DNA of 25,266 nt from IMG/VR virus record IMGVR_UViG_3300031857_001262, positions 1-25,266 of that record; one strand, written 5' to 3'. Below the pieces are notes generated by a model. The model searched no databases. It saw nothing but the letters and a program-made list of their open reading frames with translations, and had not been told where the DNA came from. Below are positions 1 through 25,266 of the stretch, piece by piece. The translations under genes and the position numbers were made by a program. Numbering within the stretch: position 1 is the first letter of the stretch; each line of letters opens with the position of its first letter. This stretch comes from a virus.

Positions 1-2
1 TG

Positions 3-170
3 GGCATCGCCATCAACATCCACAAGGGCGGCTACCGCACCACCAGCAGCGAAGGCTGCCAGACCATCTACCCGAGCCAGTGGGAGGCTTTCGTTTCCCT
101 GGTGTATTCCGAAATGGACCGCGCCAATCAGAAGACCATTCCCTACTTGCTCACGGAGGATTTTGCATGA
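3..170 (+). CDS. C-terminal part of a small phage cell-wall-enzyme-like protein (5' end outside window)
   Basis: The window opens inside a + strand gene and 55 codons remain before TGA. The fragment reads INIHKGGYRTTSSEGCQTI and then YPSQW, ending in KTIPYLL. A histidine followed about ten residues later by a Ser-x-Gly-Cys motif resembles the His/SxGC active site of L,D-transpeptidase-like and related small peptidoglycan enzymes, and I recall similar short proteins in phage lysis regions. From that I infer a wall-active lysin or virion-associated enzyme acting on peptidoglycan. The N-terminal part and start are not visible, so the fold cannot be confirmed. Its stop overlaps the next start (ATGA, 167-170), which puts it in the same transcription unit as the genes to its right. 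Confidence 0.5.
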   Translation, partial: GIAINIHKGGYRTTSSEGCQTIYPSQWEAFVSLVYSEMDRANQKTIPYLLTEDFA

Positions 171-409
171 GCCGCAAATCGAAATCCTCCCCACCGCCAG
201 ACCGCGAGGCCGTGATGACACAGGTCCGCCAAATCCTCGCCGAACATTTCGAGGTCGGCGTGTGCGTTGTGAGCTGGGAGGACGCGGGCACCACCTTTGA
301 CATGGATTTCAAATTCGGAAATTCCCACGCGGCCCGGGCTCTCGCCCGAGACGCTGAGGAAATTCTGTGGCCCATCGAGGCCGACGACGAAGAGGAGGAA
401 GAGGTATGA
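167..409 (+). CDS. Small acidic hypothetical protein (80 aa)
   Basis: An 80-residue protein starting MSRKSK. The start at 167 was chosen because it forms an ATGA overlap with the preceding stop and follows a purine-rich cggagga stretch; residues translated upstream in this frame are a shadow of the previous gene. It has a basic, Pro/Ser-rich N-terminus, a middle section with alternating hydrophobic residues (VGVCVVSWED, then TTFDMDFKFG) that could form a small beta-sheet, and a very acidic tail (ADDEEEEEV). No family was recognised. It sits between the wall-enzyme-like gene and the phosphoesterase with 4-base overlaps on both sides, so it is probably translated by coupling with them. Confidence 0.65.
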   Translation: MSRKSKSSPPPDREAVMTQVRQILAEHFEVGVCVVSWEDAGTTFDMDFKFGNSHAARALARDAEEILWPIEADDEEEEEV

Positions 410-1413
410 AAACATCCTGGAGCGCCATCGCCCGCGAGCAAGCGGACAAGGCCCACAAAACCGAAGTGGACGCCCTCAAAGCCAAACTCGCCCAATACGC
501 CGCCAGCGTGGAGTCGCTGGAGAAACAACTCGGCATCGCCCTCTCGCTCGGCAAAACCCGCATCCGCCCGCACCCGCTCTTGGTCAGCATGAACGACAAA
601 GCCGAGGCCGTCGCCATCGCCATGGCGAGCGATTGGCATGTCGAGGAAACGGTCGAAGCCGCCAGCGTCAATGGCCTCAACGAATACCGGCTGCCGATTG
701 CCAAGACGCGCATCGAGAAATTTTTCAGCACCATCGCCCGCCTCACCGAGATCGAGCGCCACGGAGCCAAGATCGACGACCTGGTTTTGTGGTTGGGAGG
801 CGACTTGATGACGGGGATGATCCACGAGGAACTCGCCGAATCGAACAGCAAGACCCCCACGCAAGTCATCCTGTGGCTCCAAGACCGCATCGCCGACGGC
901 CTCGCCACGCTCAAGCCCCACTTCAAGCGCATCCTCATTCCAACCAGCTACGGCAACCACGGCCGCACCACGCAAAAGCCGCGCCACGCCACCGGAGCCG
1001 CGCACAGCTACGAGTGGCTGCTCTACCGCATCCTCGAAGGCCGCTTTGCCGACGACCAGCAAATCGAGTTTCAGATCGCCGACAGCTATTTTAATTTCAT
1101 GGAAGTGTATGGCCGCCGCCTGCGCTTTCACCATGGGGATGGGCTCAAATTTCAAGGCGGCATCGGTGGCCTTACCATCCCGACCGAAAAGGCAATCGCT
1201 TCATGGAATAAGAGCCCGAACCGAGCCGACCTTGATCTCTTTGGGCACTGGCACCAATACCAGCAAAACCGGCACTGGCTCTGCAACGGCAGCCTCATCG
1301 GCTACAACGCCTACGCCCTGAGCATCAAAGCCTCCTTCGAGCCCCCCACGCAGACCTACTTCCTCCTCGACAAGAAACGCGGACGCACCATGACCGCGCC
1401 CATTTATTTATGA
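406..1413 (+). CDS. Calcineurin-like metallophosphoesterase
   Basis: A 335-residue protein with the full signature of the two-metal calcineurin-type phosphoesterases: D-x-H at 76-78 (SDWHVEE), GGD at 131-133 (D133), G-N-H at 183-185 (GNHGR), H-H at 242-243 and G-H-x-H at 280-283 (GHWHQ). The family hydrolyses phosphoester bonds using bound Mn or Fe; members include Mre11/SbcD-type DNA nucleases and cyclic-nucleotide or nucleotide phosphatases. Residues about 8-50 are Ala/Glu/Lys-rich and likely a coiled coil, absent from minimal family members. The start at 406 follows gaggaggaagagg and overlaps the previous stop (ATGA). Its place at the edge of the late region suggests a phage DNA-processing or nucleotide-phosphate role, but the substrate cannot be read from sequence. 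Confidence 0.88.
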   Translation: MKTSWSAIAREQADKAHKTEVDALKAKLAQYAASVESLEKQLGIALSLGKTRIRPHPLLVSMNDKAEAVAIAMASDWHVEETVEAASVNGLNEYRLPIAKTRIEKFFSTIARLTEIERHGAKIDDLVLWLGGDLMTGMIHEELAESNSKTPTQVILWLQDRIADGLATLKPHFKRILIPTSYGNHGRTTQKPRHATGAAHSYEWLLYRILEGRFADDQQIEFQIADSYFNFMEVYGRRLRFHHGDGLKFQGGIGGLTIPTEKAIASWNKSPNRADLDLFGHWHQYQQNRHWLCNGSLIGYNAYALSIKASFEPPTQTYFLLDKKRGRTMTAPIYL

Positions 1414-1832
1414 GCAACTGGAAAACCCTCGCCCGCAAAACCAACTCCCTCCCGCCCGGCTGGAGCACCGCCGAAGACATCAGCGCCGACCTGGATTGCG
1501 AGCCGAACGAAGTCCCCAAAATCCTCGCCAGCGCCATCCGCGATGGATTGGTGGAGAAGCAAACTTTCCCCCACTGGCAACCAGGCAGCCGCCAACTTCT
1601 CTACCAAACCGGCTACCGCCAAATCACCGGCAAGCCGCAAGCCAAAACCAAAGAGCAACCCGCCCGCGCCGTGCCTGGCATCCCCGCCGACCTCCTCGAC
1701 CGCGTGCGCCAAACTTGCCTGCGCTACCGAGGCCGATCCGCCAGCGACATCGCTGACCGCTGCCGTTGGAGAGGCGAGCCCCGCATCAAAGCCACCGCCA
1801 TCCGCGCCCTGCTTGACACGCTTGCCCCATAA
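1410..1832 (+). CDS. Hypothetical protein with winged-helix-like N-terminus
   Basis: A 140-residue protein beginning at an ATGA overlap with the phosphoesterase stop. Residues about 15-55 (PPGWSTAEDISADL, then EVPKILASAIRDGLVEK) look like a winged-helix DNA-binding module: a helix, a turn, a recognition-type helix, then the G-L-V-E-K lead into a wing. The C-terminal part (residues about 95-138) has a second helical region with repeated Arg (RVRQTCLRYRGRSASDIADR) and could be another helix-turn-helix. The linker is Lys/Pro-rich. A small DNA-binding regulator or packaging accessory is plausible. I do not recognise a named family, and the tandem helix-turn-helix reading is an inference from hydrophobic spacing. 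Confidence 0.65.
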   Translation: MSNWKTLARKTNSLPPGWSTAEDISADLDCEPNEVPKILASAIRDGLVEKQTFPHWQPGSRQLLYQTGYRQITGKPQAKTKEQPARAVPGIPADLLDRVRQTCLRYRGRSASDIADRCRWRGEPRIKATAIRALLDTLAP

Positions 1833-1840
1833 TAAAAGTA

Positions 1841-3745
1841 ATGCCAGACGACGCGACAATCATTGAAGGCGATGCCGGATTCCTCGGCATGGCGTCGCGT
1901 CTCAACCCGCTCCAGCTCCAGCCTGGCATGTGCCAACTCGTCGAGAACATGCGGCTGGATCGCGGCGTGGCGCAGACTCGCAAGGGGGCCAAACGCCTCG
2001 GCGATGAGATCGCTGCAGGCACTCAGCCGATTGTGATGCCGTTTGTTCTCGATGCGAATACCAAGGTTCGCTCGGTCTATGACGGCGGCATCTTGGCAAG
2101 CGGCGTCTTTTCCTCTCCCAGCTACGAGGATGCGAATGAATACATCGTCCTCTGCGGCCCGACCTCGGCCTTCCTCTGGCGACAGGACGAGCCCATCGAG
2201 GAGATTCCTTACCCCGCCACGGGATCCGCCGCCGACGAAATCCTCGCCTACACAGACGAAGCCTCCTGCGTGCAGGCGTTCAACCGATTCTACCTCCTGC
2301 GCGAGGCCGACATGACGCTGCCAGGCTGGGGATGGAAATACACCACCGCCAGCGGCATTACGGTTTCTGGCGGCACGGCCACGGTCCACATTACCAGCCA
2401 CGGCTATGCGGCAGGCCAGTGCGTGCGCATCGAGGAGAGCGAGACGGTGGCGGCCTTCGCCGGGCATGAATACGACATCCTCTCCGCCACTGCCAATAGC
2501 TTCACCATCGCCGTGCCCGCAGGCACTGCGCCGGATGCCACCGCTGGCATCGCCATACGCCGCGTCAAGCCGCCGCTCTGGTGGGATGGCTCCACCGCAG
2601 AGTTTGTCCGCGCCGATGCGGGAGTGCCTGCCACTGGTGCGTCCTTCCGCACCCACCGCTCGACCGGCTGGGCGACCTACCTCAATAACCGCCTCTGGTT
2701 GCCAGACGGCCGCGACACCGTGGCCATCAGCGATGTGCTGGACCCCGACCTCTACGACCCATTTTTCCAATCCTTCCGAGCCAACCAAGGCTCCAACGAC
2801 TACCTCGTGGGCATCCACCCGTGGGTGGAAGGGCAGGCGCTGGTCTTCATGCGGAACAGCATCTGGCTCGCCGCACTCTCGGACTCAGCAAATGCCGCCG
2901 CCACCGACTTCACGGTGGATACCGCCGTGTCGAAGCTCCAACTCCTCACCGACGAGATCGGCTGCGTGGCCCGGCGCTCGATTGTCACCGCCGGTCAGTA
3001 TGTGTTTTTCCTCTCCGACTCGGGCATTTTCCGCCTCGACACCCAGCTCGACCTCAAGCTGCGCGGCAATACCACACCACTCAGCGACCAGATCGCCGAC
3101 CAGATCGCCGAGATCAATTCCGACTACGCCTACCTCAGCGTGGGAAAATGGTGGAACAACCGCTACCACCTCGCCTGCCCGGTAGGCGAAGACGCCGAGG
3201 CCAACAACACTCTCTTCGTTTACAACGCCCTCAACCAGGCATGGGAAAGCCGCGACACCTACGCGGTGAACCTCGACGAGCTTCTCGTCGCCGCCTACAA
3301 CAGCCAGCGCCGCCTCTTTGCCGCCAGCCGCAGCGGCACCCTCTTCCTGCTCGACGAGCAAGAGCGCGGCGACGATGTGCCCTACGCCAACGAGGAGGAC
3401 GCCTACACCTCCGTCGAAGGCTACCTGCTAACGCGCCGCTACGGATTCGGCAGCCTTAACAGCAAACGCCTGTTGCGTGCCAAAGCCTCAGTGCTTTTGC
3501 CGGGCACCGGAGCCTGCGAGCTCCACGCCCTTACCACGGACTACGACGCCAATTTCACCGTCGCCACCTTGGCAAACACCACCGAAGAACAAGAAGACTA
3601 CACACTCAAAGCCCCTCTCCGCTGCAAGGCGACCTACCTCGACCTTGAGTTTACGACCAGCGCCGAGCGCCCAATCCTGCGCCAGATCAGCGCCGAAGCC
3701 ACCCGCTCCAGCATGGAACTCACAGAAACCCGCACACTCAACTAA
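1841..3745 (+). CDS. Large phage structural protein, beta-rich (stabilisation/tail-hub-like)
   Basis: A 634-residue protein, 8 bp downstream of the previous gene. The N-terminus (EGDAGFLGMASRLNP, then QLVENMRLDRGVAQTRKGAKRL) matches my recollection of podovirus structural proteins that describe a genome-end stabiliser or tail-hub component; the segment naming minimally modified sites and a start-like LDRGVAQTRKG turn is typical. The rest is rich in Trp, Asp, Thr and Gly with repeated short strand patterns (SDSGIFRLDTQLDLKLRGNT; VYNALNQAWESRD), which fits a beta-propeller or stacked beta-sheet architecture. No catalytic motif is visible. Its location directly before the tail fibre supports a tail-tube, nozzle or connector role. 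The exact homolog would need a profile search; assignment to the P22 gp10-like stabilisation family is tentative. Confidence 0.7.
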   Translation: MPDDATIIEGDAGFLGMASRLNPLQLQPGMCQLVENMRLDRGVAQTRKGAKRLGDEIAAGTQPIVMPFVLDANTKVRSVYDGGILASGVFSSPSYEDANEYIVLCGPTSAFLWRQDEPIEEIPYPATGSAADEILAYTDEASCVQAFNRFYLLREADMTLPGWGWKYTTASGITVSGGTATVHITSHGYAAGQCVRIEESETVAAFAGHEYDILSATANSFTIAVPAGTAPDATAGIAIRRVKPPLWWDGSTAEFVRADAGVPATGASFRTHRSTGWATYLNNRLWLPDGRDTVAISDVLDPDLYDPFFQSFRANQGSNDYLVGIHPWVEGQALVFMRNSIWLAALSDSANAAATDFTVDTAVSKLQLLTDEIGCVARRSIVTAGQYVFFLSDSGIFRLDTQLDLKLRGNTTPLSDQIADQIAEINSDYAYLSVGKWWNNRYHLACPVGEDAEANNTLFVYNALNQAWESRDTYAVNLDELLVAAYNSQRRLFAASRSGTLFLLDEQERGDDVPYANEEDAYTSVEGYLLTRRYGFGSLNSKRLLRAKASVLLPGTGACELHALTTDYDANFTVATLANTTEEQEDYTLKAPLRCKATYLDLEFTTSAERPILRQISAEATRSSMELTETRTLN

Positions 3746-3747
3746 CC

Positions 3748-5166
3748 ATGGCCACTCTCACCAAAGGCAAAACCTTCACCAACGGCGAACTCGTCACCCC
3801 GCAAAAGCTCCACGAACTCGTCGATCTGGGCACCGTCTCCGGCATCGTCAATGCCGACATCGCCGCCGGTGCAGCCATCGCCGACAGCAAGCTCGCGCAG
3901 ATCACCACGGCGGGGAAGGTGCTGCCCGCTGCGGTGCAAGGCACGGCAGTGATAACGACCGACTCCCGCTTGTCGGATGCTCGGACGCCGGTGACGCATA
4001 CGCATGATGACCGCTATTACACTGAGGCGGAGATGACTACGCTTTTGGCAGGCAAGCAAGCGGCTGGAAGCTATGCGCCTTCAACAGGGATTGCGCCAAG
4101 CGCTATTACGGGAACGGCTGTGATAACGACTGACTCGCGCCTGTCGGATGCTCGCACTCCTTCTGATGGGAGTGTCACCAACGCCAAAATCTCTTCCACG
4201 GCAGCTATCGCCGACACGAAGCTCGCCACAATCAGCACCGCCGGGAAAGTCAGCAACTCCGCCACTACGGCGACAAACGCCAATACAGCCAACGCCATCG
4301 TCGCAAGAGACACCAGCGGCAACTTCTCCGCAGGGACAATCACCGCCGCCTTGTCTGGCAACGCTGCTACCGCAACGACAGCGGCATCCTGCTCTGGCAA
4401 CGCTGCTACCGCGACCACGGCGGCATCCTGCTCTGGCAACGCTGCTACCGCGACCACGGCGGCATCCTGCTCTGGCAACGCTGCTACCGCGACCACCCTG
4501 CAAACAGCCCGCACAATCAACGGAGTCTCATTTAATGGCAGCGCAGACATCACGGTCACTGCTAATCCGAATGCGCACACGCACGATGACCGCTACTATA
4601 CTGAAACAGAAATAACTACACTGCTTTCAGATAAACAAAAGATCAATGGGCAAACAATTTCTGCTGGTTTAAATTGGAACGGTAACACGGGAATCCGGTT
4701 TTCTAATATCCCATCGGGGGTGCAAAAATTTACATTATTAGTTGAAATTTGGATTCATAATTACGACAGTTCACCTGGACGAGGAGTGGTAAATATCGGC
4801 ACAACAACATCTGGGCTCATCACTTGGAACTCATCAGGAGTTATTGCGAACCCTTATTATGCCGCAGTTAATAATGCGGAAAATAGTGCAGGATTTGAAA
4901 TTACAGGGGGAGTAAATACATCGGCCGAGCATGTTGGCGTGTTTAATTTTTATGTAACAAATAACCCGTTTTCTCCCACTACTCAAAAACGGCTAATATG
5001 CGAATCGCATGTCACGCAAAGAAATACTTCGACGGGGGCTATCACAATTTTACAAGGAACAGGCTACATAGATTACACAGGAGAAATTAACGAATTTGTG
5101 CTAAGGCCTGTTTACGGTTCAAATGCAGTAGCAAGTGCCGCTGCGCGTTTATACTTCTATTACTAA
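3748..5166 (+). CDS. Tail fibre protein with phage tail repeats
   Basis: A 472-residue fibre, starting 2 bp after the previous stop. The N-terminal half is built from repeated phage-fibre modules: GTAVITTDSRLSDARTP occurs twice (about residues 68-84 and 122-138), HTHDDRYYTE twice (about 87 and 277), and an IAD-K-LA-I-TAGKV module twice. Next comes a tandem array of SGNAATATTAASC units (residues about 203-250) and a TINGVSFNGSADITV segment, typical of trimeric fibre shafts. The C-terminal about 190 residues are different: aromatic, Asn/Gly-rich and without repeats, as expected for a receptor-binding tip. The DNA falls from about 68% G+C (3841-3900) to 40% (4861-4920), which suggests the tip was exchanged. 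The fibre would bind the host surface at the start of infection. Confidence 0.9.
   Translation: MATLTKGKTFTNGELVTPQKLHELVDLGTVSGIVNADIAAGAAIADSKLAQITTAGKVLPAAVQGTAVITTDSRLSDARTPVTHTHDDRYYTEAEMTTLLAGKQAAGSYAPSTGIAPSAITGTAVITTDSRLSDARTPSDGSVTNAKISSTAAIADTKLATISTAGKVSNSATTATNANTANAIVARDTSGNFSAGTITAALSGNAATATTAASCSGNAATATTAASCSGNAATATTAASCSGNAATATTLQTARTINGVSFNGSADITVTANPNAHTHDDRYYTETEITTLLSDKQKINGQTISAGLNWNGNTGIRFSNIPSGVQKFTLLVEIWIHNYDSSPGRGVVNIGTTTSGLITWNSSGVIANPYYAAVNNAENSAGFEITGGVNTSAEHVGVFNFYVTNNPFSPTTQKRLICESHVTQRNTSTGAITILQGTGYIDYTGEINEFVLRPVYGSNAVASAAARLYFYY
4354..4497 (+). repeat. 39-bp tandem repeat in the fibre shaft (3.7 copies)
   Basis: Copies begin at 4354, 4393, 4432 and 4471, each opening tctggcaacgctgctaccgc and encoding the 13-residue unit SGNAATATTAASC. 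The second and third copies are almost identical, while the first has a few synonymous changes (caacgacag against cgaccacgg), so the array has expanded recently. The period is a multiple of three, so copy-number changes lengthen or shorten the shaft without breaking the frame. Confidence 0.95.
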
Positions 5167-5171
5167 AACCT

Positions 5172-6950
5172 ATGGGTAAAAAGAAAAAATCCAAACAAGC
5201 CGCGCCCCCGCCACCGCAGCAGCGAGACTTTGCGAATGAAATGGGGCAAATTTCTGCTTTTTCCACGAAAAATGCCAAATCCCAGGCGAACATCACCGTA
5301 AATACGGCAGGCCGACTCAGCGACAAAGCCGTAGAAAGCACCGGCAAAATAGCCAAGAAGCTCGAAGACAGCACCTACACCGCCGCCGCAAACCAAAACA
5401 TCCGCGATGCCGGAACCTCGTCCGCCCAGCTCGGCCAGAGCTCCAACCAAGTCGGCCAAGTCGCCGACCGGGTAGCCGCCTACAACGACCCCGCCCAAGC
5501 TCGGCTCAACCAGATAGCCCTCGGGAACCTCTACCGCCCCGACCAAATTTCCTCCCAATCCGTCTCCGCCGCCCAAGTGCAAGGCGCCCGCGTCGCCGAT
5601 GTGGGCCAGATGGACTACGCCCGCCTCGGCCAAGTCAACGGTGTCCAAGGCCCCGCAGGCTACGCCGCCGATCAAGTCCGCGCCCAGCGCATACGCGCCG
5701 CACAGGCCGGACCCGTCGATAATGTATCTTCTAACAACATCCGCGCCAGCGCCGCCGAGCGAGGGTTGATGAACGAAGCCCGTGGAGGAGGACTCCTCGG
5801 TCAACTCGAAAACCAAGCCTCAAACGATCTCGCTCTCGGTCGCTCACTCTCCGCCGAGCAATCCCGCGACGCCACCCAATCCGCCCGAGCTGCCGCATCG
5901 GCCCGTGGCCTTGGCGTCGGCCAGTCTGCCATGGCTACAGAGCTTCTAAATCGTGACCGCTTTGCCACCCAGCGCGAAGCCGAGCGCCGAGGATTTGCCA
6001 GCAATGTCGCACAGCAAGGCGTCGGCATCCGCACCGCAGCAAACCAAGCCTACATAGGCAGGCAGGAAAGCAATTCCGGCCGAGCACTCCAAGCCGATCT
6101 CGCCAACCAATCCGCCGGTCTTAATCTCGGTCAAACAAACGCCCAGCTTCTACAGCAAAGCCGCCTCGCCAACCAATCAGCAGGCCTCCAGGCACAACAA
6201 GCCAACCAGTCCGCCAACGCCCGAGCCCTTGAATTTGCGCAGCAGGGCGGGCTCCAAGCCTCCCTGGCAAACCAGCAAGCCGGACTCTCCCAAGCCGCCG
6301 AGCAGGCCCGCCTGCAACAAACCGCCATTGGAGCCTCCTACGACGCCTCCCAGCAACGCGCCATGGCGGATGCAGGCTACGCCCAGCAAGCCGGGCTCGC
6401 CAACCAATCGGCCAACCTCAACGCCGCGCAATACAACAGCAGCCAAAACCTCGCCGCCCAGCAGGCGAACCAATCGGCAAACTACAACGCGAATTACGCG
6501 AATCAAAATTTCCTCCAAGGCGTCGCCAGCCAGAATTTCAACCAATTCCAAGGCCAGCAAGGCATGCTCGGCTCGCTCTACGGCCAGCAAGCAGGCATCG
6601 CGCAAAACCAATACGGCAACAACCTCGGCCTCGCCCAAGCGCAAGTCGCCCTCGACCCCTTCCAACGCGCTCTCGGAAGCAACATCCCCACCGCCTCCCA
6701 AGGCAACGCCGCTTCGATGATTGGCCAGTCCTTTGCCAACACCATGCAATACGGCAATGACCTCTACAATACGAACACCAACATGGGTGCTTCCATCTAC
6801 AACAGCTACCAAAACAACAACGCCGCCCTCATGGGAGCCAACCAGCAAGCCGGAGCCACGGCTGCCGCCTCCCGAAACAACATGATGGGAATGGGCATCG
6901 CTGGCGGCGGCATGGCCGTCGGCATGATTGGAGCCGCCGTTATTATCTAA
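5172..6950 (+). CDS. Gln/Asn/Ala-rich repeat virion protein with C-terminal hydrophobic segment (candidate ejection protein)
   Basis: A 592-residue protein starting MGKKKKSKQ, 5 bp after the fibre stop. The N-terminus is basic, then Pro/Gln-rich. Residues about 300-470 contain a low-complexity repeat with the core [LQ]ANQ[SQ]A (for example LANQSAGLNLGQ, LANQSAGLQAQ, LANQQAGLSQ, LANQSANLNAAQ), with alanine-rich spacing that suggests long helices. The last about 22 residues (MMGMGIAGGGMAVGMIG, then AAVII) form a Gly/Met/Ala-rich membrane-type segment at the extreme C-terminus. This architecture, within a late virion block of a podovirus-like genome, resembles internal or ejected proteins that form a channel across the cell envelope. 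That function is inferred; no named family is claimed. Confidence 0.7.
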   Translation: MGKKKKSKQAAPPPPQQRDFANEMGQISAFSTKNAKSQANITVNTAGRLSDKAVESTGKIAKKLEDSTYTAAANQNIRDAGTSSAQLGQSSNQVGQVADRVAAYNDPAQARLNQIALGNLYRPDQISSQSVSAAQVQGARVADVGQMDYARLGQVNGVQGPAGYAADQVRAQRIRAAQAGPVDNVSSNNIRASAAERGLMNEARGGGLLGQLENQASNDLALGRSLSAEQSRDATQSARAAASARGLGVGQSAMATELLNRDRFATQREAERRGFASNVAQQGVGIRTAANQAYIGRQESNSGRALQADLANQSAGLNLGQTNAQLLQQSRLANQSAGLQAQQANQSANARALEFAQQGGLQASLANQQAGLSQAAEQARLQQTAIGASYDASQQRAMADAGYAQQAGLANQSANLNAAQYNSSQNLAAQQANQSANYNANYANQNFLQGVASQNFNQFQGQQGMLGSLYGQQAGIAQNQYGNNLGLAQAQVALDPFQRALGSNIPTASQGNAASMIGQSFANTMQYGNDLYNTNTNMGASIYNSYQNNNAALMGANQQAGATAAASRNNMMGMGIAGGGMAVGMIGAAVII

Positions 6951-6953
6951 CCC

Positions 6954-8027
6954 ATGAAACAACTGATTGCGGAAACCGTAGATCGAATCCACGCCTGGCA
7001 CACCCGCTGGCCAAACGCCGCCGTGCTTTGGAGCGGCGGCAAAGACAGCACCGCCATGCTCCATGTGCTTCTGCACTACTGCGGCATCGACCTCCCTGTC
7101 GTGCAATACCGTGAGCCCAAGCTGCGTGAGCGCTACGCCTACAGCGACCGCCTCATCAAAGAATGGGGCCTCACCATTTACGACTACCCGCCGACACGCA
7201 TGGCCATCGCCGACGGGCCAGATACCGAGACCGGCGAGATGCGTTTCGACATGCTCAAATACTACCAGTGGGGCGAGACCGCTGTGGTGATGAGCCTCGG
7301 CACCGAGCGCCCCAAGCCCGGCGAGAGATTCCTTTGCGGCGTCACCGATTTCCTGCAACGCCCCACCGGCAACTTCAACTGGCCATGGGAAGCCGTATTT
7401 ATCGGCACCAAATACGAAGACACCGACCTCATCAAAGGCCATGTCCCTCTCGCTCTCGATATCCGCAATGTCCCAGGCGGTCCAGTGAGCCTCTACCCCA
7501 TGCGCGACTGGAGCGACAAGGACATCTACACCTACCTCGAAGACCACGGCGTCACGCCCGACCCCACCCGCTACATCAAGACCGAAGCCGGATGGGTCAA
7601 CAACCCCGACAAATCCCTCAACGCCGACTTCTACCCCACCTGCTTCAACTGCGTGGACCGCCATGCAGGCCCGCATGTGGACTGCCCCAAGCTCAAAGCC
7701 CGCATCAGCAACATCAGCCACCTCGCCCCCTACGAAGACATTGTTTTCCCCGACCTCGGTTTCAAACCTATATGGAATACGACTGCCAACGGTGTGGAGC
7801 CTGTTGCTCCCACAAATGGAGCTGGCCCGTGCTACGGCGCGACCGCTCCGACGCCACCGGCATCCCTGCCGACTACCTCCGCGATGACCTTCCTCTCTTA
7901 CGAACCGACCCTTGCGGCCGCTGTATCGCCCTCCGTGGCGAAGTGGGCCGAGGAGTCGCCTGCGCAATATACGAATCCCGCCCCCAAGCCTGCCGCTCAT
8001 TCCAGCCCGGCAGCGCACTCTGCATAG
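6954..8027 (+). CDS. PP-loop PAPS-reductase-family protein (possibly ending functionally near residue 275)
   Basis: The N-terminal domain carries the PP-loop SGGKDST at residues 27-33 (AVLWSGGKDSTAML) and continues through the adenine-nucleotide alpha-hydrolase fold, with the family-like stretch VSLYPMRDWSDKDIYTYL. A cysteine group C230-x2-C233 and C244 (CFNCVDRH, then DCP) lies near the end of the domain. The family activates a substrate through ATP or binds PAPS; phage members are adjacent to sulfur-transfer, tRNA or DNA-modification enzymes. The CysH-type KECGLH motif is absent, so classical sulfate assimilation is doubtful. After W274 the reading frame stays open for 83 more codons but becomes Pro/Ala/Thr/Ser-rich without structure, exactly where a YkgJ-type gene is read in the -1 frame. 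Those residues may be an artefact, an overlap, or the result of a lost stop. Confidence 0.85.
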   Translation: MKQLIAETVDRIHAWHTRWPNAAVLWSGGKDSTAMLHVLLHYCGIDLPVVQYREPKLRERYAYSDRLIKEWGLTIYDYPPTRMAIADGPDTETGEMRFDMLKYYQWGETAVVMSLGTERPKPGERFLCGVTDFLQRPTGNFNWPWEAVFIGTKYEDTDLIKGHVPLALDIRNVPGGPVSLYPMRDWSDKDIYTYLEDHGVTPDPTRYIKTEAGWVNNPDKSLNADFYPTCFNCVDRHAGPHVDCPKLKARISNISHLAPYEDIVFPDLGFKPIWNTTANGVEPVAPTNGAGPCYGATAPTPPASLPTTSAMTFLSYEPTLAAAVSPSVAKWAEESPAQYTNPAPKPAAHSSPAAHSA

Positions 8028-8074
8028 AAGCCCGAACCAAGAAATCCCTACCATGCCATACGCCCCAACCGTAA
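7772..8074 (+). CDS. YkgJ-type cysteine-cluster (Zn/Fe-chelating) protein, nested in the 3' end of the PAPS-reductase frame
   Basis: A 100-residue protein starting MEYDCQRCGACC. It has the complete cysteine-cluster layout: C5-x2-C8-x2-C11-C12, then C48-G-R-C51 and C64-AIY-x2-RP-x2-C74-R, followed by a final C84 after a GS pair. This C.IY..RP..CR signature is characteristic of the YkgJ / UPF0153 family, which binds zinc or iron and is otherwise poorly characterised. Upstream in this frame the residues are Arg/His/Pro-rich shadow sequence, so ATG 7772 is the natural start, although no clear Shine-Dalgarno precedes it. The coding region lies in the -1 frame relative to the PAPS-reductase gene and overlaps its last 256 bases; it also overlaps the next gene by 22 bases. 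Function together with the PP-loop protein, such as metal or sulfur handling, is inferred from adjacency. Confidence 0.85.
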   Translation: MEYDCQRCGACCSHKWSWPVLRRDRSDATGIPADYLRDDLPLLRTDPCGRCIALRGEVGRGVACAIYESRPQACRSFQPGSALCIEARTKKSLPCHTPQP

Positions 8075-8544
8075 ACGACAACTCCGGCCAGATCCTCGCC
8101 GGTTACCAAACCCGCAGCGCCGAAATCACAGCCGCTGGCAACGAAGCCCTCACCAAAGGTATCGTCTCCGGTGTAACCAGCGCCATTGGTGGCATTGCCG
8201 GAGCCTACACGCAAAGCCGCATGCAAGCCGCCGGCGGCAAAGCCTTCAAGGAATTCATGGGCGTTGCCGGACCCTCCATGGGCCTCAAGGACGAGCAGCT
8301 AAAAATGTTCAAAGGCATGAACGACCAAGACGCCTTCCAAATGAGCCAGATGTTCATGCCGGTGGCCCCGTCGATGGTTTCCGCAAACACTTGGGCGCCT
8401 CGCGCAGCCATGCAAAGCCAAAACGCCGTTTACCAAAACCAAGTCCCCGCCAACCAGCAGCCGGTCAGCGCCGGCGGTGGCGGTGGCGGTGCCGCTCCTG
8501 CCGCATCTCCTATGGGCGGCGTGAACTTCAACTTTGTCAACTAA
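8053..8544 (+). CDS. Small virion-like protein with glycine-rich segments
   Basis: A 163-residue protein beginning MPYAPTVNDNSGQ, in the late block. Residues about 33-60 (LTKGIVSGVTSAIGGIAGAY) form a Gly/Ala/Ile segment with GxxxG spacing that could insert in or pack against a membrane. The middle is Met/Phe-rich (MKMFKGMNDQDAFQMSQMFM), and the C-terminus has a (G)5 run and NFNFVN. The start at 8053 overlaps the YkgJ gene by 22 bases and its stop overlaps the next start by one base. The composition and position between the Q-rich virion protein and the giant protein are those of minor podovirus ejection or tail-associated proteins. No family was recognised. Confidence 0.65.
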   Translation: MPYAPTVNDNSGQILAGYQTRSAEITAAGNEALTKGIVSGVTSAIGGIAGAYTQSRMQAAGGKAFKEFMGVAGPSMGLKDEQLKMFKGMNDQDAFQMSQMFMPVAPSMVSANTWAPRAAMQSQNAVYQNQVPANQQPVSAGGGGGGAAPAASPMGGVNFNFVN

Positions 8545-9395
8545 TGAGCGACCAACTTCGACCCGAGGATTTGGATGCGTTTGCCCAAAGCTACGACATC
8601 CCAGGCGCCGTGCGTGAAATGCCTCCGAAGCCCTCCAAAGGCAATAGCTATGACTTTAGTGGTATCGTTGTGCAAAGCCCCGAGGATTTTGCGCGTCTGC
8701 CAGAGTCTCAAAAGCAACTCCTGCGAAATATGAAGCAGGGCATCCAATACACTCCCGAGGCCGCCGCTTCGTTCGTGGAATCTTTCAATCAAAAGCAACT
8801 GGAGCAATCGACGCCGCAAGCCCAGGCCCAACTACAAAAAGCACAGCTTGACATTGAAAAGGCAACAGCAGAAGCGGCACAAATTCAGCAGCGCAAGCAG
8901 GCCGCCTCGTCCGAGATCGCCGGCATGCGCCAGATGCTCGCCGAGCTGAAAGGTCACCCAGGCATGAGCACCTCGGTAGGGGCTAAGGGCATCGAATACA
9001 ATTTCGGAATGGCAAAAGAACCTTACGGCGGAACAAAAGCCGCCGACTTCTACACGCTCCTCGAGCAGGTGCAGGGCGGCACATTCATGCAAGCCTTCGA
9101 CAAACTCAAGGGCGCCGGCCAGATCACCGAGCAGGAAGGCGCAAAAGCCACCGCCGCCATTGCCCGACTCAATGCTAGGCAATCAGAGGAAGGATTTGCA
9201 AAAGCCCTCATGGACTTTGATGGCGTCCTCGCCCAAGCCCAGGCGCGATCCCAACCCACCGCCCCGCAAGCTGCGGCAACCGCTCCCCAAGCAGCCCCGC
9301 AAGCCGCACCGGCACAACCCCAACAACCCGCCACCCGCGTTATCGGCGGACGCACCTTTATCCAACAACCGAATGGCAACTGGATCCCCCGCTAG
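8544..9395 (+). CDS. Virion-associated protein with coiled-coil region and Pro/Gln/Ala-rich tail
   Basis: A 283-residue protein. ATG 8544 overlaps the previous stop by one base and was chosen over an in-frame upstream extension that reads as a basic shadow. The N-terminus MSDQLRPEDLDAF echoes the TEELDAL motif repeated in the following giant protein. Residues about 85-145 (QLEQSTPQAQAQLQKAQLDI onwards) are Glu/Gln/Ala-rich and predict a coiled coil. After a globular-looking middle with TTLLEQVQGG-like helices, the last about 60 residues are Pro/Ala/Gln repeats (PQAAATAPQAAPQAAPAQ) ending in a short GGRTFIQQPNGNWIP motif. Directly upstream of the giant protein, it is likely another ejected or internal virion component. 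No enzyme motif is visible. Confidence 0.65.
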   Translation: MSDQLRPEDLDAFAQSYDIPGAVREMPPKPSKGNSYDFSGIVVQSPEDFARLPESQKQLLRNMKQGIQYTPEAAASFVESFNQKQLEQSTPQAQAQLQKAQLDIEKATAEAAQIQQRKQAASSEIAGMRQMLAELKGHPGMSTSVGAKGIEYNFGMAKEPYGGTKAADFYTLLEQVQGGTFMQAFDKLKGAGQITEQEGAKATAAIARLNARQSEEGFAKALMDFDGVLAQAQARSQPTAPQAAATAPQAAPQAAPAQPQQPATRVIGGRTFIQQPNGNWIPR

Positions 9396-12300
9396 AGAAT
9401 TTACCACCGAGGAACTGGATGCCCTGGCGGCCGCGGAGTTGCCGGCTTGGGATCAGCCTGCACCCGAAGCCACCCCCGCACCTGCCCGTGGGCCCGCCAT
9501 GGGCCCGGTTGCGCAACTAGAGGCCGACCGCGAATACAGCACCGAGGAATTGGATGTTCTCGAAAAATCCACCACCCCGCCGCCTCCAAAAGAATTCACG
9601 ACCGAGGAACTGGACATGGAGGCTGCCCGCCTCTTCGACGATCCGACCTACTCGCCGACCCGCGACGAGTATTTTGAGCTAAAAGCCACCAAGGAACGCC
9701 TCAAGGCCGAAGGCAAGCTGCCGGGCACCGCGGAACTCGCCGCCAAGGCCGTGGGCGGGCTTTTTGTCACCGCCATCGATGCGGTGAACTCCACCGTTTT
9801 CTCTCCTGCCGAAACCCTCGCTCAATCTCCCGCCACGCTCCAGACCGGCATCGGCCGCGCCGCGCTCGGCGCCATGCAGCTCGGCGGCTGGGCCAAAGAA
9901 GCCATCCAAGGCACTCCCAAATACCGAGACGAAGAGACCGGCGAGTTTTTCTTCTACAACAACGAAGTCCAACTCCAGAACGCTCTCGACTCCGGCCGCA
10001 AGCTCCGCCCCACCACCGAGGAAGACCTCAAAGACCACGAGTTTGAGAACTACATCGCCAAAAAAGGCATCGATGCCGAATACCAAGCCCTCGGCGAAAA
10101 GACCGCGCCCACCGAGCTCCTCACGCGCCTCATCACCGGCCGCAACCAGCAGGAGACTCCAAACATCGCGCAGGCCGGCGCACTGGAAATCGTGGCAGAT
10201 CCTACAAATCTCATCCCGCTCGGCGCCGGAGCCAAAACGCTCGGCCTCTCGCGGCTCGGCAAGACCGTCAGCGCCCAAACCGCCGGCGTGATCAGCAAGG
10301 TCGCCGGAGGATTGGCCGATGGCGGCGATGCTTTGGCTGGCCGCTTTGCCGATGTGGTCACCAACACCACCGGCCTCACGCCATCGACCGCTGGCAATGT
10401 GGTAAAAACCCTCACCCGTGCCAGCGTGGGCGGCGGCATCGCCGCTGGCGCATCCGCCTTGGGAGCGCCTCCCGAGGTGGCGGCCACCATTGCCGGATTC
10501 TACCCAGCCTACAAGGCAGGCATCGGCGTGCTGCGCAAGATCGAGACCGGTGCCGGGGCCGCTAAGATCATCCTGCGCGAGTCAGCCGATGCCACCAATG
10601 GGCTCGACCAAGCCGCCCGCGCCGCCGTGCTGGCGAATCCCTCGGTGCCGCAGGTCTTCAAAGAGGTGCTGGAGCGCCCCACCAATTTTGTGCCCATCGA
10701 GAGCACGCCGGCCCGCCTCGCCGCCGAGCAATCCCTCTCTCCGCAGATGCGCGGCCTCATGGGCAAACTCACCAACCCCGCCATCGTGCAATCGGTGCGG
10801 GGAGCCAGCGCCCTTGCAAAGGGCGCCGTGAAAGGCACGGCGATCAACGCCCCTTTCTCCCTGCTCGCAGCCAATGCCGGAGACGACGAAGAAGCCGCCG
10901 CCATGCTCGGTGCCGGTGCTGCCTTTGGCGCTTTAGGAGGCGGGGTGGACCGTTTCACCGGTCTCCAGCAACGCCGCCAGCAGGCTGCCATCAGCGATGT
11001 CTCCCGCATGCTGGTGGATGTGGAACTCGCCGGGGGCGATGTGGGCAAGATGATGTCCACGCAAACGCCCGAGAGCCTCGTCAAGCTCGCCTCGCTCCAA
11101 GGCACCTTCCGCAACGGGTTGGATTTGATTCCGCTGAACGCCACCGACTACAACGCCAATGTCTCGGCCAATGGCGGAGCCGGATCAGCCGGTCTTTTCG
11201 TGCAGGCGCCCGCCGGTCAACGCGCCAAAGTCTACATCAACCTCGATGCGAAACGCCAAGGCATCGAACCGCACGAGTTTGGCCACGCTCTGCTCGCCAG
11301 CGGCGCTCTGGATGGACAGCAAAAATTCGCCGCCCGCGCCTGGGTGGATAAAACCTACGGGGCCGAAGGCATCAAGGCCCGCGCCGCCGAATACGCCAGC
11401 AACATCATCCGCGCCAAAAACGCCGAGGCTTTCCCCGAGGGCAATTTCGAGATCACTCCCACCACGCTCGCGAGCGAGATGGAGAGCCTCACGCAGGGCG
11501 GACTCGCCCGGGGCGACATGGACGGCCTTGATTGGGCCCGCGACGAGATTTTCGCCGAGACATTCGCCAAGGCCAGCGAGACGATGGATTTCAATGCCAT
11601 TCGCCGCGGAGCACCCGCCGGAGGCAATTTCCTCACCTTCGCCGAAGGCATCCTCGGCGCCCAAGCCCGAGCCCTCACCGCCAGCGGCATCCGCATCGAC
11701 GGCCAGACCGGCCGCCCGCTCGACACCCCCGGCAGCCTATTCAAGGAAAACCCACTCCTCGCCACCGACAAGGCGCTCCTCGGCCAGCTCGGCACCTACA
11801 TCAACAACTACCGCCAGTGGGCCAACAACCCAACCCACGAAAAACCCGCCGGCGTCAAGATCGCCCCCAGCGGCCGAGCCAGCGACCTCGCCAACAATCC
11901 CCAGGTCACATTCTACGACCGAGGCGACGGCGTAAAAGCCAACGCCTTCGCCATCCAGGATCCCGTCACCGGCCAAGCCATCCTCCGCGACCAGCGCGAC
12001 CTCAACGCCGAACACGCCAAGCTCAAAGCCCAACTCAAAGCCCTCGGCGGATCCAAGCTCCTCGAGCCAAGCAACCCCGTGCTCGGCCCCAAAAAGACAG
12101 CCGACGGCCGCGTGACCATCCGAGGCAAAACCCTCCCGCAGTCCTTCGACTTCCTCAACGGCTTCATGCCCCACATCCGCAACTTCGCCCGCCAGTTCGA
12201 GCAATTTGGCCAGACAGGCGAAAGCATGCAGGTGCGCTACCACGCCATCGGCAGCGGCGACTCCGGCGCCTTCCAGGTCAAGAAACTCGGCAACCTCGAA

Positions 12301-15063
12301 GCCATCACCCGCGAGGTGCTCCCCTTCGAGTGGCAACTCACCAAGGCCGGAAACCTCAACGCCGTCCTCCTCGACCTCACCCAATTCCGCAACCGCGCCA
12401 TGCGAGGCATCAACGACCGCAACGAAGCCCTCGCCCCCTTCAACTGGGAACTCAGCCAGGTCGAAACCGACCTCAAGCAGTGGATGGATAACCACCGCAA
12501 CAACCTCCCCGGCGAAAACAAAATCGGCACCGCCAAGCGCGACGCCATCAACTCCCTCGTCGGCCTCGCCACCAACTACAACCGAGGCAAAAACCCCCTC
12601 AACGGAGCCTTCGGCCCCGGCAGCGCCATCAAACAATTCCGCCTCGACCGCGTAGACGCCGCCATAGGCACCGGCCGCCAAGGCTTCCACTTCGACTACG
12701 AAAAAGCCAACGGCAACCTCCTCCCCAACATCCCCGCCGCCATGCCGGACTTGTCAAGAGACCTGCCAGGCCAAGCCATGCCGGATATTACAATCACGCC
12801 GGACGAAGCCAAACGGCAGGGATTAGTTGGTCCTCTTTATCATGGAAGCCCTGATTTTAAGGGCCAAAAATTTGATCCCAAATATAGGGCAAGAAATTCC
12901 GGCCTGTCTCGAGGTGGTTTTTCTTTCACCGATAATGTCGAGTCGGCAAAAGGCTATGCTTCCAACAAAATAGATTCCGCGCAGTCCGCAGTAGATTCAG
13001 CAAATGATGTCATGCGAGAGCTCGCAGGCAGAATGGATAACGGATTAAAAGTGGATGGGTTTGCAGACTCTGCCGAGTTGCCAGAATTCAATTCCAGCTA
13101 TGTGGACGACATTGAGAGCTTGGGAGATTATTTCGACGAGATTGCAAACAAGATTCCAAAAGACCTTGGAGATCGCCTTCGTGTTGCCGCAAGCAAAACA
13201 AACGAGCCCGCAAATCCTGTAGTTGTCGAAGCCTTTTTAAGGAATCCAAAAGTCACGGAAATCAATGGCAAAAAACTTTGGGTTACAGAAAATCCAGATG
13301 ACATTTTTGTATCGGGAGTCACTAAGCCGCCCCAAGGCCAAGCCATGCCGGATGCGGTGGCTGGAAGGGCAAAAGACATGCCGATGTCAGCTTTGAAAGT
13401 GTTGCACGCAGATAGTTCGACTCTGCCAAAACCTGATAAAAAGACAACGAACGCCAAGGTGGCATTGCAGTTGGCAGATGCCGCTGAAAAGCATTACGGC
13501 GGCAAAATCACCAGCAGCAATATCACGCCAGAAATCGAGTCTGATCTAATCATCGTAGGATCGGATGAGGCTGAAGCGGCACTTAAAGCAAGCGGCAAAA
13601 ATGCCGCCAACTGGTATTCCACCGCAATCCAAGCGGCTTTGGCTGTAGCCGGAACAATTCATAGGTCTCTTTCGGATTTGAATGTCGCCAAACAAAACAA
13701 ATTCTTTGCCAAGGAAAGCGATCCGGTGAAAGCGGCGCAGTTTGCTCTTAGAATTCCACTGGCAATCACATCGCAAAACATGACCGTGCCGCTCAATGCG
13801 AGATACGCAAACGAGCAGTTCGATATATTTTCAAAAACAGGGAAGTTCGACCCGTCGAAATCTTACGGAGAAAAAGCAAAATCCATCAGCGGGAATCTTC
13901 AATTAGCCAACGACATGATTGATGCCTTTGGCGGAATCACTGCATTAGAGGCATTCGTATCCAAGGAATTTACCGTCCGAGACCTGGAAACCGTAGCGTC
14001 GAAAGCTGCCGGCCGTAAGGTTACAATCGCCGGGCGGAAAGAAGATATGGTCAATGGCGCGGCTATTTTTGGACCAAAAATTGGACAAGGTTTTCTGCAA
14101 AACCTCATGGGCAACTTTGACCCAGTCACTATTGATCTTTGGATGCGCCGAACATGGGGTCGCTGGACAGGCGATGTTGTTGGAGATGGAGTCACCGCCA
14201 CACGGCTTGGCCGAATCATTCAAGAACATCGCAACTCTGGAAGGAAACTCCCTGACTTGATCAAGCGGCTCCGCACCGTGGAAAGAAGCACTGGGGTCAC
14301 AAGCACTGGCAAGCCCAAAAAACCGGAACTCACGGTATCTGAAGATGTGGAGGCTCGCATCGATAATGATCCAGCATTCCGAAAAGAAATTGAAGCGTTC
14401 GCCAAAGAGGCCAATGCAGAATTCCAAGGCTACTACAAACTCATCAGTCAACCCATGTCTATTGATGAAGTAAAACGCATCAACAAGGCATTCCAAGACG
14501 CGCAGGCCAACCAAGACAAGGCTGATAGTATTATCCAAAACGCTTTCACAACGACCGTCCGCAGGCAGCAATCTATCAAAGCCATGCTTGACCAGAAATG
14601 GGATGGCATGTCTCCAGAGCAAAAGAAAAAACTCAACCAAGAAAACCCGCAGAAAGCCATTGCCAAAGATGCCTGGGTGGCAATGCAACACGCGGCACAA
14701 AAAAGGACTGAGGTCCTTCCAAACGAAATCAAAAACGCATTGAAGCCAAACTGGGCTAATGCAGCAAAATCTATTGTTTCCGAACTAAACCCCATCGATA
14801 TCCCATCCGATCTCGACCGCCGCGTTATTAGTCGCGTTGTAAACGGCATTCGAGAAGAAATGGGCCGTCGCGGATACAGCCTCACAAACGCAGATGTCCA
14901 AGCTATTTTGTGGTATCCAGAAAAAGATTTGTGGGCTAAATTACGAGGTGAACAAGAATCAGGTCTCAAACAAAGCTATGACGACGAATTCATCAAAATC
15001 GCAGAAGACCTTGGGCTTGGATCAGAAGCCCGAGAGGTTGCAAACCGAATCAGAGGCTATTGA
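9373..15063 (+). CDS. Giant polyvalent virion protein: HExxH protease motif plus ADP-ribosyltransferase-like module
   Basis: A 1,896-residue protein; ATG 9373 (MATGSPARE) was preferred to an upstream in-frame extension that is shadow coding of the previous gene, and it overlaps that gene by 23 bases. Domains in order: three copies of an E-F/Y-T/S-TEELD motif at residues about 9-16, 54-61 and 74-81; a long Ala-rich helical region with Gly-rich hydrophobic segments about 150-450; a zinc-protease signature HEFGH at 634-638 with candidate third ligand E725 or E729 in DEIFAETFA; an ADP-ribosyltransferase-like segment with LYHGS (H1157) and GGFSFTDN near 1181-1188; and a C-terminal domain containing GNFDPVTIDLWMRRTWGRW near 1575-1595 that I recall from other phage polyvalent proteins. 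Such proteins are packaged and ejected with the DNA. The base composition falls from about 67% G+C (12361-12420) to 42% (13801-13860), so the C-terminal third has a separate origin. Confidence 0.85.
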   Translation: MATGSPAREFTTEELDALAAAELPAWDQPAPEATPAPARGPAMGPVAQLEADREYSTEELDVLEKSTTPPPPKEFTTEELDMEAARLFDDPTYSPTRDEYFELKATKERLKAEGKLPGTAELAAKAVGGLFVTAIDAVNSTVFSPAETLAQSPATLQTGIGRAALGAMQLGGWAKEAIQGTPKYRDEETGEFFFYNNEVQLQNALDSGRKLRPTTEEDLKDHEFENYIAKKGIDAEYQALGEKTAPTELLTRLITGRNQQETPNIAQAGALEIVADPTNLIPLGAGAKTLGLSRLGKTVSAQTAGVISKVAGGLADGGDALAGRFADVVTNTTGLTPSTAGNVVKTLTRASVGGGIAAGASALGAPPEVAATIAGFYPAYKAGIGVLRKIETGAGAAKIILRESADATNGLDQAARAAVLANPSVPQVFKEVLERPTNFVPIESTPARLAAEQSLSPQMRGLMGKLTNPAIVQSVRGASALAKGAVKGTAINAPFSLLAANAGDDEEAAAMLGAGAAFGALGGGVDRFTGLQQRRQQAAISDVSRMLVDVELAGGDVGKMMSTQTPESLVKLASLQGTFRNGLDLIPLNATDYNANVSANGGAGSAGLFVQAPAGQRAKVYINLDAKRQGIEPHEFGHALLASGALDGQQKFAARAWVDKTYGAEGIKARAAEYASNIIRAKNAEAFPEGNFEITPTTLASEMESLTQGGLARGDMDGLDWARDEIFAETFAKASETMDFNAIRRGAPAGGNFLTFAEGILGAQARALTASGIRIDGQTGRPLDTPGSLFKENPLLATDKALLGQLGTYINNYRQWANNPTHEKPAGVKIAPSGRASDLANNPQVTFYDRGDGVKANAFAIQDPVTGQAILRDQRDLNAEHAKLKAQLKALGGSKLLEPSNPVLGPKKTADGRVTIRGKTLPQSFDFLNGFMPHIRNFARQFEQFGQTGESMQVRYHAIGSGDSGAFQVKKLGNLEAITREVLPFEWQLTKAGNLNAVLLDLTQFRNRAMRGINDRNEALAPFNWELSQVETDLKQWMDNHRNNLPGENKIGTAKRDAINSLVGLATNYNRGKNPLNGAFGPGSAIKQFRLDRVDAAIGTGRQGFHFDYEKANGNLLPNIPAAMPDLSRDLPGQAMPDITITPDEAKRQGLVGPLYHGSPDFKGQKFDPKYRARNSGLSRGGFSFTDNVESAKGYASNKIDSAQSAVDSANDVMRELAGRMDNGLKVDGFADSAELPEFNSSYVDDIESLGDYFDEIANKIPKDLGDRLRVAASKTNEPANPVVVEAFLRNPKVTEINGKKLWVTENPDDIFVSGVTKPPQGQAMPDAVAGRAKDMPMSALKVLHADSSTLPKPDKKTTNAKVALQLADAAEKHYGGKITSSNITPEIESDLIIVGSDEAEAALKASGKNAANWYSTAIQAALAVAGTIHRSLSDLNVAKQNKFFAKESDPVKAAQFALRIPLAITSQNMTVPLNARYANEQFDIFSKTGKFDPSKSYGEKAKSISGNLQLANDMIDAFGGITALEAFVSKEFTVRDLETVASKAAGRKVTIAGRKEDMVNGAAIFGPKIGQGFLQNLMGNFDPVTIDLWMRRTWGRWTGDVVGDGVTATRLGRIIQEHRNSGRKLPDLIKRLRTVERSTGVTSTGKPKKPELTVSEDVEARIDNDPAFRKEIEAFAKEANAEFQGYYKLISQPMSIDEVKRINKAFQDAQANQDKADSIIQNAFTTTVRRQQSIKAMLDQKWDGMSPEQKKKLNQENPQKAIAKDAWVAMQHAAQKRTEVLPNEIKNALKPNWANAAKSIVSELNPIDIPSDLDRRVISRVVNGIREEMGRRGYSLTNADVQAILWYPEKDLWAKLRGEQESGLKQSYDDEFIKIAEDLGLGSEAREVANRIRGY
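12768..13353 (+). repeat. 19-bp direct repeats bounding the ADP-ribosyltransferase-like module
   Basis: The 19-mer aggccaagccatgccggat occurs at 12768-12786 and 13335-13353 with no mismatch. It encodes GQAMPD in both places. The distance between copies is 567 bases, exactly 189 codons, so recombination between them would remove or duplicate the module without a frameshift. A shorter related copy (gccatgccgga) is at 12739-12749, giving AAMPD. Confidence 0.9.
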
Positions 15064-15148
15064 GCCACACGAAATCGCTGGCAGCATGACGCCTGCGCAG
15101 ATCAAGGTATTCGCAGCCGAGCTGGCCAAGTTGATGGCGAAAAAGTAG
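14978..15148 (+). CDS. Small hypothetical protein overlapping the end of the giant gene
   Basis: A 56-residue reading frame starting MTTNSSKSQKTLGLDQK and ending TPAQIKVFAAELAKLMAKK. It overlaps the last 86 bases of the giant gene in another frame. The half beyond the overlap looks like a genuine amphipathic helix with Lys/Ala/Leu periodicity (ELAKLMAKK), and the stop TAG is just before the non-coding attP region. No clear Shine-Dalgarno is seen, so a shorter form from the internal ATG (MTPAQIK, 15086) is possible. The frame is open further upstream but that part is shadow. No family was recognised; last late-block gene if real. Confidence 0.4.
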   Translation: MTTNSSKSQKTLGLDQKPERLQTESEAIEPHEIAGSMTPAQIKVFAAELAKLMAKK

Positions 15149-15248
15149 CTTAGTCTACAGCCCCCAAAACCTCTCCGCTCTCGGAGCTGCTCGGACAACA
15201 ACGGGCAACAGCATTCTAACCCGTTGAAAGCAAGCAACGGAATTCCGA
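15149..15248. other. Non-coding left side of attP, with a 6-bp palindrome
   Basis: The stretch between the last late gene and the tRNA fragment holds no gene. It contains the perfect inverted repeat CCGTTG (15221-15226) / CAACGG (15235-15240) separated by eight bases, directly before the tRNA-derived core, and cggacaaca (15192-15200) and cgggcaaca (15202-15210), which recur on the other side of the core. These are candidate protein-binding sites for integrase or excisionase; no promoter was identified. Confidence 0.5.
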
Positions 15249-15302
15249 CTTAAAATCCCTTTTCGCGAAAGCGGAGTGCGGGTTCGAGTCCCGCCGCCGG
15301 CA
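15249..15302 (+). other. attP core: 3' part of a tRNA-Leu(UAA) gene
   Basis: From 15249 the sequence reads ctTAAaatccct, the anticodon loop and 3' anticodon stem of a tRNA-Leu(UAA), then a long class II variable arm (tttcgcgaaagcggag), a perfect T-arm (GCGGG 15278-15282, loop TTCGAGT, CCCGC 15290-15294), the acceptor 3' strand CGCCGGC (15295-15301) and discriminator A at 15302. CCA is not encoded. The 5' half of the tRNA is absent: the bases before the loop (ttccga) do not pair with ATCCC. A tRNA 3' end directly beside a tyrosine integrase gene is the classical attP arrangement; integration would restore a complete host tRNA gene. Confidence 0.85.
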
Positions 15303-15313
15303 GAGGGAGTTAC

Positions 15314-15353
15314 GCCCGCAGAAGCCCATAAAATAAGGCTCTGCGGGCTTTTC
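15314..15353 (+). terminator. Rho-independent terminator after the tRNA fragment
   Basis: The arms gcccgcagaagcc (15314-15326) and ggctctgcgggc (15337-15348) form a GC-rich stem of about 12 bp with one bulge and a ten-base AT loop, followed by TTTT at 15349-15352. It may terminate late transcription before the integrase gene, or be the host tRNA terminator carried with the attachment site. Confidence 0.85.
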
Positions 15354-15454
15354 GTTGCCGGTTGTTGTTGGTGGTTCGCGTTTGTTGCCGTTTGGTTATT
15401 TCTTGCAAAAGTGGGCAACACGGGCAACAGAGTGGGCAACAACTTCTCTCTTTT
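15354..15454. promoter_or_regulatory. Candidate integrase arm-type sites (cgggcaaca repeats) upstream of the integrase
   Basis: The octamer gggcaaca occurs at 15413-15420, 15422-15429 and 15434-15441, and once left of the core at 15203-15210; inverted near-copies (tgttgccg) lie at 15382-15389 and near 15354. Repeats on both sides of an attP core are the pattern of arm-type binding sites recognised by the integrase N-terminal domain. The last copy ends 13 bases before the integrase start, so integrase binding could also control its own expression. Inferred from position and repetition only. Confidence 0.5.
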
Positions 15455-16471
15455 ATGAACCAATTCTTTGTCTCTCCTTACCCGCAGCGGCCGGCCACTC
15501 CTTGGAAATTGACGATTCCGCAGGCGGTGGCGGGGGTGCGGATTCGTCGATTTTTTCACACGGAGGCGGAGGCTTGGGCGGAGGGGCCGCGGATTTTGGA
15601 GAGGCTGCGCAAGGGGGGGACGGATGCGCTGGCGCTGGCGCCGCAGGGGATGAGTATGCGGGCGGCGGTGCGGGACTATGTGGCGAGCAAGGCGAAGAAG
15701 TCGGACAATCATCGGCAGAAAATTGAGCGGGTTTGCGCGGCGTTGATTGAGGCGTTCCCGGGGGCGGTGGCGGGGGTGACGCCGATGGCGGCGGCGCGGT
15801 GGTTCTCGACGATTGAGGGCAGCCCGACGACTCGGGCGGGCTGGCACCGGTATGCCTCGGGGTTTTTTTCCTGGTGCGTGGATATGGAGATCGCGGAGCG
15901 GAATCCTCTGCGGAAGGTGGAGGCGCCGCGGGCGGAGTCGAAGCGGTCGCTGATTTCGGCGAAGGAGTTGGTGGCGATTTTGGATGAGGAGATGAGTGAT
16001 GGGCTGAGGGCTTGGTTTCTTTTGGGTGCGTTTGCGGGGCTGCGGTCGATTGAGGTGGCGCGGATGCGGTGGGAGGATGTGGATGCGAGGGCGGGGCAGA
16101 TCGAGGTGCGGCGGGAGGTGAGCAAGCAATCCTCGGGGCTGCCGGAGCGGATTGTGGATTTCACTGAGCCGTTGAAAAAGCGGGCGGATTTTTTCAACAA
16201 GAGGAGCGGACAGATTGTGCCGGAGCATTCGCTGCGGCTTTATCGGGAGCGGATGAGGCTGGTGGAGGGGCTGGCGGAGCGGGGGGAGTTGCCGTGGACG
16301 AAATTTCCCGAGAATGCGCTGCGGCACTCGTATGCGACTTACCACTTGGCGCGGGGGCAGGACGCGCAGAAGACGGCTCACCAAATGGGGCACTCGACCT
16401 CGGCGATGGTGGAGCGGGTGTATGCGGTGCCGGCGCGCAAGGCGGATTGGCGGGCTTGGTGGCGGGTGTGA
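15455..16471 (+). CDS. int: Tyrosine integrase (phage site-specific recombinase)
   Basis: A 338-residue tyrosine recombinase that would catalyse integration at the adjacent attP and its excision. The start at 15455 (MNQFFVSPYPQ) follows an AT-rich stretch; the upstream in-frame residues come from the attP DNA. The N-terminal core-binding helices cover about 60-160 (SMRAAVRDYV, then WHRYASGFFSWCVDMEIAERNPL, a strong family hallmark). Catalytic residues: R197 in AFAGLRSIEVARM, R290-H291 in NALRHSYATY, H313 in MGHST and the nucleophile Y323 in RVYA. The usual first His of the HxLRH box is Asn (N287). The gene is the first of the G-rich block, and its stop lies 22 bp from the end of the converging lipoprotein gene. 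Confidence 0.95.
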   Translation: MNQFFVSPYPQRPATPWKLTIPQAVAGVRIRRFFHTEAEAWAEGPRILERLRKGGTDALALAPQGMSMRAAVRDYVASKAKKSDNHRQKIERVCAALIEAFPGAVAGVTPMAAARWFSTIEGSPTTRAGWHRYASGFFSWCVDMEIAERNPLRKVEAPRAESKRSLISAKELVAILDEEMSDGLRAWFLLGAFAGLRSIEVARMRWEDVDARAGQIEVRREVSKQSSGLPERIVDFTEPLKKRADFFNKRSGQIVPEHSLRLYRERMRLVEGLAERGELPWTKFPENALRHSYATYHLARGQDAQKTAHQMGHSTSAMVERVYAVPARKADWRAWWRV

Positions 16472-16493
16472 TTTGCGGTTCGCGAATGGCGAA

Positions 16494-16883
16494 TCACCGC
16501 TGGGTGAGGACGGGGGGCTCGGGGAGGATTTTGTTGGGGATGGGGTGGAGGAAGACGACATGCTTGGGGAGGGGCGTGCCGGTGCAGAAGATTTGGTTGG
16601 CGCGGGAGCCGTCGGTCCAGCGGGCGTTGATGGTTTGCTGGGTGTAGCCGTTGTCGGGCCACTGGGCTTTGTAGGAGTCTTTGACCAGGATGCTACAGGG
16701 ACTGACGCCGATGACATCGTTGTTGAAATCGATGATGGCGCCGGGGGGCATGGTCTGGACTTGGATGAGGTGGTCGCCGGTGTTGGATTCGCGCTCGCTG
16801 ATGATTTGATCGAGCAGGCTGGGCTGCTGGGTGGCGCAGGCGCTGAGGCTGAATGCGAGAAGAAGGGTGGCTAGGATTTTCAT
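16494..16883 (-). CDS. Small lipoprotein with PEGA-like domain
   Basis: A 129-residue protein on the minus strand. It begins MKILATLLLAFSLSAC, a short signal peptide with lipobox LSAC, so C16 would be lipidated and the protein anchored to a membrane facing the periplasm or outside. Further in-frame codons upstream lack a signal and were not used. Residues about 45-75 (QVQTMPPGAIIDFNNDVIGV, then SPCSILV) resemble a PEGA surface domain (P-x-GA-x-I-x-x-N-x-x-x-IG-x-x-P). Two more cysteines lie in the mature part. It is one of only two leftward genes, 31 bp after the RHH regulator, and probably shares its message. That makes it a candidate lysogeny-expressed surface or superinfection-exclusion protein; that role is inferred. 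Confidence 0.8.
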   Translation of the reverse strand: MKILATLLLAFSLSACATQQPSLLDQIISERESNTGDHLIQVQTMPPGAIIDFNNDVIGVSPCSILVKDSYKAQWPDNGYTQQTINARWTDGSRANQIFCTGTPLPKHVVFLHPIPNKILPEPPVLTQR

Positions 16884-16914
16884 GCGACAAAAAGAAGACA
16901 CAACGAGAGGTCGA

Positions 16915-17211
16915 TTACTTTGCCTTGCCAGCCTGGCGGGAGGATTTGGTCGGAGCTGTTGAGGATCCACCACCGGAGCTCGCTGATGGTCGAATGACAT
17001 TGGCAGAGGCGCTCTGGGGCTGGCGGTTTCCCAATGTGTCGGTGCTTTCAAGGTCGCGCATTTGCTGGACGGCGTCGGCGATGACAGCGCTGCGGCTGCT
17101 CTTTAAGCGGCGGTCCTTGCGGTTGAGTTCTTCGACTTTTTCATCAATCCAATCGCGCAATTCGCGGTCCATGCTGATGGTGAATTTGACAACTTTTTCG
17201 GCGTTGCTCAT
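16915..17211 (-). CDS. Ribbon-helix-helix DNA-binding regulator, leftward
   Basis: A 98-residue protein on the minus strand starting MSNAEKVVKFTISMD. Residues about 6-13 (KVVKFTISM) fit the DNA-contacting beta-strand, followed by two helices (ELRDWIDEKVEELN, then SSRSAVIADAVQQMRDLE) as in Arc/MetJ/CopG-type proteins. The C-terminal about 35 residues are Ser/Pro/Gln-rich and unstructured. RHH proteins bind DNA as dimers at palindromic or tandem operators. The gene reads away from a 168-bp region that also faces a second RHH gene on the other strand, so it is the best candidate for the lysogeny repressor. A plasmid-type antitoxin is the main alternative, but no toxin gene is beside it. Confidence 0.85.
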   Translation of the reverse strand: MSNAEKVVKFTISMDRELRDWIDEKVEELNRKDRRLKSSRSAVIADAVQQMRDLESTDTLGNRQPQSASANVIRPSASSGGGSSTAPTKSSRQAGKAK

Positions 17212-17379
17212 GCCGGACTAGTAATACCGAGTGTGCAAAAGCGCAAGTGGTATGAAAATATTTTTTCGCCCGCCGCGCCTTTGCAGGAGCGGATGTCAAG
17301 TGAAATCTTTATGGGGTGAATTCCCCACTTTTCAAAAAAATATTGTTCAGCGGTATGACCAGTAATAATCAGTGTGACC
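17212..17379. promoter_or_regulatory. Divergent control region between two RHH genes
   Basis: This AT-rich 168-bp gap separates the leftward and rightward RHH genes and must hold both promoters. A split repeat AGTAATA-N3-AGTGTG occurs at 17220-17235 and 17361-17376, same orientation, 13 of 16 identical; one copy ends next to each start codon. A heptamer ggtatga is at 17249-17255 and 17352-17358. A perfect inverted repeat TGGGG-(6)-CCCCA lies at 17312-17327. No clear Shine-Dalgarno precedes the rightward start, so that message may be nearly leaderless. The repeats are candidate operators for one or both RHH proteins. Confidence 0.65.
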
Positions 17380-17538
17380 ATGCAAGCGGGTTACGAAAAA
17401 ACAAGTGTAAGCCTTCCGGCGGAGTTGCTGGGTTGGCTGAAGGGAAAGAGCGAGGAGCAGGGAACGCCAGTGAGCCGATTGATCGCGCAAGCGGTGCGGC
17501 GGATGCAGGAGAGGGAAGGGCGGAGGGTGCGGAAATGA
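17380..17538 (+). CDS. 52-residue ribbon-helix-helix protein, rightward
   Basis: A short gene translated MQAGYEKTSVSLPAELLGWL and onwards through KGKSEEQGTPVSRLIAQAV to RRMQEREGRRVRK. The stretch KTSVSLPAELLGWL, turn, then TPVSRLIAQAVRRM is a textbook RHH fold of Arc/CopG size: a beta-strand with alternating Thr/Val/Leu, then two helices, with a basic tail. Its stop overlaps the next start (ATGA, 17535-17538). It is the first gene of the rightward early unit and faces the leftward 98-residue RHH gene. A Cro-like role, as with Arc and Mnt in the P22 immI region, is inferred. It is easily missed because of its length. Confidence 0.82.
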   Translation: MQAGYEKTSVSLPAELLGWLKGKSEEQGTPVSRLIAQAVRRMQEREGRRVRK

Positions 17539-17762
17539 AGGGGACGATCTCGCTGAAGGAGGCGTCGGAGATGACGGGTGCCTGCATATGGACGCTGAAG
17601 CAGCACATCTACAAGGGCTCGTTTCTGGCGGCGAAGCCGCTCTCGGACCGGGGGGGCTGGAGGATTTTTGAGGAACCATTTCGGCGGTGGTGGAGCGACC
17701 GGATCGGCGCGACGAGCAACCGCCCAGCAGCAGCAGCAAAACAACAAGGAGTCAAAATATGA
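17535..17762 (+). CDS. Excisionase-like helix-turn-helix protein
   Basis: A 75-residue protein starting MKGTISLKEASEMTG. The layout SLKEASEMTG, then TLKQHIYKGSFLA and RGGWRIFEEPFRRWW, is that of the small MerR-related winged helix-turn-helix (HTH_17) seen in excisionases: first helix, recognition helix, wing ending in G-W-R-I and an aromatic C-terminal helix. The remaining residues are an Ala/Gln-rich tail. It begins at an ATGA overlap with the RHH gene and ends overlapping the next start the same way. The gene lies about 1.1 kb from the integrase, which fits excision control (Xis), although transcription regulation is also possible. The start at 17535 was preferred to upstream in-frame codons that read as shadow. 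Confidence 0.75.
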   Translation: MKGTISLKEASEMTGACIWTLKQHIYKGSFLAAKPLSDRGGWRIFEEPFRRWWSDRIGATSNRPAAAAKQQGVKI

Positions 17763-17908
17763 ATCTCTATCTCTGCCATGCCAACGGTCTTACCGGACCC
17801 TTCGGCGACTACATCCACGCGAGCACGCCGGCCGAGGCTCGGCTGAAATTCTACCGCGACCACAAGGTCACGCCGTTTTCGGTGCGGTTTGAACGGAGGG
17901 CGAAATGA
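17759..17908 (+). CDS. Small early-region hypothetical protein (49 aa)
   Basis: A 49-residue protein starting MNLYLCHANGLTGPFGDY with TPAEARLKFYRDHKV later. A clear aaggag sits 8-14 bases before the start, and both ends form ATGA overlaps (17759-17762 and 17905-17908). The mix of aromatic and charged residues is typical of small phage proteins that fold as a beta-alpha unit, as in the phage YopX/Gp-like early proteins, but I do not recognise a family. The position in a run of tiny overlapping genes suggests an early accessory role, perhaps host take-over or defence inhibition; this is unproven. Confidence 0.6.
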   Translation: MNLYLCHANGLTGPFGDYIHASTPAEARLKFYRDHKVTPFSVRFERRAK

Positions 17909-18012
17909 GCCACCAGGAAGCGATCTGGCTTTGCCAATCGATCATCGAGGCGATCAAGGCGCTGGGGCCGGCGGCGGTGCTGGCGGCGATCACGCTGGGG
18001 GTGACGAAATGA
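17905..18012 (+). CDS. 35-residue hydrophobic protein
   Basis: The frame MSHQEAIWLCQSIIEAIKAL continues GPAAVLAAITLGVTK. A ggaggg sequence precedes the start by six bases, and ATGA overlaps link it to both neighbours (17905-17908, 18009-18012). Residues about 12-33 are mostly Ala, Leu, Ile and Val, long enough for a single membrane segment, with a charged N-terminal helix. Small membrane proteins are common in phage early regions. The function is unknown. The tight overlaps and ribosome-binding site are the main support for it being a gene. Confidence 0.5.
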   Translation: MSHQEAIWLCQSIIEAIKALGPAAVLAAITLGVTK

Positions 18013-18179
18013 GCGCGGAAAACTCGGAGGCGTGGCGTGAGTTGGCCGTGGAGGCTCGGGTGGCGGTGATGGACTACTGGACCCACGAGCATGAGCGCAA
18101 GAGTGAGGTGAGGATGCTGAGGGTGGTGCGGATCTTGGACAAAATCCAAGAGCTGGAGCGCAGGGAGGACAGGCCATGA
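18009..18179 (+). CDS. Small charged helical protein (56 aa)
   Basis: A 56-residue protein, MSAENSEAWRELAVEARVAV, then MDYWTHEHERKSEVRMLRVV and RILDKIQELERREDRP. The second half has a regular hydrophobic heptad with Glu/Arg/Lys faces (VRMLRVVRILDKIQELERRE), a likely coiled coil. It starts at an ATGA overlap and its stop overlaps the next start. The pattern suggests an oligomerising or partner-binding early protein. No family recognised. The start at 18009 was chosen because upstream in-frame codons translate the previous genes out of frame as a Gly/Asp-rich shadow. Confidence 0.6.
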   Translation: MSAENSEAWRELAVEARVAVMDYWTHEHERKSEVRMLRVVRILDKIQELERREDRP

Positions 18180-18334
18180 GCGGACCTATGGCTATCGGGC
18201 TTTCGATGCTGATCTTTCTGTCGATGTGGTGCTGCTTCTGGGCGGGGCAGAGATCGATGTTTTACCAGATGCGGGACCGGCATGAGCGTCGGCGCCGGTG
18301 GCGCGAATTTTACGACGAGGACTTTGAGGACTGA
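18176..18334 (+). CDS. 52-residue membrane protein with basic cytoplasmic tail
   Basis: The translation starts MSGPMAIGLSMLIFLSMWCC and continues FWAGQRSMFYQM, then RDRHERRRRWREFYDEDFED. Residues 5-23 form one strongly hydrophobic transmembrane helix, followed by a highly basic then acidic tail, so the tail would face the cytoplasm. The start at 18176 forms an ATGA overlap with the previous gene. It ends the chain of tiny genes; the next gene is 87 bp away, behind its own leader. A holin-like or superinfection-related role is possible but not shown. Confidence 0.6.
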   Translation: MSGPMAIGLSMLIFLSMWCCFWAGQRSMFYQMRDRHERRRRWREFYDEDFED

Positions 18335-18421
18335 ATTCCGGCTATGCGGCTAGTCCCTAACTAGCTCAGGAGCCATGGGGGGGCGCGATTCCCACACAAC
18401 GCGCACAAAACAAAAATTTAT
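18335..18421 (+). promoter_or_regulatory. Leader of the replication/recombination block with inverted repeat and A-rich start region
   Basis: The gap holds a perfect inverted repeat GCTAGT (18349-18354) / ACTAGC (18360-18365) around a five-base spacer, a G run then cgcg (18377-18387), and an A/C-rich stretch ending ttatATG without a Shine-Dalgarno. A very similar G-run plus A-rich leader stands before the SSB-like gene. This is a candidate regulated promoter and leader for the Sak4-like gene. Confidence 0.5.
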
Positions 18422-19336
18422 ATGAAACTAAACATTGTAACAGGCAAACAGCAGCGGGCCCAGCGGGTCTGCTTTTATGGAGTGGAATCGGTGGGCAAGA
18501 CGACGCTGGCGGCGCAGGCGGAGTGCCCGGTGTTTCTGGATGTGGAGAATGGGACGGCGCACTTGGATGTGCCTCGGCTGTCGGTGAAGAGCTGGGGGGA
18601 GCTGATCGAGGCGGTGCGTGCGTTGGCGACGCCGGAATACAAGCAATTCAAGACGGTGGTGCTGGATAGCATCGACTGGGCGGAGCGGCTGTGCGTGGAG
18701 GATTTGAAGGCGGAGAAGAAGATTAAGAGCCTGGAGGAGATCCCGTATGGGAAGGGCTTCACGATGGCCTCGGAGCGGATGGCTCGTTTCCTCAATGAGC
18801 TGGACCGGCTGATCGATGTGGGGACGCATGTGGTGCTGATCGGCCACGCGCAGGTGCGGCGGGTGGAGCCGCCGGATCAGGTGCAAGCCTACGACCGGTA
18901 TGAGCTGAAGCTGCTGAAGCAGACGGGGCCGCTGGTGAAGGAGTGGGTGGATCACCTTTTCTTCCTGAATTTCAAGACGCGGATCGTGGAGAGCGAGAGC
19001 GGCAGGGCGAAGGGGCGCGGGGGCAAGGAGCGGGTGGTGCTGACGACGCACTCGGCGGCTTACGATGCGAAGACGCGGTCGGACTTGGCGGAGGAACTCC
19101 CGCTGGCGTGGGAGTCGGTGGCGCCTGTGTTTGGCAAGGTGCCGGGGGCGGCCGCGGCGCAGCCGGAGAGGGATCTGGACGGGGAGCTGGCGGCGCAAGA
19201 GGGGGCGGTGAATGCGTTTCTGCTGAAGCGGGGGAAGATCGGGGAGGGGCAGACCTACCGTGACATGCCGGAGGATTTCCGCCGGAAGATCGCGGAAAAT
19301 CCCGAGGGTTTCTGGAGGGCCGTGAAGGCGGCGTAA
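18422..19336 (+). CDS. Sak4-like RecA-fold ATPase (single-strand annealing/recombination)
   Basis: A 304-residue ATPase starting MKLNIVTGKQQRAQRVC. Walker A is at 20-28 (GVESVGKTT), and Walker B ends at D82 (TVVLDS). The overall pattern, with a cysteine or Phe before the P-loop, YGVESVGKTT and GHAQVRRVEPP near 145, matches the AAA_24 group that includes phage Sak4, which binds single-stranded DNA and promotes recombination with the phage SSB. The C-terminal part is charged and less conserved. The position beside a nuclease and an SSB-like gene supports that role: end processing, coating and annealing. It starts the G-rich replication block and has no clear Shine-Dalgarno, only an A-rich leader. 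An adenylate-kinase-like ATPase function is less likely. Confidence 0.85.
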   Translation: MKLNIVTGKQQRAQRVCFYGVESVGKTTLAAQAECPVFLDVENGTAHLDVPRLSVKSWGELIEAVRALATPEYKQFKTVVLDSIDWAERLCVEDLKAEKKIKSLEEIPYGKGFTMASERMARFLNELDRLIDVGTHVVLIGHAQVRRVEPPDQVQAYDRYELKLLKQTGPLVKEWVDHLFFLNFKTRIVESESGRAKGRGGKERVVLTTHSAAYDAKTRSDLAEELPLAWESVAPVFGKVPGAAAAQPERDLDGELAAQEGAVNAFLLKRGKIGEGQTYRDMPEDFRRKIAENPEGFWRAVKAA

Positions 19337-19339
19337 GGG

Positions 19340-19576
19340 ATGAGTCTTTTCCGTCCCGAGGGAGTCAATGAACGAAATGTCCAGAAATGGCTCGCAAAGC
19401 GAGGGATGGAAAACATCGGCCTGCACGATGCGCGAGTGGGAAACAACTCCCGTGAGGTGGAGGAGAACCGGCGCCTGGTGGACGAGGCGTGCGAGCGGTG
19501 GCTGCGGGCACGGGGAAAAGGAACGATGGGGCTGCGACAACAAATCACAAACGAAATAAACAATGCAAAACGATAA
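19340..19576 (+). CDS. Small basic hypothetical protein
   Basis: A 78-residue protein, MSLFRPEGVNERNVQKWLAK, with further helical segments VGNNSREVEENRRLVDEACE and an Arg-rich end. The Arg/Asn/Glu content and helix pattern suggest a nucleic-acid or protein partner role; no family was recognised. It starts 3 bp after the Sak4-like gene and overlaps the nuclease start by 14 bases. The last 15 codons coincide with a G-run plus A-rich stretch (19528-19562) resembling the leaders before neighbouring replication genes, so the C-terminus is under two constraints. Confidence 0.65.
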   Translation: MSLFRPEGVNERNVQKWLAKRGMENIGLHDARVGNNSREVEENRRLVDEACERWLRARGKGTMGLRQQITNEINNAKR

Positions 19577-20594
19577 AAATATACGGCACAGCATGCTGCC
19601 GAAGCTGGCGGAGTGCCCGAAGTATACCCCGAAGCCGGGCGAGGCTGGGCCTGCGGCGCAGCGGGGCACGGTGATGGATGAGGCGTTTCGGCTGGCGCTG
19701 CAGGGGGACCGCTCGAAGCTGGATGCGCTGCCGGCGGAGGATCGGCCGGGGGTGGAGTGGGCGGTGGCGCTCCTGGAGGACTACAAGCGGACGGGGGCGG
19801 TGGAGGCGCGGGAGGAATTCCTGGCGATGCACACGCCGGGGATCGCGCATGTGGGCACGGCGGATGCGCTGTGCGAGAGGCTGGGCTGGGTGGCAGATTT
19901 GAAGACGGGGGCCGTGAGGTCTTATATGGAACAGCTTGCGGCCTACAGCTATGCGTGCATGGCGACGCGGTTCGAGCAGGAGTGGACGGCGCATGTGCTC
20001 TACTGCGACCACCAGTTGGTGAAGAGCTACCGCTTCACTCTGGATCAAGCTCGGCAGATCGTGGAGCAGATCATTGCGGAGGTGAATGATCCGGCGGCGG
20101 AGCCTCGGGCTTCGGAATACTGCCGCTGGTGTGCCAATGAAAATACTTGCCCGGCGGTGGTGCGGCCGGTGGAGAAGGGGTTGGCGTTGGCGGCGCAGCC
20201 GGTGACGAGCTTGGAGACGATCCTGACCACGATCTTGGACTCGCCGGAGCGGATGGGGGAATTTTTAGCCCAATGGAAGATGGCGGAGAAGATGGTGGCG
20301 GAGCCGGTGGAGAAGGCGATGCGGTCTCGTCTTGAGACTGGCGCCGAGGTGCGGGGCTGGAAGCTGATCGATGTGAAGGGGCGCGAATACTACGACGCGG
20401 AGGGGATCGTGTGGGCGGCGAAGCAGGCGAATGCCTCGCTGGAGGCGGTGGTGCTGGCGATGGGCGGGACGATGAGTGGCAAGGCTTACCGCGAGTGGCT
20501 GACGCAACTGGGGCAGGAGCCGCTGAATGCGCACACGCGCACGGGCACGGGCTCGAAACAACTGCGCCAGGTGAAGCCGGCGAAGACGAAATAA
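19563..20594 (+). CDS. Cas4/RecB-like PD-(D/E)xK nuclease with four-cysteine cluster
   Basis: A 343-residue protein starting MQNDKNIRHSMLPKLAE. The nuclease core has GTADAL (D101), then VADLKTG (D112, K114) and MEQLAAYSYA, which fits the PD-(D/E)xK catalytic motif followed by the QxxxY helix of RecB/Cas4-type nucleases. C18 near the N-terminus and C187, C190 and C196 (YCRWC, then ENTC) give the one-plus-three cysteine pattern that holds a 4Fe-4S cluster in Cas4 and AddB; phage DUF2800 proteins are the closest group I recall. It would resect or trim DNA ends for the Sak4-like ATPase. The C-terminal about 130 residues are a helical domain with no recognised motif. There is no CRISPR array nearby, so a Cas4 adaptation role is unlikely. 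Confidence 0.85.
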   Translation: MQNDKNIRHSMLPKLAECPKYTPKPGEAGPAAQRGTVMDEAFRLALQGDRSKLDALPAEDRPGVEWAVALLEDYKRTGAVEAREEFLAMHTPGIAHVGTADALCERLGWVADLKTGAVRSYMEQLAAYSYACMATRFEQEWTAHVLYCDHQLVKSYRFTLDQARQIVEQIIAEVNDPAAEPRASEYCRWCANENTCPAVVRPVEKGLALAAQPVTSLETILTTILDSPERMGEFLAQWKMAEKMVAEPVEKAMRSRLETGAEVRGWKLIDVKGREYYDAEGIVWAAKQANASLEAVVLAMGGTMSGKAYREWLTQLGQEPLNAHTRTGTGSKQLRQVKPAKTK

Positions 20595-20678
20595 TTTTCC
20601 TCGCGGGTCCGTAGGGGCCACGCAGGGGCAAAGGGGGGCTGCGCAATCCCAAAAAACGCAGAACAAACAACAAATTAT
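20595..20678 (+). promoter_or_regulatory. Leader upstream of the SSB-like gene, related to the leader at 18377-18421
   Basis: The 84-bp gap contains a G run with ctgcgc (20633-20644), ccc (20648-20650) and an A-rich 28-base stretch ending ttat next to ATG 20679, with no Shine-Dalgarno. Aligned from ccc to the ATG, the two 28-base leaders have the same length and match at about 20 positions. The shared element may be a promoter, a translation enhancer or a protein-binding site. Confidence 0.5.
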
Positions 20679-21170
20679 ATGCCTACATACACAGCAAAAA
20701 AACCAGAAGCGCCGCAAAGCGGCAGCAAATACTATGTCGAGCCGGGGATCTACAAGTGCGAGGTCTACACGGCGGAGGAGAAGACCTCGAAGCGTAAGCC
20801 GGATGGCTCGGGGGGAAACCCGATGATCGAGCTGACGCTCAAAGTGATGCTGCCGAATGGCAAGCAGGGGCCGGATGTGCGGGACTACCTTGTTTTCACG
20901 CCGAAGAGCAGTTGGAAGATCGATGCCTTCCGCGAGGCGTCGGGCGAGGCGGTGCTGGAGGGAGACTTTGATCTCTCGCCGGAGGCGTGCGAGGGGCGCG
21001 AGGTGGTGGCCATGATCGGCGACAAGCCGGGGGAGAAGGAGGGCGTGCGCTGGAATACGGTGGAATACTACCTGCACGGCGAGGAGCGGGCGGAATTCCT
21101 CGGGGGAACGAAGGCGGCGCCTATGGCTCGGCCGGCGGTGACTGCGCAGGGGGATGACATTCCGTTTTAA
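20679..21170 (+). CDS. SSB-like single-strand DNA-binding protein (DUF669-like)
   Basis: A 163-residue protein starting MPTYTAKKPEAPQSGSKYY. The central part has the strand pattern of an OB-like fold (GIYKCEVYTAEEKTS, then MIELTLKVMLPNG and VRDYLVFTPKSSWKIDAF), and the sequence ends in the acidic-hydrophobic tip DDIPF, the hallmark by which bacterial and phage SSBs recruit partner proteins. The FTPKSSWKIDAFREASG segment is as I recall for phage DUF669 proteins. It would coat single-stranded DNA during phage replication and recombination and cooperate with the Sak4-like ATPase and nuclease upstream. It has an A-rich leader rather than a Shine-Dalgarno. Confidence 0.82.
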   Translation: MPTYTAKKPEAPQSGSKYYVEPGIYKCEVYTAEEKTSKRKPDGSGGNPMIELTLKVMLPNGKQGPDVRDYLVFTPKSSWKIDAFREASGEAVLEGDFDLSPEACEGREVVAMIGDKPGEKEGVRWNTVEYYLHGEERAEFLGGTKAAPMARPAVTAQGDDIPF

Positions 21171-21175
21171 GCATT

Positions 21176-21406
21176 ATGGCCAAGGCGACTCTGGAGTATG
21201 ACATGGTGGAGGAGCGGGACGAGCTGGACTACGCGCTGGCGGGGCTGGATGCCCTGCTGGTGCTCTCGGACCTGGACAATGAGCTAAGAAGCCTGCTCAA
21301 GCATGGCGCCGGGGCTTTTGCCGGCCTCGATGAAAAGACCATCGAGCGGGTGCGTGAGTGGGTGTGGGACCAGCGCTCGACTCGGAATCTGCCGGAGGTG
21401 AGATGA
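21176..21406 (+). CDS. Small acidic hypothetical protein
   Basis: A 76-residue protein, MAKATLEYDMVEERDELDYA, then LAGLDALLVLSDLDNELRSL and EKTIERVREWVWDQRS. It is acidic and helical with hydrophobic periodicity, and small proteins of this look often sit between SSB and resolvase genes in phages. No family recognised. It starts 5 bp after the SSB-like stop, and its stop overlaps the resolvase start (ATGA, 21403-21406), which implies coupled translation. Confidence 0.65.
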   Translation: MAKATLEYDMVEERDELDYALAGLDALLVLSDLDNELRSLLKHGAGAFAGLDEKTIERVREWVWDQRSTRNLPEVR

Positions 21407-21840
21407 CAATCCTTGCCCTCGACCCCGGCACGACCGAGACGGCGTTTGTCCTTTGGGACGGGCGCCGGATCCTCGATGCGGACCACCTGCCGAACGCGGA
21501 GATCAGACAAATCCTGATCGGCCGCGAATATGACGCGGTGGCCTGTGAGATGATCGCCTCCTACGGCATGGCGGTGGGCAAGGAGGTCTTCGAGACCTGT
21601 GTGTGGATCGGGCGGTTCGTGGAAGTGGCTCGGGTGGAGCCGCGCTTGGTCTACCGGCGGGATGCGAAGCTGCACCTCTGCCACTCGCCGCGGGCGAAGG
21701 ATGCCAATGTGCGGCAGGCGCTGATCGACCGCCTCGGGCCGCAGGGCACAAAGAAGAACCCCGGCCCCACCTACGGCATGCGCTCCCACCTGTGGGCGGC
21801 GCTGGCTGTGGCGGTGTATGCGGGGGATGTGAAGGAATAA
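21403..21840 (+). CDS. RuvC-like Holliday-junction resolvase
   Basis: A 145-residue protein starting MTILALDPGTTETAFVL. D7 in the LALDPG strand and E49 in AVACEM are the first two acidic residues of the RuvC/RNase H-like core; the third motif region is AKDANVRQALIDRL near 99 and SHLWAALAVAV near 133, where the Asp usual in RuvC (HDxxDA) is replaced by a Ser-His-x-Trp arrangement seen in phage relatives. The enzyme would cut branched DNA produced by recombination or replication, before packaging. ATG 21403 overlaps the previous stop; further upstream in-frame codons lack the family start. It is followed after two bases by the doubly coded methyltransferase locus. Confidence 0.85.
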   Translation: MTILALDPGTTETAFVLWDGRRILDADHLPNAEIRQILIGREYDAVACEMIASYGMAVGKEVFETCVWIGRFVEVARVEPRLVYRRDAKLHLCHSPRAKDANVRQALIDRLGPQGTKKNPGPTYGMRSHLWAALAVAVYAGDVKE

Positions 21841-21842
21841 AA

Positions 21843-23000
21843 ATGTGGATACTACCAAAGAATTTACAGCTATCGAGTGGTGCGCCGGATACGGCGGGAT
21901 TCATCTCGGACTTAAACGAGCAATCCCAAATCTGCGCGTCATCGCTTATGGCGAGATCGAAGGCTTCGCCTGCGCGAACTTGGTTGCAAAAATGGAAGCG
22001 GGACTCTTGGACCCAGCACCTCTCTGGACGGATATTAAGACCTTCCCATGCGAGGACTTTCGTGACCGAGTGGACCTCCTTGTGGCCGGTTACCCCTGCC
22101 AGCCATTTTCCGCAGCCGGAAAGCGACTCGGCACAGAAGACCCTCGCCACCTCTGGCCACACATCGCCAGATCAATACGAGTTATTCGACCTCGACTATG
22201 CTTCTTTGAGAATGTCGAAGGACACATCTCCCTCGGACTCCGAGAAGTCATTGGAGAGCTGGAATCAATCGGTTACAAAGCGGCGTGGGGAATATTCAGC
22301 GCGGCTGAAGTCGGCGCACCGCACCAGCGCAAGCGGGTCTTCATCTTGGCCTACGACCAACGCACGAGATTGGAAGGATTCTGTCAATTCAGTTCCGCCA
22401 TCAGTAGGTCAGACTCGAGGTCACAGCCTTGGAATGGCTGTAGCGGAGAAGAATTGGCCTACGACAGCAGCGCGGGATTACAAAGGAACATCTCCCAATT
22501 ACTTAATGCGCAAGGATGGGAAGAGTCGAGCGGATCAGTTAGCTGTTGCGGTGGATTTGGAAGAACAGGTGAATTGGCCCACCCCAACGGTGCAGGAAGC
22601 GGGCAAGATTGGCAATCAAGCCAATCATGGCCAATTAGCTTTAAGCAATCACCCCGCGATTCGCGGAGAAGTGAATCGGGACAAATACGACAAGGGCAAG
22701 CATGGCCTTCCCGCCCCGGCCAACCCCAGCACGGATGGGAGCCGCCCAGAGTCGTGGGCAACGCCAGAGTGCAAGAACCATGTAGGCTATCAAGTGGATC
22801 GGACAGGAGCGATGTGGCCACGGCTTGGGAGTCAAGTGGCAGGCAAGCTCAACCCTCGATGGGTGGAGACGCTGATGGGACTGCCGGTGGGCTGGGTTAT
22901 GCCGAGTTGTGCGTCACCTGTGACAATCGAACCGACGAGCTACGCCTCCTCGGCAACGGAGTCGTGCCTGCCACCGCAGAGCGAGCTTTTCGCGTTTTAA
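21843..23000 (+). CDS. Candidate overlapping gene: 385-residue Trp-Pro-Thr repeat protein inside the methyltransferase gene
   Basis: ATG 21843 (MWILPKNLQLSSG) opens a frame of 385 codons that runs in parallel with the methyltransferase, which starts at GTG 21845, and ends 17 bases before it. Both share the aagga site at 21832-21836. The product is Ser/Thr/Lys/Trp-rich and not Arg/Pro-biased as most shadow frames here are. It has four WPT/WATP elements at residues 169, 205, 245 and 305 (SSWPTTNARDWKD, KNWPTTAARDYKG, VNWPTPTVQEAG, SWATPE) and LNPRWVETLMGLPVGW at 336-351, a signature I recall in stand-alone phage proteins found beside cytosine methyltransferases. A second expressed protein is therefore plausible. 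Other shadow frames in this window are also long, so openness alone proves nothing. Function unknown. Confidence 0.5.
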   Translation: MWILPKNLQLSSGAPDTAGFISDLNEQSQICASSLMARSKASPARTWLQKWKRDSWTQHLSGRILRPSHARTFVTEWTSLWPVTPASHFPQPESDSAQKTLATSGHTSPDQYELFDLDYASLRMSKDTSPSDSEKSLESWNQSVTKRRGEYSARLKSAHRTSASGSSSWPTTNARDWKDSVNSVPPSVGQTRGHSLGMAVAEKNWPTTAARDYKGTSPNYLMRKDGKSRADQLAVAVDLEEQVNWPTPTVQEAGKIGNQANHGQLALSNHPAIRGEVNRDKYDKGKHGLPAPANPSTDGSRPESWATPECKNHVGYQVDRTGAMWPRLGSQVAGKLNPRWVETLMGLPVGWVMPSCASPVTIEPTSYASSATESCLPPQSELFAF

Positions 23001-23017
23001 TAGAAGAACTTATTTAA
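21845..23017 (+). CDS. DNA (cytosine-5) methyltransferase
   Basis: A 390-residue C5 methyltransferase; the GTG start gives MDTTKEFTAIEWCAGYGG. Motif I is AGYGGIHLGL (14-23, the S-adenosylmethionine site), motif IV is PCQPFS with catalytic C85, motif VI is ENV at 122-124, motif VIII is QRKRVFI at 161-167, and motif X is LLGNGVVPATAERAF ending about 382. Residues about 170-350 are the target-recognition region, here unusually repetitive with LAYD and LAHPNG segments. It would methylate cytosine in phage DNA against host restriction. No cognate nuclease was found, so it appears to be an orphan. The composition differs from the G-rich flanks, and nearly the entire gene is overlapped by another open frame. 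The stop overlaps the helicase start by one base. Confidence 0.92.
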   Translation: MDTTKEFTAIEWCAGYGGIHLGLKRAIPNLRVIAYGEIEGFACANLVAKMEAGLLDPAPLWTDIKTFPCEDFRDRVDLLVAGYPCQPFSAAGKRLGTEDPRHLWPHIARSIRVIRPRLCFFENVEGHISLGLREVIGELESIGYKAAWGIFSAAEVGAPHQRKRVFILAYDQRTRLEGFCQFSSAISRSDSRSQPWNGCSGEELAYDSSAGLQRNISQLLNAQGWEESSGSVSCCGGFGRTGELAHPNGAGSGQDWQSSQSWPISFKQSPRDSRRSESGQIRQGQAWPSRPGQPQHGWEPPRVVGNARVQEPCRLSSGSDRSDVATAWESSGRQAQPSMGGDADGTAGGLGYAELCVTCDNRTDELRLLGNGVVPATAERAFRVLIEELI

Positions 23018-24525
23018 TGCAATACCCTGAGAAAGAGAGCGCCGTCGTCGGCTCTATTAGTGTGGCTGGATTCGCCGGCGTGCCGAGGTCGGCGATTGTG
23101 GACCCCGATAGTTTTGTCTCGGTGCTGAATGGCGTTTACTACGCCGCGGCGCACCGGCTGCACTATGCCAAGAAGGCCACGACGGGCACGACGATCCTCG
23201 AGGCCATCGAGCGGGATCCGTTTTTGCTGAAGGTGGCGGAGCGGACGGCGCAGGAGTCGGGCATGGTGTGCTGGCGGGATGGCTTGGTGATGGCGGACTC
23301 GTCGCTGGCTTACAACCCGGCGGGTGGCGCGGTCGTGTCGGAATACCTGGCTGACATCGCCTCGGCGGCCGCGCAGCGCAAGGCGACTAAGATCGGTCAG
23401 CGGTTGGCCTCGGGGGATATGCCTGTGGCGGAGGCGCTGGAGGAGCTCAAGACGCTGGCGAAGCCTCGGGCGTCGATGGTGGGCGTGGAGATGCATACTT
23501 TTGAGGAGTTGTGGAGTTACAAGGCGGAGGACGATTCGAGCACGCTGGTGGGGAACCGCTGGCTGTGCCGTGGCGGGCAGCTGCTGCTGCTGGGGCAGTC
23601 GGGCATCGGCAAATCCTCTTACACTCTCCAACAGGCGATGACTTGGGCGCTGGGGATGCCGTTTTTTGGGATGAAGCCGAAGCGGCGGCTGCGGTGCCTG
23701 ATCGTGCAGGCGGAGAATGATATGGGGGATATGGCTGAGGTGGTGCAGGGCGTGATGTCGTATGTGGTGGCGCAGTCGAAGATGACGCAGCGCGAGGCGG
23801 TGGATATCCTGCGGGAGAATGTGATCGTGGCGCGGGTGACGGCTCAGACGGGTGAGGCGTTCATCGAGGTGATTCGGGAGTTGATTGCGAAGCACGGGCC
23901 GTTCGACCTGGTGTATGGGGATCCGTTGCTGTCTTTCATCGGGGACGATATCTCGCAACAGGCGGTGGCGAGTCACTTTCTGCGGGAGCTTTGCAACCCG
24001 TTGGCCTTTGAGCATGGGTTCGCATGGGTGTGGAGTCACCACACGGGGAAGCCGCAGAGCGACTCGAAGAGCCGGGCGCATTGGAATGCGAATGACTATG
24101 CCTATATCGGGCTGGGATCGAGTGAGCTAACGAACTGGGCTCGGGCGATCTGCGTGCTCCAGACGACGAAGCATGAGGGGATCTTCAAGGTTCTCCTGGC
24201 GAAGCGGGGCAATCGGGCCGCCGTAGTCGATAACCACGGCCATCCGACCACAGACATCGTGATCAAGCATGCCGACAAGGGATTGCATTGGGAACCGGCA
24301 GAACTCCCCGAGGAGACCCAAGAAGAGGGCAAGTCGCAGGGCAAGTCCGGCAGGCCGTCCGCACTCAACGAGGTGCAAGAATTTGAGATCGTGACCATGC
24401 ACGCCAATTGGCCAGACAACACCCGAGGTTTTTATTCTGCCGCCATGAGCAAATACAAGGTCTCTCACGACACCATCAAGCGGGTCCTAGACAAGAACAC
24501 TCAACCACAGAAAGCCGCCGCCTGA
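23017..24525 (+). CDS. RepA/DnaB-like replicative helicase (RecA-fold ATPase)
   Basis: A 502-residue protein starting at ATG 23017, which overlaps the methyltransferase stop by one base. The N-terminal about 130 residues (VLNGVYYAAAHRLHYAKKA, then TTILEAIERDPFLL) are helical, like a DnaB N-terminal partner domain. Walker A is GQSGIGKSS at 193-201, Walker B lies in FDLVYGDPLLSF near 304-310, and SHHTGK near 341 fits a RecA-type motif 3 or sensor. This matches AAA_25/RepA hexameric helicases that open the phage origin. Residues after about 430 are charged linker plus a helix-turn-helix-like end (NTRGFYSAAMSKYKVSHDTI). The iteron-like array lies 15 bp beyond the stop, supporting replication initiation. 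The G-rich codon use switches to C-rich near 24.2 kb, inside the gene. Confidence 0.85.
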   Translation: MQYPEKESAVVGSISVAGFAGVPRSAIVDPDSFVSVLNGVYYAAAHRLHYAKKATTGTTILEAIERDPFLLKVAERTAQESGMVCWRDGLVMADSSLAYNPAGGAVVSEYLADIASAAAQRKATKIGQRLASGDMPVAEALEELKTLAKPRASMVGVEMHTFEELWSYKAEDDSSTLVGNRWLCRGGQLLLLGQSGIGKSSYTLQQAMTWALGMPFFGMKPKRRLRCLIVQAENDMGDMAEVVQGVMSYVVAQSKMTQREAVDILRENVIVARVTAQTGEAFIEVIRELIAKHGPFDLVYGDPLLSFIGDDISQQAVASHFLRELCNPLAFEHGFAWVWSHHTGKPQSDSKSRAHWNANDYAYIGLGSSELTNWARAICVLQTTKHEGIFKVLLAKRGNRAAVVDNHGHPTTDIVIKHADKGLHWEPAELPEETQEEGKSQGKSGRPSALNEVQEFEIVTMHANWPDNTRGFYSAAMSKYKVSHDTIKRVLDKNTQPQKAAA

Positions 24526-24539
24526 CTATGTTTTTCCTG

Positions 24540-24716
24540 CCTCCGCAAAACCTCCGCAAAACCTCCGCAATATTCCAATTCTGCGGAGCATGGATGACCT
24601 CCGCAAAATTACCTCCGCAAAATCCCCCTAAGAAGGGGGGATTGTTTTGCGGAGGAGTAATTTTTCGGAGGGGTCATTTCCAACCATCAAAATCCGCAAA
24701 ATAGATTATGCGGAGC
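24540..24716. repeat. Iteron-like array of cctccgcaaaa, candidate replication origin
   Basis: The 11-mer cctccgcaaaa is found at 24540-24550, 24551-24561, 24598-24608 and 24612-24622; a shortened copy cctccgcaat begins at 24562, so the first three are head to tail with an 11-base period. Inverted copies occur at 24645-24655 (perfect), 24579-24588, 24661-24671 and 24706-24716 (one or two mismatches), and a diverged direct copy at 24691-24701. The AT-rich, gene-free stretch directly after a replicative helicase gene is the expected place for an origin bound by an initiator. Confidence 0.7.
24612..24655. terminator. Long hairpin inside the iteron array
   Basis: The direct copy at 24612-24622 and inverted copy at 24645-24655 enclose aatccccc (24621-24628) and gggggatt (24636-24643), together a stem of about 18 bp with a short loop and a two-base bulge. 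A run of five T follows at 24661. It could terminate the helicase transcript on either strand, or be a structural element of the origin. Confidence 0.55.
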
Positions 24717-24722
24717 AATAAT

Positions 24723-24965
24723 ATGAACCACCCCAAAAAACCTATCGACCCATACATCGGGTGCCAAGCCTGCGGCCGCGAATGGCAGGACCACCCAGGC
24801 ATCTCGCACACCTGCCGCATGGCCTCCGACCTAGCCGACTATCTCCGCTGGGCGCTCAACCACATCGAGCCGCCCGAATACAACCGCGATATCGGCGAGC
24901 AGGAGGTCTACTTCCACTCCCTTGAGGAAGCCCGGCGACTCGTCGTCGAGGCCAGCAACTGGTAG
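24723..24965 (+). CDS. Small CxxC-containing hypothetical protein
   Basis: An 80-residue protein starting MNHPKKPIDPYIGCQACGRE. A CxxC pair (C14, C17), H24 and a further H-x-C (HTC) near residue 31 could form a zinc-binding knuckle: CQACGREWQDHPGISHTC. The rest is helical with acidic residues (SLEEARRLVVEASNW). Small zinc-binding proteins of this kind are common between the replication and packaging genes of phages and may bind nucleic acid. No family recognised. The start at 24723 follows an iteron-like site with no Shine-Dalgarno; the upstream in-frame codon at 24708 is inside the array. Confidence 0.65.
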   Translation: MNHPKKPIDPYIGCQACGREWQDHPGISHTCRMASDLADYLRWALNHIEPPEYNRDIGEQEVYFHSLEEARRLVVEASNW

Positions 24966-24973
24966 GCTCGCTT

Positions 24974-25266
24974 ATGAAACCCAAACGATCCGCCAAACCC
25001 GAGACAAAGCACAGCATCGCCACCAAGCTGGCCGCTGATTTCCATGTCAGCGTCCAGACCGCCACCCAGTGGTTCGATGCCGGTTGCCCGATGGATTACG
25101 AGGAGGCCAAGGAATGGAAGCTCCAGAAACGCGCAGAAGCCCCGATCAAGTCCGAGATGGGGTCAAGGCCCAATAAGCTGGAAAAAGCCCTAGAACAGGC
25201 CGCTGCGTGCGAAGAAACGGTCAACTGGGATGCGATGTCCACGCAGTTTCGCCAGATGTGCGACAT
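24974..25266 (+). CDS. Small-terminase-like DNA-packaging protein (3' end outside window)
   Basis: Ninety-seven codons from ATG 24974 to the window end. The N-terminus (MKPKRSAKPETKHSIATK, then LAADFHVSVQTATQWFDAG) is basic and followed by a helix-turn-helix: HVSVQTATQWFDAGCP with a DNA-recognition helix, as in the Nu1/TerS group, which bind the packaging site. MDYEEAKEWKLQKRAEAP continues the helical domain. The order replication, origin, small terminase, then large terminase is common in phages; the large terminase would follow outside the window. The assignment rests on HTH pattern and context; a transcription regulator is an alternative. Confidence 0.6.
   Translation, partial: MKPKRSAKPETKHSIATKLAADFHVSVQTATQWFDAGCPMDYEEAKEWKLQKRAEAPIKSEMGSRPNKLEKALEQAAACEETVNWDAMSTQFRQMCD

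Follow-up and report, generated by a model that had tools for sequence, protein, structure and literature searches.

Stepwise stop-codon loss as the probable origin of a 256-nt overlap between a PP-loop gene and a YkgJ-type gene in uncultured phages

In a 25,266-base virus record (IMGVR_UViG_3300031857_001262, positions 1 to 25,266; the whole stretch is referred to here as the window), a PP-loop gene and a YkgJ-type gene on the same strand share 256 nt, the YkgJ-type gene being read one base back in frame. The overlap goes back to loss of the stop with which the upstream PP-loop gene used to end at the junction. Comparison with related phage sequences makes it very probable that these are two adjacent, separately started genes, which came to overlap through stepwise loss of PP-loop stops and yield two proteins, with the present TAG stop maintained by selection and the PP-loop tail serving as filler.

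The gene pair in the window and in its relatives

The PP-loop ORF occupies positions 6954–8027 of the plus strand (357 codons) and has an SGGKDST sequence near its start. Its PAPS-reductase/CysD-like body (6954–7775) scored 24.1 bits against Pfam PF01507 (PAPS_reduct; curated cut-off, 22.5) and runs to Trp274 (TGG at 7773–7775), a residue that was invariant in two alignments (10/10 and 18/18 sequences), as was the SGGKDST loop in the aligned PP-loop relatives. Members of this family usually end a few residues past the invariant Trp. The PP-loop domain is complete, and the original suggestion of a replaced 3′ end was wrong on this point. After W274 the frame continues for 83 codons (7776–8024; NTTANGVEPVAPTNGAGP...AHSA) to a TAG at 8025–8027. 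An ATG at 7772 opens a 100-codon ORF in the −1 frame of the same strand (7772–8074), which carries CQRCGACC, CGRC and CAIYESRPQACR and scored 35.2 bits against PF03692 (CxxCxxCC; curated cut-off, 23); the predicted YkgJ-type cysteine cluster and the −1 overlap were both borne out, the latter also by the relatives. Pairwise pN/pS comparisons indicated purifying selection on the PP-loop body and on YkgJ (mean pN 0.070, mean pS 0.251 over 903 YkgJ pairs). With the Asp preceding the first Cys of YkgJ numbered 0, the TAG spans YkgJ codons 81–82 (ATA GAA). The next late gene (8053–8544, plus strand; 163 aa, no PHROG match) begins 25 nt past the TAG, and the genes around the pair are late genes with matches to virion structural and tail fibre proteins.

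Several other features of the window were recorded. A tail-fibre-like protein (3748–5166) contains near-identical tandem copies of a short Ala/Thr/Ser-rich unit (NAATATTAASCSG), an integrase family match (phrog_1, E 1e-32) lies mid-record at 15362–16471, and ARAGORN found no tRNA gene in the record. At 21603–23000 and 21845–23017, a cytosine methyltransferase ORF (390 aa) shares its DNA with an ORF of 465 aa in a different frame, which looks like real protein. PHROG 1008 (DNA methyltransferase) matches residues 160–432 of the 465-aa ORF (E 2.7e-24), and the last part of PHROG 1008 matches the C-terminus of the 390-aa ORF. These two ORFs may represent either another overlap of far greater length or a two-frame methyltransferase.

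Related loci carrying both genes (102 distinct loci) were classed by the position at which the PP-loop frame stops. Full overlap was found in 45 of them, two of which are cut by contig ends; the 43 with a readable end all terminate at the same TAG. Ten viral loci (L002–L011), with 92–100% identity in the PP-loop body, share the extension, L003 being cut by a contig end. A search seeded with YkgJ recovered many loci in which YkgJ was 78–89% identical and the PP-loop body only 53–59% identical, all with the long overlap. The order that had been proposed for checking, a PAPS-reductase-like gene followed by YkgJ, was kept on the same strand in 77 of the 78 YkgJ-seeded loci (L098–L175), the exception (L126) beginning at a contig end. 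A later set, deduplicated on YkgJ alone, comprised 120 loci with both genes, of which 44 showed full overlap (42 readable, all ending at TAG), and five further YkgJ loci without a PP-loop gene (L126 and four bacterial loci, L213–L216).

One full-overlap locus with the same TAG (L212), which comes in addition to the 45 and belongs to the later set, lies on contig CAMCXK010000004.1, titled as a Chthoniobacter flavus MAG; the contig also has SMC and M20-peptidase genes and a terminase. If the MAG was binned rightly, at least one phage of the group is a Verrucomicrobiota prophage.

Since the same arrangement and the same stop recur in dozens of related phages, the overlap is real. The suggestion that resequencing might reveal a base error restoring a stop near 7775 is excluded by the many independent contigs with the same reading. 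The probability that an error of sequencing or assembly, or a decaying gene, accounts for the arrangement is close to nil: nothing was found in its favour, the reading recurs across contigs of many separate metagenomes as well as a MAG, and purifying selection acts on both YkgJ and the PP-loop body.

Start of the YkgJ-type gene and the frameshift reading

The statement that no Shine-Dalgarno sequence precedes the YkgJ ATG held true (best match before 7772, 3 nt, GGT), yet this is not special, because none of the seven late-gene starts checked between 1410 and 8053 exceeds a 3-nt match. The absence of a Shine-Dalgarno sequence was accordingly dropped as a clue. The YkgJ start codon is ATG in 41 of the 45 full-overlap loci and CTG in four; where checked, the start codon joins the last base of the codon ahead of the conserved Trp codon to the TG of the Trp codon. 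YkgJ-frame stops occur shortly before the YkgJ start in six loci (L005, L008, L052, L069, L094 and L150), in three of which (L052, L069 and L094) a TAA directly precedes the ATG, so that YkgJ must start by itself in these phages. The case for separate initiation is weaker in the four CTG loci (L099, L102, L123 and L125), the only lineage in which the start is puzzling: the nearest ATG, GTG or TTG there is a TTG about 100 nt upstream, and YkgJ stays intact.

It had also been proposed that a −1 shift would fuse the two domains into one protein. A heptamer that fits X XXY YYZ perfectly does occur in the PP-loop frame of the window (T TTC CCC, 7745–7751, plus strand), the −1 frame is open from there to YkgJ, and a fusion made there would spare the start codon in the four CTG loci. 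Those four loci, however, all fall outside the small set of loci that have a usable heptamer: among 71 loci with full or partial overlap, only seven have a slippery heptamer that is in frame, lies within 150 nt and is followed by an open −1 frame, and TTTCCCC itself is found in five of the seven. T TTC CCC is confined to the window-type lineage, where L009 has C TTC CCC instead, and in L005 and L008, which retain the heptamer, an in-frame TAA intervenes before YkgJ, in addition to the TAA codons directly before the ATG in L052, L069 and L094. Folding of six sequences without pseudoknots gave no unusual RNA structure downstream of the heptamer (z +0.23 to −1.05). A conserved slip site with a downstream structure was not found; the heptamer appears incidental, and a programmed −1 frameshift was rejected on the grounds of its lack of conservation, the closed −1 frame in L005 and L008 and the missing stimulatory structure. 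We regard a PP-loop::YkgJ fusion made at this site as very improbable. Separate initiation remains the preferred reading: YkgJ would start from its own ATG without a Shine-Dalgarno sequence, as elsewhere in the late operon, and a long PP-loop protein with a floppy tail would be made beside it as a second protein.

Growth of the overlap, the replacement TAG and the tail

The alternative offered originally, that the stop of the PP-loop gene had been lost, is supported by relatives of about 70% identity, in which the PP-loop gene stops 2–7 codons past the same Trp. Between these and the full-overlap loci stands a half-way class of 24 loci, in which the PP-loop frame ends 118–124 nt beyond the point where the Cys motif of YkgJ begins (the class had 25 rows; L200, with Leu-Leu on a short contig, was judged to be cut off and left out). 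The half-way stop is a TGA or TAA made by a Leu (CTG, TTG or CTA)–Met (ATG) pair of YkgJ. All 44 full-overlap loci of the later set have Leu-Leu at this spot (CTC TTA at 7895–7900 of the plus strand in the window), and the PP-loop-frame stop is gone there as a consequence. The Leu-Met pair, with its latent stop in the PP-loop frame, is also present in relatives whose PP-loop gene ends before YkgJ, which indicates that the stop predated the overlap. We considered whether selection keeps the Leu-Met stop in the half-overlap set and found this unsupported, because the same codons make a latent stop in the non-overlapping relatives. In two more loci the PP-loop frame ends at 97 nt, and a further two (71 nt) differ in how the frames are related.

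The simplest course that fits these classes would begin with loss of the junction stop of the PP-loop gene, after which the PP-loop frame would have been caught at the Leu-Met stop of YkgJ; a Met-to-Leu change in YkgJ would then have removed this half-way stop, leaving the PP-loop frame to end at the TAG near the end of YkgJ. The PP-loop bodies among the full-overlap loci form three groups (7, 27 and 8 of 42 tested). The window-type body shows its best identities, 0.72–0.73, to non-overlapping relatives, and at best 0.58 to the other two bodies, whereas the window-type YkgJ reaches 0.93 identity to the YkgJ sequences of those two groups and at most 0.66 to non-overlapping ones. This contrast suggests that recombination took place at the junction or close to it, without a change of frame.

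The TAG at the end of the long frame shows signs of being kept by selection. Codon 81 of YkgJ is CTA in 22, ATA in 19 and TTA in 2 of the 43 full-overlap loci, followed by GAA in every one, and these are rare codons: CTA and TTA together make up about 2% of Leu codons in the PP-loop bodies and 6% in the other window genes, and ATA makes up 3% and 5% of Ile codons, respectively. On the overlap tree, parsimony placed 10, 0 and 0 changes at positions 1, 2 and 3 of codon 81, while the other codons averaged 1.2, 0.75 and 3.3. With random synonymous codons at local usage, the chance of a stop at this exact place is 0.025 per sequence. Simulations under the YkgJ protein and codon usage only (a simple home-made codon model; two rates, 200 runs each) kept the stop in a mean of 30.5 and 24.0 of the 43 tips, and in no run at either rate (0/200 each) was it present in all 43. 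Among 47 columns consisting only of Leu, Ile, Val or Met (12 in YkgJ and 35 in the body), codon 81 was the sole column with A as the third base in all sequences. The TA at this place is mostly missing in non-overlapping and half-overlapping relatives.

The invariance extends beyond the stop itself, with GAA and GCC beside the TAG in 43/43 loci and a 17-nt block, CTCTGC-N-TAGAAGCCCG, constant in all 43 except at one base; the next gene begins 25–45 nt downstream of the TAG. A DNA or RNA element kept for its own sake, such as a promoter or a translation signal for the next gene, might be read from this. Against such an element, the single variable base of the block is the one just outside the TAG triplet, the TA is absent from most of the sister sets, the flanking codons other than GAA are common ones in the phage, and no Rfam match was found in 6500–8600; we consider an element that is not kept as a stop to be highly doubtful. 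Selection on the TAG as a stop, in turn, implies that ribosomes translate the PP-loop frame as far as this codon. Evidence for translation comes from pN/pS for the YkgJ frame, and for the PP-loop frame only through selection on its stop. The next stop in the PP-loop frame lies 7–455 codons past the TAG in 40 of the 43 loci and beyond the available sequence in three, and 21 of 42 loci have the likely ATG of the next gene in that same frame, so loss of the TAG would send translation into the next late gene. Avoidance of such read-through may be why the TAG is conserved.

The 83 residues ahead of the TAG are Pro/Ala/Ser/Thr-rich (62% A, P, S or T) and are predicted to be disordered (AlphaFold pLDDT 26–34), in line with the original description of a Pro/Ala/Thr-rich stretch without structure. 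This composition needs no special cause, since C makes up 61% of YkgJ third bases and the PP-loop body, when read in the same shifted frame, gives a similar 66% A, P, S or T. Nor is the openness of the frame remarkable, because 65% of trials per sequence with the YkgJ protein and random synonymous codons remain open; avoidance of premature stops was not significant (0.075–0.305 of simulations have none). Tail identity (0.777) did not exceed the 0.78–0.795 obtained in simulations with YkgJ constraint only, the simulated tails being slightly too similar because codon positions 1 and 2 changed too rarely in the model. Each third base of a YkgJ codon is also the second base of a tail codon, so selection acting on the tail would be expected to lower synonymous divergence in YkgJ. 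In pairs with a body pS of 0.1–0.2 (n = 173), the body (0.167) and the overlap (0.164) were equal; in more distant pairs the overlap pS was lower than that of the body (0.204 versus 0.254 in 108 pairs; 0.246 versus 0.336 in 79 pairs), a difference that could stem from weak constraint or from recombination having given the two parts separate histories.

These distant pairs, the opening of the tail to one and the same stop in 43/43 loci behind three types of PP-loop body, and the selection on that stop would suit an overprinted segment under selection as protein, such as a flexible tether or docking tail. The equal synonymous divergence in close pairs, an identity no higher than YkgJ constraint predicts, the insignificant lack of premature stops, the half-length tails in 24 loci and the predicted disorder argue against this, and we consider it unlikely. 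A test for amino-acid constraint in the second frame did not detect any, and as judged from sequence comparison the tail is not clearly selected as protein. It would be a tolerated filler rather than a domain. There is a slim chance that it is instead a functional but sequence-tolerant tether, a disordered 80-residue arm supplied by the partner's gene whose frame and end are kept while recombination swaps the bodies, with YkgJ of the CTG lineage made through a non-canonical start or a shift.

Comparison with known proteins and overlaps

The PP-loop body is most like ATP-using sulfur enzymes of the CysD, CysH, TtuA and LarE type, as judged from its sequence and its model. It shares the SGGKDST loop with CysD (1zun), CysH (6vpu), TtuA and LarE, and matched CysD 1zun at 5e-08 in a sequence-profile comparison. 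The best fold matches of its AlphaFold model, a weak one (mean pLDDT 59.4), were CysD (1zun_A, E 4.7e-07) and CysH (6vpu, E about 1e-05), with TM-scores on this low-confidence model of at most 0.35 by query length. Unlike these enzymes, the phage protein has a CFNC...C pattern of its own near the C-terminus. Sulfonucleotide (PAPS/APS) reductases are marked by the catalytic cysteine motif ECG(L/I)H. The ECGLH motif is absent from the PP-loop ORF translation, and the NCBIfam phosphoadenylyl-sulfate reductase model gave 17.1 bits against a cut-off of 154; a true PAPS/APS reductase was rejected for these reasons. Among annotated phages, the PP-loop protein had no match at E 1e-5 and a distant relative had none at E 1e-3.

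With the YkgJ/CxxCxxCC family (PF03692) the phage protein shares the cysteine motifs and a score above the curated cut-off; within this family the phage lineage has SWP and DRSDA motifs of its own. The structure model is of low confidence (mean pLDDT 44.6), no relative of solved structure was found, and no NCBIfam model matched at E 0.1. Matches in annotated phages were confined to two Acinetobacter phage records at about 32% identity. From the two families and the co-occurrence of the genes, the pair is probably an ATP-dependent (PP-loop) sulfur- or metal-transfer enzyme with a metal-binding partner. An uncharacterized enzyme pair is conserved here in many uncultured phages, at least one of them apparently with a verrucomicrobial host.

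The loci form a clean natural series of the growth of a long same-strand overlap, from a normal stop through a half-way stop to a stop at the far end, and the series captures the amino-acid change in YkgJ by which the middle stop disappeared. Signs of selection are seen on the final stop and none that are clear on the new protein segment, and the case shows how a stop codon can persist, by way of the partner gene, in spite of codon bias. The case also advises caution, as such gene pairs are not to be read as frameshift fusions.

A literature search, at the level of listings and the beginnings of abstracts, returned no paper on the PP-loop/YkgJ pair or its overlap. Fonseca et al. (2013, PMC3887535) give 3′ elongation of the upstream gene as the more frequent route to unidirectional overlaps and describe overlaps in phase 2 as likely to stay short. 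The phage overlap resembles the 3′-elongation cases of that paper in that the stop of the first gene was lost and replaced by a stop inside the second: relatives have the earlier stop, the upstream gene is elongated and the downstream gene is otherwise intact. It also has their phase 2, the phase of 1- and 4-nt overlaps, but 256 nt is long for this phase as the paper treats it. The phage set differs from the cases presented there in that the intermediate steps can be seen, as can selection on the stop that replaced the original one. The overlap thus looks like a known way of gene overlap, ordinary in kind and unusually well documented by its relatives.

Follow-up and report, generated by a model that had tools for sequence, protein, structure and literature searches.

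Two perfect copies of a short sequence inside one very large phage gene raise the question of whether they bound a module that phages exchange and, if so, why the sequence at the junctions is kept. The copies lie in the window, that is, the whole stretch of 25,266 nucleotides of viral DNA analysed here. The sequence AGGCCAAGCCATGCCGGAT forms an exact 19-bp direct repeat at 12768-12786 and 13335-13353, as the preliminary description had reported, and no further copy is found in the record even with three mismatches allowed. By chance 0.03 would be expected, and two copies occurred in none of 100 shuffles. Each copy is translated as (P/Q)GQAMPD, and both are read in one frame within a single open reading frame at 9160-15063 (1,967 codons). 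The spacing of 567 bases was also given correctly, but its divisibility by three, from which it had been concluded that recombination would delete or duplicate the module in frame, is uninformative because the same peptide in one reading frame forces in-frame spacing; all within-protein linker pairs are in frame. The features of the gene are as follows.

9373..15063, plus strand: large polyvalent-type protein gene (open reading frame, translation, relatives in L081-L160)
12739..12750, plus strand: degenerate linker AMPD at the end of the N part, PAAMPDLSRDLP (translation; short relatives stop soon after)
12769..12786 (repeat 12768-12786), plus strand: linker 1 GQAMPD, first repeat copy (homology break and G+C drop)
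12787..13335, plus strand: cassette F3, degenerate ADP-ribosyltransferase (ART)-fold module (sub-threshold Pfam match, hhalign, alignment, model)
13336..13353 (repeat 13335-13353), plus strand: linker 2 GQAMPD, second repeat copy (repeat; homology break)
13354..15060, plus strand: C-terminal module F6 (stands after other cassettes in L083 and L090, at about 98.5% identity)

The architecture of the window protein is thus N part, F3 (ART-like) and F6. The gene is the last of the structural block, and its product has 1,896-1,967 amino acids; the true start is probably the ATG at 9373, judging from the short overlap with the upstream open reading frame. The preliminary description had missed the third, degenerate linker copy (AMPD, 12739-12750), as well as a fall in G+C content, which is about 0.63 before the first repeat and 0.47 after it. 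Because the low value persists through the rest of the gene, this break signals where the cassette region as a whole begins and does not mark F3 alone.

To place the two repeats among related sequences, we scanned viral contigs for relatives of the cassette, the N part and the C part, and compared natural sequences only, with no flanks joined. Among some 70 related phage contigs, the N part leads into zero to four unrelated cassettes, after which comes one of about a dozen C-terminal modules; short relatives end near the first linker copy. Cutting the proteins into segments yielded 42 segment families and 48 distinct closed architectures, a catalogue that is partly circular in being cut with the motif itself, as are the linkers used below for peptide conservation, which were also found by motif. 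The joining hexapeptides are GQAMPD, AQGMPD, GQAMPE, GSAMPD, GQALPD, AQFMPD and similar sequences. Depending on the phage, F3 precedes F4, F6, F7 or F24, and F10 can stand before F3. Conversely, F6, which is nearly the same in the window, L083 and L090, stands after F3, F19, F30, F22 or F16. The presence or absence of whole cassettes at a linker is also evident: L006 carries F3 and F7, whereas L091, L092 and L094 carry F7 without F3 (F7 of L006 is 94.2% identical to that of L091 and 93.0% to that of L094); F10 and F8 in L102 correspond to F8 in L105; F10, F3 and F4 in L104 correspond to F3 and F4 in L097 and to F10 and F4 in L100; and F32, F10 and F15 in L103 correspond to F15 in L096. The proposal of a swappable module with GQAMPD junctions is therefore strongly supported, since F3 stands before four different C-terminal parts or is missing. 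Nor do all homologs carry the module without repeats: the close homologs are flanked by linkers, and in L174, which has another backbone, the window-type module is flanked by the variant linkers AYFMPD and VNFMPD. These comparisons, all of them of sequences, show that phages have acquired, lost and recombined cassettes and C-terminal modules with one another precisely at the hexapeptides. The two repeats of the window belong to a larger set of such junctions that extends across the whole family.

The breaks are sharp. Where the left cassette is shared and the right one differs, DNA identity per codon drops from 0.88 at the last linker codon to 0.57, 0.35 and about 0.25, and a similar drop at the linker is found in the mirror case, with the right side shared and the left side different. 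A test on the ends of BLAST homology blocks, which were not defined by the motif and which checks the breakpoints only and not the peptide conservation, gave a median distance of 8 amino acids from block end to nearest linker, compared with 150 for random positions, and 57% of the block ends lie within 10 amino acids of a linker, compared with 5% for random positions. In the C-terminal parts the linker motif occurs 123 times, versus 1.4 times in shuffled sequences.

We then compared peptide and DNA conservation of the linkers. The window belongs to clade A, and the linkers of this clade were compared with those of clades B and C. Between clade A and clades B/C, identity at the third position is 0.17-0.23 for the codons of G, Q and A, whereas at the first two codon positions it is mostly 0.63-1.0; the clade-level codon differences represent few independent events. 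Because the amino acids are kept between clades while the third codon positions differ, GQAMPD is probably selected as a peptide. Position 4 of the linker is only M, L, I, V or T, the last position is mostly D or E, and 82 of the 107 linkers (77%) that precede unrelated cassettes have A, V or I directly after the hexapeptide. Within clade A, in contrast to the comparison between clades, the third positions of linkers with unrelated flanks are identical at 0.59-0.89. Exact identity between clade A linker pairs has a median of 11 bp, and among pairs with unrelated flanks 26% share at least 18 exact bp and 7.6% at least 23. The linker DNA thus appears to be homogenised within the clade, as would be expected from recombining linkers. 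In other open reading frames, the linker motif is absent from one complete relative and from the examined part of another. A general prohead-protease site was considered and rejected, as [AFGM]MP[DE] does not occur in the scanned open reading frames of the complete relative, including terminase, capsid and scaffold.

A second gene bears on the same question.

16915..17211, minus strand: ribbon-helix-helix-like small protein gene (Pfam RHH_1 sub-threshold; relatives compared)

Most clade A phages have this gene on the opposite strand, downstream of the polyvalent gene. Its protein consists of one of three N-terminal domain types and one of several tails, joined at GQAMPD, which is here usually coded GGC CAA GCC ATG CCC GAC; the window copy is without GQAMPD. 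The alignments of relatives show that the same hexapeptide is a swap point in two phage proteins, one of them without a fused protease. This second protein counts against a cleavage role of the linker.

The conserved N part carries a putative protease.

10972..11757, plus strand: zincin-like metallopeptidase region of the N part (HEFGH at 11272-11286, WARDEIFAE at 11533-11559)

H-E-x-G-H-A and W-A-R-D-E are invariant in an alignment of 21 diverse N-part homologs. An AlphaFold2 model of the N part (pLDDT 72.8) has three strands, the HExxH helix and a second helix with acids, and these predicted elements fit the zincin core described by Iyer et al. (PMC5512222). Foldseek with this model gave no match at E <= 0.001, the best viral neighbour being a polyvalent-domain protein at E 0.03, and searches of PDB sequences with the N-part and ART profiles gave no match. 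An associated zincin-like metallopeptidase, which polyvalent proteins commonly but not always have, is accordingly supported at the level of motifs only. Two relatives, L109 and L112, have the zincin site and no cassettes, which counts against the explanation that we favor below. A dead zincin as the cause of cassette-free relatives was rejected because these two keep HExxH; the HExxxH variant in the group of L133, L134, L136, L138 and L153 was also counted against that account.

The cassette between the two repeats had been described as an ADP-ribosyltransferase module. The LYHGS and GGFSFTDN elements cited for it are indeed found there in the translation, and the likeness to ART-PolyVal (PF18760; Tox-ART-HYD2 clade, H-Y-D) extends to the YHGSPDFKG and GGxxF motifs and to the place among polyvalent-type modules. 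The match to the Pfam family, however, scores 18.0 bits (E 0.005) against a cut-off of 31.2, and the hhalign match to canonical ART-PolyVal profiles, with 95.6% probability, covers the first 44 residues or columns only. Of the catalytic residues, which the preliminary description had proposed to check by alignment, the His of YHGS (12841-12843) is conserved and the Asp of NPDDIF (13300-13302) is a possible third residue, but the Tyr of strand 2 in the His-Tyr-Asp set of ART-PolyVal (strands 1, 2 and 5) is replaced by Ser (12922-12924) in every homolog. F3 also differs from ART-PolyVal in being split by a helical insertion (about 12973-13200), which is shared with cassette F19. Its AlphaFold2 model has a pLDDT of 51 overall, about 30 in the ART part and 82-91 in much of the helical part. 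The part of the earlier assignment that stands is the conserved His with a partial profile match; F3 is not confirmed as an ART-PolyVal member, and the weak match suggests a degenerate ART-fold domain with a helical insertion. Whether it has ART activity is uncertain because of the Ser in place of the strand-2 Tyr. It probably acts on a host target.

What, then, is the peptide for? For the explanation as a whole, comprising family-wide standard linkers, exchange at the linkers, a role of the peptide and a degenerate ART cassette, we estimate a probability of about 0.6. As to the role itself, we would give slightly less than even odds that GQAMPD is kept because the peptide is functional, in the simplest case as a cleavage site for the fused zincin-like protease, which would thereby release separate effectors. 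Autocleavage at the linker is our best guess at the most likely role, given the hydrophobic-Pro-acid core, the position between domains, the A, V or I that follows, and the short relatives that end near the first copy. The polyprotein would be cut at the linkers during packaging or after injection, and separate effectors would be freed. The large protein is probably packaged in the virion and injected into bacteria, as suggested by the position of its gene after virion genes and by analogy with polyvalent proteins, and the same two considerations point to the cassettes as candidate effectors. That one hexapeptide serves both as a recombination adaptor, through which any cassette could be inserted, removed or rearranged without loss of frame, and as a protease cut site for plug-and-play injected effectors, with the second protein using the connector in trans, is a tentative proposal that we regard as possible but hold with low confidence.

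Alternatively, the linkers could be recombination scars only, spread as cassettes moved, and the peptide could be without function. This would agree with the homogenised linker DNA within clades, third codon positions included, and with the exact stretches of 18-32 bp common to otherwise unrelated junctions, and relaxed phage recombinases are known to generate mosaics from short homology (PMC3945230). Scars would not account for the conservation of G, Q, A, P and the acid between clades despite the change in third positions, nor for the constraint on position 4, the last position and the next residue beside unrelated cassettes, nor for the same peptide in other codons in the second gene, and we consider this explanation rather unlikely. 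A docking or packaging tag for a common partner (e.g., portal, scaffold or chaperone) is also unlikely, and is ranked lower still: it has no known partner, the hexapeptide stands strictly between domains and the short relatives stop near its first copy, although its occurrence in two proteins of the same phages, one lacking a fused protease, and in none of the other proteins seen in the complete relative is what a tag would predict.

Two further explanations have very little in their favor. In the repeat, AGG stands 7 nt ahead of an in-frame ATG, a codon at which many of the variants are alternative start codons, so that the hexapeptide might be an internal translation start yielding separate C-terminal products. 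The synonymous-shuffle control ruled this out: the Shine-Dalgarno energy is -2.8 kcal/mol compared with -2.6 in synonymous shuffles (mean percentile 0.59), and in clade A it is weaker than expected (-2.0 vs. -2.4). Moreover, most checked genes of the window phage begin without a Shine-Dalgarno sequence, and a start would need no conservation of Q and A before the ATG or of P and D after it, which makes this origin highly improbable. An assembly artefact or chance repeat could be suspected from a short repeat in metagenomic contigs, but the arrangement recurs in dozens of contigs from many samples and the motif is far above chance. Repeats of 19 bp are usually shorter than assembly k-mers, which also argues against an artefact, and we regard this possibility as scarcely credible.

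Several genes for recombination lie near the polyvalent gene or elsewhere in the window.

15362..16471, plus strand: tyrosine integrase gene, beside the polyvalent gene (phrog_1 E 1e-32; Pfam Phage_integrase E 9e-9)
18422..19336, plus strand: Sak4-like single-strand annealing recombinase, which may drive the exchange (phrog_124 E 8e-48; PF13479 E 2.5e-47)
19563..20594, plus strand: PD-(D/E)XK / DUF2800 exonuclease, candidate Sak4 partner (phrog_69; PF12705 and PF10926 above cut-off)
20679..21170, plus strand: DUF669-like protein, possibly a single-strand-binding protein (DUF669 E 0.002, below cut-off)

The likely mechanism of cassette exchange is homologous recombination or single-strand annealing, for which linkers offer 18-30 bp of common DNA, and the exchanged cassettes would be likely to keep the frame because the linker has a single reading frame. 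Sak4 and the exonuclease are likely drivers in part of the family, the window phage included. A Sak4-type domain is present in 8 of 16 relatives and was not found in the other 8; among those without a full Sak4 match, two have a weak partial RecT match and none matches the ERF profile. Since exact linker identity is short and Sak4 is not found in half of these relatives, host recombinases or illegitimate recombination may also matter. The minimum pairing length is 23-27 bp for Red-beta and 31-34 bp for RecA (PMC3945230), and the longer exact stretches shared by linkers (the 7.6% of pairs with at least 23 bp) are near this published minimum. The tyrosine integrase, whose gene begins 300 bp past the polyvalent gene, might instead act on the linkers by site-specific recombination. 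A recombinase site conserved at the DNA level, as in integrons or shufflons, is not what the linkers resemble, since the clades differ at third, synonymous codon positions; no obvious inverted-repeat arms are seen by eye at the linker, and 6 of the 16 relatives, whose records are possibly fragments, have no integrase-family match (10 have one), all of which makes a part for the integrase most improbable. A search with the integrase for the host gave a best match of only 27%, and a tRNA search of the window found none.

The window protein resembles polyvalent proteins (PMC5512222) in being a very large protein that closes the structural block and has a zincin-like HExxH site. Disparate domains are joined in one polypeptide, and zincin-like, ART-like, LPD3, DUF7178 and DNA (C5-)methylase domains occur here beside unknown modules, all but the first among the cassettes. 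It thus appears to be a member of the polyvalent proteins, with injection suggested only by gene order. Iyer et al. 2017 (PMC5512222) proposed processing of polyvalent proteins by the fused zincin, described extensive domain mosaicism in one Helicobacter group and drew an analogy to viral polyproteins with an embedded protease. The difference is that a standard peptide linker is the swap point here, while the word 'linker' does not occur in their text. As in mosaic phages with relaxed recombination (De Paepe et al. 2014, PMC3945230; Smug et al. 2023, PMC10684548), modules are probably exchanged over short homology, a phage recombinase is present and domains are shuffled within a gene; unlike in those systems, one coding hexapeptide is reused at many junctions of unrelated cassettes, and Smug et al. 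(PMC10684548) mention neither polyvalent proteins nor linkers. By analogy, the protein may work like a polyprotein with exchangeable cassettes: several activities, a protease and a repeated inter-domain sequence are combined in one chain as in viral polyproteins, but the cassettes here are freely exchangeable and cleavage is predicted only. A search for GQAMPD in the open-access literature gave no match, and a standard linker shared by unrelated domains is therefore a feature without description in the literature searched, although a description that we have not seen is possible.

If true, this explanation would account for how phages go on swapping counter-defence or host-takeover domains inside a giant protein that stays intact, and the old proposal of self-processing by the zincin becomes directly testable, with the cut positions predicted. 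The linker could also be used as a search handle, and the sequences between linkers would be candidate injected effectors, mostly of unnamed families. None of the bacterial genomes searched carries the N part, nor do any of the INPHARED isolates searched, and three other segment queries from relatives had no match in INPHARED, where the C module weakly matches three phages.

The ADP-ribosyltransferase-like (ART-like) module also occurs in a different backbone, that of the viral contig L174 (3990-4600), where it lies between AYFMPD and VNFMPD. Because these motifs flank the module in that other backbone, sequence comparison suggests that the MPD linker has a wider range than the giant-protein family of the window. 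The ART-like cassette contains a helical insertion (window 12973-13200), and part of another cassette, F19 (contig L083, 2679-3218), resembles this insertion at roughly one-third identity; as judged from the sequences, the mosaicism is nested, with the insertion found again within F19. GQAMPD is also a mosaic point within the ribbon-helix-helix-like gene of relatives, in which three N-terminal types are combined with several tails.

Ribbon-helix-helix-like gene in the window and in related contigs
window 16915-17211, minus strand
L081 14185-14601
L090 14859-15311
L096 14542-14880
L101 15087-15518

In the giant-protein gene, the first linker (window 12790) marks a drop in G+C from 0.63 to 0.47, after which the value remains low for the rest of the gene; clade A relatives show a similar step. 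An EFTTEELD-like motif is present three times at the N-terminus of the protein (window 9396-9614). Among the 77 homologues scanned, a loose form of this motif has one to three matches in 36 and none in the other 41, and it is possibly another docking motif. One lineage (L133, L134, L136, L138 and L153), in which the zincin site is an HExxxH variant, lacks a cassette array; here the protein end or one domain directly follows NNNMMPD. The giant protein of Phage C75C1 (OQ984151; roughly 2,770 residues, 38751-7576 across the origin) carries eight copies of YxLP(D/E)FxV alternating with helical segments, compared with 0.015 expected by composition, and these repeats could be an unrelated parallel.

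Other features of the window are as follows.

4318-4512: 39-bp tandem repeat encoding GNAATATTAASCS, within a probable tail-fibre gene
6954-8027: phosphoadenosine phosphosulfate reductase-like gene, within the structural block
21845-23017: DNA methyltransferase gene (phrog_363, E 5e-55)

The gene starts at 1841, 3748, 5172, 6954, 18422, 19563 and 20679 lack a Shine-Dalgarno sequence, and several have A/T-rich leaders; such starts and leaders may hint at the host group.
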